Positions 1 through 64,000 of a stretch of 64,000 bases of DNA are shown piece after piece (positions within the stretch are counted from its first letter, which is position 1; every line of letters starts with the position of its first letter). Below the pieces are notes generated by a model that saw only the letters and a program-made list of their open reading frames with translations, was not told the origin of the DNA and did not search any database. A program made the translations under genes and the position numbers. The DNA is from Acidithrix ferrooxidans (GTDB lineage: Bacteria > Actinomycetota > Acidimicrobiia > Acidimicrobiales > Acidimicrobiaceae): assembly GCF_000949295.1 (NCBI RefSeq), contig NZ_JXYS01000031.1, positions 1-64,000 on the forward strand, written 5' to 3'.

Positions 1-605
1 AAACATCTTTGGGTGATTTAGCAGTGGTATCTTTGATTACTTCCATGAAGCAATGAGTAGGAGCACCATTGCTAATCGACACTCCAATTAGGACATTGGT
101 TTGTTTTGTTCCCTTTCCTCTTCTGCCTTCGCCATGGCTCTCACCACCTAAAAAGAACTCATCTACCTGGACGTTTCCTCCAAGTTTATATAAACCATTT
201 CGGTCAGCCATTGCTTTTCGTAGCTTATTTAGCATCAACCAGCCAGTCGAATAAGATACTTGAACGAATTTAGCAATGGTAGTAGCCGAAAGACCACGCT
301 TGTCGTTGGACAATAGATAGATAGCGGAGAACCACTTGGATAAAGAGATATGGCTTCGATGGAAGATGGTTCCGGAGGTAACGCTAGTTTGACGGTGACA
401 AGATTTACATTGAAAAAGTGGAGCTCGAGATGCTGCATTTCTTCGATGGTTTGGCCTGATTAAGGTAAACTGGTCAGAGTCACACTTTGGGCATCTAAAT
501 CCCTCATAGCATAAGCAATTTGATCAAATGATCTTCACATGCTTCCTCTGAAGCGAAGCGTACCATAAAGCCTGAGATATCCACCATGCCTCCTTTATCG
601 AACAT
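1..605 (-). pseudogene. IS1595-family transposase, partial, with a frame break
   Basis: A DDE transposase of the IS1595 (IS1016/ISXO2-like) type. The visible part has an N-terminal segment with SEEACEDHL, a zinc ribbon (CPKC then CKSC), the segment LSATTIAKFVQVSYSTGWLM, and the first catalytic Asp in VDEFFLGG. The ATG at 605 opens a 33-codon frame that stops at TGA (504-506). The zinc ribbon and all that follows are one base ahead (+1), open from 523 to the window start. At the codon where copy 2 has a stop (123-125), this copy reads AGA. The frame break at CTA-TGA is shared with copy 2, so it is either an old inactivating mutation or a programmed +1 shift. Confidence 0.85.
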
Positions 606-674
606 CTGTTCTACTAAAGATTAGCTCCAATCTGGTCTCGGTGGAGGCGAAACTTACGAAACTTGATAAGTATG
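1..674 (-). mobile_element. IS1595-family insertion sequence, copy 1 (cut by window start)
   Basis: This is the transposase-start end of an IS1595-type element. It matches copy 2 (31653-32326) base for base apart from about three substitutions (position 91 and the codon at 123-125), with no indel. The terminal inverted repeat occupies roughly 653-674 and is identical to the one that bounds copy 2. The other end, about 369 bp more if it is the same length as copy 2, lies outside the window, so its target duplication cannot be checked. It has the same orientation as copy 2. Confidence 0.93.
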
Positions 675-1740
675 AAACTATTTGATATTACGCTACCAAA
701 TCAAAGAGTAAATCTATCTCGAGAACCGTCCTCCATCCAAGATATTTTATCAAACATATATAGCTCAAAATAGCAAATATCATTTAGAAAAAGCGATTCA
801 ACCACGGGCATAAATCCAAATTTATCAATGGTTTTATCTTGAGTAAATATAGTATAACATAGCGAGATAGGTATCTATAATGCATATCCAATCAGATCAA
901 TATTCAAAAATGACTACAAGCATGAAATCGTCAACCAAGCAGCCGCCAAGGTCAACTCAGTCTCTAAAAATATCCTATTTTAAATGAACAATCACAATAT
1001 TCACCACCGAATCAATGGAATTGTTCTTGTGAATATCGATCTTTGAGAAAAACTTTTGCAAGGGGGACTACTGTCCACTGTCCTATCTCATAGAACGAAG
1101 ATACCTACGGTGCCTACCGACATTCCAAATTGGTTTTCAACTTCCGCTAGTTAGCCCAGTTCAAGTTAGCCCAGTTCAAGTTAGCCCAGTTCAAGTTAGC
1201 CCAGTTCAAGTTAGCCCAGTTCAAGTTAGCCCAGTTCAAAAAGAATGCTATTAGTTCGGCCACGTTCTAGCGATTCAAACCCATTTCTTTCATTTTTCTA
1301 ACCGCATTATCTGCTCAAATTAAATCGCAAAAACAAATTATAGATAGAGTATCTATTATAAAACTTTATTCATTCTATATTAATAATCACAACCTATCAT
1401 TTGGCTACCTCCGAAAATATCACTCATCATTTATAAAATTCTACAACAAATTACTCATAAAACGTGTTAAAAATTCGACACTATCTCGAATTTCAACTCA
1501 TCAATAAAAGGGTTCATCTCTAATCAAAAATGACCCCATTGTTAATTTGACGCAACCAAACTCACAGAGCTTAGTCAAACCATGCACCAGGGCGCGGGTT
1601 TGAGACTATGCATTAAAAATCAAATCGCCTTCCTCATAATCAGGCCGATCATGGCAGTGGTCTGTCCAACATTCTTCACAGCCCAATAGGCGCTCCAAAA
1701 AAGCAATAGGGCACGAAGACCTTGCCATTCGATTACAGGA
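675..1740. other. Intergenic, AT-rich, no gene seen
   Basis: About 1 kb between the IS1595 end and the DUF2892 operator. No open frame has coding character. The only structure seen is the 6 x 15-bp tandem array at 1151-1240. The flank right after the element (675-682, aaactatt) would be one half of copy 1's target duplication. Confidence 0.6.
1151..1240. repeat. Tandem repeat, 6 copies of a 15-bp unit
   Basis: Unit TTAGCCCAGTTCAAG is repeated six times head to tail. Copies start at 1151, 1166, 1181, 1196, 1211 and 1226; only the last differs, ending in A. The array lies in non-coding DNA about 480 bp from the IS1595 end. Confidence 0.97.
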
Positions 1741-1772
1741 ATAGATATATACCATAGGGGGTATATATCTAT
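1741..1772. promoter_or_regulatory. 32-bp palindrome, CsoR/CstR-like operator
   Basis: A perfect 13-bp inverted repeat (ATAGATATATACC and its complement) is separated by 6 bp. The core on the minus strand reads TACCCCCTATGGTA, the C-tract/G-tract form expected of operators bound by CsoR/CstR/RcnR-family repressors. It ends 18 bp before the start codon of the DUF2892 gene, where a bound repressor would block transcription. Family assignment is inferred from pattern only. Confidence 0.55.
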
Positions 1773-1789
1773 ATAGAAAGGAGATCTCA

Positions 1790-2026
1790 TTGAAATTTAT
1801 TACCTTTATGAACAGCACCACAGGGAGATCCTCGCGAATTATAGCCGGACTAATCTTGATTTTCGCGGGCTTGATTCCAGGAAAGGCCTGGATAGTGATC
1901 TCGATAGTTGGACTTGTACCTTTCGTAGCCGGAATGGCCAACAAGTGCATTCTGATTCCGCTCATCCACAACACACCGAGCAACCGAGGAGTGAGCGATG
2001 GTGGCGATCCCAAGAGCTTGAGCTAG
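1790..2026 (+). CDS. DUF2892 (YgaP-like) small inner-membrane protein
   Basis: A 78-residue protein. It has a basic stretch (TTGRSSRIIAG), then two hydrophobic helices (about residues 17-33 and 36-50), a conserved-looking Cys at 53 in a NKCILIPLI segment and a polar tail. This is the layout of the DUF2892 family, whose consensus has a similar Cys-Pro-Leu ending; members often accompany rhodaneses and sulfur or metal stress genes. The TTG at 1790 is preferred because an AAAGGAG Shine-Dalgarno ends about 6 bases before it; an ATG at 1808 is the alternative. The palindrome at 1741-1772 suggests repression by a CsoR/CstR-type regulator, though no such regulator is in the window. The longer antisense frame here has no family resemblance. 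Confidence 0.75.
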   Translation: MKFITFMNSTTGRSSRIIAGLILIFAGLIPGKAWIVISIVGLVPFVAGMANKCILIPLIHNTPSNRGVSDGGDPKSLS

Positions 2027-2142
2027 GGTAATGCCACTAACTTAGCCACATTGCAAGCTCGATTAATTTAATCATAATGCATTAAGGCGAGCCAAAGAGA
2101 AGAGGTATCTCCATTTCATCGTCTTCCTACTTAAAGATATAA

Positions 2143-2185
2143 AATTCCCCGTGTATTCATGCTCTGAACAAATACACGGGGAATT
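2143..2185 (-). terminator. Probable intrinsic terminator of the CitE-like gene
   Basis: A 15-bp perfect stem (AATTCCCCGTGTATT, 2143-2157, with 2171-2185) and 13-base loop lies about 40 bp beyond the stop at 2226. The stretch that follows on the minus strand is AT-rich with several Ts. Confidence 0.75.
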
Positions 2186-2225
2186 GGTCAATAATCTATC
2201 GCCCTAGAGCTGTGGCGTCTTGTAT

Positions 2226-3167
2226 TCAGTCCTCGACGACTCTCTTCATGCCAGCTCTCTCACCTCGAGTAACGAACTTGGTAGCCATCTTTCTTGATGC
2301 TTCATCGATCATCTCATCTCCGAACATTACTGCACCTTTTCGATCACCTTCGGTAGCAACTTTGTAAGCGTCCAAAATTGACCAAGCTAGCTCAAACTGT
2401 TCGGCGGTTGGCGAATACATCTCGTTAATCACTGTAACTTGATCAGGATGCAAAGCCCATTTGCCGTCATAGCCCAAGGTTACAGTACGATTGCAGTAGT
2501 CTCTAAGCGCTTGGCTGTCTTTTACCTTCAAGAATGGTCCATCAATGACCTGCAACCCGTAAGCACGTCCCGCCATCAAAATCTTCGAGAAGACATAATG
2601 AAAATGATCGCCAGGGTAATTAGGAATCTGAACACCACCCGTCAAAACAGGCATCTCCATCGAAGCTGCAAAATCAGCCGGTCCAAAGACAATTGTCTCG
2701 AGGCGGGGAGAAGCCGCACATATCTCTTCGACATTTATCAAACCTAAAGTCGATTCAATCTGTGCCTCGATCCCAATATGACCCTTAGGAAGGCCAGCGT
2801 TGATCTCAACTTGGGTTAATAGGCGATCCATGGCTATCACGTCTGCTGCGCTCTGGACTTTCGGGAGCATAATCTCATCAAGACGCTCACCAGCATTTCC
2901 GACAACTTCAATAACATCGGCGTAAGTCCACTTGGTATCCCATGCATTCACACGCACGCACAATACACGATCATCCCATTCGAGGTTACGTATCGCCTCT
3001 ACCACCTTGGCCCTAGCACCCTCCTTTTCCAGAGGTGCTACCGAGTCCTCGAGATCCAAAAACGACATATCGGCCGGAATCGTTGGCGCCTTTGCAAGAA
3101 AGCGCTCAGAAGATCCGGGAACTGAAAGGCAGGAACGCCTTGGTAAATTTCTACTTCTATCAGACAT
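2226..3167 (-). CDS. CitE-like CoA-ester lyase (malyl-CoA/beta-methylmalyl-CoA lyase type)
   Basis: A 313-residue protein of the HpcH/HpaI aldolase (CitE-like) superfamily, which cleaves or hydrolyses 3-hydroxyacyl-CoA esters such as malyl-CoA. Visible motifs are SVPGSSERFLAKA near 15-27, the metal-site motif DLEDSV at 38-43, VRVN at 71-74, an IEST segment with Glu138, FGPADF at 161-166 and GYDGKWALHPDQV further on. Length and motifs fit the malyl-CoA/beta-methylmalyl-CoA lyase and (3S)-malyl-CoA thioesterase branch better than citrate lyase subunit beta, since no citrate lyase alpha or gamma genes are nearby. The substrate cannot be settled from sequence. It is monocistronic, with a strong hairpin downstream and no clear Shine-Dalgarno before the ATG. 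Confidence 0.85.
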   Translation of the reverse strand: MSDRSRNLPRRSCLSVPGSSERFLAKAPTIPADMSFLDLEDSVAPLEKEGARAKVVEAIRNLEWDDRVLCVRVNAWDTKWTYADVIEVVGNAGERLDEIMLPKVQSAADVIAMDRLLTQVEINAGLPKGHIGIEAQIESTLGLINVEEICAASPRLETIVFGPADFAASMEMPVLTGGVQIPNYPGDHFHYVFSKILMAGRAYGLQVIDGPFLKVKDSQALRDYCNRTVTLGYDGKWALHPDQVTVINEMYSPTAEQFELAWSILDAYKVATEGDRKGAVMFGDEMIDEASRKMATKFVTRGERAGMKRVVED

Positions 3168-3663
3168 TCAAAAATAATAACTCAATTTGATCACGCACTA
3201 CTAGTCAAAGACCTAAAACTAAATGTCAGCCCCAAAATAAATACCAGCAAAATCCCACTAAGAGATGGGTTTGTTGAAGATAAGTGACAAACTTCACATG
3301 ACATACAAACAAAAAGTCATCGATCTCAGCCGTATGCGAGAGGGCTTTTCCAGTCTCGGAAAAAAATACTCCTTCTGTTTTCATCTGTAGCCTCTAGTGA
3401 ATCTCCAATAGCCCTATAAACAAGGAAGGCCGCTCAAAGGTATCTATCAATAAAAATCCAAAAAGAGTTCAGTTTTCTCGTTGATTCCAATTGAAGCCAT
3501 AATTGCCCGAACTATAAAAATTATCCCAATGGATTACCTCATAAGGCAACCCATTGGGATTATTAAAAAGCAGAAAACGACCGCTACATCGTCTCTGGAG
3601 AGCAACTTCCACTCAAAAAAAGCACATCACTAATGAGTAAGCACTTTGACCTTGCACCGGTGG
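3168..3663. other. Intergenic region between two minus-strand genes
   Basis: About 500 bp with no credible gene. It contains the terminator of the dienelactone hydrolase gene (3523-3560) and, next to 3168, the promoter region of the CitE-like gene. No promoter boxes could be called with confidence. Confidence 0.6.
3523..3560 (-). terminator. Intrinsic terminator of the dienelactone hydrolase gene
   Basis: A 10-bp perfect stem (ATCCCAATGG at 3523-3532 with 3551-3560), 18-base loop, followed on the minus strand by AATTTTTATAGT. It lies about 100 bp past the stop codon. Confidence 0.7.
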
Positions 3664-4344
3664 CTACCTAAGGGATTCCTCTAAAAACGGAATCAACCTA
3701 TCCCAAGCCTGATTTGATGCAGCTGCATCATAGACCTCAGGTCTCGCATCATTGAAAAATGCGTGCTCAGTATTTGGATACACAAAAAACTCCGCATCTT
3801 TACCAAGTTCGACCAAGCTGCGTTCCAGTCCCCTGGATACCTTTGGCGGAGCAAAATCGTCGATCTCGGCATAGTGACCTTGGATGGATGCAGTTATCGC
3901 CGAATAATCTGGCGCCGCCTCTGGCCAAGGTATTACTCCATAGAACGGTGCAACCGCACCAACCGCATCTGGTCTATTGGCCGCCAAGACTAATGCCAAG
4001 CCTCCGCCCATGCAAAACCCAACGACACCGACCTTAGATGTCTCGGCCCGAACCATCAGTTCATCCACAGCACCAGAAAGATCCTTGGCGAATTTATCGA
4101 TCTCAAGAGCCATCATGTACTTGCCCGCTTCGTCTGGCTCTGTCGCGACTTTGCCGTGGTACAAATCTGGTGCGAGAGCCAAATAACCAAGGGCGGCGAA
4201 ACGGTCACACACGTCCTTTATGTGGTCGACAAGACCCCACCACTCTTGAATTACGACTATTGCTTTGCCATTGCTAGTGGTCGGCGTCGCGAGATAACCA
4301 ACGCCATTTGTTCCATTACTTGGAAACTCAATCATTTTGCCCAT
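3664..4344 (-). CDS. Dienelactone hydrolase family protein
   Basis: An alpha/beta-hydrolase of the dienelactone hydrolase (carboxymethylenebutenolidase) family, 226 residues from the ATG at 4344. The frame is open to 4452, but those 36 extra residues do not resemble the family, whereas MIEFPSNGTNG matches its usual start. The triad is visible: Cys111 in GFCMGG, Asp162 or 163 in GHYAEIDDFAPP, and His194 in TEHAFFND. Glu34 of QEWWGL is the residue that activates the cysteine in this family. No other chloroaromatic-degradation genes are near, so the natural substrate is unknown. It is monocistronic with its own terminator. No Shine-Dalgarno is evident, so translation may start at 4344 or at the ATG at 4335. 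Confidence 0.88.
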   Translation of the reverse strand: MGKMIEFPSNGTNGVGYLATPTTSNGKAIVVIQEWWGLVDHIKDVCDRFAALGYLALAPDLYHGKVATEPDEAGKYMMALEIDKFAKDLSGAVDELMVRAETSKVGVVGFCMGGGLALVLAANRPDAVGAVAPFYGVIPWPEAAPDYSAITASIQGHYAEIDDFAPPKVSRGLERSLVELGKDAEFFVYPNTEHAFFNDARPEVYDAAASNQAWDRLIPFLEESLR

Positions 4345-4630
4345 AATTCTAAAGATAGCAGAAAAGTAGATCCAATTAGTTCGATGACCAAAAGACTGTG
4401 AAGCAAATGCCGCAAAATTCCTCAGAAAGGAATTGAACGATTCAAAACTCAATGATCCAAAGGCCTTTTATCGGCTCAACCCTGGGTTGAAATAGTATTT
4501 GGACAGAGATGAAAGCTCTCTGGATCTCAAAAATCTAACGTTATAATCACTCCTTCTTACAAGCAACTCTTTCGAAAGTAATCCTTAGAGCTTTGAAAAC
4601 CCTAGTCGCTAGAGGTGAATGGCTGAATTC

Positions 4631-5092
4631 TCAATAAGCGCCGGCCAACTTCGAGTGATCCCATGAAACCATCTTCGTTGCTTTAATTATGACACCAACT
4701 CTCTTTGGAGCACTAGAGAGAAATACGAGCGATGCAGCAGGATCAGCCTCTGGGTAATATCTCGAAAAGACTGAATTTCCGATGCTCCTAACGACCTCTA
4801 AATCTCGAACTATCTCACAAGTGCCCACTATCTCGACGCCTCTAAGCTGATCATAGCTATTGCCACTCTCCACCAAACAAGTAATAGATGAGTTGCGCTC
4901 AAGGTTCTTTACCTTTTGACTCTTGGAATAGGTCCAAAATGCAAGATCATCGCCGTAAAATCCATACCACATAGCGACAAGGTGAATTGCGTTAGACGGC
5001 GAGTGAGTTGCGACCGACATTGAAGACGGAAGGTGCAAAAAGGCCGCTAATTCATCCTCGGTCATCTTGATCAGGTCTCTTCTGGTGGCCAA
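4631..5092 (-). CDS. PPOX-class (probably F420- or FMN-dependent) flavin/deazaflavin protein
   Basis: A 153-residue split-barrel protein of the pyridoxamine 5'-phosphate oxidase-like superfamily. The N-terminal MTEDELAAFLHLPSSMSVATHSPSNAIHLVAMWYGFYGDDLAFWT gives the cofactor-binding barrel, KSQKVKNLERN is the usual helix contacting cofactor phosphate, and the C-terminal SWDHSKL is typical of the actinobacterial F420-binding subgroup. Reaction and substrate are unknown. The TTG at 5092 has an AGGAG 6 bases upstream and is taken as the start. It stands alone, with about 870 bp of non-coding DNA upstream. Confidence 0.85.
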   Translation of the reverse strand: MATRRDLIKMTEDELAAFLHLPSSMSVATHSPSNAIHLVAMWYGFYGDDLAFWTYSKSQKVKNLERNSSITCLVESGNSYDQLRGVEIVGTCEIVRDLEVVRSIGNSVFSRYYPEADPAASLVFLSSAPKRVGVIIKATKMVSWDHSKLAGAY

Positions 5093-5965
5093 TGTGATCT
5101 CCTATCGTAAAAAGCGTCCTAAAGTTCCAACATTAGCCAGCAAAGCGTGGTGTGTCTTGGACCTCACGGATAATTGTCAACATATCCAAGATTTGCAGGA
5201 CATTGCAGGGCAATAGGAGGGAAAACTTGAGGCAAAGTGGCAAATCGAACTTCTCGTTGCTAGGCTCTGGCGCGAAAAAGCAGTCAGACAAAGATACGAG
5301 ATCTGTTACCTGAAGATCCCCACCTGGGGTTTCGGCATTTGCGAATCGAACTCGTTCAAAATTTCAAAAGGAAAGTCAAACCCATTAAAATCGAGCGGAA
5401 GCCCAACCGAGATGGAGAGCTTTGACTTCAGAGAGCATCGATAGAGATCCTTACTTCGACCCTAATCAGAAAGCCAAGATCACCAAATTAAAATAAATAG
5501 GAGATCGAACCAATCGCACGCATTGCCCAAGTAGTGAGTTTATTGCACAAACGGACTTCAAGGGTCCAATGGTTTTTCTCTCAAAAAATAAATAGCACTA
5601 GAGATATAAAGTCGCACCAAGAGTCTCTCGCGCAAACCTTTTAGCAATGTCAAAAAGCAAGGATAGGAACTCTCCGGATTACAACGGCATTGCCTTGTCA
5701 GACATACCTTTATACGCCGTGAACATATATGCTGTGAATAAATCTCTCTTCTAAATGTAAAGAGATGAGATCCTTATCCTTGATTGTTACTAAGAGACTT
5801 GATATCACCTTAAAAAACCAATAGATCGCCTCCCGCTCCAAATCTAGAGTTGGGGAGCCAAGGTCTCAATTGAAGACCTTGAAGAATAGAGTCATAAATA
5901 TCAAATCAGCCATGTTGGTATGTATAGCCACCTAAGGGCCCAACCACTAGTTACAAAAACGGACG
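5093..5965. other. Intergenic region, no gene seen
   Basis: About 870 bp without a plausible coding frame. Small inverted repeats occur at about 5735-5770 (ATCTCTCTT with AAGAGATGAGAT, imperfect) and 5862-5883 (CAAGGTCT with AGACCTTG, 7-base loop). The latter, 80 bp past the unknown gene at 5966, could be its terminator but has no T-tract. Confidence 0.5.
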
Positions 5966-6775
5966 TCAGATCAGTTCGGAGGCAACAGCATCGTTTCTTG
6001 TGCTTCTACGTGACCCCATCACATAGGTGACGCTCTCAGGATTAGCCCTAAAACCAGGCAACTCACTGAGGGTAGTTACCTCCTTGTGGAGTTCGCTACC
6101 ACCTTCAGAACTCCCCAAAGCGAGGGCTCTAATTTGGGCGTCAAATAGCTCGCTAGGTAGCTCAAACCCGAACGGAATTCGGATAATAACCCTAACTCCA
6201 TCCCCCAGGACTTGGTTGGCTATCGAGATTATGTGACTCGCAATTACAACCCGACCGCCTGAAAAAGAAGATGGCTCCAAAACCAATGCTGAACGATTTG
6301 GGGGGTGTGCCTTCCCGATCAACTGAGAGATCGAGTTCATAGGATCGAAATAGTTTATCTTATCTCGAGTATCCAAGGTGTCAATATTCTTACTTGAAAC
6401 AGAGCGTACTGACCGTCCATTTTCTTTGGTACGGCCAGTAGTCATCGTCTCAAATGCCCGGTTCATATCTAAAAAATACAGAGCCATTCCATTGTCGATC
6501 TGGCCAAACAGACCCGATATACTCTGATCCCCTAAAATCTCATCCCGAATCAATTCGACCTCATCACCGACCTCGATAGAGAGTAAAATTCGATTGGCCA
6601 GCGTCCACAAAAGACCATTTCTTGGATGTGACTCCAATAGGCGGCGAATTGCGACTAAAAGCATTTCAGGACGGTCCGCAAGCGCACCCAACGAGTCGAG
6701 CGCAGAGAGCGCCACTACCTCTGGAGAACGATCATCAAGACCCGCTACATAGCGAAGAATTTCAAGGGGATTCAT
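5966..6775 (-). CDS. Conserved hypothetical protein downstream of fumC
   Basis: A 269-residue soluble protein that I cannot assign. The first 80 residues are helical and include HPRNGLLWTLANRIL (about 50-64), like an N-terminal module I associate with unnamed actinobacterial proteins and loosely with eIF2B-type proteins. A polar linker (about 105-140) follows, then a probable alpha/beta domain with VLEPSSFSGGRVVIASHIISIANQVL and, near the end, ESVTYVMGSRRS. It starts 10 bp after fumC stops, on the same strand, so it is almost certainly cotranscribed with fumarase. No signal peptide or membrane helix is seen. Function unknown. Confidence 0.7.
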   Translation of the reverse strand: MNPLEILRYVAGLDDRSPEVVALSALDSLGALADRPEMLLVAIRRLLESHPRNGLLWTLANRILLSIEVGDEVELIRDEILGDQSISGLFGQIDNGMALYFLDMNRAFETMTTGRTKENGRSVRSVSSKNIDTLDTRDKINYFDPMNSISQLIGKAHPPNRSALVLEPSSFSGGRVVIASHIISIANQVLGDGVRVIIRIPFGFELPSELFDAQIRALALGSSEGGSELHKEVTTLSELPGFRANPESVTYVMGSRRSTRNDAVASELI

Positions 6776-6784
6776 ATTACTAAG

Positions 6785-8191
6785 TTACCCTATTAATCCA
6801 CCCTTTGTCATCGCAAAGACGTCTAATGCTTTATCTGCTTCCTCTGGAGTTAGAAGTCCTTCTTCTAATACTAAAGTTCGCAAGTCCTTATTTTCGGCTA
6901 AAGATCGCTTGATAATTTTCGCAGCTGCCTCATAGCCAATATAGGGATTCAACGAGGTACCAATAGAAGGTGAAGATAGTGCGTAATTTCTACATCTTTC
7001 AACATCGGCCTCAATGCCATCAACACACTTGTGAGCCAGAGCAATTGAGACGGAAGAGATCAGCTCAATCGACTCAATTATGTTTCGCGCTATCACGGGA
7101 AGCATAACATTTAGCTCAAGGATGCCGGCGCTTCCGCCGAATGCCACAGCGGCATCATTGCCGATCACTTGAGCAACCACTTGACATACTGCTTCTGGCA
7201 CAACTGGATTCACCTTGCCAGGCATAATTGAGGATCCTGGTTGAAGGTCGGGGAGGTGGATCTCTCCGAGCCCACAACGTGGGCCTGAAGCCATCCACCT
7301 CAGGTCATTTGCGATCTTATACAGAGAGATCGCGATAGTGCGAAGCACTCCTGAAGCCTCCACGAGAGCATCGCGCGAACCCTGCGCCTCAAAGTGGTTT
7401 CTAGCCTCAGTCAAGGGCAGGTCCATCCACTCGCGAAGGAGCGCAATAGCTTTAGGCGCGAACTCTTTAGGGGCATTGATACCAGTTCCAACGGCCGTTC
7501 CACCCAAGGGCATCTCGCACACCCGAGGTAGAACTGATTCGATACGCTCAATACCGTAGTCGATTGCTGCACGATACCCAGAAAACTCTTGCCCAAGGGT
7601 AACCGGAGTAGCATCCATTAGGTGGGTTCGACCAGACTTGACCACGCTCTCGAATTCAATTGCTTTTGAACCAAGTGAGGCTGACAGTTCCAAAAGAGCC
7701 GGGATCAGGTTGAACTTTAGCTCACTGGCGGTAGCCAAGTGAATGGCACTTGGGAAAACGTCATTGGAAGATTGCGAGGCATTGGTATGGTCGTTCGGCT
7801 TTACGGTAACGTCAACGAGAATCTCACTTGCCAGAGTTGCTAAAACTTCGTTCATATTCATGTTCGAAGAAGTACCAGAACCAGTCTGAAAGACGTCAAT
7901 CGGAAACTCGTCGTCGAAGTCACCATTAGCAACGCGCTCTGCAGCGCTGGAAATGGCATTGGCAATTTTCGGATCCAGAGTACCAATTTGAGAGTTAGCC
8001 ATTGCGCCAGCGGATTTTATGAGCGCTAGAGCCCGTATCAGGGGTTTCGATATCCGAAGGCCTGAAATGGGAAAGTTCTCAACCGCTCGCTGGGTCTGAG
8101 CTTGCCACTTTGCTTGTAACGGGACTGCAATGTCGCCCATGGAATCGTGTTCTAACCGGAAGTTTTGGGAATTTGAAGTTGTACTCATCAT
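6785..8191 (-). CDS. fumC: Fumarate hydratase, class II
   Basis: A class II (iron-independent) fumarase, 468 residues, catalysing reversible hydration of fumarate to L-malate in the TCA cycle. Family motifs are complete: [14 protein letters not shown] (103-116), [13 protein letters not shown] (141-153), the catalytic His190 in [17 protein letters not shown], and the signature [10 protein letters not shown] at 319-328. Length equals the family's usual length. It is first of a two-gene unit with the unknown gene ending at 5966. The start ATGATG has no obvious Shine-Dalgarno, so the transcript may be leaderless. Confidence 0.96.
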
Positions 8192-8600
8192 TCACAAAAC
8201 TACTACAAATATAAATGCCGTCGCTAATTTGCAATGACCATTATGCCAATGATAACCCTAGCAACGTCATGCTCACCAGAATCAGCTATGAACAACAAAT
8301 TCGAGACGCATATCCAAACCCATCCCACAAAATCTAGCCTACGCTTAGCCTGAATCCACAGAAATGGACCAGCTTGAGCCCCTCGGTGTGACTTCAAGTC
8401 GGTTTTTTGGAACTGATTTAGGTTTGACGGAGGGTCTATGGCTTAAATCTGGTTTCAGAGTGCCAAATATGACCTATTCGCTTTGTGGTTGAGCCTGTTT
8501 GGTCATTTTTGAGATTCTGAAATCTCATTTTGGCCATAGTGACCTAATCACTTGTCTTCTAGAGCAGTTCCTTCAAGTAATATTCAGTGTGTTAGGTAAC
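8192..8600. other. Intergenic region between fumC and the IS1380 remnant
   Basis: About 400 bp containing the fumC promoter (not localised) and probably the undetermined left end of the IS1380-like element. No open frame worth calling. Confidence 0.5.
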
Positions 8601-8795
8601 CAGATGTTCAGGTGATGGCGATCTCAAACTTTCTGATCCGATCAAGAGCCTCTAAGAACTTATCCTTATAGTGCCAATGTTCTTCAAGATGCAGTATTAC
8701 TTTTCTAGCTGAACGAGTGATATGTCCTGCGATCTGAAAGTAACACCGTCGAAGCTTTGGTGTGGTTATTACAGTTTCTGCAATAGCACCTATTT

Positions 8796-8895
8796 GTGCC
8801 CGGTTGTGTGCAGTTGCACCGTGCCAGGTTGTGTGCAATTGCACCGTGCCAGGTTGTGTGCAATTGCACCGTGCCAGGTTGTGTGCAATTGCACC
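8796..8895. repeat. Tandem repeat, 4 copies of a 25-bp unit inside the transposase
   Basis: Copies lie at 8796-8820 (two mismatches), 8821-8845, 8846-8870 and 8871-8895 (identical). The unit contains the codons of the transposase's own AIAHNLA segment, so this is an internal expansion, not an insertion. Three extra copies are 75 bp, which keeps the frame. Confidence 0.97.
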
Positions 8896-9804
8896 AATGG
8901 CTAATTAGACCAGAGCCAACCAAACGGCATTAGCGTTCATGCATCTGGATGGAACATGATTCCATCCCGAACCTCCTTTGAGATCCTTGATGACTAGTTC
9001 GATCTGGGCATGTGCTCGGTGATCAGCCTCAAGGAAAAGCGTTTCGCCTTGTCGATCGGTAATAAATGCGTGATAGTCATAGTCACTAAATAGTGCCAGC
9101 TGAGACCCTGGAGTAGGCTTTGTTCTTCCGACGATAAGACGAACGTCTTGTCTATCTCTTGCAAATGCGCGATATTTGACTTCTGCTACATCAGCTCCAC
9201 CTTCAAGCCAATAAGGAATTGAAGTCCATGTTTCTTCTGGTATGGCTGCAATAACCTGCTTCAATCGTTTTGACATCCGTGTTGTAATGCAAATGCGAAC
9301 ATTGCCTTGGCTGGCTGTGTCTCTTACGGCTCTTGAGAAGAACCCAGAGTCAAAACGCATGGTTATTTCACCAGTTGCTCCAGCGGCTCTGGCATTGTCG
9401 ATTACCTGAGTTACAAACTCTCCGGCACCACGAGCGGTATTGGCGTTGCCTTCACGAGTCACTATTCCAAGAATGTCACCTGTTTTACCAACAGCTGCTA
9501 GGTGTGGGTGATACCCCCTTACTTTGGTATAACCAAATCCAGCTCCTTCTTTTTTGTTTCCATATACCTGACATATCGTGGAATCAACATCAATGGTGAG
9601 CGGCTCATCACCTGGACCTGCTCCAGCTAGCCAGGCTCGTTTTAGCAACAAAGCTGCAACTCGTTCAACATCTGCGATGTCACTGGTCTCAAAACTACGC
9701 AAGAAGACACCAAGAGTGGATGGTGCTGGCATTATCTGACCAAGGATAACTTGCGCATTTGGGCTTCGAAGGATTGCAGTGTCATCAATGCAATCACCAC
9801 CGGC

Positions 9805-9836
9805 CAAAATAGATGCGATGCAAGATAGATGCGATG
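9805..9836. repeat. 16-bp tandem duplication causing a frameshift
   Basis: Positions 9805-9820 and 9821-9836 are the same 16-mer with one mismatch. Removing one copy joins the two transposase frames as ...AMAIIASILAGGDCIDD. Confidence 0.95.
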
Positions 9837-10029
9837 ATAGCCATGGCTTTTCTGCCAACATTTGCTCGTCCAGGACGATCCTCTAGGTCAATGTGAGAAT
9901 CAAAGAGATCCCTAAGGCCAAGTCTCTCAGCAAGGGTGATAGGGAGTATTAACCCACTGTTGGAAACTGCGTTCGAATCGTCAAAGGTGACTATCAAACA
10001 CTCTAAAGCACTAGTAGATGCTCGCATCT

Positions 10030-10100
10030 AAAAGGTGCTCCTTGAACTGATAGATTTGAAGTGTCTTCAAACATCATTCTACCAGTTCAGAGCACCTTTT
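10030..10100 (-). promoter_or_regulatory. Hairpin over the IS1380 transposase ribosome-binding site
   Basis: Imperfect inverted repeat of about 23 bp (10030-10054 with 10078-10100), with a small inner hairpin (GAAGACACTTC). The arm nearest the start codon includes the AAGGAG that serves the ATG at 10027, so read-through transcripts would hide it. Such protection against external transcription is a known IS feature; its role here is inferred. Confidence 0.5.
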
Positions 10101-10102
10101 CT

Positions 10103-10539
10103 ATGCCAAAATCAAAGTCGATCGACTAAATTTTCGGTGGATCCAGGCTTAGTCTCCACTGGTACACCAGAGCCTTGGAACCCAAGTATCGTATGGAAAA
10201 GCCATCCCTTAGGGTGAGCTAGAAGCAGCTACAATTCCCCATGTAGCCCCCGACACGAGGAGAATAATTAACCGACGACCTCAAAATCACCATTTCGTAA
10301 GAGTCAATCAATATGAGAGATTCCCTCTGCTTCCTCCGTGTCAAGGCAGCCAGAATCGTTTCGGAGTCAAGGAATCTCAAAGATAAGTTTTGTCTTATTA
10401 GAGGAAAATCCCTCAAAAACGCTCTACCTGTTCAAGTCGATTCGAAGAAGCGTCGATGAAATAAAATATTCCTTAGAACAGACATTAATGTATGGAATCA
10501 GCCAAATATCTCTGCGGAGCTTACTATCATATTTGAATT
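10103..10539 (+). promoter_or_regulatory. Long 5' region of the NlpC/P60 gene with successive small hairpins
   Basis: About 440 bp without a credible gene. Between 10159 and 10247 four short perfect stems follow one another: CTGG/CCAG (10159-10170), CTTGG/CCAAG (10174-10186), ATGG/CCAT (10193-10205) and GCTAC/GTAGC (10228-10247). Segments resembling GGAACCCAAG and GGGTGA recall, weakly, the ydaO c-di-AMP riboswitch that often precedes NlpC/P60 genes in Actinobacteria. I could not fold the whole motif, so this is a candidate only. Confidence 0.25.
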
Positions 10540-11796
10540 GTGACGAACCTGCCTAACAATGATACGGATTTAGATGCCGAATTCAAAGTGACCGAAGTTC
10601 GGTCCAAAAAATTTAGCCGAAAGGCGCTTACCGGAATTTCAGCTCTAGTACTAGGGTTGACCCCGATAGCAACTTTCGCAACTAGCGCATCGGCCGATCA
10701 GCTTTCAAGCGCGAAAGCACAAGCATCGGCAATTGCGAGTAAAATTGCTACCCTCAATGCCCAAGTAAGCGCTTACTCTGAAGCTTATGACCAAGCGCAG
10801 CTGAAGCTACAAACCCTAAATCAGCAGATCTCAATAAGCAAAGCCTCAATTGCCTCCACAGAAGCAAAGATCGCGGAGCTTAGAAAAAAACTAGCCGCTG
10901 AAGCTGTGAATTTTTACACCCAGGGTGGATCAGTCGTTTCCTTTGCCGACGTCTTAAATGGTTCATCCACAGATGTAACCTTGCGAGACGTCTTCGCGGG
11001 AACCGTAGCCAACTCACAACAGACATTAATCGCGCAGTTCAACCTTGCAAATGCCAACCTCAACATCGAAAAAGCTAAGTTGGCCTCCGAAAAGGCCCTA
11101 GCAACAGCGGCACTAAATAGCGCAGCCTCTTCAAAAGCCGCCGCGCAGTCCGCGATGAATACTGCGCAATCGCAATTACTCACAGTCAATTCCAATATCG
11201 CATCACTGGTCCTCCAGGCACAAAAGCAACAGCAACTAGCCCAAGAAGCCGCGGCCCTGCAGGCCCAAAAGCGGGCCCAAGCTCTTGCTCTTGCACAGCA
11301 TCTTCAGCTTCAACAACAGCAGCTTCAACAACAGCAGCTTCAACAACAGCAGCTTCAACAACAACGAAGTGCGACTACTACAAGTCGTGCAAATGCTCAA
11401 CAAAGCAACCCAAATGGCCAATCTGCATATGTAGCAATTCCTCCAGGTGCTGGAGCAGGTACAGCAGTGTCGGTTGCGATGGCACAAATCGGTAAAAGTT
11501 ACGTATTTGGCGGTGCCGGGCCCAACTACTTTGACTGCTCTGGCTTTGTAATGTACGCATGGGCGCACGCTGGGGTCTATCTCCCGCATTCCGCTGCAGC
11601 ACAATACGACTCAATTCAACACGTCTCACTCAACAGCCTTCAACCAGGGGATTTAGTCTTTTACTTCACTCCCATAGACCACGTTGCAATGTACATTGGC
11701 AATGGCGAAGTAGTAGTGGCCGATAATCCTTCATACCCAATCATGGTGCGGAGCCTCTATTGGGACGGAAGTCCCGTAGGAGCCGGACGTCCCTAG
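10540..11796 (+). CDS. Secreted coiled-coil NlpC/P60 peptidoglycan endopeptidase
   Basis: A 418-residue RipA/CwlO-like cell-wall hydrolase expected to cut stem peptides of peptidoglycan outside the cell. It has a basic N-terminus, a hydrophobic signal segment (about 28-50) with a likely cleavage after ATSASA, then a long Ala/Gln/Leu coiled coil (53-280) as in autolysins that need an activating partner. A QLQQQ repeat encoded by four 15-bp units (11305-11364) extends the coil. The C-terminal NlpC/P60 domain (about 300-418) has Cys333 in YFDCSGF and His381 in PIDHVAMYIG; the third catalytic position is less clear. The GTG start has no strong Shine-Dalgarno. It is monocistronic, with a long leader that may be regulatory. 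Confidence 0.92.
   Translation: MTNLPNNDTDLDAEFKVTEVRSKKFSRKALTGISALVLGLTPIATFATSASADQLSSAKAQASAIASKIATLNAQVSAYSEAYDQAQLKLQTLNQQISISKASIASTEAKIAELRKKLAAEAVNFYTQGGSVVSFADVLNGSSTDVTLRDVFAGTVANSQQTLIAQFNLANANLNIEKAKLASEKALATAALNSAASSKAAAQSAMNTAQSQLLTVNSNIASLVLQAQKQQQLAQEAAALQAQKRAQALALAQHLQLQQQQLQQQQLQQQQLQQQRSATTTSRANAQQSNPNGQSAYVAIPPGAGAGTAVSVAMAQIGKSYVFGGAGPNYFDCSGFVMYAWAHAGVYLPHSAAAQYDSIQHVSLNSLQPGDLVFYFTPIDHVAMYIGNGEVVVADNPSYPIMVRSLYWDGSPVGAGRP
11305..11364 (+). repeat. In-frame tandem repeat, 4 x 15 bp (QLQQQ)
   Basis: Unit CAGCTTCAACAACAG at 11305, 11320, 11335 and 11350, the last ending CAA. It is in frame within the coiled coil, so copy-number change would lengthen or shorten the protein without breaking it. 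Confidence 0.95.
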
Positions 11797-11850
11797 ATCC
11801 AACTTGTAGGTGGATTGATTTTTATCTATGGGTCGTATGCTTGTTTTGCA

Positions 11851-12792
11851 ATGAATGCTGCAAAGATCATAGACAAAACAATCCTATTCACCACTTGCCC
11901 AGATCCCACTATCAGCGATGAAGAGTTACTCGTCAGAGTGGCCGGTGCCGGATTAAACGCGGCTGACCTACTCCAAGTTGGAGGGTTTTATCCCCCGCCA
12001 AATGGAGTGGTTAGCGATATTCCGGGCTTGGAATTTTCTGGGACCGTAGTTGCTCAAGGATCAAAGGTACCCACGAACTGGATCAATAGACCAATAATGG
12101 GTATCGTCGCAGGCGGAGCCCAGGCCGAAATGGTAAAGATTCACTTTAGCAACGCAATAGAAGTTGACCAAACATTACCCCTAGTGAAGTGGTCCGCGAT
12201 ACCAGAGGCCTACACAACGGCTTACGATGCACTCTTTAGCCAAGGTGAGATTAGCGCCGGAGATAGAGTCTTGATCACTGGAGCTACTGGAGGTGTCGGA
12301 ACTGCCGCTATCGCGCTTGCAAAATTTGCTGGCGCCACAGTCTTTGGAGTATCACGGACCGACGAAGGACTCTTGGCCATAGAACGCCAGGGGGCTATGG
12401 CAATCTCGCCATCGCAAATCGCAACATCTGGCCCTTTTGATCTTATATTAGAACTCGTCGGCGGGGTCAATATGGCCTCCAATCTTCAAGCTCTATCGCT
12501 TCTTGGCAGGATAGTCATAATAGGAGTCGGAGCAGGGCCAAAGGCTGAAGTCGACCTTCGTATGATTATGGCTAAAAGAGCGACTGTTAGAGGTTCGACA
12601 CTAAGACCCCGAAGCGTTGGAGAGAAGGCGCAGATTGCGCAGCGAATTCAAAGCCACATCCTACCCGCAATCAAAGATGGAACTTTCGGACCACTCATAT
12701 CAGCGGTCTACCCCGCATCGAAGGCCGCACTTGCCTATAGCGACTTTAGCAAATCAAAAGTAGGCAAGCTCATCTTGGATTTTTCGATCTAA
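11851..12792 (+). CDS. Zinc-independent MDR oxidoreductase (quinone reductase-like)
   Basis: A medium-chain dehydrogenase/reductase of the quinone oxidoreductase (QOR/PIG3-like) branch, about 313 residues from the ATG at 11851. It reduces quinones or enones with NADPH; the substrate is unknown. The GroES-like half shows GLNAADLLQVGGFYPPP and the Rossmann half the nucleotide motif ITGATGGVGTAAIALAKFAGA. No zinc ligands are present. The frame is open to a TTG at 11815, but the extra residues are not family-like. It lies 54 bp after the NlpC/P60 gene on the same strand. Confidence 0.87.
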   Translation: MNAAKIIDKTILFTTCPDPTISDEELLVRVAGAGLNAADLLQVGGFYPPPNGVVSDIPGLEFSGTVVAQGSKVPTNWINRPIMGIVAGGAQAEMVKIHFSNAIEVDQTLPLVKWSAIPEAYTTAYDALFSQGEISAGDRVLITGATGGVGTAAIALAKFAGATVFGVSRTDEGLLAIERQGAMAISPSQIATSGPFDLILELVGGVNMASNLQALSLLGRIVIIGVGAGPKAEVDLRMIMAKRATVRGSTLRPRSVGEKAQIAQRIQSHILPAIKDGTFGPLISAVYPASKAALAYSDFSKSKVGKLILDFSI

Positions 12793-12978
12793 ACGATAAT
12801 TTCAAATTTAAAAAGGGTCGCCATCTCAAATATTTGCCACCGCGGCTTGATAAATTCAAACCCTTTTACACCCATGCAGGTCAATCCTGTAACTTTGTTG
12901 CCTGGTGTACAACCTTTGTTTAATATCCAGTGGCTAAGGTCGTATGTAGTTTTAAACTCGAAGTAAGGAAGGGGACCC

Positions 12979-14400
12979 TTGATCGAAGATAAAAAGACCA
13001 AAATTGTGGCAACTCTCGGGCCCGCTTGTGCCAATATTGATACGGTAGTAGCGATGGCCAAAGCGGGAATGAATGTAGCTCGTCTAAATTTAGCTCACGG
13101 AACTCCAGCATCAATTGTACGACTAATTGGACTGGTCCGCAGAGCAGAGCGACATACCGGAAAGATGATATCCATTCTTGCCGATCTTCCTGGTCCAAAG
13201 ATGAGGATCGGCAAGTTAGACCAAGCAATAGGGCTAAAGGGCGGAATGACCGTAAGGCTCGCCCCTACCGGTTCGCCGGCAGTCGATAATGATATAAATA
13301 TTCCTGTTGATTTCCCTGGAATCGCCAGAGCGGTTGGACCAGGTTCACTCATCTACCTAGCAGATGGATTTATCTCTCTCAAAGTAGTTCGAGTCGAAGG
13401 TGAAAGCATCCTCTGCACCGTTGCTGCAGGCGGAGAATTGTCATCCCACAAAGGAATCAACCTTCCTGGTGCCACCCTTGACATTTCATCACTCACAGAT
13501 AAGGACGCGGAGCTCTTATATTTCGCCCTCTCCAGGGGGGCAGATGCACTTTCAATCTCTTTTGTCCAACGGGCTGAAGACCTCCATCGGGCAAGAGCTA
13601 TCGCAGGAGAGCACGGCTTTTCTCCATTTCTTTTCGCCAAGATAGAACATCCAGCAGCACTTCGAGACATCGATGCAATCCTCAATGCGTGCGATGGGAT
13701 TATGGTGGCACGTGGCGACCTTGGCATCGAACTTCCTCTCGAAGAAATTCCACTGGTCCAAAAAGACTTAATCTTTAGGGCAAACTGTATCGGAAAGCCA
13801 GTCATAACGGCAACACAAATGTTGGAATCGATGGTTGACTCGCCAAGACCGACTCGTGCTGAGGTAACAGATGTGGCGAATGCAATCTTAGATGGCACCG
13901 ACGCAGTAATGTTAAGCGAAGAGTCCGCAATGGGTAAGTACCCGGTTGAAGCGGTTGCAACGTTGGCCAAGGTTGCTCGATACACCGAGGAACACGCCAC
14001 ATTTATACCGTCACGTGAACGGGTTGCCGACTACATGCGCGATCACGCCACAACAATTCCTGAAATTGTCGCCTTATCGGTGCTCTCTGCGGTGGAAAAA
14101 TTGGATCCGGACTACATCGTCACTCCGACCGAGTCAGGATCGACTCCTAGATCCATTGCCAAGTTCAGAATGAAGCCTTGGATCGTAGCGCTTTCACGAG
14201 AAGAAACGACCGCGAGACGCCTAGCCTTTACTTCAGGGGTTGCTCCCTTAGTCATCAAGCCTCATGATACAACCTGGGAGATCAAGACTCGAGAGGTTAT
14301 GACCGAGATCGACCCCACGACGTCAGTAGTACTCCTAACACAGGGGTCACAAGGCCGAATATCTGGAGACACAAACCGAATCGATATCATCACCATATAG
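12979..14400 (+). CDS. pyk: Pyruvate kinase
   Basis: A 473-residue pyruvate kinase, last step of glycolysis (phosphoenolpyruvate plus ADP to pyruvate plus ATP). The N-terminal KTKIVATLGPAC, ARLNLAHG, LADLPGPKMRIG, the catalytic KIEHPAALRDID, MVARGDLGIELPLEEIPLVQKDLI and TQMLESM are all present, followed by the regulatory C-terminal domain. Translation starts at TTG 12979, after an AAGGGG about 5 bases upstream. In mycobacteria and relatives lgt and pyk are also close. It is followed by a strong terminator at 14413-14451. Confidence 0.97.
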   Translation: MIEDKKTKIVATLGPACANIDTVVAMAKAGMNVARLNLAHGTPASIVRLIGLVRRAERHTGKMISILADLPGPKMRIGKLDQAIGLKGGMTVRLAPTGSPAVDNDINIPVDFPGIARAVGPGSLIYLADGFISLKVVRVEGESILCTVAAGGELSSHKGINLPGATLDISSLTDKDAELLYFALSRGADALSISFVQRAEDLHRARAIAGEHGFSPFLFAKIEHPAALRDIDAILNACDGIMVARGDLGIELPLEEIPLVQKDLIFRANCIGKPVITATQMLESMVDSPRPTRAEVTDVANAILDGTDAVMLSEESAMGKYPVEAVATLAKVARYTEEHATFIPSRERVADYMRDHATTIPEIVALSVLSAVEKLDPDYIVTPTESGSTPRSIAKFRMKPWIVALSREETTARRLAFTSGVAPLVIKPHDTTWEIKTREVMTEIDPTTSVVLLTQGSQGRISGDTNRIDIITI

Positions 14401-14412
14401 CCGCACTTATCC

Positions 14413-14451
14413 GATCCCAGTGATCTGAACCTAAATCAGATCACTGGGATC
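14413..14451 (+). terminator. Intrinsic terminator of pyk
   Basis: A 16-bp perfect stem (GATCCCAGTGATCTGA, 14413-14428, with 14436-14451), 7-base loop, starting 12 bases after the stop codon and followed by ACTTTAACATTT. Confidence 0.85.
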
Positions 14452-14844
14452 ACTTTAACATTTACCGCAGCTATCGGTCTCTTTGCCAAATACCATCTGG
14501 ACCAGAAAAGGTTCCATGAGACACTTAGGCAGTGCCTATATGGCTATCACATAGCGATTGAGTTATCAAAAACCACCTCATGAGAGACAGCTAGAATGAA
14601 GCAAGCCACCATTTTCTGACGCATATACACTTTTCGCATCCGCACCACCTAAATACGCACATTAAAGCAAACTACGACTAATGCGCTTTACAAAGTTCAT
14701 GCGCGACGCCACTACAGGGTTACCATCTCGACAAGTCACTCAAAACCACAGACCAAGACCCTCCGACCCACCGGGTCGTAAAAGAGTATGACAAAGAGAC
14801 AATTCAAGAAACCTCTTGAGCCAGTAGCATTCATCAACTAGCCA
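14452..14844. other. Intergenic region between convergent pyk and SDR genes
   Basis: About 390 bp with no gene. A small stem (CGACCC/GGGTCG, around 14767-14781) lies 60 bp past the SDR stop and might end that transcript, but lacks a T-tract. Confidence 0.5.
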
Positions 14845-15615
14845 CTAAGTCAGAGACCACCCGCCATCCACTACAAGCGTTTGGCCAGTAATGTAACTAG
14901 AAGCATCCGATGCCAACAGTAGCAAAGGCCCGTCGAGCTCATCGATATTACCACCGCGTCCCAGTGGCGTATTACGATTAATCCAACTCAAACCTCGCCC
15001 TTCCTCAAACATTACAGAAGTCATTTCAGAAGGGAACCAACCTGGAGCGATAGCATTGACCCTTATCTTATGCTTGGCCCACTGATAAGCCAACTCTCTT
15101 GTCAGATTCACGACACCAGCCTTTGAAGCGGTATAGCTTGCCTGAGGAATAGAGTTCGATGCGATAAGTCCAAGCACCGATGCAACATTTACAATGGTAC
15201 CGCCACCACCCAAATCAATCATTTTCTGGGCGACAAGTTGCGATAGGACGAAAACCGATGTCAAATTTGTCTCTACTATCCGCCTAAATTGAGCTGGCGA
15301 CTCCTCAAGGGCCGACAATGGCTCGGCGATTCCGGCGTTGTTGACACAGATGTCTATCTTTCCGAAGCGCTCAATCGTTCTGGCAACCAGATTCTCCAGG
15401 TCGTGATCCAAGGTGACGTCACACACCACGTGAATGGAATCTTGCAAGGTGGACGAGAGCGCCGCAATACGTTCTTCTCTCCGTGCTGCTAAAACCACCG
15501 ACGCTCCCGCCTGTGACAATACCGTCGCAAGGCGAGCACCGATCCCACTCGACGCACCAGTTACAATCGCAACTTTACCCTCTATGCCAAACTGGCCTGG
15601 CAAATGCTTTGTCAT
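14845..15615 (-). CDS. SDR family oxidoreductase
   Basis: A classical short-chain dehydrogenase/reductase of about 256 residues from the ATG at 15615, which has AGGAGGA ideally spaced upstream; the frame continues to 15630 only by translating that Shine-Dalgarno. Cofactor motif TGASSGIGARLA with a following AARREER suggests NADP(H). CVNNAGIAEPL, the catalytic Ser in NVASVLGL, and the YTASK pair (Tyr, Lys) are present, with APGWFPSEM and a C-terminal GQTLVVDGGW. Resembles 3-ketoacyl reductase/gluconate dehydrogenase-type SDRs; the substrate cannot be told. Confidence 0.9.
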   Translation of the reverse strand: MTKHLPGQFGIEGKVAIVTGASSGIGARLATVLSQAGASVVLAARREERIAALSSTLQDSIHVVCDVTLDHDLENLVARTIERFGKIDICVNNAGIAEPLSALEESPAQFRRIVETNLTSVFVLSQLVAQKMIDLGGGGTIVNVASVLGLIASNSIPQASYTASKAGVVNLTRELAYQWAKHKIRVNAIAPGWFPSEMTSVMFEEGRGLSWINRNTPLGRGGNIDELDGPLLLLASDASSYITGQTLVVDGGWSLT

Positions 15616-15760
15616 AGATCTCCTCCTCAAAGCTTTAAAATAGCTCTAAAATATAATTGACCAAAAAGATGGAATCATTACGCTTCCAATGCACTTACTA
15701 TGTAACGACCATTTCAGTGATCATAGAGAAATCTATGCACCACACAATTTTAGGTGAAAC

Positions 15761-16651
15761 ATGAAACCAATACCCATCGTTTTCAATATCGGTCCCGTTC
15801 AGGTACACACCTATGGTATCGGATTGGCTATCGCATTCTACGTTGCCTATCGATATTTCGAGAAACGACTTAAAGATTCAGGGATGCCATACAACTGGGT
15901 TGGAAAATCGTTCCTGTGGATAATTGCGGCAGCTGTAGTTGGCGCCAGAATAGTCCATGTCATAGCAAATATCTCATACTATTTGAAATTTCCAGCACAA
16001 ATTCCCTTGATCTGGCACGGCGGCCTCTCTTCGTTTGGCGGATTAGCAGGAGCAATCCCCGTTGGTATTTATCTAAAGCGTAAATATGCTCCAGACCTTC
16101 GCATCGCCGACACCTTTGACAAGCTGGTTCCAGCGCTCATTTTAGCTTGGTCGATAGGTCGCATTTTGGGGCCACAGTTGATGTTCCAAGGTGGAGGACG
16201 ACCTACCAATGCTTGGTATGGTCTACAATACGCCGGGCAGGTCGGATATCGAATACCAGTTCCCATTTTTCAGGCTACTGAAGACTTTATAATCTTTCTG
16301 ATTCTCCTTAAAATTGAAAAATGGATGACTACAAAAGCTCCACCGTATCGAAGCGGCAGCCTAGCCATAGCTGGACTTTTTCTATGGTCGATCCCAAGAT
16401 TTTGGGACGAATACTTCTGGCTAGCAGTTCCCCGCCTATGGGATGCAGTAGAGGTATTCTCCATTATTTTGATCATAAGCTCGGCATGTGCATTTCTAAT
16501 TCTGAACTCGCCAGAAAGACGCAACTCTCAAAACACACAGGTCTATGACGGCGAGGGCGAAGACTCGGCCAATACCGGAATGACCAATGCCAACGATAAC
16601 GAACACATCTTAGTGGATGGCCTTCAACCTGACGAAAACAAACCATCTTAA
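15761..16651 (+). CDS. lgt: Divergent prolipoprotein diacylglyceryl transferase
   Basis: A 296-residue polytopic membrane protein of the Lgt family, which moves diacylglycerol from phosphatidylglycerol to the lipobox cysteine of prolipoproteins. Family features are YGIGLAIAFYVAY in the first helix, GARIVHVI, the loop WHGGLSSFGGLAGA, SIGRILG (Arg as in the family's GR-x-GN motif) and a later Arg in WSIPRFWDEYF. It departs from the consensus: the residues after GR are ILGPQ, without the usual Asn (GNF/GNW), before a recognisable GGGRPT. The C-terminal 50 residues are polar and acidic. It could be the main Lgt or a paralogue. It starts 130 bp from the divergent SDR gene and runs on to pncB. Confidence 0.78.
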   Translation: MKPIPIVFNIGPVQVHTYGIGLAIAFYVAYRYFEKRLKDSGMPYNWVGKSFLWIIAAAVVGARIVHVIANISYYLKFPAQIPLIWHGGLSSFGGLAGAIPVGIYLKRKYAPDLRIADTFDKLVPALILAWSIGRILGPQLMFQGGGRPTNAWYGLQYAGQVGYRIPVPIFQATEDFIIFLILLKIEKWMTTKAPPYRSGSLAIAGLFLWSIPRFWDEYFWLAVPRLWDAVEVFSIILIISSACAFLILNSPERRNSQNTQVYDGEGEDSANTGMTNANDNEHILVDGLQPDENKPS

Positions 16652-16689
16652 AGATCACAGAATAGATCATCTAAAACCAAGAAGGAATC

Positions 16690-17973
16690 TTGACTGAAAA
16701 CCGCCTTGAAACTACAGCTCTACATACCGACAAATATGAATTCACGATGCTCGATACTGCCATAAATGCAGATAAAGCATTCCATAGAGCCGTCTTCGAG
16801 GTCTTCACTCGAAGCCTACCTCAAGGGCGAAAGTACGGAATCGTAGGGGGCCAGCAACGCCTTCTTGAAGCACTTTCTAGATTCAAGTTCTCAAAAGCTG
16901 ATATCTCCTTTCTTCATAGAGCTAACTTTTTAAGTGAGCGAACAATAGGTTATCTAGAAAGTTTCGAATTTCACGGCACTATAACCGGACTCCCAGAGGG
17001 AAGCTTCTACTTTGGCGGAACGCCGATTTTGAAGATCGAAGGGACCTTTGCAGAGTGCCTAATAATCGAGACATTGGTCCTTTCAATTCTAAATTTCGAC
17101 TCTGCTCTAGCTGCAGCTGGCGAGAGAATGGTAAGGGCTGCCAATCGACGTCCAATAATCGAAATGGGCTCCCGTCGGATTCATGAAGAAGCGGCTCTAG
17201 CCGCAGCAAGGATCGGATACATCGTAGGGATGGCATCTACGTCAAATCTTGGTGCCGCACGCATTTACAATATTCCAGCGTCTGGCACAGCAGGCCATGC
17301 ATTGGTAATGGCTTTTGAAAATCAAATCGAGGCATTCCATGCTCAAGCTATGACGCTAGGGGCATCATCTACCTTTTTAGTGGATACATACGATCAAGAA
17401 AGCGGAATTTTAGATGCCATTATGGCTTGCGACGGGGAACCAGGAGCTATTCGTATCGACTCAGGAGATCTTTTTGAAGGTGCCACCAACGCGAGACAAC
17501 TTCTAGACTCTAAGGGCGCCAAATCGACGAGAATCATCGTCACGGGCGACCTGGATGAATTTGAGATCCAACGTCTGAGAGATGCCCCAATCGATGGCTA
17601 CGGTGTAGGAACGCGCTTTGTAATTGGCTCAGGACACCCTAGCGCCAATTTGGTTTACAAACTCTCCGAGATTGAAGTCAATGGCGAAATGGTTGGCGTC
17701 TCTAAGGCTTCGATCGGCAAGGAGACGATTCCGGGATCGAAAAAAGTAACTCGCCACTTCGATCAAGATGGCCGTTTCATCGCCGAATCTATCTCACCCA
17801 CGGCAAAAGAGAGTTCTCAAAATCAATATTTCATGGCATCGAGCGCAATCGATCCCTATGTAACATTTATCGAGAGAGGAAGAATATCCTTTGGCCTTTC
17901 TATCGAAAAGATACGCTCGTTCCACGCAAATCAGATGAAAGCTCTGGAAAGGTTCGTCGAATTGAACGACTAG
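16690..17973 (+). CDS. pncB: Nicotinate phosphoribosyltransferase
   Basis: A 427-residue NAPRTase of the actinobacterial type, which makes nicotinate mononucleotide from nicotinate and PRPP in NAD salvage. Seen are the N-terminal TDKYEFTMLDTAIN, PEGSFYFGGTPILKIEG, EMGSRRIHEEAA (PRPP/nicotinate region), GTAGHALVMAF, and IRIDSGDLFEGATNARQLLDSKG with GVGTRFVIGSG. The TTG at 16690 follows AAGGA by 3-4 bases. It lies 38 bp after lgt on the same strand and is probably cotranscribed. An ATG-less start is shared by many genes here. Confidence 0.93.
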   Translation: MTENRLETTALHTDKYEFTMLDTAINADKAFHRAVFEVFTRSLPQGRKYGIVGGQQRLLEALSRFKFSKADISFLHRANFLSERTIGYLESFEFHGTITGLPEGSFYFGGTPILKIEGTFAECLIIETLVLSILNFDSALAAAGERMVRAANRRPIIEMGSRRIHEEAALAAARIGYIVGMASTSNLGAARIYNIPASGTAGHALVMAFENQIEAFHAQAMTLGASSTFLVDTYDQESGILDAIMACDGEPGAIRIDSGDLFEGATNARQLLDSKGAKSTRIIVTGDLDEFEIQRLRDAPIDGYGVGTRFVIGSGHPSANLVYKLSEIEVNGEMVGVSKASIGKETIPGSKKVTRHFDQDGRFIAESISPTAKESSQNQYFMASSAIDPYVTFIERGRISFGLSIEKIRSFHANQMKALERFVELND

Positions 17974-18104
17974 CGACCCCTATTTCAACACAATAAGGCG
18001 CTCTTTGGTAGTTAAATCGACGGTCTAATTTGAGATTATCAAACGGAGCGCAGTCGCAACTACCACCTCCACTATCAAAGATCACCTCAAATAAGCGCCA
18101 GCCC

Positions 18105-18135
18105 CAGGGTGAACCATCAAGAATTATTCACCCTG
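18105..18135. terminator. Hairpin between convergent pncB and DUF501 genes
   Basis: A 9-bp perfect stem (CAGGGTGAA with TTCACCCTG), 13-base loop, 9 bp past the DUF501 stop. No clear T-tract on either side, so termination function is likely but not certain. Confidence 0.5.
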
Positions 18136-18143
18136 TGCAATAG

Positions 18144-18695
18144 TTACGACAACGCGTCAACGTGAAGGTCGCTGACGCAACCCAAACCCGCTGGCATCCC
18201 AAGAACTCGAACGTCACTCAAGTCCAAACTCTGCGGGTGATGCTCCAATACATAGAGAGTTGGAGCATCTACCTTAGAGACGATGTGCCAGCCCACATGG
18301 GCATGTAAACATTTGAATCCACTTCTAGTGCCGCCAACCCCTCCTGAGGGACGAGGACCCAAATAGTCATCTGGAATCAAACCATCGCGGATAGAAGAAT
18401 ACGTTCTATGGCCATATTCGACCAGGTCAAGGTCAAGACTCTCTCGGATCTCTTTGATAATTCCACCCGACTCTAGCCGTGAAACCGCAAGAGATATTGG
18501 TGGGTCACAGAGCCAAAAGAGAGTCGGCATCGGAAGCCTCTCCTCAATTATCGGCCAGCATGCAATCACGCTAGGGATACCTGTGGAGATGCGCCTAGCC
18601 ACAACCACGAAGCGCCCTTGAGGAGGTCGCCCCAAGAGGCGCTCAACATGGTTGTAGTCGACTTCCGAAGGACCTTCCCAAAGATCAATATTCAA
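18144..18695 (-). CDS. DUF501 domain protein
   Basis: A 183-residue actinobacterial protein of unknown function. Typical DUF501 pattern: LLGRPPQGRFVVVARRISTGIPSVIACWPIIEERLPMPTLFWLCDPPISLAVSRLESGG. In most Actinobacteria this gene sits directly after eno-ftsB (Rv1023-Rv1025 in M. tuberculosis); here it is the last gene of the cox operon, about 16 kb from eno-ftsB. It starts at a TTG just after the coxG-like stop. Translation may be coupled to coxG, as the only Shine-Dalgarno-like bases (AAAGG) are about 9-11 bases upstream. Confidence 0.88.
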   Translation of the reverse strand: MNIDLWEGPSEVDYNHVERLLGRPPQGRFVVVARRISTGIPSVIACWPIIEERLPMPTLFWLCDPPISLAVSRLESGGIIKEIRESLDLDLVEYGHRTYSSIRDGLIPDDYLGPRPSGGVGGTRSGFKCLHAHVGWHIVSKVDAPTLYVLEHHPQSLDLSDVRVLGMPAGLGCVSDLHVDALS

Positions 18696-18701
18696 TTGAA
18701 C

Positions 18702-19400
18702 TTAACCTTTTCGCTTTCTTGAGCGGCGGATTAGTACCATAATCAAAAAGAGCAAACTGCCCACTGCAGCAGGAACGACCCGCTTTATTATTGGCGATCC
18801 AGCGACGCCCAAAAGGTCTACCGGAGCAGTTTCAGTAGGTGCAAAGGTCTTCTTTATGGTTGGAGGCTTTTCATCGTCGTTGGAGCTGACCGCCTCTTTG
18901 GCCGGAGACGCAGCCGGGTCCGAGGATTGTGGTTCTGCCGAAGGTACCTCTTTGCCATCGTTTTCAACCAGCGCCTCAAGCGATACTACGAACTGACTTA
19001 GAAGCTTGTTTGAAACATCAGCCAAGACCCCTCTACCGAACGAAGCAACCTTGCCAGTTATTGCTAAATTTGTCGTAACGGAAACGTTTGTCGAATTCTC
19101 ATCTCCATCCAACTGTGCCGTTACGGTAGCCGAGGCGTTACCTTGACCCTTAGTGTCTCGACCTTCTGCCCTGAGAACCGCTGTATGTGTCTCTTTATTT
19201 AGCTCTATAAAAGATGCTTTTCCTTTGTAGGCAGCAGTAATAGGTCCCACCTTAACCTTGACTGATCCACGAAATTCATCGCCATCAATCTCCTCGAGAG
19301 CAGCTCCCGGGAGACAAGGTGCTATCTTTTCTACGTCAGTCAAAAGCGCCCACGCTTGCTCTATTGGAACATTTACAGAAAACTTATTTACCAATTCCAT
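18702..19400 (-). CDS. coxG: CoxG-like membrane-anchored SRPBCC protein
   Basis: A 232-residue CoxG/SRPBCC protein. Residues 1-145 are the START-like domain (MELVNKFSVNVPIEQAWALLTDVEKIAPCLPGA, then a beta-rich body with GPITAAYKG). A Pro/Ser/Glu-rich linker (about 150-200) leads to one C-terminal helix (SLLFLIMVLI) and a basic tail, anchoring it to the inner face of the membrane. In carboxidotrophs CoxG attaches CO dehydrogenase to the membrane, perhaps passing electrons to quinones. Its position at the end of the cox operon and 7-bp overlap region with mocA fit that. The length with linker and helix is normal for anchored CoxG forms. Confidence 0.88.
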   Translation of the reverse strand: MELVNKFSVNVPIEQAWALLTDVEKIAPCLPGAALEEIDGDEFRGSVKVKVGPITAAYKGKASFIELNKETHTAVLRAEGRDTKGQGNASATVTAQLDGDENSTNVSVTTNLAITGKVASFGRGVLADVSNKLLSQFVVSLEALVENDGKEVPSAEPQSSDPAASPAKEAVSSNDDEKPPTIKKTFAPTETAPVDLLGVAGSPIIKRVVPAAVGSLLFLIMVLIRRSRKRKG

Positions 19401-19954
19401 CTATCCAACTCCTCTTTTGTATCAATATCAATCGGCTCGCCAACACATTCAACCTCTAGCAATTGCGCCGAAAATTGCAAATATAGCGACCTGGCTCCAA
19501 CCTCACCCTCGCTCGGAATGAGGTCGAAAAGCTCGCGGGAAATTCGAACCGGGTTACGACGTCTTCCCTCATATGTTGCTACCATAATAGGCGAGGTTTC
19601 GCCTGCATGTGCAAGAGTTAACCATGGGGATGAACCAATTAAAGGTTGATCCCCCAAACCAACAATTACCTCGGACGCCTCGAGGCTCTTCGCCCACGCC
19701 AGCCCAATCGCCAGAGAAGATGCCATCCCTAAATTGGGGTTAGGATTCAGAAGTGAAACCTCGCCCTCATGCAGTAAATGCGATAGATCAATCACCCCAA
19801 AGACCACGGCAATTGGCTCTATAGATGCTCCCCGAAGCCCCGCCAGCGAATGCTCAAAGACTGTAGATCCCCGAAACGGCGCCTCTAATTTATGGGTATC
19901 TCCCCTATATCTAGAACCAGATCCACCACAGAGTAAGATCCCAGCCATAACCAT
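19388..19954 (-). CDS. mocA: MobA/MocA-like molybdenum-cofactor nucleotidyltransferase
   Basis: An NTP transferase of the MobA/MocA group, about 188 residues, expected to attach CMP to Mo-molybdopterin to give the MCD cofactor used by CO dehydrogenases and xanthine-oxidase-family enzymes. The nucleotide loop AGILLCGGSGSRYRGDTHKLEAPFRG is at the N-terminus, followed by NPNPNLGMASSLAIGLAWA, GLGDQPLIG (metal Asp) and RRNPVRISRELFDLIP. The ATG at 19954 is 9 bases after AGGAG; a TTG at 19960 is also possible. It overlaps the xdhC stop and, at the other end, coxG by 13 bp, so translation is coupled. Confidence 0.85.
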   Translation of the reverse strand: MVMAGILLCGGSGSRYRGDTHKLEAPFRGSTVFEHSLAGLRGASIEPIAVVFGVIDLSHLLHEGEVSLLNPNPNLGMASSLAIGLAWAKSLEASEVIVGLGDQPLIGSSPWLTLAHAGETSPIMVATYEGRRRNPVRISRELFDLIPSEGEVGARSLYLQFSAQLLEVECVGEPIDIDTKEELDRWNW

Positions 19955-19956
19955 TG

Positions 19957-21201
19957 TCAACGGCTCCTAGGATGAATTGGACCTTCGCCCAGCGCTAATG
20001 AGACGGGTACCTTATTGGTCCGTAGTGCAATTATCTCTCCAGCAATGGAAATAGCCGTCTCCTCGGGCGTCCTAGCCCCAATATCTAACCCAATTGGTCC
20101 CATTACCCGTGAAAGTTCGTCAGGATCTACGCCTACATCTATCAGGCGTTTGCTGCGCTCTTGATGCGTCCTTCTCGACCCCATCGCACCTATATAGCCC
20201 ACTTTAGTCTTGAGAGCTCCGACAATTGCTGGTACATCGAACTTTGGATCATGGGTAAGTACACAGATAGCATCTCTTTGTCCAAGTGAGCCACCAATCC
20301 GATCTAAATACTTATCCGGCCAGTCCACGACCACCTCGTCAGCCATCGCAAACCTCACACGCGTAGCGAAGATTGGTCGAGCATCGCAAACCGAAACACT
20401 ATATCCCAACAACTTACCAACTCTAGCAAGGGCAGCAGTAAAATCTACGGCGCCAAAGATAATCATGCGAGGTGGCGGAGCGAAGGTCTCAAAGAGAACC
20501 TCTACCTCTTCGAGCTTTGCTTGTCCATTTCTGCCGTAATGACGAACCATGGTCGTGCCAGACGCCAATGCACCTTGACTATCTCGAATGATTACATCCG
20601 AAAGGGTATCATTCTCTAAATTCGAATAAATGGCTTTACCGTCGACAATTATCAGCGTTGATCCAACGCTAGGAAGCGCCCCAAAGACTTCAAAGGCCGA
20701 CAACCCTTCACTGGAGATCTGTAGCTCTACAGGAGCATCATTCCCAGGAACTGCACCGATACCTGAGACCACGGTGGCACGCACAAATGGAGTATTTTCA
20801 TCCAACAGTCGAGCGACTAGATCATATGGTCGATCCACATTGGGTTCAATTAAGATTCGCAAAGTACCGCCGCAGGTCAGACCCACAGCAAACGCCTCAT
20901 CATCTGAATAGCCAAAGACCGATACGCTTGGACATGCCTGCACACCAGATGCATCCACATCCATTACAGTATTATTGCCGACGGCTACGCTAGTGACACC
21001 CATCGCCGCGAGTGCCTCCATCACCACGGCTCCCTCGACGCAACCGCCAGAAACCGAACCCGAAACTTCTCCTATATCGCTTATTGCCATGGTGGCACCA
21101 GGCTCACGCGGACTGGACCCTTCGGTACCTACTACTCGCGCTATTGCTACAGCTTTACCCTGGGCACGCCATCGGATCAAATCAGATAAGACATCTCTCA
21201 A
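19957..21201 (-). CDS. XdhC/CoxF-family Mo-cofactor maturation factor
   Basis: A 414-residue two-domain protein of the XdhC/CoxI (CoxF) family. The N-terminal XdhC domain shows VGTEGSSPREPGATMAIS and GSVSGGCVEGAVV with a Cys that binds Mo cofactor in XdhC. The C-terminal Rossmann-like domain shows MIIFGAVDFTAALARVGKLLGYSVSVCDARP, VLTHDPKFD, GYIGAMGSRRTHQERSKRL and GLDIGARTPEETAISI. Such proteins bind and sulfurate the molybdenum cofactor before its insertion into hydroxylases. The TTG at 21201 follows a strong GGAGG. About 130 bp separate it from coxE, the widest gap in the operon. Confidence 0.9.
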   Translation of the reverse strand: MRDVLSDLIRWRAQGKAVAIARVVGTEGSSPREPGATMAISDIGEVSGSVSGGCVEGAVVMEALAAMGVTSVAVGNNTVMDVDASGVQACPSVSVFGYSDDEAFAVGLTCGGTLRILIEPNVDRPYDLVARLLDENTPFVRATVVSGIGAVPGNDAPVELQISSEGLSAFEVFGALPSVGSTLIIVDGKAIYSNLENDTLSDVIIRDSQGALASGTTMVRHYGRNGQAKLEEVEVLFETFAPPPRMIIFGAVDFTAALARVGKLLGYSVSVCDARPIFATRVRFAMADEVVVDWPDKYLDRIGGSLGQRDAICVLTHDPKFDVPAIVGALKTKVGYIGAMGSRRTHQERSKRLIDVGVDPDELSRVMGPIGLDIGARTPEETAISIAGEIIALRTNKVPVSLALGEGPIHPRSR

Positions 21202-21329
21202 TGTATCCTCCTTTCAAATAAAAAATCAACCTAACGCACTTGACGGCTCTCTTGTAGATGGACGCAGGCCACAACGAGACGCCCTTCATTCACGAAAACG
21301 ATCGATAAAGTGGTCAAGGGCCTTCAAAA

Positions 21330-22448
21330 TCATGGCGCATCTAAAACCCTAACCAAATTTGCTAGCGCATTCAGGGAATGCCCCTCTACAAAGACGTCGA
21401 CATAGGGTAGAGCTGCGGCCATTCCGCGAGCCAGGGGTGCATATCCCTCATGAGCCTTTAGGGGATTAACCCAAATAACTTTACGTGCCACCCTATGAAG
21501 CCTCGCCATCTCCAAACCAAGATGATCTGGATCCCCTCGATCCCAGCCATCAGAGAGTATTACGACGTTGGCTCCCCTCGCCATTCCTCGCACCCCATAG
21601 TTGTTATTAAACTCGCCGATCGTCTCACCTAATCGAGTACCGCCTGAGAAATCTGCAACGCGCTTTGATACGTCATTCAAAGCTTGGTCCGGTTCGCGCC
21701 AAGTCAATTCACGAGTAATTCGAGTCAGCCGGGTGCTGAAGGTAAAGACCTCTATTCGGCTACGTGCCAGAACTGAAGCATGCACGAATCGTAGTAGCGC
21801 GCGGGCGTAAGGATCCATAGATCCAGAGATATCCAAGATAAAAACGATGCGCCTAAATCGCTTTCCATTGGTCTTATAAACACGTTCTATAGGCTCGCCA
21901 TATCGAGAAATTGCCTTGGACACGGTTCCTTTGAGATCTAGGAGGCCGCCTCTGCGATCTCTAATCATCCTTCTGGAGCGCTGCTTAGATCCAGAGAATC
22001 GCATCATTGACATCATCGCATAAAGTTGCACGAGCTCCACTCGCGTACATTTAGCAAAATCCTTATTAGAAAGTATCTCCTTGGCTGAAAAACGCAATGT
22101 TACGTGGTTCTCATCTTCGGGAATATCTTGAGTTTCATCGCTTTGGTCTTCTTCATCACTGGCGATATCTATAAAAAGCGTCTCATGAACTTGGGGCTCG
22201 CTAAAGAGTGAATCGTCATCGAAAATACCACCATCGAAGAACTTGGCAAATGCTCGATCGAACTTTGCCAAATCCTCAACGCGCTTTACCAAGGTAACGC
22301 GTGCCACCTCGTATACCTTTGCTCTGGTATCTATTCCAACCAGTTCCATTCCTCTCAAAAAAAGAGAAAGAGAATCTGGATCAGCCAAAACCTCATTTGC
22401 TCGAAGGTGTTCCCCGAAGCCCACTACTATCTCGTAGGTATTTGCCAT
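21330..22448 (-). CDS. coxE: CoxE-like VWA-domain maturation protein
   Basis: A 372-residue VWA protein. After an N-terminal helical half with an acidic insert (about 95-115), the C-terminal von Willebrand A domain begins RRIVFILDISGSMDPYAR; the DISGSM metal site (206-211) is intact, with a later threonine (SGGTRLGETI) and the closing ILSDGWDRGDP. CoxE works with the AAA+ ATPase CoxD in building the [CuSMoO2] centre or, in form II systems, the equivalent Mo site. It follows coxD by about 40 bp. Cytoplasmic; no signal or membrane helix. Confidence 0.93.
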   Translation of the reverse strand: MANTYEIVVGFGEHLRANEVLADPDSLSLFLRGMELVGIDTRAKVYEVARVTLVKRVEDLAKFDRAFAKFFDGGIFDDDSLFSEPQVHETLFIDIASDEEDQSDETQDIPEDENHVTLRFSAKEILSNKDFAKCTRVELVQLYAMMSMMRFSGSKQRSRRMIRDRRGGLLDLKGTVSKAISRYGEPIERVYKTNGKRFRRIVFILDISGSMDPYARALLRFVHASVLARSRIEVFTFSTRLTRITRELTWREPDQALNDVSKRVADFSGGTRLGETIGEFNNNYGVRGMARGANVVILSDGWDRGDPDHLGLEMARLHRVARKVIWVNPLKAHEGYAPLARGMAAALPYVDVFVEGHSLNALANLVRVLDAP

Positions 22449-22490
22449 ATCTCAAACCTTAGTTACCAGGGCTAAGTCCAACTTTAAGAG

Positions 22491-23498
22491 TTAGCTTGAT
22501 TTTGCAATCGCCGCCCGCACTAACGCCGACACATCTGCCTCTTTAACTTTCTGCGCGTCTTCTCTATACTTGACTACCGCAGAAAGTGACGCCTCAAAGA
22601 TTGACTCTGTTATCTCGCTTGCACCTAGTGCTATTAGCGAACGGAGCCAATCGATAGATTCGGCGACGCCTGGCGGTTTAAATAAACCCATCGCACGAAG
22701 AGAACCCGACAAAATAGCGACCTGAGAAGCTAAAAAGCGATCCGCTCCTGGTACGCGTGTCATGATGATCGACACTTCGGTCTCAAAGGAAGGGTGATCT
22801 ACCCAGTGGTAGAGACATCGTCTCTTTAGTGCATCGTGAAGATCACGTGTCCTATTCGAGGTGATAATCACGACCGGCGGGACCGGAGCAAAGATTGTGC
22901 CGAGTTCGGGAATGGTAGCCGCATAGTCTGAGAGGGCTTCGAGCAAAAACGCCTCGAACTCATCGTCAGCCCTGTCAAGCTCGTCGATCAATAGGACTGC
23001 CGGCAAGGTGGCGCCACCAACCGTTGGCAACTCGTCCCCTGCTGCTATAGGATCTAGAGCCCGAAGAAGGGGTCTGCGAACCAAAAACTTCTCGCTGTAG
23101 AGATCGTCCTCTATGGATTCATCCACCTTCAGGCCATTGGTGTCTGATAAAACTTCAACGGTACGTAGATGCAAAAGCTGCCTGGAGTAGTTCCACTCAT
23201 AGAGTGCTTGGGATACGTCGATCCCTTCATAGCACTGAAGGCGAACCAGTGGAGAACCTAGCAGCCTAGAAAGACTCTTGGCCACCTCTGTCTTTCCAAC
23301 ACCAGGTTCACCCTCCAAAAGAAGCGGACGGCGAAGGCTAAGAGCCAAATAGATAGCGGTGGCCAAAGATTCAGAGGCTATGTAATCACAATCGCGCAGC
23401 TCTCGAATGAGCGCACTTGGCGACTCTATCGAGAGCTGCTCACAAATTGATGGCAACTGCGCCAAATCGTCATGGCTTTGACGCGTCTTTGGATCCAT
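22491..23498 (-). CDS. coxD: CoxD-like MoxR-type AAA+ ATPase
   Basis: A 335-residue AAA+ ATPase of the MoxR/CoxD group acting as a chaperone for CO dehydrogenase maturation. Walker A GEPGVGKTEVAKSL (about 63-76), Walker B AVLLIDELDRAD, the sensor segment PPVVIITSNRTRDLHDALKRRCLYHWVDHPS with arginine finger are intact. The ATG at 23498 has AAAGGAG 6 bases upstream and is preferred over the adjacent TTG. It lies 18 bp after coxM and pairs with the VWA protein downstream, the standard MoxR-VWA arrangement. Confidence 0.94.
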   Translation of the reverse strand: MDPKTRQSHDDLAQLPSICEQLSIESPSALIRELRDCDYIASESLATAIYLALSLRRPLLLEGEPGVGKTEVAKSLSRLLGSPLVRLQCYEGIDVSQALYEWNYSRQLLHLRTVEVLSDTNGLKVDESIEDDLYSEKFLVRRPLLRALDPIAAGDELPTVGGATLPAVLLIDELDRADDEFEAFLLEALSDYAATIPELGTIFAPVPPVVIITSNRTRDLHDALKRRCLYHWVDHPSFETEVSIIMTRVPGADRFLASQVAILSGSLRAMGLFKPPGVAESIDWLRSLIALGASEITESIFEASLSAVVKYREDAQKVKEADVSALVRAAIAKSS

Positions 23499-23515
23499 CA
23501 AACTCCTTTGAATGA

Positions 23516-24334
23516 TTAACTTGAACTTGCCTCTTCCAAGGCTCGTTTTACTAAAACTGAAGCAAGGTGCCGACGATAATCCGCCGAAGCATTTAAGTCT
23601 GCGGGGGGATCGATTCCCTCCGCAGCTAAGGCTGCGGCATCAGAGATTGAAGCACCTGAGTTCATAGCTGCCTCGGTAGCTAAAGCACGAAGCGGCATTG
23701 AGCCCATATTAACCAACGAAACTTTCGTCGATCCATTCCTTACGGCTGCAACTCCTACAATAGCCCAATCCTGAGCCCTTCGGTTGAACTTCTGGTACGA
23801 CCATCCACCATGTATCTTAGGAACCTTGATTTCAGTCAAGATCTCGCCCTCTTCAAGTGCCGTCTCCAAAAAGCCCAAGAAAAACTCCGAAGCCGGGATC
23901 TCTCGAGTACCATTTGGCCCCTGAGCAACCATTGTTGCATCTAGCGCTAATACAGCTGCTGGAAGGTCTGAAGCACCATCGCCATGGGCTACGGAGCCAC
24001 CGATAGTACCGCGGTGACGAACCGATGGATCTCCAACCAAAGATGCTACGTGAGAGAGCATAGGCACGCTTGAGCCCAGCACCGCCGAGACCTCTAGGTC
24101 CCGATGTCTCGTTAAAGCACCTACTGCCACGTACTCGCCGCGATCCTCTATATAGGACAACTCGGAGATGCGTCCAATATCAACCAGCTTTGACGGACTC
24201 GCTAGGCGCAATTTCATTAGAGGTAGGAGTGAGTGGCCGCCCGCTAAGAGCTTTGCATCCTCCTCGTTCGCAAGAATCGATATGGCTTCAGCCACCGACG
24301 ATGCTCGAACGTAGTCAAAAGATGATGGAAACAT
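23516..24334 (-). CDS. coxM: CO dehydrogenase-type medium subunit (FAD)
   Basis: A 272-residue FAD-binding subunit. The N-terminal MFPSSFDYVRASSVAEAISIL, the flavin motif AGGHSLLPLMKLRLASPSKLVDI (about 32-54) and the second motif TIGGSVAHGDGASDLPA (about 110-126) are typical of CoxM/CutM; the Ala-Gly-Gly-His and Thr-Ile-Gly-Gly motifs bind the FAD pyrophosphate. The CO dehydrogenase C-terminal domain follows. It takes electrons from CoxS and passes them to quinone or another acceptor. It is 54 bp after coxL, in the S-L-M order of form II operons. Confidence 0.94.
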   Translation of the reverse strand: MFPSSFDYVRASSVAEAISILANEEDAKLLAGGHSLLPLMKLRLASPSKLVDIGRISELSYIEDRGEYVAVGALTRHRDLEVSAVLGSSVPMLSHVASLVGDPSVRHRGTIGGSVAHGDGASDLPAAVLALDATMVAQGPNGTREIPASEFFLGFLETALEEGEILTEIKVPKIHGGWSYQKFNRRAQDWAIVGVAAVRNGSTKVSLVNMGSMPLRALATEAAMNSGASISDAAALAAEGIDPPADLNASADYRRHLASVLVKRALEEASSS

Positions 24335-24388
24335 TACCCTTTTAACCCTTCTTTGGTTTGATAACTACAAAAAATATGCAATTGCCTA

Positions 24389-26764
24389 TCATTTTCCGGC
24401 ATTATTAATGGTCTCCCATACTCGCTGTGGAGATGCAGGCATATCAATATGACTGACACCTAAATGGCTCAATGCATCAATGATCGCATTGATGATAGCT
24501 GGAGGTGATGCGATAGCGCCAGCTTCACCGATTCCCTTTACTCCAAGCGGATTTGTCGGGCTCGGTGTAACCGTATGATCCAGCTCAAAGAACGGAAACT
24601 CGGTCGCAGATGGCACAAGGTAATCAGCCAATGTGGAGGTTAAAAGGTTCCCAGCTGCATCATAAGATGCCTCTTCATAGAGTGCCTGAGCGATGCCCTG
24701 AACCAATCCTCCATGAATCTGACCTTCAATGATCAGTGGATTAATTCGATTTCCACAATCGTCCACCGCTAAATAGCGAACTAACTCGACCTTACCAGTC
24801 TCAGTATCAACCTCGACAACGGCAAAATGGCTACCATAAGGGAAGGTAAAGTTAGGTGGATCCCATGTTACCGACGCCTCCAGATTGGGCTCCATTCCGT
24901 CAGGGAGGTTGTGGGCGGTAAAGGCCTCAAAGGCTGCTGCTGCAAGTGGGTAGGCCTTCTCTGGAGAACCTTTCACAGCAAATGTGCCATTTGAGTATTC
25001 AAGGTCATCCGCTGAAACTTCAAGTTGATGGGCAGCAATTGCTCGCGCCTTATCCAAAACCTTCTCGGTTGCAAGATGTATAGCACTTCCACCCACAGAT
25101 AACGATCTCGATCCATAGGTATCCATACCATATGGAGCAATTGCAGTGTCAGAGTGCAGCACCTCGATGTCATCAGGGGAAATACCCAACTTATCTGCAA
25201 CAATCATAGACCACGATGTTTCATGACCTTGTCCATGTGGTGCAGTTCCAGTTACAACCTGAACCTTCGATGTGGGCAAGATGCGAACTGTGGCAGCTTC
25301 CCAGCCACCCGCACCGTAGTTCAAGGATGCCAAAACCCTACTTGGGGCAAGGCCACACATCTCTACAAAGAAAGAGAGGCCGACACCTAAAACCTTGGTC
25401 GATCCAGCGTCAATCCTTGCCTGCTTCTCCGCAAGGATGGGCTCTATATCCAAGATAGAAAGGGCCTTGTCAAGGTTCGCCGCATAGTCGCCGCTATCGA
25501 AGGTAAGTCCAGCTGCAGAAGGATAAGGGAAAGCCTCCTTTGGAATAAAGTTCCTTCGACGAAGCTCAATCGCTGAGACTCCCATCTTGCGAGCAAGGGC
25601 ATCCACCGCTCGCTCGATTGCATAAGTTGCCTCAGGCCTACCCGCGCCTCTATATGCATCGGTTGGAGTCTTATTGGTAAAGACTCCGGTGCAGGAGAAG
25701 GAGTAATTTGGGATGTCGTAGACTCCATGATACAAAAATGCACCCAAGAGTGGAACTCCTGGGGTTACCAGCTGGAGATAAGCGCCCATATCAGCAAGGA
25801 TATTAACCCTGACGGCAGTAATCTTCCCATTTGCGTCAGCAGCCAGTTCAATGTCTTGGACCTGGCCTCGGCCATGAATCGTAGCAAGAGCGTTCTCGGT
25901 ACGCTCCTCAGTCCATCGAATCGGCTTACGCAACTTACGAGCTATCGCTAGTGCTAAAACCTCTTCGGCATAGACATTCAACTTCGAGCCAAAGCCGCCG
26001 CCTACACTAGGCGCAATGACACGGATCTTAGTTTCAGAGATACCCAAGGTTAGCGCTAACATAACCTTCAAAATGTGTGGGATTTGAGTGGAGGTATATA
26101 CGGTAAAGTCGCCGCCAAAGGGAGCCGGAACAACCACTAAGGAGCGAGGTTCCATGGCTGCAGGGATCAGTCGTTGCTGAATATATCGTTCTTCGACGGT
26201 ATGAACAGCATTAGAAAACGCTTCGTCCACTGCATCCTTATTTGGAATTAGCTCCCATAAATAACTCGAATTGGTCGCTAGATCCTGATGGATAACCGTT
26301 GAATCCGAAACCGAGTCCTCGAGATCGAGCACCGGAGTCAGCTCCTCATATTCAACCTCTATCGCCTCGATCGCATCGATCGCCGCAGTCTTGGAGTTGG
26401 CGACGACGACGGCCACTCCATCACCTACATAGTTCACTTTGCCATTTGCCAAAGGAAAATGCGCTGGGTTCTTCATGTCAGCCGTTACAGGCCAAGCACA
26501 GGGCATCGGTCCAGCCCAGTCATCCTTGAGGTCATCATAGGTATAGACTGCGACCACCCCAGCACTGCTCTTTGCCGCTGAGGTATCGATGGAGACGATC
26601 CTAGCATGGGCCACTGTCGCTCTCAAAAGCGCAATATAGAGTGCACCTGGGATAACAAGATCATCTGAAAACTTTGACTCACCAGTCAGAAGGCTTGGAT
26701 CCTCCTTGCGAAGCATACGAGTTCCAATTACACCGCCAGAGGTCTTGGGCTCAGTAACAGTCAT
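24389..26764 (-). CDS. coxL: Form II CO dehydrogenase-type large subunit (Mo-MCD)
   Basis: A 791-residue molybdenum hydroxylase large subunit. It begins with the family's IGTRMLRKEDPSLLTGE and carries APSVGGGFGSKLNVY (about 251-265) and the conserved LGVKGIGEAGAIASPP near the C-terminus with the active-site Glu. The loop at 370-376 reads AYRGAGR, the form II signature, not the AYxCSFR of genuine form I CO dehydrogenase with its copper-binding Cys. So it oxidises either CO slowly or another substrate; form II function is unsettled. Its ATG touches the coxS stop (TAAATG), and the Shine-Dalgarno lies within coxS. Confidence 0.95.
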   Translation of the reverse strand: MTVTEPKTSGGVIGTRMLRKEDPSLLTGESKFSDDLVIPGALYIALLRATVAHARIVSIDTSAAKSSAGVVAVYTYDDLKDDWAGPMPCAWPVTADMKNPAHFPLANGKVNYVGDGVAVVVANSKTAAIDAIEAIEVEYEELTPVLDLEDSVSDSTVIHQDLATNSSYLWELIPNKDAVDEAFSNAVHTVEERYIQQRLIPAAMEPRSLVVVPAPFGGDFTVYTSTQIPHILKVMLALTLGISETKIRVIAPSVGGGFGSKLNVYAEEVLALAIARKLRKPIRWTEERTENALATIHGRGQVQDIELAADANGKITAVRVNILADMGAYLQLVTPGVPLLGAFLYHGVYDIPNYSFSCTGVFTNKTPTDAYRGAGRPEATYAIERAVDALARKMGVSAIELRRRNFIPKEAFPYPSAAGLTFDSGDYAANLDKALSILDIEPILAEKQARIDAGSTKVLGVGLSFFVEMCGLAPSRVLASLNYGAGGWEAATVRILPTSKVQVVTGTAPHGQGHETSWSMIVADKLGISPDDIEVLHSDTAIAPYGMDTYGSRSLSVGGSAIHLATEKVLDKARAIAAHQLEVSADDLEYSNGTFAVKGSPEKAYPLAAAAFEAFTAHNLPDGMEPNLEASVTWDPPNFTFPYGSHFAVVEVDTETGKVELVRYLAVDDCGNRINPLIIEGQIHGGLVQGIAQALYEEASYDAAGNLLTSTLADYLVPSATEFPFFELDHTVTPSPTNPLGVKGIGEAGAIASPPAIINAIIDALSHLGVSHIDMPASPQRVWETINNAGK

Positions 26765-27235
26765 TTAGACCTCCGCCGTCTCATTTGCTGCAGCCAGCAC
26801 AGACTTGACTATATTGTGATATCCCGTACACCGACAAAGATTTCCCTCCAGCCCGTGGCGCACCTCTTGTTCGGTTGGATGTGGGTTCTCGGCCAAGAAG
26901 GAAGAGGCGGCCATAACCATACCGGGGGTACAATACCCACATTGCAGACCATGATTCTCCTGGAAAGCTCTTTGAAGCGGATGCAATTCACCGCTAGGGC
27001 TTGCCATTCCTTCAATGGTCTTGATCTCTGCTCCATCTGCCTGCACCGCTAACATTGTGCAGCTCTTGACCGACTCGCCATTTACATGCACAGTGCATGC
27101 CCCACAAGACGAGGTATCACAACCTACATTTGTGCCGGTGAGACCCACTTGGTCTCGTATGAAATGTACCAACAAAGTCCTTGGCTCGACGTCACGGGTG
27201 ACGCTGGACCCGTTGATAATCATGGTAACTTCCAC
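26765..27235 (-). CDS. coxS: CO dehydrogenase-type small subunit (2 x [2Fe-2S])
   Basis: A 156-residue iron-sulfur subunit with two [2Fe-2S] clusters. Plant-type cluster ligands are Cys39, 44, 47 and 59; the second, helical cluster has Cys99, 102, 134 and 136 (CGYCTPGM and CRCTGY). All eight are present. It passes electrons from the Mo site to CoxM's FAD. The GTG at 27235 follows AAAGGA by about 5 bases. It is first in the cox operon, so the promoter must lie in the 228-bp gap to the divergent GNAT gene. Confidence 0.95.
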
Positions 27236-27261
27236 GACAATCCTTTCCCGATTAAGGTCAA

Positions 27262-27275
27262 CTAGCTAAAGCTAG
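27262..27275. promoter_or_regulatory. Short palindrome in the cox promoter region
   Basis: Perfect inverted repeat CTAGCT-AA-AGCTAG, 27 bp ahead of the coxS start, in the divergent intergenic region. Possible operator for the cox operon; no regulator gene is adjacent, and short AT-containing palindromes arise by chance. Confidence 0.3.
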
Positions 27276-27463
27276 CATTTAGTGACACACTTCACAAACC
27301 ATTTCAAAGAGATTTGCTCTTTTGGCAAAGAAAAAAAATCAAATTTCCCTTTGGCTGCATAAGGTTATTAGCAATCGCGTCTAAATGTCGGTCATTAGTA
27401 ATAAAAGAAAAGGTAAAAGGTCGGATCTTACGATAACTGCTCAGCTAACCTTAACTGATTACA

Positions 27464-28069
27464 ATGTCAATTATTTTGAGAGGAAGTCGGATAATGTTAC
27501 GTCCCCTGCGTGACACCGATTTCGACAGGTGGAACGAAGTACGAGTTCGATGCGGTGATTGGCTTACCCAATGGGAGCCGCTACCCCCAGAGGGTTGGGG
27601 TGACCCAAACGGCAAGCGACTCTATCAATCCCGTTGCGTCGCCCGGGAACAGGAGAGTCGCCTTGGCAGCGCCTATGCCTTTGGCGTATTCCTTGAAGAC
27701 AACTTTATCGGTGAAGCAAATCTTTCTGGGATTCAACGCGGTCCAGTGCAAACAGCCAACATCGGATACTGGATCGACAAAGAACGCGCCGGCAAAGGAT
27801 ATATCCCTGAGGCGGTAGCGGTAATCTTCAAATTCGCATTTGAAGATCTAGGTCTCCATAGAATCGCGATCTCCATAGTTCCCCGAAATGAACCAAGTCA
27901 CGGAGTTATAACAAAATTGGGCATAAGACATGAGGGTATTGCTGTTAGATATATTGAGATTAACGGCGCATGGGAAGACCACGATATCTTTGCAATCACA
28001 GTTGAGGAATGGATTGAGAGGCGGAGATTTTTCATGGATAACTTCATTTTGAGGACCCCGCACCGATAA
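27464..28069 (+). CDS. GNAT N-acetyltransferase, RimJ/RimL type
   Basis: A 201-residue GNAT protein like RimJ, the alanine N-acetyltransferase for ribosomal protein uS5. ILRGSRIMLRPLRDTDFDRW opens the fold; NIGYWIDKERAGKGYIPEAVAVIFKFAFEDLGLHRIAISIVPRNEPSHGVITKLG contains the acetyl-CoA loop (RAGKGY in place of Q/RxxGxG/A). Target unknown. It is divergent from coxS and 50 bp before the DUF1707 gene. It starts ATG with only a weak upstream AACCTTAACTG. Confidence 0.88.
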   Translation: MSIILRGSRIMLRPLRDTDFDRWNEVRVRCGDWLTQWEPLPPEGWGDPNGKRLYQSRCVAREQESRLGSAYAFGVFLEDNFIGEANLSGIQRGPVQTANIGYWIDKERAGKGYIPEAVAVIFKFAFEDLGLHRIAISIVPRNEPSHGVITKLGIRHEGIAVRYIEINGAWEDHDIFAITVEEWIERRRFFMDNFILRTPHR

Positions 28070-28120
28070 CTTCTCATAAACCTTTGGGCAATCTTTATGT
28101 TTCGGTGGTAGATTCAAATC

Positions 28121-28633
28121 ATGGGCGATGAACTTTTTTTACGTGCGAGTGACCAGGACAGAAATAAGGTCACAAACTTCCTATCGGATGCCCTTGCAAA
28201 AGGGTTTATAACGACCGACGAAATGCGGGGTCGTCTAGACGTTGCGATTGCGTCAAAAACTTTTTCAGACCTTCTGACCCTCGTCAAAGATATTCCCGGC
28301 GGAGCCGAATTAGTGCGAGACGCTGCGCGCTCTCATATCCGCTCCAACTTCGCCACACCCCAGTCATACTCAACGTCATCGCATCTGGATCTAAGGCCAC
28401 CACACAACCACAGACATCAAACTAACCGTCATCCGGGTCTTAGGGTCGCCGCATTGATACTTGGGTTCATGTTCTTCTTTCAAATGGCAACTGCTGGAGC
28501 TTTCATACTCTTCAAACTCGTCTCTTTCATGTTTATTCTCGGAATAATGATGGCGCCGCTCTTTATAATCTCAAGGATTGTTCGACGATCCCCACGAGGT
28601 TCTTTCAGATTGATCAGAAAGCGCCACTTCTAG
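28121..28633 (+). CDS. DUF1707 (SHOCT-like) membrane protein
   Basis: A 170-residue protein. Residues 1-60 form the DUF1707 domain: LRASDQDRNKVTNFLSDALAKGFITTDEMRGRLDVAIASKTFSDLLTLVKDIPG, whose consensus RASDADRE...L..A...GRL...E...R is clear. A His/Pro-rich linker then leads to two hydrophobic helices (about 105-125 and 128-150) and a basic end. DUF1707 proteins are common in Actinobacteria and probably scaffold or regulate envelope processes; function unknown. Probably cotranscribed with the GNAT gene. Confidence 0.87.
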   Translation: MGDELFLRASDQDRNKVTNFLSDALAKGFITTDEMRGRLDVAIASKTFSDLLTLVKDIPGGAELVRDAARSHIRSNFATPQSYSTSSHLDLRPPHNHRHQTNRHPGLRVAALILGFMFFFQMATAGAFILFKLVSFMFILGIMMAPLFIISRIVRRSPRGSFRLIRKRHF

Positions 28634-28676
28634 AAGTAGTAGCCTAACTAAAAGTTTTAGCCACCTATTCCATGTT

Positions 28677-28705
28677 CCTATATCACCCATTTCCGGTGAT
28701 ATAGG
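28677..28705 (+). terminator. Possible terminator of the DUF1707 gene
   Basis: An 11-bp perfect stem with a 7-base loop, 44 bp past the stop. The following bases (ATGTCTCCTTT) are only modestly T-rich. Confidence 0.45.
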
Positions 28706-29542
28706 ATGTCTCCTTTAGCAATTCATAGTTGCTGGATCATTGCAACTATATGGAACTAACCTTCTCTCAAATCACGACCAATGACGCGTGAGATTTGACA
28801 ACCCAATCGACCCAAAATACCATGCGCCATCGATGAACCATGATGACGCATCGACCAGTTCTTATTTCACTGCTATCGCACCGTGATCTGATCGCGCTTC
28901 AAATGGCCATATTCCATCAAAATTTTCTAAGCACAGGACATGAGACAAACCTTCAAATAGTTCGGGCATTAAAAAGATCGACCAGGTCCAAATGAAGACC
29001 AAAACAAACCCACATCTGGCATAGAACTTCCGCAAACGTCTCAAGAGATGCGGGGATTTAATTTCCCAAAGATAAAGATACAATCCCAAAGATTATAAGC
29101 GCGACCTACAAACCGGGTATATGCATTTAGCATCATTCGCAATAGACAAGTCCCATAGAGATATTGAAATCAATCATTCCCATCTACTGGATCGATCAGA
29201 GGTGGGACTTGCGCTGCGACAATTACAATAATCGGCACAACGTTGCCCGCTGGAATTATGGAATGTCCTCAATCGTCTTCTTAATGATTGATATAAAAAC
29301 GAAAACATATGCCTACAACTTGAGCTTGTCGCAACGGCATAAGCACGTCTTCTGCGGGCAATTTATGAAACTTTGATATCTTTGCGATTGACCACAATCT
29401 GCGCGAAATTTCCCGCATCACCAATCGATTTTATCCATGAGATTTCGTAAAACTTGCAAATCTGTGATCAATTCAACTACTTTAAATCGATATTTAGCAC
29501 CTCAATCCTTGTCAGGCGATTTTGACGAACAATCGAACTACA

Positions 29543-29584
29543 AATTTGGCCTGGGTAATTTGGCCTGGGTAATTTGACATGGGT
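29543..29584. repeat. Tandem repeat, 3 copies of a 14-bp unit
   Basis: Unit AATTTGGCCTGGGT at 29543 and 29557, with a diverged third (AATTTGACATGGGT) at 29571. It lies past the end of the unknown gene at 29658. Confidence 0.9.
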
Positions 29585-29657
29585 AATCCAGTTTATTTTT
29601 ACCCATGGGAATACTTAAATGTGAAAGTTGAATACGCGATACTAGCGAATTCTATCA

Positions 29658-30206
29658 CTATTTGACCTTGCTACGAATGATGGAAACCGACCAGTCGCAA
29701 CCTGATGAAACGGAAATTCGACCAAGAGTTGCGGCCTTACCCAAGAAAGTTCCAGATGATATACCACCAACTTTTAGGGGACGACTAAGAAGCGATGTCG
29801 TTGTAATCGATTGACCATTCGTGGCACTTATGATCGACAAAGAGATGCTTAGACTCGCAGACGTCGTCGTATCGATACAATCCACAGACCAAACACCGCT
29901 CCATAAAAAAGAGAGATCGATCGGGCGCGATGATCTTGTGCCACTTCCACTTAGTGATATGAGAGTACTTCCCGTCGGAGGCGTAGAGTCATTTACCGAA
30001 ACATTCGTCACAGCACCAACCTGCGCAATTGAAGGATCAGTCGTACTCGTCATAACTTTAGAGGTACGAACCACACTGTTGGTCGGCGAACCATTAATAA
30101 TGCTTGTTAACAGAAAAACAGACGCCAGCACGATAACCAAAATCACGCTAGAGACTAACGCATTTGCAAGCCATGGAATCTTCCGTTGTGAGATCTGCTT
30201 GTCCAT
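29658..30206 (-). CDS. Hypothetical membrane-anchored Ser/Thr-rich protein
   Basis: A 182-residue protein with no recognised domain. A short basic cytoplasmic start (MDKQISQRKIPW) precedes one strong hydrophobic helix (about 15-37), then a Ser/Thr-rich extracellular part ending in beta-like segments with two cysteines (VDCIDT near 108 and SSGCDW near 172) that could form a disulfide. Composition is typical of an exported, anchored protein. It has no obvious operon partner. A 135-codon frame on the other strand overlaps it; the one given is preferred for its clear anchor plus exported-domain architecture. Confidence 0.6.
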   Translation of the reverse strand: MDKQISQRKIPWLANALVSSVILVIVLASVFLLTSIINGSPTNSVVRTSKVMTSTTDPSIAQVGAVTNVSVNDSTPPTGSTLISLSGSGTRSSRPIDLSFLWSGVWSVDCIDTTTSASLSISLSIISATNGQSITTTSLLSRPLKVGGISSGTFLGKAATLGRISVSSGCDWSVSIIRSKVK

Positions 30207-30673
30207 GTCTATAAATTTAACCTCGTAGCCACTTCAAAATCGGCTGGCCATTCTCTTGCTATCTTTACATTCTATTGCGCGAAATCATAACAAGGCGAGG
30301 GCTCTCCCTGGCCGAGCCGAACTTTGGAGTTCACGACAAACTAGATCAATCGAAAACACTGAAAGCGCTGGGTCATATTGGATAAGTCTAAAACTGTGGC
30401 GGTTTAGATAAAATCTCATCCGAAGGTAAAGTCTTGCAAACTTCAAGACACCAAGGCATCACTTATCAATAGGCACTTGATTGGCTAATCATTGAAGTTA
30501 TTTTCGCATAAATTACTCAAACACCATGCATATTAGCGTCATCAACCCCATCAACTTGGGATCAAAATCATATATTGGGCGTTTGATAGGTGCTAACTTT
30601 AACTTTTAGATCTAAAGGAATAAAACTCCCAATCCGATAGTTATAATTAATACAACTTCCCCCAAAGTTTGTA
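30207..30673. other. Intergenic region, no gene seen
   Basis: About 470 bp, AT-rich, between the start of the unknown anchored-protein gene and the hairpin past the orphan coxL. Should contain the promoter of the former. Nothing else recognised. Confidence 0.5.
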
Positions 30674-30712
30674 GGCCTGCTTTCTCTCCCCCCCCCATAA
30701 GAAGAGCAGGCC
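30674..30712. terminator. Hairpin with C9 tract downstream of the orphan coxL
   Basis: Stem GGCCTGCT (30674-30681) with AGCAGGCC (30705-30712). The loop carries nine consecutive Cs at 30688-30696. The T-tract (ATTTAATTTTTTT) is on the plus-strand side, so it would terminate plus-strand transcripts best, though it sits where a terminator for the minus-strand coxL remnant is expected. Confidence 0.5.
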
Positions 30713-31275
30713 ATTTAATTTTTTTAGGGGATCAGAAGTTTTAACGCAACTAATTTTTTTTAGCGGTTGAGATTGCCTGCCATACGCGCATTGGCGTAGT
30801 CGGCATCTCTATGGTGGTTACCCCAAACACACTAAGAGCATCGATTACCGCGTTCCAAACGGCTGGAGTCGATCCAATTGTGCCGGACTCCCCAATACCC
30901 TTGGCTCCAAGGGGATTCCTCGGAGTTGGGGTTTGAGTATGGAATACTTCAAAGAGTGGAAGTTCGGTGGCAGAGATTACCCCATAATCGCTAAAGTTAG
31001 AAGTTGTTGGATTTCCATATTCATCATAGGCGACCTCCTCTAAAAGCGCCTGAGCAATTCCTTGGCCGAGACCACCTTGGACTTGGCCCTCTGCAAGTAG
31101 CGGATTTAGCAATCTGCCCGCATCGTCCACGGCTATCATGCGTAAAATCGACACCTTGCCCGTCTCACTGTCAACCTCGACAACTGCCAAATGGGCACCA
31201 AAGGGATAGGTAGATCCATCAGGATTAAAGTCCACCTCCGCAAAGAGATCGATGCCCTTTGTCGACGAAGCTTCA

Positions 31276-31283
31276 TATAGTTT
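31276..31283. repeat. Target-site duplication, left copy
   Basis: TATAGTTT directly before the IS1595 end; the same 8 bp follow the other end at 32327-32334. Eight bp is the usual duplication of IS1595-family elements. Confidence 0.96.
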
Positions 31284-32326
31284 CATACTTATCAAGTTTC
31301 GTAAGCAAGAGCCATTTTGGAATCAGATTCGCGGAGTAGCGGATGTGGAGACGCAAACACACATGTATTGAGAAGTCGCTCTACCAAGGACATTTCAAAG
31401 TGCCTTCGGTTGAATCGGTATGCGAATTCCTCGAGGTAAAGTTGCTTATGTTCCTCACGTCCGTGGTATGTTCCGTCGATAAATTTCTTGCAGTTCCCAA
31501 TTTAGGATCTTGAGCCATTTGAATGTTACATGTGCTTGTTCGTCTTTGGATAGAGTGAACCAGTGCGCTAGTCCAAGGTCTTTCAGCACATACCCCATAA
31601 CTTGGGTTACCATCACTTATCAGCTTGGTATTAGAATCTAAACGTCTCACAAAAACATCTTTGGGTGATTTAGCAGTGGTATCTTTGATTACTTCCATGA
31701 AGCAATGAGTAGGAGCACCATTGCTAATCGACACTCCAATTAGAACATTGGTTTGTTTTGTTCCCTTTCCTCTTTAGCCTTCGCCATGGCTCTCACCACC
31801 TAAAAAGAACTCATCTACCTGGACGTTTCCTCCAAGTTTATATAAACCATTTCGGTCAGCCATTGCTTTTCGTAGCTTATTTAGCATCAACCAGCCAGTC
31901 GAATAAGATACTTGAACGAATTTAGCAATGGTAGTAGCCGAAAGACCACGCTTGTCGTTGGACAATAGATAGATAGCGGAGAACCACTTGGATAAAGAGA
32001 TATGGCTTCGATGGAAGATGGTTCCGGAGGTAACGCTAGTTTGACGGTGACAAGATTTACATTGAAAAAGTGGAGCTCGAGATGCTGCATTTCTTCGATG
32101 GTTTGGCCTGATTAAGGTAAACTGGTCAGAGTCACACTTTGGGCATCTAAATCCCTCATAGCATAAGCAATTTGATCAAATGATCTTCACATGCTTCCTC
32201 TGAAGCGAAGCGTACCATAAAGCCTGAGATATCCACCATGCCTCCTTTATCGAACATCTGTTCTACTAAAGATTAGCTCCAATCTGGTCTCGGTGGAGGC
32301 GAAACTTACGAAACTTGATAAGTATG
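31284..32326 (-). mobile_element. IS1595-family insertion sequence, copy 2 (complete, 1043 bp)
   Basis: Both ends are visible: a 22-bp perfect terminal inverted repeat starting CATACTTATCAAG (31284-31305 and 32305-32326). It is inserted in the orphan coxL and flanked by the 8-bp duplication TATAGTTT. It has the same orientation as copy 1 at the window start. Confidence 0.97.
31292..32257 (-). pseudogene. IS1595-family transposase, multiply broken
   Basis: Same protein as copy 1 but complete in length, so the C-terminal part can be read: LISDGNPSY, then KDLGLAHWFTLSKDEQAH, then GTYHGREEHKQLYLEEFAYRFNRRH, the hallmark end of IS1595 transposases. These lie in three frames, so at least two frameshifts occur between about 31595 and 31490. 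A TAA replaces AGA of copy 1 at 31775-31777, and the CTA-TGA break near the N-terminus is shared with copy 1. Not functional. Confidence 0.92.
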
Positions 32327-32334
32327 TATAGTTT
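32327..32334. repeat. Target-site duplication, right copy
   Basis: TATAGTTT immediately after the IS1595 end, matching 31276-31283. Confidence 0.96.
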
Positions 32335-34065
32335 CGCCCATGTGACTGCTTTGGTCTTAGTACCAATAATGTAAGCACCACCTACGCTGACATCAAAGAC
32401 TACGTCAGCCGGATCAGCTTCCAGTAAACTCGCAGCCAACTCCCGCGCTTTGTCAGCAATCTCCTCGCTAGCATTTAGTACCGCGCTCCCTCCAACCTGG
32501 AGCGAACGCGACCCAAAGGTTCCAACGCCTCGTGCAACTCGATCCGTATCGCCATGCACAACTTCTATGTCCTCCATAGCAATACCCAGCGTCTCACAGA
32601 CAATCATCGACCACGAGGTGTCATGACCCTGACCGTGTGGTGAAGTCCCCGTGTAAACGATCGCCTTTGCGTCCTTTAGTATCTCCACCCGGGCAAACTC
32701 ACCCGAGGGGAATGGATTAGTGACTTCTACATAGGTTGAAAGGCCAAGGCCCAACAAAATTGGATCCTTATCCGCGACTCTTCGTGCCTGAAGTTCCCTC
32801 AGTCCCTTATAGTCAGATCTCTCCAAGAGCACTTCCAGTGCTAAGGAGTAGTCGCCAACGTCGTAATTTGATCCCGCTGCACTTTGATAGGGAAATTGAT
32901 CTGGCCTAATAAAGTTCTTCAACCGCAATTCTGCCGGATCCATCCCCAACTCATTCGACAACAGATCTATTGCTCGCTCAATAGCAGCAGTCGCTTCGGG
33001 GCGTCCTGCACCTCTGTAGGAGACGATCGGAGTGGTATTAGTTAGGACCGAAACAGAATTGAACTCATACTTTGGAATCTGGTAAACGCCGGTCCCCATA
33101 ACCTTGGTCAGATAGGGTAAGAATGCACCCACCATCGGATATGCGCCCGCATCCTGCACTACATCTAGGCGATAGCCAGTTATAATGCCCTCCCGTGTAG
33201 CGCCAAGCTCGATTCTTTGGTGCTGGGCCCTACCGTGGCCCAATCCCATCATGGACTGGCTGCGTGTCTCGACCCAACGAATCGGCCTACCCAAGACACG
33301 GGAGACACAGGCTATCAAAATCTCCTCAATGTAAACCGTACCTTTAGCGCCAAATCCTCCACCTACATCGGGAGTGATCACCCTTACCATCTCTTTATCC
33401 ACCCCTAGGGCATCAGCAACCTGGTCCCTGTGAGAGTGGGGGACCTGGGTGGATATATAAAACTCACAGCGATCATCTTCGAGCCACCGAGCAAGCGCAC
33501 CCCTCACCTCAAGAGGTGCTGGAGCGAGCCGTTGATTGACAAAACTCGATCTAACTACAACATCAGCATCGTCAAAAAATTTATCGGAAAAGTCACCAGC
33601 AAATGTGGTTGCGATATTCGTACCCGCCTCTGGAAAGAGCAAGGTCTCATCTCGCAGTGCTACAAGCGGATCAATAACGGCTTCTAATGGCTCGAATTCA
33701 ACAAATACGCGCTCAATAGCATCTTCTACTAAGGCTTGCGAGGTTGCAACGACCAATGCTATTGGATCGCCCGCATAGCGCACGTAATCGTCAGCGAGCC
33801 ACTTTCGAGCCATTGCAGCATTAAACATTCGAGGTGGAGGTGGAGGTGGAATCTCTAGATCACTGTTTACAAAGACAGCTACCACGCCCTCTAGGTCCAA
33901 GGCTTCGGTAACATCGATGGTCAATATCTTGGCAAAAGCCATAGATGAAGTCACATATCCTGCATAGAGCATGCCATCAAATTTCAGATCGCTAACATAA
34001 ACACCCCCGGAGGTAAGAAGTTTCGGATCCTCTTTCCTCAATACGCGGTTACCAAGAATACTCAT

Positions 34066-34539
34066 AAAACTCCCCTAAAATCGAACCGTATTTCAACTCT
34101 GATGCACCAAGCCTGGTACACCACCTTTTCGGGCCTCTTGTTTCAAATGGATTCCTTGAAAGATTCAATAAATCAAAGTTCTAAGTTGCATCGCTAAAGC
34201 GAGGTAATAAACGCAAATAGGATAGCCACCACTTATTCGAAGTTAGAGAGCCCTCCCATATACACTTTCCATCAATCAAAACCACCCACTGAGAAAGATC
34301 AGTAAGACTTTAAGATGGCAGATATTCTTCAATTCCATGAATATCCCAAATCCGCACGCACCAAAAAGTGAATGGAATTTCTAGCATTTCAATTCTCATC
34401 CGAACTACTCATGCAAAGCAATCAAAAGGCTATCAGTCCAAAAATGGAAATTCCGGAGGTTATCGATATTCAATAGAGAAAATCCAGAGAATCGCCGATT
34501 TTACAGAGAGAAGACTCTAAAGAATTCAGGGGACGATTT
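34066..34539. other. Intergenic region upstream of the orphan coxL
   Basis: About 470 bp between ftsB (ends 34540) and the orphan coxL start. It should hold the coxL promoter. No open frame, hairpin with T-tract or repeat stands out. This is also the probable edge of the DNA inserted between ftsB and DUF501. Confidence 0.5.
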
Positions 34540-34854
34540 CTAACCGTTGGGGCTACCGGAGGGTAGTGGTGCGAGGCTCTTGGCCCCGCTGTAGACCATA
34601 TTCAAATCTACCTTCGCAAGGTAGGCAATCTCATTTGGGCTATTCAACTTACTTATCTGGGCCAAAAGTTGCCTCTGGCGAAGTTGAAGTTGGGCCAGCT
34701 GAGTGTTCGTCGCCGTGAGATTTGTCTTCGCAACAAAATAGGCATTGATAGGCGACCAAAGCAAAATGCCCGCCAAAACTATAGATGAAGCTACCAAAAT
34801 TAAATAGCCCCTAAAAGGCTTGACAATCTTTGGCTTTGCGTCGATAGTAGTCAC
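34540..34854 (-). CDS. FtsB/DivIC-family septum formation initiator
   Basis: A 104-residue bitopic membrane protein of the FtsB/DivIC family: cytoplasmic basic start, one helix (about 18-37), then an extracellular coiled coil rich in Leu/Gln (NTQLAQLQLRQRQLLAQISKL) and a family-typical ending with PNEIAYLAKVDLNMVYSG. It would bind FtsL/FtsQ at the division site. Its place just after eno is conserved in Actinobacteria. The GTG start is likely; the distance to eno is about 170 bp. Confidence 0.88.
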   Translation of the reverse strand: MTTIDAKPKIVKPFRGYLILVASSIVLAGILLWSPINAYFVAKTNLTATNTQLAQLQLRQRQLLAQISKLNSPNEIAYLAKVDLNMVYSGAKSLAPLPSGSPNG

Positions 34855-35022
34855 ATGATAACAATACCATGGTTGTAATTATCCAGTCCACATCTACGTC
34901 GATTTGGCCGCGACTAGAGGTGTCAATCGGCCAAATCAAACTGATAAACTCGAGCTCTGAGTTATCACAAGGTCGATAAGCACGTTCCTTGGAGAGGAAT
35001 GCACTAGAGCAAGATCACAAAG

Positions 35023-36425
<1,403 letters not shown>

Positions 36426-36449
36426 GGAGGATAATTGCCTCTAGCCTAG

Positions 36450-36566
36450 TTAGAAACCGTACAAAAAAACTCCTCGAATCAATTGGTAAAATAGGCTTAT
36501 TGTTGCATTTGCAACCACAAAGAAAATGCCAAGGCCCAAAGAAAGCCAAAATGCCCGGTTTAAGAG
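36450..36566 (-). CDS. Putative hydrophobic micro-ORF after mazG
   Basis: A 38-codon stretch in the same frame as the microprotein before eno, beginning right after a TAG at 36567-36569 and ending TAA at 36450. It encodes a helix (NRAFWLSLGLGIFFVVANATISL). A strong GGAGGTGAT (36573-36581) sits just upstream, but no standard start codon follows it in this frame; the first TTG is inside, giving 29 residues. Both micro-ORFs share GLG then Thr then an RG pair at like spacing, so they may be remnants of one two-helix gene. Confidence 0.25.
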   Translation of the reverse strand, partial: LLNRAFWLSLGLGIFFVVANATISLFYQLIRGVFLYGF

Positions 36567-36586
36567 CTACAAATCACCTCCAAAAG

Positions 36587-38047
36587 CTACTCAGCGGCCT
36601 CGTCCCCTGAAAACTGACTTGCAAATTGGCGAGCCCTTAGCCTAAGGCCCGACTCAAGGTCAACTCCCATCGCCTTGGAAAGCATAACAATCTCAAATAT
36701 AAGTTCAAGGAGATCCGCTTCGCTAAATTCCTCCAAGGAGCCAAAAGATCGAATCGAGCGGACCAACTCCGGCATTTCAGGTATCACAAAGCCAAAACCA
36801 CCCGCCTTTCGTATTACCTTGCCGGCATATAAAAGGCCAGGAAGTGACGATGGAATGTCATCGATCGGAGAGGAGTCTGGCTTTTCCTCCCGTTTTATCT
36901 TCTCCCAATTGCTCGCAACTTCGCTAGCTCCATCCACCTTGAGACCACCAAAGACGTGAGGATGGCGGCGAATCAGCTTCTGGCGAATGGCATCAAGGAC
37001 AAACCGCATGTCAAAGAGGCCACCCTCTTGAGCGATAACTGCGTGAAAGAATACTTGCACAACCAAGTCTCCAAGTTCTGTCCCAAATTCATCGCAATAG
37101 ATCTGGTGATCAGAGAGAAATTCATCTCCGAGTGCGCCAGAGTTGGAAGTCTCTGAATAGAACTTGTCGATAGCATCCACAACTTCGTAGGCCTCTTCGA
37201 CCAAATGTTTGGAGAGACTTTGGTGGTCCTGATTAGCATCCCAGGGACACTTTACCCTTAGCTCACGAACTATCTCCAAAAGTGAGGTAAAAGCGCTCGC
37301 CGAAGATTCAGTAAAGTCATTCAGAAGAAGTGAAGTCAAATGGTCAAAGGGCAAAGAGGAGACCTCGGCGAGACCAATCTCCCTGACGAGCTCATCATCT
37401 AATCCCAAGTGATATAGGTACGTCATGGAATAGGCCTTATCAGCACCAACCAATAGGTCCGCTATGGACATAGCGATGATCTCAGACCACACCTGTCCTA
37501 TCAAAAGATCTCCAGCGTATCGATCGAAATGATCCAAAAACTCTGTAGAATCGACCAAGGTTAAAGGTGATTCAAACGGGTCGCGATTCAGCCTAGAGAA
37601 TGCAATGTCCAAGAACGATACGCCGGCTTCAACTTGAATAGAATCCTTGAAGATCTCACACAGATGGCGCACACTCGCCTCTGCTACATTTGGCGAACCT
37701 GGAACTACGAAGACTACCTTATTCAACTCATCTAGCTCTAGTTTTCCATGAATTAGAGTCGCCGATTGAGCAAAATCCTCTATAGATACACGCTGACGAA
37801 CAAGCCCCTCGATAAGCTTGGCCATAGTCTCATAGATCGTATCAAAGTCATCAAATCGATCGTAGAGAAGATCAAAGGAAAAAACTGGCGAAGCACTTTG
37901 AGCCAAGCTATCCAGCACCGAAGCCGCACTCGGATGATTGGTTGTTCTAAACACCACAAGGTCGCCCGAGGCAATCTCGGCCATGGCTCCAAGGGTTAGA
38001 TAAGAGTCAGCACCTGGGCCCATGCCGACGATCGTCAAGAAAGCCAT
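36587..38047 (-). CDS. mazG: Tetrapyrrole-methylase-like / MazG fusion protein
   Basis: A 486-residue YabN-like fusion. Residues 1-220 are a tetrapyrrole (corrin/porphyrin) methylase-like domain: TIVGMGPGADSYLTLGA at the start and VVFVVPGSPNVAEASVRHL further on. From about 240 a MazG NTP pyrophosphohydrolase domain follows: LRVKCPWDANQDHQSLSKHLVEEAYEVVDAID with the EExxE-like metal ligands, and ELGDLVVQVFFHAVIA. MazG removes non-canonical NTPs or lowers (p)ppGpp; the methylase-like half's role is unknown. The ATG at 38047 has GGAGA 5 bases upstream. The mfd-mazG-eno order is conserved in Actinobacteria. Confidence 0.93.
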   Translation of the reverse strand: MAFLTIVGMGPGADSYLTLGAMAEIASGDLVVFRTTNHPSAASVLDSLAQSASPVFSFDLLYDRFDDFDTIYETMAKLIEGLVRQRVSIEDFAQSATLIHGKLELDELNKVVFVVPGSPNVAEASVRHLCEIFKDSIQVEAGVSFLDIAFSRLNRDPFESPLTLVDSTEFLDHFDRYAGDLLIGQVWSEIIAMSIADLLVGADKAYSMTYLYHLGLDDELVREIGLAEVSSLPFDHLTSLLLNDFTESSASAFTSLLEIVRELRVKCPWDANQDHQSLSKHLVEEAYEVVDAIDKFYSETSNSGALGDEFLSDHQIYCDEFGTELGDLVVQVFFHAVIAQEGGLFDMRFVLDAIRQKLIRRHPHVFGGLKVDGASEVASNWEKIKREEKPDSSPIDDIPSSLPGLLYAGKVIRKAGGFGFVIPEMPELVRSIRSFGSLEEFSEADLLELIFEIVMLSKAMGVDLESGLRLRARQFASQFSGDEAAE

Positions 38048-38287
38048 TTAATCTCCAAATTCTAGGTAAATCTACTTAGCAACTTCGCAGCCAACAACCA
38101 AAAACCCTAGTAGCTCAAGTGCGACTTATCGATTGAGCCATGATTCTACGAATCTCCAGTCTGCTCAGTGCCATAAGCTAAAAATAGCTACACAAAAAGA
38201 GAAAGCCGACAATGCTCCAGGTAAAAACTGCTGGCATTGAATCTGCCTCGTAGCAGCACGCTCAAAAACCACAGCCAAATTGAAGAG

Positions 38288-38356
38288 GTAGGGGTAAGGG
38301 GTAAGGGGTAAGGGGTAAGGGGTAAGGGGTAAGGGGTAAGGGGTAAGGGGTAAGGG
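38288..38356. repeat. G-rich tandem repeat, 7-bp unit TAAGGGG
   Basis: Eight full TAAGGGG units (38295-38350), preceded by GTAGGGG and ended by TAAGGG. Every unit gives a G4 run on the plus strand, so G-quadruplex formation is possible. It lies about 240 bp upstream of the mazG start on the other strand. Confidence 0.97.
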
Positions 38357-38481
38357 TAAAGGAATCGATAATCATAAGATCTATCGTCTCAACAATACTA
38401 AAAGTATTTTTACAAAGGACCGATGTCAAATTGCCTATCACTACTGATTGATCTCTTCACGTATAGAAATAGCCCTTAGTC

Positions 38482-38555
38482 ATCAGGTGCTGCCTTGAGC
38501 GGGTGAAGCCGGATAATTGCATCGTCAAAAATTTAAAGGCGCCTGATTATCCGGC
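38482..38555. other. Two interlocked inverted repeats (pseudoknot or switch-like)
   Basis: Arm A ATCAGGTGC (38482-38490) pairs with GCGCCTGAT (38539-38547, one G-U). Arm B GCCGGATAAT (38508-38517) pairs perfectly with ATTATCCGGC (38546-38555). The order A-B-A'-B', with A' and B' sharing two bases, permits either hairpin but not both as simple stems. Confidence 0.5.
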
Positions 38556-38881
38556 CCCCAAAGTCGCAATCGAAGTTGACCATGAGCCACTTAGTCGAGC
38601 TATTGCTAAAATAGAATTTCCACAGCGTTTCGATTGGCTTCCCATAACGGGATCCCATAGAACTCCAGACGCATTTCAACCTAGCCAAAGACAATCAAAA
38701 GACGATGGCGCAATTAGCACCCACACAAAGGCTGATCTTTGGATGTTAAAAAGAGAGGGATCCTTAGACCATCTCACCATCTCACCCTCTAACTCAATCC
38801 ACCTACCACCTATTCGGGGACCTTTCGTGGCAATCTCGATCACTCAGAGTCAATCGCTCAGATAGCACTTCAGAGTCGGCT

Positions 38882-39910
38882 TTATGGCTTGGGCAACGCA
38901 GGAGGGTTTACGGCGGAATTTGAAGTATTTATACTGAAGGTTCCATAAGCAGGGTTCACATTCACGTTAGCCCCCTTAGCCTCGCCAGCTATGAAAGCAT
39001 TTAGGCTCGCGCTCCCATTCGCTCCAAACTTATCAGAGACGATATTTGCTATCGAGTTGGTAAAACTAATTTGCGTCCTCGAAACGACCATCGGAATGGA
39101 ATAACTAGAACCGAGCGCCACTGGAGTTAGCGCCTGGTTTGGAACCCCCGTGGCCACTTCACTGGCAAATGCGCTACCAAAGGCACTTGCAAAGTTGGCG
39201 TCGAGCCCACAGCCAATATAGCCGCCGTTAGGAGCGGTATTCGTATCAGTTGAATTGCTCCGAGCTAGAGTCACAAAGCTCGCTCCAGCCCTAAGTTGGC
39301 TTAGGAGGGATTGTGCTTTAGCTAGGGTCGGTACCAAAATGTGAGCAGCGCAGATCTGATCAAATTGAGTTGGATTTGCCTGATAATAGGAGCGAAGTGC
39401 CGGAATCGAGATATTCGCCTTGGTTATATAGGCCTCTAAAACCGTAATATCTGCGGTATCTGAAGTCAAGATGGCCTGATACGACTTAGGAAACTGGTCA
39501 AATATAGCGGTGCCACCATATGATCCAACTGCTGTCGCTTTCGCGACTGTCATCTCCGAGGGAGAAATATGCAATCCCAACTTAGCTACAGCTTGGGAAA
39601 TGAGATCGACGGAGATTCTTCGATTGAGGACTTGATCAACAAATTTGGTCGAAAAAACCTTTGAACCTGCACTGTTAGATGCAAATACTGGTTCTTGGGC
39701 TGTTAATTTCGATACAAAAGTCTTGTTAGCAGCTAAAGATGCCAACTCTGAATTTAATGAGGATACAGAGATATAGCTCGATCCTACCGAAGCGGCATAT
39801 GGAGTCACATTACAGGCTGATGCAGTGATCGCTAGTGCGCCAAAAACGCCCCCAACCATAAGTCTCTTACGAGAAAAGATCGAACTATTGCGATTACCTC
39901 TAATAAACAT
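38882..39910 (-). CDS. SurA/PrsA-like peptidyl-prolyl isomerase lipoprotein
   Basis: A 342-residue exported foldase. After a basic N-terminus, a hydrophobic segment (about 17-32) ends ALAITASAC, a plausible lipobox with Cys33, which the Lgt in this window could modify. A SurA-N-like helical domain (about 40-180) is followed by a parvulin-type PPIase domain from QICAAHILVPTLAKAQSLLSQLRAGASFVTLARSNS to GYIGCGL. It probably helps secreted proteins fold outside the membrane. The C-terminus is Ser/Asn/Pro-rich. Lipobox position -3 is Ala, less usual than Leu, so lipidation is likely, not proven. Confidence 0.83.
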   Translation of the reverse strand: MFIRGNRNSSIFSRKRLMVGGVFGALAITASACNVTPYAASVGSSYISVSSLNSELASLAANKTFVSKLTAQEPVFASNSAGSKVFSTKFVDQVLNRRISVDLISQAVAKLGLHISPSEMTVAKATAVGSYGGTAIFDQFPKSYQAILTSDTADITVLEAYITKANISIPALRSYYQANPTQFDQICAAHILVPTLAKAQSLLSQLRAGASFVTLARSNSTDTNTAPNGGYIGCGLDANFASAFGSAFASEVATGVPNQALTPVALGSSYSIPMVVSRTQISFTNSIANIVSDKFGANGSASLNAFIAGEAKGANVNVNPAYGTFSINTSNSAVNPPALPKP

Positions 39911-40104
39911 TGAACCCTATCTTTATAAATCTCTATCTAAGCAAAAATGCGCCGAGCCAATTTCACCAAGGCCGAAAAGCCATGAATCTGGCGATATGTC
40001 ACTCAAAAACCCTATGGCACACAAGCTCAATATCTCAATTTAGTCCTTAAACCAAGATAATCCCAAAAGCACAAGTTAAAAAAACTTCTATCTCTACCTG
40101 GAAA

Positions 40105-40653
40105 TTACTCCTCTTCGTCCAACTCCAAATCCAGAGCGGCGATAAAAGTGTCAATCGCGTTTGTGAAGGTCGAAAATGCTGACTCAACGCCAACCCCGCT
40201 CACCAATTCGCCTATTGACATGTGAGCCGCAAGCGCTACACCAATTAAGATCTCATGAACCTGAGCGAATGACTCAATCGCAATCTCTTCAATTTGAGCG
40301 TCATCTAGATTATCAATACCGCCAACGATAAGGCTCGAGCAGAGTTCAACCATCGAGTCATCAAAGTGATAAGATGCCGAACCCGGAATCACACCCTTAT
40401 TGATCTCATTCAACAAGAGCAACAGCTCCATCTTGAAAGTCTCATCCACCTCAAGCTCGAAGACAACGGATACTAAAATCTGATCGCTGTCAGGGGCCAA
40501 GGTGGCTATATAACCCAGTTCAAGAGTGTCTGTGGTGATTCCGCCAAGACATGTCAAAAGACCATCTTGACTTTCTATACCCCATCCTGATTCCGCCAAA
40601 AAAGTTGCAATACTTTGAGCCAAGGGGCTAAGGCTAATTTCCGGTTCTGTCAT
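40105..40653 (-). CDS. Acidic YbjN-like protein
   Basis: A 182-residue cytoplasmic, very acidic protein. The first 120 residues resemble the YbjN/type III secretion chaperone-like fold: an N-terminal helix with AESGWGIESQDGLLTCLGG, then beta strands and LLLLNEINKGVIPGSASYHFDDSMVELCSSLIVGGIDNLDDAQIEEIAIESF. YbjN-like proteins are thought to act in stress or as chaperones. It has AGGAG 5 bases before the ATG and lies between mfd and the SurA-like gene on the same strand. Identification rests on pattern only. Confidence 0.65.
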   Translation of the reverse strand: MTEPEISLSPLAQSIATFLAESGWGIESQDGLLTCLGGITTDTLELGYIATLAPDSDQILVSVVFELEVDETFKMELLLLLNEINKGVIPGSASYHFDDSMVELCSSLIVGGIDNLDDAQIEEIAIESFAQVHEILIGVALAAHMSIGELVSGVGVESAFSTFTNAIDTFIAALDLELDEEE

Positions 40654-40699
40654 GATACTCCTGATAAGAATTTGGCATCCAAAAAGGTACCCTAAGAAT

Positions 40700-43600
40700 C
40701 TAACCTATCCTCGCCGACTTGATGTTAGCACGTTCAATAAGTAGATCCATAATGGAGAGAATTACCTCTACTGGATCCAAAGTACTATCAACTTCGATCG
40801 AGAGAGTCTTAGAGATGTCTCTAAAGTCTGCTTTGGCAAAGCGTCGCCTCAAATTTACAAGGGCACTCAACGCTGGTGAAAATCCAACCATTGTAATCCG
40901 CAATCTACTTTGAAATGACGTGCTCTGGATTACACCCTTGACCTCGGTCATAGCCAAATAAAGAGCCCGATTGCGAATTCTCGTCACATCGCAGAGGGCT
41001 TTGGCTTCATCAGGAACAGGACCAAAACGATCTTGCCAAGCCAATTGAATCGCTGAAATTGCCTCGTCATTTTGACAGTCAGCCAACTCCTTGTAAGTTT
41101 CTAACCTAATCTCATCCTTTTCAATGTAACTTCGAGGTATCGTCGCACTCACAGGAATATCAATTCGACATTCAACCGGTAGTGCAACCTCCTCTCCATT
41201 TAGATAGGCAATGGCCTCTTTTACCATCTTGACGTAGAGGTCGTATCCTACAGCTGCAATGTGGCCACTTTGAGTATGACCAAGAAGGCTTCCCGCTCCT
41301 CGAATCTCAAGGTCACGCATAGCAATCCTAAAACCCGAACCTAGCTCTATCGCCTCACCAATGGTCTTGAGCCGTTCGTAGGCTTCTTCGGTAAGCTTGG
41401 TGTTAGGAGCATGAAATAGATATGCATAAGCCTTTACGCCAGCACGTCCAACTCGACCTCGAAGCTGGTGCAACTGCCCTAGTCCCAACAGCTCAGCTCG
41501 ATCGACAACCAATGTATTCACCGTTGGCATATCGATTCCAGATTCAATAATGGTGGTGCAAACCAAAACGTCGAACTCGCCACGCCAAAAATCTTCGACA
41601 ATCGTCTCTAGGTGTGACTCTTCCATCTGGCCATGGGCAACCGCCACTCTCGCTTCAGGAACAAGCATTCGAATCCTCGAGGCAACCGCTTCTATATCCA
41701 TCACGCGATTATGCACATAAAAGACTTGACCCTCGCGAAGAAGTTCGCGGCGAATCGCCTCAGTAACAGCGGCTTCGTCAAAGTCACCCACGTAGGTCAA
41801 AATAGGCTGACGCGACCCTGGAGGAGTATTTAAAAGCGATAGATCGCGCAAACCGGTCAAAGACATCTCAAGCGTCCTAGGTATTGGAGTGGCACTCAAG
41901 GTCAACACATCCACATTGACGCTAAGCGCTTTAATGGCCTCTTTATGGGTCACTCCAAAGCGTTGCTCCTCATCAACGATCAAAAGACCGAGGTCCCCAA
42001 ATTTAACGTCCTTCGAAAGAAGGCGATGGGTCCCAATAATTACATCAACACTTCTATCACCTAGAGAGGCAATGATCTCTTTTGCCTCCGAATTCGACAA
42101 AAAGCGCGATACCACTTCAACTCGAACTGGAAATGGGGAAAACCTCTCCGAAAAAGTCTGATAGTGCTGCTGCGCCAGAAGAGTAGTTGGGACCAAGATA
42201 GCTACCTGCTTGCCAGCTTGAACCGCTTTAAAGGCAGCTCTTATAGCGACTTCGGTTTTGCCAAAGCCAACATCGCCGCAGATGAGACGATCCATGGGTC
42301 GATCGCTCTCCATGTCGGCTTTCACTTCGACTATCGCCTTTTGCTGGTCAGGCGTCAAGGTGTAGGGGAAGAGTTCCTCCATCTCCACTTGCCAATTCGT
42401 ATCTGGAGCATGAGAAAAACCAACTGCTGCTAAACGCTTTTGGTATAGCAGGACGAGCTCTTGGGCTATTCGCTCCACCGAGGCCTTTACCTTGGCCTTC
42501 GTCTTTGTCCAATCGGTGCCACCCATTCGAGACAAAGTGGGATTATCACCACCCGAATATGGGGTTAGGGCTCCCATCTGATCGGTTGGAACAAAAAGCT
42601 TCGCCTTATCGCGATATTCGATCTCTAAATAGTCGCGCTCAACACCACTTATGCTGCGTCGCACCATCCCAAGATATCGCCCGACTCCGTGATAGTCATG
42701 TACTACATAACCGCCCGCGGAAAGGCTATCAAAGAAAGCGCCTACTCCACGAGCGCTGCGGGTAGAGTAGGTCGAGGTGCGACGTACCCTATGACCAGTA
42801 AAGTCGCTAGGTCCTATAACCACAAAGCCACCGCGAGCACTTCGAAAGCCAACTTCGATCCCAGAGATAAAACATCCGACTCCGCCTCGGCGTCGATTGC
42901 TGAGAGCGACTTCTAGCTCGTTAGTATTGCGAATAGCAAAGGCGCCAACGCCCTCGTCCTTGAGGGAAGCGATAATCCGATTCGCCATCGCAGCAGAGTC
43001 AGCGCTGACCAACACACAAAAACCAGCAGTCATGTCACTACGAATGGCCGATACGATAGTCTCACTTCTATGATCGCCGAGACCTACCCCACCAATATCA
43101 ATTACAGTTGAATCGCTCGACCTAGCAAGTGAATCGCGGAATATCACTTCTCCGCCAAAATCGCCAAAGAGATTATCGGCTCGTACATACAGCGTCACAC
43201 TGGAATATTCGTCGCTCTTTAGCCCCCAAGTTGGACCTAGCACCGAGATTAGATCTTCTTCTTCCGAAGCAATTGCGGAGATCCTCTCAACAACTCTGGG
43301 TGAGTCAGACACAATAACGGTGTCACCCTTGGTCAATAAAGATTCAAACGCGGTATCAAAGGATGAGAAAAATGGAGTCCAGGACTCCATTCCTTCGAAG
43401 TAAATTCCTTGAGAGATCTGTTCAAAGATACCAGATAGGACCCCCATGGAATCGGCTAAGGTCAACGCCTCGCCACGTTGGGAAGCATTTGGGCGAAACT
43501 CACGTATTGGAAAGATGGTAGCCTTAGCAAGCGCTTCTGTGCTCAACTGATCTACAAGTGAGAAGTTTGACAATCGATCAATTTCATCGCCAAAAAAATC

Positions 43601-44191
43601 GATTCGTATTGGCGACGGTAGTCCAGGCGCAAAGAGATCGACGATCGATCCCCTTACCGCAAATTCACCTAAAGACTCAACTTGATATTCACGTCGATAA
43701 CCAAATTCCCCAAGCGATCGAACGAGTTCAGCCATATCTATGGTTGAACCCACGTTGACCTCAATTGGAGTAAACCCAAGGCTAGAGAGGTCGATCTTCT
43801 GGGCTAACGATCGAGCGGGAACGATCCAAATAGCCGTTTTGGAGATAGCGCTCTCCCGATGCGTCAACTCCCAAAGACACCTAAGGCGCATAGCCATCGT
43901 CTCCAGACGTGGAGACAATCTCTCAAAGGGCAGAGTATCCCAACTTGGCATAATTGCCGCAAAAAATTCGTCCTGAAATGGTTCTAGATCCCTAGCCAAG
44001 ACTTCCGCGTCCGCCATTGAAGGCACTACCACAATGACCCGCTGGGAGTCATTCCTAGCACGAGCGTAACGGGCTACCAAAAAGGCAAACCCTGGCTCTT
44101 TTAGATAGACGCTCTTACTTCGAGACAACGAGATCTCATCGAAGACCCCTCTGGAATCCAAAACCTTGGCAAGATGAGAGATTATAGACAT
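40700..44191 (-). CDS. mfd: Transcription-repair coupling factor
   Basis: A 1163-residue Mfd. It displaces RNA polymerase stalled at lesions and recruits UvrA. The order is UvrB-like N-terminal part (about 1-330), RNA-polymerase interaction domain (YVVHDYHGVGRYLGMV, about 485-500), SF2 translocase with PYTLTPDQQKAI, Walker A CGDVGFGKTEVAIRAAF, VPTTLLAQQHY, DEEQRFGV, TATPIPRTL, then FYVHNRV and QLRGRVGRA, and a C-terminal TRCF domain (CRIDIPVSATIPRSYI). Length and motifs are standard. It follows pth by 15 bp, in the conserved pth-mfd order. Confidence 0.97.
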   Translation of the reverse strand: MSIISHLAKVLDSRGVFDEISLSRSKSVYLKEPGFAFLVARYARARNDSQRVIVVVPSMADAEVLARDLEPFQDEFFAAIMPSWDTLPFERLSPRLETMAMRLRCLWELTHRESAISKTAIWIVPARSLAQKIDLSSLGFTPIEVNVGSTIDMAELVRSLGEFGYRREYQVESLGEFAVRGSIVDLFAPGLPSPIRIDFFGDEIDRLSNFSLVDQLSTEALAKATIFPIREFRPNASQRGEALTLADSMGVLSGIFEQISQGIYFEGMESWTPFFSSFDTAFESLLTKGDTVIVSDSPRVVERISAIASEEEDLISVLGPTWGLKSDEYSSVTLYVRADNLFGDFGGEVIFRDSLARSSDSTVIDIGGVGLGDHRSETIVSAIRSDMTAGFCVLVSADSAAMANRIIASLKDEGVGAFAIRNTNELEVALSNRRRGGVGCFISGIEVGFRSARGGFVVIGPSDFTGHRVRRTSTYSTRSARGVGAFFDSLSAGGYVVHDYHGVGRYLGMVRRSISGVERDYLEIEYRDKAKLFVPTDQMGALTPYSGGDNPTLSRMGGTDWTKTKAKVKASVERIAQELVLLYQKRLAAVGFSHAPDTNWQVEMEELFPYTLTPDQQKAIVEVKADMESDRPMDRLICGDVGFGKTEVAIRAAFKAVQAGKQVAILVPTTLLAQQHYQTFSERFSPFPVRVEVVSRFLSNSEAKEIIASLGDRSVDVIIGTHRLLSKDVKFGDLGLLIVDEEQRFGVTHKEAIKALSVNVDVLTLSATPIPRTLEMSLTGLRDLSLLNTPPGSRQPILTYVGDFDEAAVTEAIRRELLREGQVFYVHNRVMDIEAVASRIRMLVPEARVAVAHGQMEESHLETIVEDFWRGEFDVLVCTTIIESGIDMPTVNTLVVDRAELLGLGQLHQLRGRVGRAGVKAYAYLFHAPNTKLTEEAYERLKTIGEAIELGSGFRIAMRDLEIRGAGSLLGHTQSGHIAAVGYDLYVKMVKEAIAYLNGEEVALPVECRIDIPVSATIPRSYIEKDEIRLETYKELADCQNDEAISAIQLAWQDRFGPVPDEAKALCDVTRIRNRALYLAMTEVKGVIQSTSFQSRLRITMVGFSPALSALVNLRRRFAKADFRDISKTLSIEVDSTLDPVEVILSIMDLLIERANIKSARIG

Positions 44192-44206
44192 ATAAAAGCT
44201 GAAACG

Positions 44207-44785
44207 CTAGTTCCTGTTGATTTCATTCATTGCGGCATCGACCCCTTTTCCCAGTACATTCTGTAGGGCAGCTACGCCAAGTTCAAATGCACCTTCATAT
44301 CCGGCCAGATCGCTCGGCTTCAACTGTGTAAGGACGTAGTCGCGAACCGGTTGCGTCCCAATCGGACGTCCAATTCCAACGCGTATTCGCACAAAATCAG
44401 AGGAACCCAGTTGTGCCACAATAGACTTTAATCCATTGTGACCTGCGACTCCTCCACCACGTTTTACCTTTATGGATCCCGGTGGGAGATCTAGTTCGTC
44501 GTGTATGACGATCAGATCAGAAGTTTCCTTTAACTTATAACGTTTGGATAGGCCCGCCAAAGCATTCCCAGAATTATTCATAAATGTTTGAGGGAATGCA
44601 AAGGCAACGACATCCAGTCCATCTCGATCCTCCGCTAAAAGGCTGTGGCTTCTAAGTGAAGGAATGAGCTTGAGACCTCGATCCTTGACGGCTCTATCTA
44701 GGACAATCGCACCGAAATTGTGACGGGTATTCTCAAATTGGCGACCAGGATTTCCTAGGCCTAAGACTAATTTAACAGATCGCAA
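44207..44785 (-). CDS. pth: Peptidyl-tRNA hydrolase
   Basis: A 192-residue Pth that frees tRNA from prematurely released peptidyl-tRNA. LVLGLGNPGRQFENTRHNFG holds the catalytic His22; FAFPQTFMNNSG, IHDELDLPPGSIKVKRGGGVAGHNGLKSI and RIRVGIGRPIG follow. TTG start at 44785 with AGGTGA 6 bases before it. It sits 10 bp after rplY, as in other Actinobacteria. Confidence 0.96.
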   Translation of the reverse strand: MRSVKLVLGLGNPGRQFENTRHNFGAIVLDRAVKDRGLKLIPSLRSHSLLAEDRDGLDVVAFAFPQTFMNNSGNALAGLSKRYKLKETSDLIVIHDELDLPPGSIKVKRGGGVAGHNGLKSIVAQLGSSDFVRIRVGIGRPIGTQPVRDYVLTQLKPSDLAGYEGAFELGVAALQNVLGKGVDAAMNEINRN

Positions 44786-44795
44786 CGGCGATCAC

Positions 44796-45329
44796 CTACT
44801 CAGCTTCGCGAAGTCCAGCTTCCTTGCCGACGACGGTATCACTCGGAGTTAGAAGTGTAACTTTCGCGGGCAAGCCCAGTGCAGACGCCAAGATCATTCC
44901 ATCGACCAGTAACTCCGGTCCGACATCAATAGTCGCAGGAATCTCTGAAGTTGGTCCCGATACCTCTAGGTTGTCGAGTTCAAGCTCAACGCCCTCACCT
45001 GCTACCAAAGTCACCGTGACAACGACCTCTTGATTCGCTGAGAGCAATTGAAGGTCCATATGAAGAAGGCTTCGCCGAACTGGATGACGTTGAATATCCT
45101 TCACCAAGGTCGTCTGAGGCTTTCCGTCAATCTCAATCTCCAAAATTGCACCCATTAGCTTACGATGAATGACTAGGGCATTAAGTTCTCGAGCAGGTAC
45201 TGCTATCGACCTTGGTTCGCTTCCCTTTCCATAGATCGTTACTGGCACAAAACCTTGCCTTCTAAGGCGACTTGAAGGTCGGCTACCAAGCTCTCTTCCG
45301 CTTAGGGCCTGCAATATGGAATCGGACAC
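44796..45329 (-). CDS. rplY: Large ribosomal subunit protein bL25 (Ctc form)
   Basis: A 177-residue bL25 of the longer Ctc/TL5 kind that binds 5S rRNA. The N-terminal RNA-binding domain has LSGRELGSRPSSRLRRQGFVPVTIYGKG and HRKLMGAILEIEIDG with HPVRRSLLHMDLQL; the C-terminal beta domain has SEIPATIDVGPELLVDGMI. The GTG at 45329 has no obvious Shine-Dalgarno. It is followed at once by pth. Confidence 0.95.
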   Translation of the reverse strand: MSDSILQALSGRELGSRPSSRLRRQGFVPVTIYGKGSEPRSIAVPARELNALVIHRKLMGAILEIEIDGKPQTTLVKDIQRHPVRRSLLHMDLQLLSANQEVVVTVTLVAGEGVELELDNLEVSGPTSEIPATIDVGPELLVDGMILASALGLPAKVTLLTPSDTVVGKEAGLREAE

Positions 45330-45470
45330 TTTTAATAAACCTCGCGTACATCAAAGAACTAGAACGTATGAATTCACTCGTCAAAAAGAGTTGAATATAA
45401 CCCAAAGCATCCTAGTGGTAAAAAGCCAACACGCCGCCCTAATCGCTCTATAGCCGGCAGGGCAAAATCG

Positions 45471-46442
45471 TCATGAAAGGTTTTCTCCACCAAAGATATC
45501 CGAGACGGAGGTATCCTCAAAGACTGCGCCAATAGCTGCCGCTATTACTTGGGCGACCGAGAGCACCTCCAACTTGGCGATCCTCCTCTCAGGAAGAAGG
45601 GGAAGGGTGTTGGTAATTACAACCTTAGAAATTGGCGACTCTTCGAGGCGCTTAGTCGCTGGATCGCTCAAAATGCCATGCGTAGCCATCGCCCAAACTT
45701 CAGCTGCTCCTTGGCTTATCAACAACTCGGCTGCAGCGCAGATAGTTCCTGCAGTATCGATCATGTCGTCGATAATAACGCAGCGTTTACCTGCAACATC
45801 CCCAACGACATCAAGTGCCTCCACAACATTGGCTTTGCCACGAGGTCGTCTCTTGTGCACAAATGCAAGTTCCATGTCCAAATAGAGCGAAAAGCGAGAA
45901 GCAACCTTTACACGACCAGCATCGGGAGCCACGATCACGGTATCGGCGGTGTGGTTGGCTTTCAAATAGTCAATCAATACCGGCATCGCAGTCAAATGAT
46001 CAACTGGACCATCAAAGAACCCCTGGATCTGACCGGAATGCAGATCTAAAGTTATAATCCTGTCAGCCCCCGCAGTGGCTAGAACGTCAGCCACCAATTT
46101 GGCCGTGATTGGCTCACGACCCGAGGCCTTTCGGTCTTGCCTTGAGTAGCCATAGTATGGGCAGACCGCCGTAATTCGCTTTGCTGAGGCCCTCTTAGCG
46201 GCATCAATCATATTCAATTGTTCAAAGATCGCCGAATTTACCGGGTAGGCGTGTGATTGGATGATAAAGATATCTTTACCTCTAATCGACTCGCCAAAGC
46301 GACAGTAGATCTCCCCGTCTGCAAATTCCCTTAGGTCAACTTGACCCAAGGGTACATCGAGGTGGAGCGCAACTTCGGCAGCGAGTTCTGGGTGCGACCT
46401 ACCTGAATAGATCTCAAGACGTTTACGAGGGACTAATTCCAC
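45471..46442 (-). CDS. prs: Ribose-phosphate pyrophosphokinase (PRPP synthase)
   Basis: A 323-residue class I PRPP synthase (ribose 5-phosphate plus ATP to PRPP plus AMP). ANLYSG-like LEIYSGRSHPELA, DGEIYCRFGESIRGKDIFIIQS, CPYYGYSRQDRK, DLHSGQIQGFFDGPVDHLTA, VVAPDAGRVKVA and the PRPP loop CVIIDDMIDTAGTI are all present. The GTG at 46442 lies 2 bp after the glmU stop. PRPP feeds nucleotide, His and Trp synthesis and NAD salvage (pncB in this window). Confidence 0.97.
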   Translation of the reverse strand: MELVPRKRLEIYSGRSHPELAAEVALHLDVPLGQVDLREFADGEIYCRFGESIRGKDIFIIQSHAYPVNSAIFEQLNMIDAAKRASAKRITAVCPYYGYSRQDRKASGREPITAKLVADVLATAGADRIITLDLHSGQIQGFFDGPVDHLTAMPVLIDYLKANHTADTVIVAPDAGRVKVASRFSLYLDMELAFVHKRRPRGKANVVEALDVVGDVAGKRCVIIDDMIDTAGTICAAAELLISQGAAEVWAMATHGILSDPATKRLEESPISKVVITNTLPLLPERRIAKLEVLSVAQVIAAAIGAVFEDTSVSDIFGGENLS

Positions 46443-46444
46443 AT

Positions 46445-47557
46445 TTACTCCAAAACTACAAACGATCCACTTTTTGACGAATCGTCGATCTTTACACCTG
46501 ATCGAAGCACCGCATAGGGTCCAACAATAGCATCTTCACCGACCCGACAACCTTCAAGGTCCGATCTCACAACCTTAGCGCCATCTTGGATCACCGAGTC
46601 GCTAATACGTACCTCGGGACCAATCTCAGCACCTCGGCCCACCGTCGTTTGACCAATTAAAAATGTACCTGGCCAAATTGTCGTATCTTGGCCGATCTCT
46701 ACAGTGGAATCTATATAAATGCTGTTCGGGTCCACCAAGTTTACCCCTTTGAGCATGAAGGAGGCATTGATTCGCTCTCGCATCTTCGCCTCTGCACTAG
46801 CGAGTTGACGGCGATCATTTACGCCCAAGGCTTCATCTGGGTCAGAAATCTCGTATCCACTTACATGGTATCCCGCCTTAGCAAGAATCTCCACAACGTC
46901 AGTAAGGTAATACTCGCCTTGTACATTTGACGGATTCAGCCGACGCAGCGCCGGAGAAAGCACATCCAAGTTAGCCACATAGATCGACGAATTTACATAA
47001 GTACAGTCTCGCTCTTGGATTGTCGCATCCTTGTGCTCAACGATCCTGAGCACCTTTTCGTCCTTACCAAAGATCACCCTTCCGTAACCGCTGGGATCCA
47101 GAAGATCGGTATAACTCACGCTAAGCGCAGAATTATCTCGTACGTGACTAGCAAATATAGCCTCGATGGTCTCGGCGCGAATTAACGGCGTATCACCGGG
47201 AACCACAAGAACCATAGGTGGCGCGTCGGTATCAAATGCTATCGGGTCTGGCAAGGCTGTCATGGCAGTTGCCAGAGCGTCGCCCGTCCCTCGCTGAGCC
47301 TTTTGTTCGACGAACTCTATATGCATTCCGGCGGGAGCCAGCCTTAGTATGGAGTTCCTTACAACATCGGCACGAAAGCCCACGACGACAACCACGTCGG
47401 TTATGCCTGCCTTTAGAATCTCCTCTAAGATATGCAGGACCATAGGCTTACCGCAGATACGAACTAGCGGCTTGGGACGCGACGACTTCATTCGCGTGCC
47501 TTCTCCTGCCGCCATGATGACTCCAAAACGTTTGCGCACTTTAGTTTTGTCTTGCAT
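46445..47557 (-). CDS. glmU: GlmU-like UDP-GlcNAc pyrophosphorylase lacking the acetyltransferase half
   Basis: A 370-residue protein from the ATG at 47557 (frame open to 47581). The N-terminal uridyltransferase domain is complete: GVIMAAGEGTRMKSSRPKPLVRICGKPMV, QRGTGDALATA, VPGDTPLI, and EYYLTDVVEILAKAG. The left-handed beta-helix begins (about 265) but stops at SGSFVVLE, where normal GlmU proteins (about 450-490 residues) continue with the acetyl-CoA/glucosamine-phosphate site. The catalytic His, Asn and Lys that follow are missing. No frame continues it, because prs begins 2 bp later. So UTP transfer is likely, GlcN-1-P acetylation is not. Confidence 0.88.
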   Translation of the reverse strand: MQDKTKVRKRFGVIMAAGEGTRMKSSRPKPLVRICGKPMVLHILEEILKAGITDVVVVVGFRADVVRNSILRLAPAGMHIEFVEQKAQRGTGDALATAMTALPDPIAFDTDAPPMVLVVPGDTPLIRAETIEAIFASHVRDNSALSVSYTDLLDPSGYGRVIFGKDEKVLRIVEHKDATIQERDCTYVNSSIYVANLDVLSPALRRLNPSNVQGEYYLTDVVEILAKAGYHVSGYEISDPDEALGVNDRRQLASAEAKMRERINASFMLKGVNLVDPNSIYIDSTVEIGQDTTIWPGTFLIGQTTVGRGAEIGPEVRISDSVIQDGAKVVRSDLEGCRVGEDAIVGPYAVLRSGVKIDDSSKSGSFVVLE

Positions 47558-47763
47558 AAAATCATCTACCTCGTATAGCAACTATATCTTGACTCTCGTG
47601 GACTTTGGCCTCTTGTTGAAACCTTCATGGCACAAGTAACGCGTAACCGATTCGGCTATATCGTGCATTTGCTATCGGCCAAAATCTGAATGACTAGCCC
47701 TCTAAAAGCTAAATCTTAGAGACTAAGACGGTATCCTTATCGAATCTTTATCGGAACAGATAG

Positions 47764-49329
47764 CTAGCGAATCGGCGTTGGCGAGACCATAACCGAACTC
47801 ACACTCTGTGGCGCAGAGTTGAATGTCAAAACATTCTGCGCCATTGACGCATTTGAAATCTTCGCCCAGGAGCTACGTGCACTCGTGAGAGCGCTAGAGA
47901 CTACCTTTGATGAACTAAATTGCGTTGGCAGGGCAATCTTGATCTTCACTGTAGGGGAATTGACTGATCGATCGTCGATCAGAACGACAGACCAGCTACC
48001 TAGCTTTTGACTAGCGATTGCCTCAATCCCATTGGGCAGACCAACTACGCCATGTAGAACCGATCCGATGGGCATGAACTTAGAAAAGTTACCAAAAACA
48101 TAATACCGTTTAGTCAAATAGAACTTATAGTTGTGGTCATTTGGATAGTTAATGTCGTAATAGACGAGGCCGTCATTCCTACCGAGAATGTTGACGTTAG
48201 AGGCGCATCCGCTTGAGAGATTGGGCTGGCAGCCAATATTAGGCGAAAGCGCAGTCCACCAATCAAAGGCCGAATCCCCACCATAGAAAAGATCGTTAAA
48301 GATGGATTTAGCGAGCCACATACCAGAGACCATGGTTGGATCGTATTGATAGCCAAAACGCTTTCCGTTGAAACAGCAGATCTCCGTCATCCAGGAGTTG
48401 AGTCCCAAACGAGCAAAGACACTCTTCATATCGCTTAGGACCTGAGGGCCTGGATAATCATAGCTATGGTGTGCGAAGGCGGCTATGTACTTAATTGCAT
48501 TGAGATGATGAACCCAGTGGGACACCTCAGGAATAAGCTGGAACGCTATTTGAGATGACTCATCTGCTATTATATGACACCAAGGTGCCGACTTGGCTAG
48601 ATCCTTTCCCAAAGTGCTCACAAGCAGAGCCCGAACAGGCACAGGGACCCTCATCCCCTCTTGCTTGCACGGCGCCATCGAAAAGTCAGGTTCGTTCATC
48701 GGAGAGAGATAGCTAACGTCTATCCCCAAGTGTTTCTTTAGGCCTACCACGACGTGGGTCAAATATCTTGCGTAGGGAGCAACCTGCCGGAACGACAAAA
48801 ATCCCCGACAACTCAGATGGTTAGAGGTAAAGATTGGTGGGGCCGAATTGACAAAAGCAACTAAATCCTGAACATGATAAGCCTTGGCCATCTTGAGAAA
48901 ATAGGTTCCCGCTGGGTCGTTGTTGAAGTTATAACTTCCATTTGCATTCAAAAAAGTCGGCGGGGCCTTCCAAGACGTTGTGACCCCGACGCCTCCGCCA
49001 CCCACATTGTATCGAAATTGGCTCATCTGGAGCCCCTTGGATGAAAAAAGCAACTTTCCGACTTCGAGACGGCTTGACTTGGGCATCGAATACACAGGAC
49101 CAGACCACCATGCACCAGATGCCCCAAAGCCAGCAATTTTCTGCAACTTCGTCGGAGAAACTACCGCGTTAGGGACTACCGGGGCACCCCTAATTAGCTG
49201 TGACACGCGGACCAAGCCCAATGAGAGAAAAATTATCGTCGTTACGACTAAGGTAACACGCAGACTTTTACTCACCGATTTAAGGTCAGCAAATAACCAC
49301 TTGCTATTTTCTTGGCCCTGCGCATTCAT
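47764..49329 (-). CDS. Membrane-anchored GH30-family glycoside hydrolase
   Basis: A 521-residue glycosidase of the GH30 type (glucosylceramidase/endo-beta-1,6-galactanase/xylanase group). A cytoplasmic N-terminus, one helix (about 25-42), then the extracellular (beta/alpha)8 barrel starting KIAGFGASGAWWSG with RYNVGGGGVG. The acid/base is Glu213 in LSPMNEPDF, the nucleophile Glu316 in SWMTEICCF. A beta-sandwich side domain forms the last 100 residues. It would cut an extracellular beta-linked polysaccharide, perhaps the cell's own exopolymer; substrate unknown. It lies after glmU on the same strand, 180 bp away. Confidence 0.88.
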   Translation of the reverse strand: MNAQGQENSKWLFADLKSVSKSLRVTLVVTTIIFLSLGLVRVSQLIRGAPVVPNAVVSPTKLQKIAGFGASGAWWSGPVYSMPKSSRLEVGKLLFSSKGLQMSQFRYNVGGGGVGVTTSWKAPPTFLNANGSYNFNNDPAGTYFLKMAKAYHVQDLVAFVNSAPPIFTSNHLSCRGFLSFRQVAPYARYLTHVVVGLKKHLGIDVSYLSPMNEPDFSMAPCKQEGMRVPVPVRALLVSTLGKDLAKSAPWCHIIADESSQIAFQLIPEVSHWVHHLNAIKYIAAFAHHSYDYPGPQVLSDMKSVFARLGLNSWMTEICCFNGKRFGYQYDPTMVSGMWLAKSIFNDLFYGGDSAFDWWTALSPNIGCQPNLSSGCASNVNILGRNDGLVYYDINYPNDHNYKFYLTKRYYVFGNFSKFMPIGSVLHGVVGLPNGIEAIASQKLGSWSVVLIDDRSVNSPTVKIKIALPTQFSSSKVVSSALTSARSSWAKISNASMAQNVLTFNSAPQSVSSVMVSPTPIR

Positions 49330-49728
49330 GACAAAGAAAGAACTTACATCCTAAAGATTAAAGACAGGTAACACCAAAATGCCAAAGCTTCAATTCGATC
49401 GAATCGATGAGTCTGCCACTCAAGCTGATAGCACTCGTCACAGGCTAAATCACGGGCTAAATCACAGGCCAATCAATCCAAGCCCAACAGAGGAAGAGCA
49501 AATTGGCCTTCACCCGATCACAAAAAGCGACGGGCCGACTTTGGACGAACGTTAGCTCCTAAGTTATCGATCTCACGGCGTAAGCATCCATACAAACCGC
49601 GGCAAGTAGGCGACACGTGAACCCCGTCATCGCATTCAGATCTGGAAATCCTAGCGCGGATTGGCTTTGTTCTGAGATTGACGAGAGGGATTCCAGCGAG
49701 ATAGTGATAGACAGTTATGGCTATAGCT
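49330..49728. other. Intergenic region, no gene seen
   Basis: About 400 bp between the GH30 gene start and the GAF gene end. An 11-bp direct repeat (GGCTAAATCAC) occurs twice near 49443-49466. No convincing coding frame. Confidence 0.5.
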
Positions 49729-50658
49729 TTAAATACCTCGCCCTAAAAACTCTTCGAAGTAACGAGGAAGATCCGATCCTGCCGGCATCTGTTCACTGCG
49801 AACCGTTGCCTTGACGCCCAGATCCCCTAACATATTCTCCAGCATCGCCAAATATTGAATCGCTGAGTTACCAAAAAGCTCACAGACGAAAAAACCATAC
49901 TCACCCTGGGACAGTTTCCCTATTGTGCCGCGGGCCAACCTGTTAGTTCTTATGGAAAACGAGAGTTTGTGGGTCACAACGTCATAGTCGCTACTTGGGG
50001 TTTTACCCGGCTCTAAGACTAGATCAATCACTCCGACAAGCACAGGTGTGAATAATCGCCTTCCACGTTCACCTTCGCGCCTGAGCGCACCAAAAAAGTC
50101 CCCTACGCCAAGGGCTCCATTTCTTCTCTTTGACCTCAGATCATCTTCAAAAGCGTCAATCGAACGCTCAAGACAATCTCGCTCTAGTTCAAAGGCCAAA
50201 ACCGTTGATAACAAGCGAGCCATCAAATGGATTTCATCTCGATACTGTAAAATCGCCTCATCCATCTTCTGGGTGGAGATGCCGCACAGCGTACCAAAAA
50301 GAGAACCGTCCGAATAGGTTATCGGAACCCCTACGTAGGCGCCAAGGCCATGGGTCAAAGCTACTGCCGCTTCCATGTATTGACGAACGTCTTCTAGACA
50401 GGGCACGATATTAGGCCCTAGCCCGGCTATCATTCTTGAGCAGATCGAATCGCTCCAGGAAAGAACCGCCCCTGCCTCAATCCCGAATTTTGACCCTGCT
50501 ACCTCCAAGATCGTCCAATACGGATCAACGGTACGAGTCACCATCCAGAGGTCTAACCCTACCTTTTGCTGCAGATATGCTAGAAGTGATCGTGAGGCAT
50601 CTTCAAAGCTACCAAACCCGGCCACCGGTGCACTACTTTCAGCGAGCTTGATATCCAA
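49729..50658 (-). CDS. GAF-domain protein with degenerate GGDEF-like end
   Basis: A 309-residue soluble sensor-like protein. Residues about 10-160 form a GAF domain (FGSFEDASRSLLAYLQQKVGLDLWMVTR at the start, AYVGVPITYSDGSLFGTLCGIS at its end). A helical linker joins a C-terminal domain whose order of strands recalls a GGDEF domain, but the signature is replaced by KLSQGEYGFFV and the metal Asp positions are absent, so cyclic-di-GMP synthesis is unlikely. Ligand and partner unknown. TTG start with AGGTGG 6 bases upstream. Stands alone. Confidence 0.72.
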   Translation of the reverse strand: MDIKLAESSAPVAGFGSFEDASRSLLAYLQQKVGLDLWMVTRTVDPYWTILEVAGSKFGIEAGAVLSWSDSICSRMIAGLGPNIVPCLEDVRQYMEAAVALTHGLGAYVGVPITYSDGSLFGTLCGISTQKMDEAILQYRDEIHLMARLLSTVLAFELERDCLERSIDAFEDDLRSKRRNGALGVGDFFGALRREGERGRRLFTPVLVGVIDLVLEPGKTPSSDYDVVTHKLSFSIRTNRLARGTIGKLSQGEYGFFVCELFGNSAIQYLAMLENMLGDLGVKATVRSEQMPAGSDLPRYFEEFLGRGI

Positions 50659-51548
50659 GATCGGCCACCTTTTTTATTTATTGGAAATGAACCCCATCGG
50701 CCAAGTCGCATCCAAACATCCCAACCGCCGCTTTGCAGATAAACATTTGAGATCGCTCTACGATTCTTAATCGACACCATATCAATCTATCTTGAACTCT
50801 GGCTCGTTTAAAACTAGATCATCCCAGTTGCTAAATTCACCTATCTAAATCACGTATTGAATAGAGTATTACTGCTCTATTCGAATTAGAAACCAACAGG
50901 TCTCACTACATCGGTATTATCACGGTATGACCATCATGCAAAAAAAAATTACTAGTAATAACTTGAGATAAATGAGAAAGATATCGAATTTAATCCGGTG
51001 GTTTAATCACCACCATTTCAAATCAATCGCTTTTTGCGCATTTCATTTCAGGCAAGTGATAAGTCAACTGGTTATTGAGGTCATTACTCTTATGTCGCAG
51101 ACTAATGGTCTTAAAAACCAGACAAGCTAAACGATGTAGGCAACATGTCAAAGACCATTCCAAGACACCTCTGGCGGTCCCTATCGACCACGACCTTCGT
51201 TAAGTTGTCATATAGTGCAATAATTACCAATTTTATGAACAGATCAATCAGGCATATTTAGATATTAAATGTGCCAATAGCGAAACACCTTATTTCATTA
51301 TCCTTAGCTATAGCACAAGAATATAAAAAATAGATTACCTCACGTTAAAGATAAAATTATGGAAGGCAAATAAGTGAATTTACCCTTTGAATAATTTCAA
51401 TCATGCAGTTAACGGGTAAATTAGCCGACCATTGGCACTTCAATCAAGCCATTAAATTTGCAAAATTGTGCCACAATAGTGATGTTCATTTAAGAAATTG
51501 CCATCCTTGGGGCAAGTAACCAATCTACCGAAAAATTGCTACACTAAT
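50659..51548. other. Intergenic region, very AT-rich, no gene seen
   Basis: About 890 bp between two minus-strand genes. Markedly AT-rich compared with the genes on both sides. No open frame, tRNA or strong terminator recognised. Confidence 0.55.
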
Positions 51549-52961
51549 TCATTCACATAAACTAGCGGCAATGAGAAGGTGGCCGACCACAGTGCATATT
51601 CCAGAGGCAAAAGCAATGTTGAGGGATTCGTTTGGCCCATGTGCATTAGAACCAGGCCCAAGCGCACCCGTTGCTACAAATTGCGCAGTTGGAAACCTTT
51701 CGCCGAGCATTGCTAAAAATGGGATGCTGCCACCTTCACCGCAAAATCCAGGATCTTTTCCAAAGGCATCCTGGGATCCACGTGAGAGCGCATCCATCAA
51801 CCAGGGCGCAGGAATATTGGCAACCCATCCTGCGGCGGGCTCCTCGCACTCTATCTCAACGAGAGCCCCATAGGGAGGGTCGTTCGAGAGGAGTTCGACG
51901 ATCGCATCCTGTGCGGCGAGGGGATCCACCGATGGAGGAATTCTAAGTGAGATCTTAAGTTGGGTATTGGCCCGTAATACATTTCCGCCTTCATCGACAT
52001 CGGGAATTCCAGAAATTCCGATAGCCGAGAGAGACGATTTCCATGTCTGAGCTAAAATTCGCTGCGCGCCGTCGCCATCCAAAGCTAGACCATCAACAAT
52101 AGGAAAAGCCCGTGCCAGCGGATCACGAAGTTGACTATCTAACGCGTTCGCGCCATCAATGAAAAACTGCGGAATCTCAGGACGAAGGAGTTGGGGTATC
52201 AGTTCACCCGTTCTCTCGTCTTCTATTCTAGACAACAGCTGTCTAAGTATCCGAAAGGACGATGGCACCACGCCGCCAGCTTCACCCGAATGTACGCCGT
52301 GCTCTAGAACTTTGACATTTACCCTTATGACTAAATTCCCTCTAAGCGAGGTAGTCACCCAAACTCTTTCAAAGTCCAGGCCACCCGCATCGAGGCATAC
52401 CACCAAACCAATCTCGCCCAGCACTTCCTTGGCGCGATCAAGATGAGCAGAAAGATCCGGACTGCCGCTCTCCTCGCTTGCCTCAATTATCACAACAGAC
52501 CGTGGATACGGTAGCCCCCGACGCGCAAGAGCATCAATCGCCAAAAGGGCAGCAAAGATCGAATAACCGTCGTCGACCACGCCTCGCCCATACAGTAAGT
52601 CTCCTCGCATATGGGGTTCGAAGGGGTAGGTTCCCTCCATCCAGGGGCCGCTAGCGGGCTGTTTGTCAAGATGACCATACAAAAGGACACCAGGAGCCAC
52701 AATCTCAGGAGATGAAGGTGGAACTTCGATCACTAAAGCAGGTGTCCGACCTTTGATCTGCGAGACCCAAGCCACGCAACCAGGTATCTCGAGCTGCCCA
52801 ACGAATGCGCTGAACAACTCGAGCGCTCTTGCAATCTCTCCAGATTCTTCCCAGTGCGGATCAAATGCCGGAGAAAGAGACTTTATGGCTATGTACTTTT
52901 CCAGATAGGGAATGGCTACCTGGCGAAACTTCTGGTCGATATCATCTTTAATGCTAGTCAC
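51549..52961 (-). CDS. M20-family dipeptidase/deacylase
   Basis: A 470-residue M20 metallopeptidase of the carnosinase-like/dapE-ArgE superfamily, with two zinc ions. Metal motifs GHLDKQPASGPW (His and Asp), YGRGVVDDGYSIFAALLAIDAL (bridging Asp) and IEASEESGSPDL (general-base Glu-Glu) are intact, with the dimerisation lid in the middle (HSGEAGGVVPSSFRILRQLLSRI) and a C-terminal metal-binding segment ending GPGSNAHGPNESLNI (His). It probably splits dipeptides or N-acyl amino acids. GTG start. It is monocistronic or linked to the acyl-CoA ligase upstream. Confidence 0.93.
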   Translation of the reverse strand: MTSIKDDIDQKFRQVAIPYLEKYIAIKSLSPAFDPHWEESGEIARALELFSAFVGQLEIPGCVAWVSQIKGRTPALVIEVPPSSPEIVAPGVLLYGHLDKQPASGPWMEGTYPFEPHMRGDLLYGRGVVDDGYSIFAALLAIDALARRGLPYPRSVVIIEASEESGSPDLSAHLDRAKEVLGEIGLVVCLDAGGLDFERVWVTTSLRGNLVIRVNVKVLEHGVHSGEAGGVVPSSFRILRQLLSRIEDERTGELIPQLLRPEIPQFFIDGANALDSQLRDPLARAFPIVDGLALDGDGAQRILAQTWKSSLSAIGISGIPDVDEGGNVLRANTQLKISLRIPPSVDPLAAQDAIVELLSNDPPYGALVEIECEEPAAGWVANIPAPWLMDALSRGSQDAFGKDPGFCGEGGSIPFLAMLGERFPTAQFVATGALGPGSNAHGPNESLNIAFASGICTVVGHLLIAASLCE

Positions 52962-53068
52962 GCCTTAAAACTTAGTCTTAGCAACAAGTCTGTCTGTCGC
53001 AATGTCGCCATGGCCGTAAAATTGCCAGAGTCCACTTCACCTATCAACTTCTCGAATGAAGCTCTCGC

Positions 53069-54721
53069 CTAGATCGTCTCTATCGCAAGTTTCTCCTGTG
53101 AATAGAGATTACGCAGAACTTTCTTGTCGAACTTGCCAACTGACGTCTTTGGAATCTCATCCACGAAGCTCCACCGTTCAGGTAGCCACCACTTTGCCAC
53201 CATCTTTAAGATATAGTTTGAAAGCTCTGTTGCACTGAGTTCACTTCCCGGGGCCACAACTACACAAGCCAGCGGCCTTTCATCCCATTTGGAATCTGGT
53301 ACACCAATCACGGCGGCCTCATAAACCAATGGATGTGACATAATGGCATTCTCTAGCTCAACCGACGAGATCCACTCTCCGCCAGATTTAATCACGTCCT
53401 TAGTGCGATCGGTAATTCGAAGGTACCCCTGCGCGTCAATAGTGCCCATATCTCCGGTCTTCAACCATCCCCCATCAAAGCTCTCGGGATTGACACCCTT
53501 GTAATAGCTACTTGCTATCCAGGGGCCGCTAACTTGAATCTCGCCTAACGTCGTACCATCATTAGGAGCAACAATGCCTTCGGCATCGACAATTCTGATC
53601 TCAACCCCCGCTACCGGGCGGCCAGCTGTTACCTGATATTCGATAGCACGTTCTGGATCGGTTCCGACTGGCGGAATGGCTAGGGTGCAAAGAGGCGATG
53701 TCTCAGTCATCCCCCAGCCCTGGACGAGTGAGATATTATATCGATCCCTGAAGCCCTCGATCAATGAACGAGGAACCGAAGAGCCACCAGCCGATAGAAT
53801 CCTCACAGATGAGAAATCCACCTCGTTGTCTTTTGCGTAATGCAATAGATCATTCCATATCACCGGCACCCCAGAGGCCACAGTTGGAGCGAGTTCGCTA
53901 ATCATCCTAGCCAACGGGGCAGCCTGAAGAAATCTCCCTGGCATAATCATGTCGGCACCGACCATCCACGCAGCATAGGGTATTCCCCAAGCATTTGCAT
54001 GAAACATTGGCACTATCACAAGACATCGATCCATGGTAGAGAGGCCAAGCGAGGCGGACGATGATGCTGCAATTGAATGCAACCAAGTTGAGCGATGAGA
54101 ATAAACAACGCCTTTAGGCTTTCCAGTTGTTCCACTGGTATAGCACATCGCGGCAGCGTCGTTCTCGTCGTCAGGCTCGACAAAGTGACCCACGTCGACA
54201 CCGTTTGCAATCAACGCCTCGTATTCGTGAAATTGAATATTTGAAGTATTGCCGAAAGCCTCTATCGCGCTGTGGTCGTAGCCACCAACTATGATGACGT
54301 CTCGAACACAGGTTGAGCGACCTAAGACTCTCAACAAAAGTCCCAAGACAATCCCATCCGCGATAATGACCTTATCTTGGGCATCGTCCACAATAAATTC
54401 CAATTGGTCTGCAAAAAGGCGCACGTTTAAGGTGTGCAAAATAGCACCCATAGAAGGAATCGCAAGGTAAGCCTCAAGGTGCTGATTGTGGTTAAAGCAA
54501 AAAGTGGCTACTCTGTCGTCTTTGCCCACGCCGAGGTCACGAAGCGCACCTGAAAGAGCGTGCGCCCTCTTGGCCACCTGAGTATAGGTAAATTCAACGA
54601 CATTCTCTCCATCGAAGTTGAGGATCTTCGAATTCCCATAAAGCATCTCTCCATGGCGAAAGATAAACGGGACAGAAAGCTTTGATTCCTGCATAGTAGA
54701 TTTCAAGTTATTTTCTCCCAC
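53069..54721 (-). CDS. Long/medium-chain acyl-CoA synthetase (AMP-binding)
   Basis: A 550-residue ANL-superfamily ligase, activating a fatty acid to acyl-CoA through an acyl-AMP. The P-loop-like AMCYTSGTTGKPKGVVYSHRS, the motif QGWGMTETSPL, GGWLKTGDMGTIDAQGYLRITDRTKDVIKSGGEWIS (hinge) and the catalytic Lys in PKTSVGKFDKKVLR are present. It most resembles FadD-like medium/long-chain or alkyl-acid ligases. The start is uncertain: GTG 54721, or TTG 54706, which has GGGAG 8 bases before it. Confidence 0.93.
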   Translation of the reverse strand: MGENNLKSTMQESKLSVPFIFRHGEMLYGNSKILNFDGENVVEFTYTQVAKRAHALSGALRDLGVGKDDRVATFCFNHNQHLEAYLAIPSMGAILHTLNVRLFADQLEFIVDDAQDKVIIADGIVLGLLLRVLGRSTCVRDVIIVGGYDHSAIEAFGNTSNIQFHEYEALIANGVDVGHFVEPDDENDAAAMCYTSGTTGKPKGVVYSHRSTWLHSIAASSSASLGLSTMDRCLVIVPMFHANAWGIPYAAWMVGADMIMPGRFLQAAPLARMISELAPTVASGVPVIWNDLLHYAKDNEVDFSSVRILSAGGSSVPRSLIEGFRDRYNISLVQGWGMTETSPLCTLAIPPVGTDPERAIEYQVTAGRPVAGVEIRIVDAEGIVAPNDGTTLGEIQVSGPWIASSYYKGVNPESFDGGWLKTGDMGTIDAQGYLRITDRTKDVIKSGGEWISSVELENAIMSHPLVYEAAVIGVPDSKWDERPLACVVVAPGSELSATELSNYILKMVAKWWLPERWSFVDEIPKTSVGKFDKKVLRNLYSQEKLAIETI

Positions 54722-55175
54722 TCGTTCGATAGCCAGCCCATGTACTCTAACTACAAGGGCAGCTCAATCTTTAACTGCTAAATTCAAGCGACTAAAGTAA
54801 ACGCTGGGCAATCTAGGCGCCAAAAGCCCAGCTACTTAATTCTTATCCAAATTGCAAAGCAATGCACGCTTATTTTGAACTATCTCAACTTGATAGGTGT
54901 AAGAATTTAAGCTAGTCGAATATATCAAGCTGAAACATTGATGAAGCAAAGATATGGCATCTATAGAAGTGATCACTTAAGGAGAGACCAGAATTCGAAC
55001 CTCCACTTGGCCTCCCTCAATACCTTTCGTAACTTCAAATCATCCAACCCAGCATATGAAGTTAGTCAAAGCCGACTCAAAACCTAAGGTTGATAGTAGG
55101 CAAGGTATCGGCCTTAGAGGAAATCACTTATCACATTATTTTGACCACCCAATTCAACGACCTAAGATGTCCTAA
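54722..55175. other. Divergent intergenic region upstream of the thi cluster
   Basis: About 450 bp between the divergent acyl-CoA ligase and thiO genes; must hold both promoters. I looked for the TPP riboswitch (CTGAGA and ACCTGA blocks) and did not find it. Confidence 0.6.
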
Positions 55176-56303
55176 GTGAGCAAAGATCAAAAAATAGCAA
55201 TTATTGGCGGCGGGATTACCGGGGCGTCTATCGCCTACCACTTGGCGTCGACAAAATCACTCAACATCTCCGTACTGGACGCAGATGTGGCCAGGGGTGC
55301 CACCAGGGTCGCCGCTGGGATGTTAGCACCCGTCGCAGAAGCCGTCTATGGAGAAGAACGCCTCTTAGATACGATGCTTGGAGCTGCACGATACTGGGGG
55401 GAACTCGCCGAGAAGCTAAGAGATGACTTCGGTCTGGACGTGGGTCTGCGAAACACTGGATCACTACTGATTGGAGCTACCCCAAATGACACAGTCGAGA
55501 TCAACCGTGCAAAAAGTTTTTACGACAGACTCGGACTTGCCTGCACCTACCTTTCTAAGAGCGAACTCGATTCGATAGAACCAACCCTTTCACCCATGAT
55601 TTCTGGTGGTATCTTTACTGAGATTGACAACCAAGTTGACAACAGAAAAGCACACATCGCCCTAATTGAAGCTTCCAAGCGCCTAGGCGTTGACTTCGTA
55701 ACGCACGACGCGACACAGATAAATCGAATTGGGGACTCCTTCGAAATCTCCCTTGAAGACGAGACTTGCATCAAAGCCGACAAAATCGTTCTTGCATTTG
55801 GCGTAACCAAGGATGCCATCAAGGGTGTTCCCGACTTTATCTACGACTCGCTCAGGCCAGTACGCGGAGAAGTAATACGAATAAGGACAAACAAATTCAC
55901 ACCTGCTCCAGAGCGAATTGTTCGCTACTTGGTAGAGGGCAGACCGGGCTATATCGTTCCTCGCCTGGACGGGGAGATTGTTATCGGTGCCACGCAAGAG
56001 GAAAAGGGATTTGACGCTAGCACAAAGGTGCGATCCACCTATGAACTACTTCGTGACGCTCTGAGAGTAATACCTGCATTGGGAGAGATGGAGATCGCCG
56101 AGATCAACGTCGGCTTTCGGCCAGCCACTAACGACAACTTTCCAATTTTGGGTCAGGTCGAACAAGATCTTTTCTGCGCACTTGGTAGCTTCCGCCATGG
56201 AATCCTGCTCTCTTCAATAATTGGCAGGGGAATTGCCGAGATGATCTCTGGGCCTACAACCTCTATCGAACTAGGACTATTTACTCCAAATCGCCTTAGG
56301 TAA
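55176..56303 (+). CDS. thiO: Glycine oxidase ThiO
   Basis: A 375-residue FAD-dependent amine oxidase that turns glycine into the iminoacetate used to build the thiazole of thiamine. N-terminal dinucleotide motif IAIIGGGITGASIAYHLA, then GATRVAAGMLAPVAEA, a substrate domain, RYLVEGRPGYIVPRLDGEIVIGATQEEKGFD and the C-terminal GFRPATNDNFPILGQVEQD with FRHGILLS. GTG start at 55176. First gene of the plus-strand thiO-thiS-thiG-thiD run. Confidence 0.94.
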   Translation: MSKDQKIAIIGGGITGASIAYHLASTKSLNISVLDADVARGATRVAAGMLAPVAEAVYGEERLLDTMLGAARYWGELAEKLRDDFGLDVGLRNTGSLLIGATPNDTVEINRAKSFYDRLGLACTYLSKSELDSIEPTLSPMISGGIFTEIDNQVDNRKAHIALIEASKRLGVDFVTHDATQINRIGDSFEISLEDETCIKADKIVLAFGVTKDAIKGVPDFIYDSLRPVRGEVIRIRTNKFTPAPERIVRYLVEGRPGYIVPRLDGEIVIGATQEEKGFDASTKVRSTYELLRDALRVIPALGEMEIAEINVGFRPATNDNFPILGQVEQDLFCALGSFRHGILLSSIIGRGIAEMISGPTTSIELGLFTPNRLR

Positions 56304-56341
56304 GCAGTCGCAAATTATAAGGATAGAAATTGGGTAGAAGA

Positions 56342-56464
56342 ATGAAAAACAAAAAAGACACGGTAGAAAGTAAAACAAGACCACGCCATACCTCTGGTAA
56401 TAAAACAAACCGAGATCGCCCCTACCTGTCGCTTGGGGCCAACCTTAATCAACTAATGGCCTAG
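56342..56464 (+). CDS. Possible 40-residue basic peptide between thiO and thiS
   Basis: ATG frame with no family likeness, Lys/Arg-rich (MKNKKDTVESKTRPRHTSGN at the start) and polar. It sits in the 220-bp gap between thiO and thiS. The Shine-Dalgarno (GGGTAGAAGA) is poor. Listed for completeness; chance is as likely. Confidence 0.15.
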   Translation: MKNKKDTVESKTRPRHTSGNKTNRDRPYLSLGANLNQLMA

Positions 56465-56525
56465 GGCAATCCATAGAGGTCCATACAGAGACGGTCTTTA
56501 TGATCTAATTTGAAAGAGCAATTAA

Positions 56526-56744
56526 TTGAACCTTCGAAAAGACATCGATATAACCATCAATGGCAAGGCTTTATCGATCAATGAATCAATAAGTTTGGCA
56601 GCGCTATTGGACGAACTAACCATTCCAACAATAGGGGTAGCAATCGCAATCAACCAAGAAATCATACATAAAAGCCAGTGGACCATGCGAATAATTACAG
56701 GTGGCGAAGAAATTGAGATAGTATCGATTGTTGCAGGTGGATAA
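56526..56744 (+). CDS. thiS: Sulfur carrier protein ThiS
   Basis: A 72-residue ubiquitin-fold sulfur carrier ending in the required Gly-Gly (IVSIVAGG). After adenylation and thiocarboxylation it brings sulfur to ThiG. It has the ThiS pattern ITINGKALSINESISLAALLDEL and AIAINQEIIHKSQW. Start TTG 56526. The adenylating enzyme ThiF is not in the window. Confidence 0.93.
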   Translation: MNLRKDIDITINGKALSINESISLAALLDELTIPTIGVAIAINQEIIHKSQWTMRIITGGEEIEIVSIVAGG

Positions 56745-56951
56745 TATCATCTATGACATTCAATAGTAGTTATCTGCCTCGATTCCCATAAATTCGAAAG
56801 GAGATTTGACTCCTCCAAGTACTAGGATACCAAGCATAAAACCCGTAGAAATGTACTCGTCTTGGCGGTTTTGATCTGGCACGACTAAAGACATATTAAA
56901 ACTAAGAACATACGGGACCAAATCGAAAGACCACTGCGAAAAGATATTCAA

Positions 56952-57764
56952 ATGACAACTACCGCACAAGCAAACGCGACCGAACCAGTCACTCCCTATC
57001 CCCCGCTAGTCATCGGTGGCGAAGAGGTCTCTTCGCGTCTCATAACCGGCAGTGGAGGCATGACTTCGCTCAGCGCACTAAAGGCAGCATTGATTGCCTC
57101 TAAAACATCTCTAACGACCGTAGCAATTCGACGATTCGAGCCGACCAGTTCAATGGGACTTTACAAGCTCCTAGGTGAGCTGAACTTGAAAATCCTGCCC
57201 AATACTGCGGGCTGCTATAGCCACAAAGAGGCAATATTAACCGCAAAGTTGGCATCTGAGGTGCTAGGGACGAAGTTCATAAAGATCGAAGTGATCGCCG
57301 ACGATGCCACCTTGCTTCCTGATCCAATAGAAACTCTACGAGCCACTGAGAGCCTCGCCAATGAAGGCTTTCTAGTTATGGCTTATTGCAGCGACGACCC
57401 GATCTTGGCCCGAAGACTAGAACTCGCAGGGGCGGCAGCAGTTATGCCTCTGGGATCGCCCATCGGATCGGGCCTTGGAATACTAAATCCCTACAACATA
57501 GAGTCGATCACGAACCACTCAAACGTTCCAGTCATCTTAGATGCAGGCGTAGGTGGGGCATCAGACGTCAGTCAAGCAATGGAACTTGGCTGCGATGGCG
57601 TGTTGGTCGCATCAGCGATCAATCGTGCCCAATACCCAGAATTGATGGCGAAGTCTCTCGCGCTGGCGCTTGAGGCTGGATACTTAACAAGAATAAGTGG
57701 GCGAATACCCAAACGCGATCAAGCACTTGCTAGTTCACCAACCGAAGGAATGATCGCCCAATAA
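56952..57764 (+). CDS. thiG: Thiazole synthase ThiG
   Basis: A 270-residue TIM-barrel thiazole synthase that joins deoxyxylulose 5-phosphate, ThiO's iminoacetate and ThiS sulfur. Motifs: [21 protein letters not shown] (83-90), the Schiff-base Lys111 in [26 protein letters not shown] and [26 protein letters not shown]. No Shine-Dalgarno precedes the ATG, so it may be leaderless, with its own promoter in the 207-bp gap after thiS. Confidence 0.96.
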
Positions 57765-57905
57765 ACCTGATAATCAAATGGGAAAGTAGTAATTCTCACT
57801 TAAAGTAGGTCTAAAGGACACGTTTGGTGTGATTTTGACTTATTCTTAATATTTGCTAAGAAAGAAAATAGCGTAGCGATTCGCACTAACAAGGTTGTCA
57901 ACTCT

Positions 57906-58730
57906 ATGTATCCAGGAACTAGAACACCTCCAGTGGCTCTCACCATCGCAGGCTCGGATTCCGGCGGCGGTGCTGGAATCCAAGCCGACCTCAAGGCCTT
58001 TGCTGCCAACGGTGCCTATGGAACTTCGGCCATCACGGCAGTCACGGCTCAAAATACCAAAGGGGTCCTTGCGATCGATCTAATGAGCCCACTCAGTCTC
58101 TACGCCCAGATCGATGCGGTTACCTCAGATTTTTTCGTACGAGGATCCAAGACTGGGATGCTGGGATCTATCGAGTTGCTTGAGATTGTTGCAGACTTTG
58201 CTCGCAGGGGGACTTTACCAAAATTAATCGTAGATCCGGTTATGATCGCCACATCTGGAGACATTCTGAGTCCGCAGTCGATCGTCAGCGGCTATCGCGA
58301 ATTTCTGCTTCCATATGCTTATGTAGTCACTCCTAACATTCCAGAGGCCGAACTTCTCAGTGAAATCGAGATAACAAACCAATCTGAAATGGTACGAGCC
58401 GCACAACTAATTCATCGCTTTGGCCCCAAATACGTTTACATAAAAGGTGGACACCTAGAAGGCGATGAATCGATCGATATCTTCTTCGATGGACAAAATG
58501 TATCAAACCTCCGGACCAATCGAATCGCCACCCCAAATACCCATGGAACGGGATGCACCTTTTCTGCTGCTTTGGCAGCCCAAATTGCCTGCGGTCAACC
58601 CATAGACCAAGCCATAAGAAACGCAAAGATCTACACAACCAAGGCAATCATGGGGGGATCGTCCTGGGCACTTGGCTCAGGAGCAGGGCCGCTTGACCAT
58701 TTCCTATGGTCACACCCAGATCAATTCTAG
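57906..58730 (+). CDS. thiD: Hydroxymethylpyrimidine (phosphate) kinase ThiD
   Basis: A 274-residue ribokinase-fold enzyme that phosphorylates HMP and HMP-phosphate for thiamine synthesis. [21 protein letters not shown] binds the pyrimidine; [30 protein letters not shown] and the anion-hole [15 protein letters not shown] follow. Single-domain, without a ThiE fusion. It starts ATG 140 bp after thiG on the same strand. Confidence 0.96.
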
Positions 58731-59210
58731 GTCACCCTGCAACTAGGCAACTACTTAAAGTATTCCACTGCAGATGAACACTGAAGGACACAGCTGAAAA
58801 GCTCTGCCAGGCCGTGAAAAAGATTAAAGCAAATCTACAAGTCCAAATGAAATCGAACTTGTAATTTGTCAAAACAGATCGATCAACTTCTTACAAAAGG
58901 AGACAGGTCCGACAAAAAAGGCCGACGATACCAGAGTGTCACCAAACTTGATTCGTCTTCAGTTCCAACTACGAGCCTGGCTTCTCGAGTCCCCTCCTGT
59001 GACATTTATCTAGCAAACCTAAATCTCGCCTTCTCCAATCCAAGGATTGCCCTCTATCTCTACCGGAGCTTTTATAGGATATTCGGCTAAATCTACCTTC
59101 TCCAAAAAAGCGCACGGATCTAGATAAAGGGTATATTCCTTCTTTTACAGCAGCCACAGGGTCAATTGGGACCTTTTGCATATGGCGCTTTTGCACTAGA
59201 AGAAAATCAA
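58731..59210. other. Intergenic region between convergent thiD and MFS genes
   Basis: About 480 bp. Open frames of 74 and 94 codons on opposite strands overlap each other and show no start signals or family likeness, so no gene is called. Confidence 0.55.
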
Positions 59211-59241
59211 GGTAAAGAACGCCAAAAAGACGTTCTTTACC
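59211..59241 (-). terminator. Intrinsic terminator of the MFS gene
   Basis: An 11-bp perfect stem (GGTAAAGAACG with CGTTCTTTACC), 9-base loop, 27 bp past the stop, followed on the minus strand by TTGATTTTCTTC. Confidence 0.8.
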
Positions 59242-59267
59242 CAAGGATATCAAAAGAGAGGGGGACT

Positions 59268-60608
59268 CTAATTCGTTACAATCGCAGATCCGGTAGGAGT
59301 AGTCCGTGACAGCCCACTAAAGTTGCTGCGACGAGTAAGCATAAGGTATAGGGCGATCAAAAGTGATAGGAATGCTGTCGCACCAAGTAGTGATGCCGCC
59401 GGCACTGATGTTCCAAAGATCCCCAATATGAGGCCTATAAGCGCAAAGCCAATCGAATAGGAGCCATATAGAGCCCCAAAGGCCTCGGCGTTTTGCCCCT
59501 CTGAGACAGTCGCACCAATAGCCAATGCACGAGCAGTGTTTATAGGAGCTACAAAAAGCCCAGCAATAAACGTAGCAATAAGAATCGACAAAAGGCTGTG
59601 CAGGGTCGTCAAAACCACTACCCCACCAGAAAGACCCAAGAGAAACAGGGCCAGTCGGACTCGAATATCAATACGCGATAACGAATGAGAAAAGGCAGTT
59701 GCAACCGTTCCACCGGTAATGCTGCCAAGTGAAATCATCGCAATGGCCACTCCGGCAAATCCAACACTTTGATGATTCTCCAGCAAAATGGAGGGTATGG
59801 CGATGATGAGCCCACCTTCGGCAACTCCCTCTCCCGCTGAAGCTAAAAAGATCCACAGGCGAGACTTGGAAAACCAAACGCTTTCACCCTTACTCTTGAG
59901 CTTCAGCGAGCCGCCTTCAAAAGGATGGCTACCCCTTAAAACCGTTGAATCAGCGTTCGAATTTTGGTTTTTGGTCTCAATACGGCCGCTTCTCTTGAAA
60001 TAGAAGGCAACTCCAAGACCACCCAGGCTCACAAAAGAAGTGACTATAGCGCCAAAGGCCGAACCGCCGAGAACAACGGCAAACGAGACGACTATTGGCG
60101 AGACCAAGAAAAAGACCTCCATTAGCGACGTATCTAGAGAAATCAGGCGGTCACGAGATTTAGCACTGCCTTTGAGCACCTTTGGTCCATCCAAAACAAT
60201 ATTTCGAGAGATACCAAATAAACCTGCTCCGATTCCGCCAATCAAAAGGGAAGATAGTGCAAGAACGCCAAATACAATCGGGTTTGAAACATGGGATGAG
60301 AGAACTCCAAATAATCCCCATATAAAAATTAAAGGAAAAAGCAGTCGTATCAGAGCCGAATTTGGATCGATAGAATCACCCAACTTAGCCAGTCGAGACG
60401 AAAGAAAGATCTCGCCAATGGTGAAGGCTGAAACCATGAACGAACCCATTGCCAAGGCACTCTTAGTTTTACCCTCTGAAATTACCAACGCAAGGGGGGC
60501 CATTGCGATTGGAACCCTAGCTACATTTGCCAAACCCAGACGTCCAAATGAAATGCCTGGAAATGAATCTCTTACCTTTGTGGACGCCACCGAGAAAAAT
60601 GGACGCAC
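59268..60608 (-). CDS. MFS transporter
   Basis: A 446-residue polytopic protein with about 12 hydrophobic helices in two halves around a polar central loop (about 205-245). The arrangement, small-residue-rich helices and AFGALYGSYSIGFALIGLILG near the end fit the major facilitator superfamily. Substrate not predictable; no specific signature (such as a drug/proton motif C) is clear. GTG start with AGAGGTAG upstream. It lies 130 bp after the YhaN-like gene. Confidence 0.87.
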   Translation of the reverse strand: MRPFFSVASTKVRDSFPGISFGRLGLANVARVPIAMAPLALVISEGKTKSALAMGSFMVSAFTIGEIFLSSRLAKLGDSIDPNSALIRLLFPLIFIWGLFGVLSSHVSNPIVFGVLALSSLLIGGIGAGLFGISRNIVLDGPKVLKGSAKSRDRLISLDTSLMEVFFLVSPIVVSFAVVLGGSAFGAIVTSFVSLGGLGVAFYFKRSGRIETKNQNSNADSTVLRGSHPFEGGSLKLKSKGESVWFSKSRLWIFLASAGEGVAEGGLIIAIPSILLENHQSVGFAGVAIAMISLGSITGGTVATAFSHSLSRIDIRVRLALFLLGLSGGVVVLTTLHSLLSILIATFIAGLFVAPINTARALAIGATVSEGQNAEAFGALYGSYSIGFALIGLILGIFGTSVPAASLLGATAFLSLLIALYLMLTRRSNFSGLSRTTPTGSAIVTN

Positions 60609-60738
60609 GATATCACTACCTCTTTGAATCCCTTGGGGATTATTATTGACCTTCCACGACGGCGAACTTAATCGACCTTGTCACCACCTATTACTTAGAA
60701 AAACCAAGATTAGATGGGAGCCAGCGGCTCAGCAGAAT

Positions 60739-63700
60739 TTATCTTACGTCTACCACTATAGTCGCTCTAGCGTCAGGCCTATCCTTAGAGAGTTCAACAA
60801 ATCGCCTGGCAATATGGTCATGGCAACTAAAGACTATCACCTGGCGATCGTTGGCGATGGCTATCAAGATTTTAACAATTTCATCTAGTCGCAAACCATC
60901 CTGATGGGCGAATGTTTCATCCAGGATAAATGGCAGGTTAACAAGATCGCTCCCAATCCTTACCTTTCGCGTTTGCCCAGCGCTAAAGCGTGTTATCAGG
61001 TATGCCAGGTCTGCAGTTCCCCTTGATAGGTCTTTGAACGCCAACAAAGTGCCATCCATCATCTCAAGACCAGATCGATCCAGATCATAGTGAACCCTGA
61101 CATAACGTCCGCCTGTCGCATCCGTAATGAACTTCGACGAAAGTTCAGAGATCTCCCCTATGCGCTCGCTAGCATATCTCCCCATGGCCGACTCTAAGAT
61201 CTCGCGGCTTCGAGCGTTGATATACCATTCCCTAAGTCGGCCAACAAAACGCGCCTTTAAAAATTCAATCTCGGTGCTCAGGGTAGTCATTTCATCGTCG
61301 GTCGCTAAAAGTGAACTTTGACTTCGAAGCTCACCTAGATCTAAATCAATCTTAGCCACGGTATCCTTAGCGACCAGTTGCGAGGCCTCTAGGTCGGAGA
61401 CGATCCTATCTATTGCATCCTTTGACGCGACATGCTCGGACAAAAATAGACTCCCATCTAGCCGGTGAGAGAGGCTCCGAAGCTCACTTTCTAAGACTTT
61501 CATATGAGCACGCCTGTCAAGTAACCAGCGCTGTTGCTCAAGGTGTCTCTCTAGTTGTTCCATGTTCGAGGGGCCAAACGTTTCGATGGCGTTCTTAACC
61601 TCTTGAGAGAAGATCTGAAGTCGAAGTGCTTGGAATTGAGCACTTTTGGCTTCGAACTGTCGGTCAAAGTCGTCCTTAGCCTCAACTATCGATGTCGCTT
61701 GGTCCAACACAGCCAAAATAACATCTCTTTCAAACGAGAGATTATCTATTGCCAAAATCTCACAGAGCTTAGAATAAGATGCCTCAAAGCTATCAGTGAT
61801 CTCACGTCCGCTTTTACATTCGCTACTCATCCGAGAGAAGTTCGAGAGATCCTCAATCGCCCCTTTGAGAGCCAATGAGCCTTTCTCACTCAAGAAATAG
61901 TCAATCTTATCGACACCCATTTCAGAGAGGCTCGCCGCTACATCGTCCCGAGACCTCACCCATGAACCTGTCATTAGCGTGATTTGATCTTCTAAAGAGT
62001 CCCGTTCTTCTGCCTTTTGTCTTTGTAGTGAAAAGATATGGCCAAGTCGATCAGCAAGGCTCACCATCGCAATAGCTTTATCTCTGATAGCTCCAAACTC
62101 TATCGACCCCACATAGACGCTCCGAAGATCACCTGCCAACTTATCGATCTGTCGATTTAACGCATCCACCGTACCTAGAGCGTTCCCCAATTTGAGACCG
62201 TTGAAACGATTGCTGGCAAAAAAAAGAACGAAAACACCAAAAGCAATGAGAGCAAATGACAAAAGAGCTCTCAGAACCATCGCAGCTCCGGAAAACAAAA
62301 AGATAGATATTGCTCCAAGTAGAGAAAGTACCAGAAAGTAAGGAGCGAACCTTAGGACCCCTCTAGTCCTAGACGCCACATCTTCGGCCAATCCTAGAGT
62401 CGATCCATATTCGACCTTGCGAGCCTGCAGCGCAATGGCTTCGTCGCAGAGGGAGATAATGGTAGATATCTCTTGATTCAGCTGCGTCGAGAACTCCCTC
62501 GAATTCAAGGTGTCACAGCTCTTTATCGACGGTAGGTCAAAACCGCCGAGTGCAGCCATTTCCCTGTTGAGCTGGACATCAAGATCGATCAGTACATCCA
62601 AGGTTCGATCTCGAGCGCCTTCGATTGAGGTGATTTGCGCAAGTTTGCCTCTAATTCGAATCAATTCTCCCTCAATTTTCCCCAACATCTCAAGCTTGAG
62701 CGGGCTAATAAAGGGGAGACCCTCGACACCCAGTGTCTCTTGGATCTCCCCCTCCAAGCGTTTTAGCGACTCCTCGATAGCGTTGTTACGGGCTTTGGCA
62801 CGGAAGTAGAGTTCGCGATGCGTCCTCATCTCTTCAAGCAACAAACGAAGGGAGCTTCTGTCAATATCTAGGTTGCCCAGCTCGTCCAAGGAGCTAAGAG
62901 CCTCAAGTTCCGCCTTTATGGCTTCATAGTGTCTAACCCTAAAGTCGTTCTCGCTCAAAAGTTCTCGTAGCTTAAATACTTCTGCATCCGTTAATATCCG
63001 CGTATCCACAAAGGGCAAAAGAAGAGCGCGTAGGTTGCCGACCTCAGCCTTAATCTCGACTAGTTTGAGGGCAACTTCGTAATTTCTAAGTTCAACTTCA
63101 ATTTCGTTTAGACCTTGAACTGCGTGACGACGCTCTTGAGTCAGTCGATCGATCGTGGCTAATTTGTCGTCATAGCTCAAAGACCGCCCGAACAGCTCTC
63201 TTTTTTTATCTTCTAGCTCTCGGAACTCCTTGGCCATTGACGACAGCGTATCGATGCCAGTGGCTCTTGGTGGCCAAATTCCATCACTATTCGAAGCGTA
63301 TTTTTTGGCCAATTGAGTGGGGTTTTCACCGCCACCTACCAACCAAGCGCCGGCCATCATCTCTGCAGTGGTGGCCATCGCTATCTTCTCGTTCAAAATT
63401 TGCGCCTCTGGGGCGATCGAATAGACGCTATCGAAGGTAAGTGAATCGACTCCAATCAGGGTCCTTCTAATATAGTCCTGATCAACAAGGGTGAAGGTCC
63501 CGGGAAAATCATCCGGTGAAGCCCCTGGGTTAAGGTCAGAGCGCAATCTTACAAATATCCGATGACTAGCCTTGTGACTTTGAGCCTCCCTTTGGAGTTC
63601 ATAGACCATATCTCCAACCCCTATGGTCAAACCTGCCTTTATAGGATAAGACAAAAATTCGCTTCCAAATAAAACAAAGGAGACGACCCGTCGAAGTGTT

Positions 63701-63846
63701 GACTTTCCTGCTTCGTTTGGTCCGATAACCACATTTAGTGCCCCGCCAAGTTGTAAAGACGAAACTCCTAAAGAGCGCTTGTCTAAAGCACCAATTTGAT
63801 CCGCCCATATAGTCTTGACGTGAACACTAATGGAGTTGGAGGTCAT
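60739..63846 (-). CDS. YhaN-like SMC/Rad50-type ATPase
   Basis: A 1035-residue ABC-type ATPase with split nucleotide-binding halves. N-terminal Walker A IGPNEAGKST (41-50); C-terminal signature region DLSRGTADLAYLITRF and Walker B PFILDETFAHQD, with IVFSCHDH. Long coiled coils (about 190-500, 590-900) lie between. Two hydrophobic helices near 505-560 (PYFLVLSLLGAISIFLF and ALLSFALIAFGVFVLFF) form a membrane hairpin, as in YhaN and unlike SbcC. Its ATG abuts the TAG of the upstream gene, so they are coupled. Likely a nuclease-ATPase complex for DNA metabolism at the membrane. Confidence 0.88.
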   Translation of the reverse strand: MTSNSISVHVKTIWADQIGALDKRSLGVSSLQLGGALNVVIGPNEAGKSTLRRVVSFVLFGSEFLSYPIKAGLTIGVGDMVYELQREAQSHKASHRIFVRLRSDLNPGASPDDFPGTFTLVDQDYIRRTLIGVDSLTFDSVYSIAPEAQILNEKIAMATTAEMMAGAWLVGGGENPTQLAKKYASNSDGIWPPRATGIDTLSSMAKEFRELEDKKRELFGRSLSYDDKLATIDRLTQERRHAVQGLNEIEVELRNYEVALKLVEIKAEVGNLRALLLPFVDTRILTDAEVFKLRELLSENDFRVRHYEAIKAELEALSSLDELGNLDIDRSSLRLLLEEMRTHRELYFRAKARNNAIEESLKRLEGEIQETLGVEGLPFISPLKLEMLGKIEGELIRIRGKLAQITSIEGARDRTLDVLIDLDVQLNREMAALGGFDLPSIKSCDTLNSREFSTQLNQEISTIISLCDEAIALQARKVEYGSTLGLAEDVASRTRGVLRFAPYFLVLSLLGAISIFLFSGAAMVLRALLSFALIAFGVFVLFFASNRFNGLKLGNALGTVDALNRQIDKLAGDLRSVYVGSIEFGAIRDKAIAMVSLADRLGHIFSLQRQKAEERDSLEDQITLMTGSWVRSRDDVAASLSEMGVDKIDYFLSEKGSLALKGAIEDLSNFSRMSSECKSGREITDSFEASYSKLCEILAIDNLSFERDVILAVLDQATSIVEAKDDFDRQFEAKSAQFQALRLQIFSQEVKNAIETFGPSNMEQLERHLEQQRWLLDRRAHMKVLESELRSLSHRLDGSLFLSEHVASKDAIDRIVSDLEASQLVAKDTVAKIDLDLGELRSQSSLLATDDEMTTLSTEIEFLKARFVGRLREWYINARSREILESAMGRYASERIGEISELSSKFITDATGGRYVRVHYDLDRSGLEMMDGTLLAFKDLSRGTADLAYLITRFSAGQTRKVRIGSDLVNLPFILDETFAHQDGLRLDEIVKILIAIANDRQVIVFSCHDHIARRFVELSKDRPDARATIVVDVR

Positions 63847-64000
63847 CTAGCGAGCACTTTCTGTCCGAGCCTGGAGATTGATCAAGACCTCTCCGATAAC
63901 CCTGCGATCCAGTTCTGCTAGGTTAAAGCCATCTAGGGCATCGCTGCTAGAAAAAGTTGCTCTCACGAGGGCTATGATTTCGCTAGAAACCTTTGACCGC
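63847..64000 (-). CDS. C-terminus of the gene upstream of the YhaN-like ATPase (partial)
   Basis: Last 50 codons of a minus-strand gene entering from outside, ending IGEVLINLQARTESAR then TAG directly before the ATPase ATG. In other bacteria the partner of such an ATPase is a calcineurin-like phosphoesterase (YhaO/SbcD type), and I infer the same; the visible residues alone do not show it. Confidence 0.6.
   Translation of the reverse strand, partial: RSKVSSEIIALVRATFSSSDALDGFNLAELDRRVIGEVLINLQARTESAR

Follow-up and report, generated by a model that had tools for sequence, protein, structure and literature searches.

GlmU is the textbook bifunctional enzyme. Model bacteria cannot do without it, drug development has taken it as a target, and models and annotation assume both of its halves. 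The window analysed here, a 64,000-nucleotide stretch of Acidithrix ferrooxidans DNA, encodes a GlmU that stops where full-length relatives carry on—a locus that raises the questions of whether the shortened form is natural, how widely it occurs, and which enzyme would supply the acetyltransferase activity that it lacks.

The truncated GlmU of Acidithrix ferrooxidans

The features at the locus, all on the minus strand (which the preliminary description of this DNA had not given for the GlmU reading frame), are as follows:

46445..47557, minus: truncated glmU, ATG start, 370 aa, read as a monofunctional UDP-GlcNAc pyrophosphorylase
47581, minus: alternative TTG start of glmU, upstream of the ATG, which would give 378 aa
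46862..47524, minus: complete nucleotidyltransferase domain of GlmU, residues 12-232, from the PF00483 match and the alignment with Mycobacterium tuberculosis GlmU
46448..46702, minus: left-handed beta-helix stub of GlmU (residues 286-370) that lacks the catalytic region of the acetyltransferase, from PF00132 matches and the alignment
46445..46447, minus: glmU stop codon, at a point where full-length GlmUs carry on in the alignment
45471..46442, minus: prs, with GTG as start codon; only 2 bp separate it from the glmU stop, which leaves no space for a glmU remnant

Residues 13-368 align with M. tuberculosis GlmU, and the translated chain closes with SGSFVVLE, just ahead of the acetyltransferase catalytic residues; in the alignment this end falls on the G-T-F-V-E-x-K of full-length GlmUs, and the rest is gone. 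We take the catalytic residues to be K, H, N and K, with the chain ending at or before the first of them. Of the 452 positions of TIGR01173, the alignment likewise reaches none beyond 345; the whole-protein score of 340.9 bits lies under the cut-off of 366.85. Both structural claims of the preliminary description, that the protein stops before the acetyltransferase active site and that prs follows 2 bp behind it with no remnant between, are thus confirmed. What the protein shares with bifunctional GlmU (TIGR01173 and the M. tuberculosis and E. coli structures) is a complete nucleotidyltransferase domain with its motifs (79.1 bits to PF00483, cut-off 21.2) and the start of the beta-helix; it differs in having no acetyltransferase beta-helix with catalytic residues and in scoring under the family cut-off. 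Among solved structures, 1fwy is a 331-residue chain of E. coli GlmU that ends before the acetyltransferase part. The Acidithrix protein has, very probably, a single function, that of a UDP-GlcNAc pyrophosphorylase, an activity predicted from its sequence.

Truncation across the order and the phylum

The genome is a draft in 183 contigs, a state in which an assembly or sequencing error in this contig might have shortened the gene; relatives refute this explanation, to which we give practically no credence. Among 60 genomes at the level of the source organism's order (very probably Acidimicrobiales), 56 had a GlmU match, the Acidithrix genome included, as did all 39 that were ≥90% complete and ≤5% contaminated. 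We read 50 loci to the stop, from 50 of the 56 matching genomes, and in all of them the stop falls at a similar point, 338-377 codons past the start of the match, except that L017 is a 5'-cut fragment of 278 codons with its end intact; the next open reading frame was recognisable as prs in 47 of the 50. In a phylum sample of 296 genomes, by comparison, 253 scored above the TIGR01173 cut-off. Since all 50 order loci end alike and most of the phylum is full-length, the truncation is not a local defect, and these genomes, as read, show that the GlmU acetyltransferase region was lost naturally across the order.

Within the phylum sample, 24 of 27 order genomes matched GlmU (E 3.4e-77 to 2.2e-109), and seven of eight sister-order genomes did so at E <= 5.5e-150, with spans that reach profile position 447-450 for four of them among the rows listed; in the eighth, G244, GlmU runs off the contig beyond the truncation point. 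The stop comes earlier than usual in the order genome G176. Three order genomes (G196, G260 and G291) gave no GlmU match at 1e-60, which reflects either an assembly gap or a further replaced step. These three are 97-98% complete and contain weak nucleotidyltransferase matches only (best 1.0e-20), together with both of the acetyltransferases called A and B below.

Shortened or altered GlmUs also occur in two further families. In family f37, GlmU ends early with prs next to it, for example in G078, G104, G178, G208, G226, G236 and G198; truncated loci of this family are L229, L230, L231, L232, L233, L234 and L238, and the family has full-length GlmUs as well. In f58, the GlmU of G232 stops still earlier, and those at L235 (G100) and L237 (G282) have an internal deletion of the catalytic coils with the last coil kept, in genomes where B is absent. 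The extent of the truncation through the order, and its recurrence in other groups, were beyond the reach of the preliminary description, which had only the window to go on.

Search for a separate acetyltransferase

With GlmU truncated and no second GlmU, full-length or otherwise, found in the genome (97.98% complete, 183 contigs), another enzyme must carry out the acetylation. The preliminary description had proposed this and, as its other option, a GlmU that makes UDP-sugars only from ready-made GlcNAc-1-P. Of the two, the first is the proposal that gains support: glmS and glmM are both present in the genome over their cut-offs, close together, so that glucosamine phosphate can be made de novo and a ready-made supply of GlcNAc-1-P is not required. 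It is accordingly very improbable that the cell lives on salvaged GlcNAc with no de novo acetylation and a GlmU that handles only salvage-derived GlcNAc-1-P; the truncated enzyme as such needs only GlcNAc-1-P and UTP, but the two genes, matched in 58 of 60 (glmS) and 60 of 60 (glmM) order-level genomes, would be pointless for pure salvage.

A stand-alone hexapeptide acetyltransferase, the replacement that the preliminary description had in mind, was not recovered: the genome has no unassigned one over the PF00132 cut-off, and the present candidate is a GNAT instead. Besides GlmU, the PF00132 proteins over that cut-off are CysE (236.4 bits, cut-off 210.65), DapD (NF008808, 318.9, cut-off 204), RmlA-long (442.6, cut-off 320.25), a gamma-carbonic-anhydrase-like protein, which reaches 147.6 with its best NCBIfam model (cut-off 250), and two proteins resembling mannose-1-P guanylyltransferases but under their cut-off. 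Further matches in contigs C27 and C90 are weak. An 838-aa protein at L165:2818-5331 (minus; G000:C87) joins a mannose-1-P guanylyltransferase-like half to a phosphoglucosamine-mutase-like half, both below cut-offs.

The glmM/glmS neighbourhoods were read in the Acidithrix genome and in L101, of 20 fetched. No open reading frame of ≥90 aa lies between glmM and glmS in the Acidithrix genome, leaving no GNAT there. In 18 of the 60 order-level genomes, none of them of family f1, the frame that holds the GlmS match is unusually long (812-1614 codons) and the match stays under the GlmS cut-off; the long GlmS of L101:4834-8187 (minus) was considered as a carrier of an acetyltransferase domain and rejected, as Pfam gives one SIS and a glutamine-amidotransferase domain only.

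Four order genomes contain 64 matches to the GNAT family PF00583, of which 50 were extracted and compared and 14 lay outside the comparison. Reciprocal best matches common to all four were a homologue of MshD (weak in G049) and two proteins that we call A and B, while RimI links three of the four; RimI and MshD were rejected as candidates, being named by NCBIfam over their cut-offs. The window has a GNAT of its own at 27587-27922, in a frame of 204 codons; a GNAT of G046 shares 56% identity with it over 180 residues. The two remaining proteins are:

G000:C12:55243-55764, plus: GNAT A, 174 aa, phosphinothricin/ArsN1/YncA-like
G000:C26:32671-33117, plus: GNAT B, 149 aa, PF00583, outside the window

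Of 45 order genomes, 42 have protein A, with identities of 44-68% among the nearly complete copies, a distribution that would suit the missing acetyltransferase. We nevertheless consider A quite unlikely to be that enzyme: three B-bearing genomes of the order (G016, G038 and G053) lack it, it is present in a sister-order genome with a full-length GlmU (G075), and its matches among solved structures are of the phosphinothricin/YncA type, none of those at E <= 0.001 bearing the name GNA1. At E <= 1e-18, it occurs in one of eight sister-order genomes (G075) and weakly in 6 of 27 others; of the NCBIfam models, ArsN1a/b fit it best, with scores under their cut-offs. Neither A nor B was found in G078 and G104 of family f37.

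Protein B as candidate and its place among known routes

The likeliest explanation, and one that we regard as having good though not overwhelming support, is that GlmU lost its acetyltransferase half early in this order and now works solely as a UDP-GlcNAc pyrophosphorylase, and that the separate GNAT B performs the acetylation. B, which probably takes over the missing step, would use acetyl-CoA as donor and acetylate a glucosamine phosphate on its amino group, with GlcN-6-P or GlcN-1-P as the predicted substrate. The steps could run as in eukaryotes, through GlmS, B (GlcN-6-P to GlcNAc-6-P), GlmM and GlmU, or else through GlmS, GlmM, B (acting on GlcN-1-P) and GlmU.

Across 80 genomes, B was found at E <= 1e-12 in 44 of 45 from the order and in none of 35 others, among them the sister-order genome G075 with its full-length GlmU. 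The order genome G015 counts against B, as it has a truncated GlmU and no B match. Nor was B found in five f37/f58 genomes (G078, G104, G100, G232 and G282) in which GlmU is truncated, internally deleted or broken; B is thus not the only possible answer, and these two families must use something other than B. This need in f37 and f58, together with the 14 GNAT matches outside the comparison, speaks for an alternative in which the acetylating enzyme is another one—a GNAT that is not among the 50 compared, CysE or DapD in a moonlighting role, or a protein of unrelated fold—and B is a marker of the order with some other substrate. We judge this unlikely, since B recurs with a second, separate truncation.

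That second truncation came to light through B: species genomes scanned with its alignment gave at least 539 confirmed relatives. The best 80 of these include, besides Acidimicrobiia, 12 loci of Actinomycetaceae (in Trueperella, Arcanobacterium, Actinomyces and Schaalia) and five from large-genome actinomycetes. The B of order genome G291 is identical to the protein of an Acidimicrobiaceae record, which underlies the assignment of the order to Acidimicrobiales; matches of four further order genomes carry no label finer than Actinomycetes or actinobacterium. GlmU was tested in 30 of the 80 genomes, which were picked for having B and hence test the state of GlmU given B, not the reverse; 25 of the 30 match GlmU at 1e-40. 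Eleven of the 12 Actinomycetaceae match, one being without a match, and all eleven GlmUs are truncated, at 321-346 codons from the match start with prs 33-164 bp behind. All five large-genome actinomycetes have a full-length GlmU, which counts against B. In the other 13 genomes, Acidimicrobiia-like or other, some of which repeat earlier ones, GlmU is truncated in eight, cut by the contig end in one and without a match in four.

A tree of 73 uridyltransferase domains, built by quick search, places 28 order rows in one group with G075 nested inside (support 83), and the 11 Actinomycetaceae rows in a clade (support 97) among full-length GlmUs of Actinomycetes. A single origin of the truncations in the order and in Actinomycetaceae is rejected when the two groups are constrained together (AU p 1.26e-64). 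The G075 locus, L362, is a sister-order, full-length GlmU and either the nearest outgroup or a transfer. In the tree of B itself (108 rows), the Actinomycetaceae copies form one group (support 75) and the five copies from genomes with full-length GlmU another (90); its deep branches lack resolution and fit equally a history in which B passed from one truncated clade to the other and one in which it did not.

Counted over the 61 tree rows for which both traits are known, GlmU is truncated or altered with B in 36, full-length without B in 15, truncated or altered without B in 5 and full-length with B in 5; without the rows selected for B, the corresponding counts are 17, 15, 5 and 0. The tree holds only two supported independent contrasts, with which a sign test cannot reach significance, and the link between B and truncation is therefore an association by clade. 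The neighbourhoods examined also count against B in one respect, in that B does not lie next to glmS, glmM or glmU. It is directly upstream of a citrate-synthase-like gene in G017, about 1.2 kb upstream of one in the Acidithrix genome, and behind an acetate-kinase-like gene in the Arcanobacterium loci L259, L286 and L299; with these genes named from a reading of their sequences, the neighbours of B are ones of acetyl-CoA metabolism, not hexosamine genes.

We also compared B with glucosamine-phosphate acetyltransferases of known structure. B scores 42.2 bits to PF00583 (cut-off 20.7), and its profile matches 61 solved-structure sequences. The two best, 1z4e and 2dxq, are GNATs without known function; the third, 3fb3, is listed as an N-acetyltransferase of Trypanosoma brucei and is presumably GNA1. 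Five of the 61 bear the name of a glucosamine-phosphate (or 'glucose-6-phosphate') acetyltransferase (4ag7, 3t90, 3cxp, 2huz and 2vez), and a further match, 6yug, is titled Cryptosporidium parvum GNA1. The predicted model of B (pLDDT 95, pTM 0.88) superimposes on yeast GNA1 (1i1d) with Z 17.6 and an rmsd of 1.9 over 136 residues, which, like the domain match, places B in the GNAT fold; the score is tied with those of many other GNATs, and fold alone thus cannot fix the substrate of B.

In C. elegans GNA1, as described in PMC3413214, Glu104 and Asp105 hold the sugar O3 and O4, the backbone of Asp105 and Val106 holds the acetyl group, Tyr149 holds the thiolate, and Lys136 and Arg164 hold the phosphate. 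Their counterparts E84, D85, V86 and Y132 are present in 108 of 108 copies of B, a count to be read with the caution that the scan patterns for part of the sample contain IEDVV or motif parts, the 29 copies from the 80-genome test being the fairer sample. R146, which matches Arg164 by its position near the C-terminus, is present in 107 of 108 (one gap). The phosphate Lys position is not conserved in B, in which R122, R125 and R140 are invariant, and in place of the active-site Cys of GNA1 all 108 copies have Ser121; the aligned T. brucei chain 3fb3 likewise has Ser there. A Glu-Asp pair stands at the same place in GNAT A. Outside the scan patterns, and outside the large-genome group, T142 is kept in 103 of 103 copies and N143 in 100 of 103, against one of five each in the copies from genomes with full-length GlmU. 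This pattern fits a substrate site that is kept where the step depends on B, with numbers small and the five copies forming one clade.

A wider reading, which we offer tentatively and hold to be possible rather than probable, is that Actinomycetota lost the GlmU acetyltransferase at least twice and now depend on a GNAT recruited as a bacterial GNA1—an enzyme that would act on GlcN-6-P, with GlmM converting GlcNAc-6-P and the monofunctional GlmU finishing the route—and so make a peptidoglycan precursor in the eukaryotic order of steps. As in the eukaryotic GNA1-AGM1-UAP1 route, acetyltransfer and pyrophosphorylase would reside on separate proteins; here, by contrast, a GlmU-type protein would be the pyrophosphorylase, and the mutase scores over the cut-off of the bacterial GlmM family. 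Like C. elegans GNA1 as PMC3413214 presents it, the putative acetyltransferase B keeps Glu-Asp-Val, Tyr and the C-terminal Arg, and it differs from GNA1 in missing the conserved Lys and Cys. In PMC5838249, the authors' analysis has a GNAT family taking up the GNA1 role separately in Apicomplexa, whose GNA1 was found by drawing up a list of GNATs and trying them in yeast with a temperature-sensitive gna1; that enzyme is eukaryotic and shown experimentally, whereas B is bacterial and its role is a predicted one. A GlmU without its C-terminus, the acetyltransferase domain naturally absent, is mentioned for Chlorobaculum limnaeum, one organism of another phylum, in PMC7725333, whose passages on it propose no replacement enzyme. 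In the open-licence literature, we found no published truncated GlmU from the clades described here and no GNAT replacing the GlmU acetyltransferase.

Should B prove to be the missing acetyltransferase, the present order of environmental Actinomycetota and the Actinomycetaceae, with their animal and human opportunists, would be unresponsive to inhibitors of the GlmU acetyltransferase and dependent on a different small enzyme. A pathway gap would be filled in many genomes, and the two groups would provide a natural case in which half of a bifunctional enzyme has been replaced by an unrelated one.
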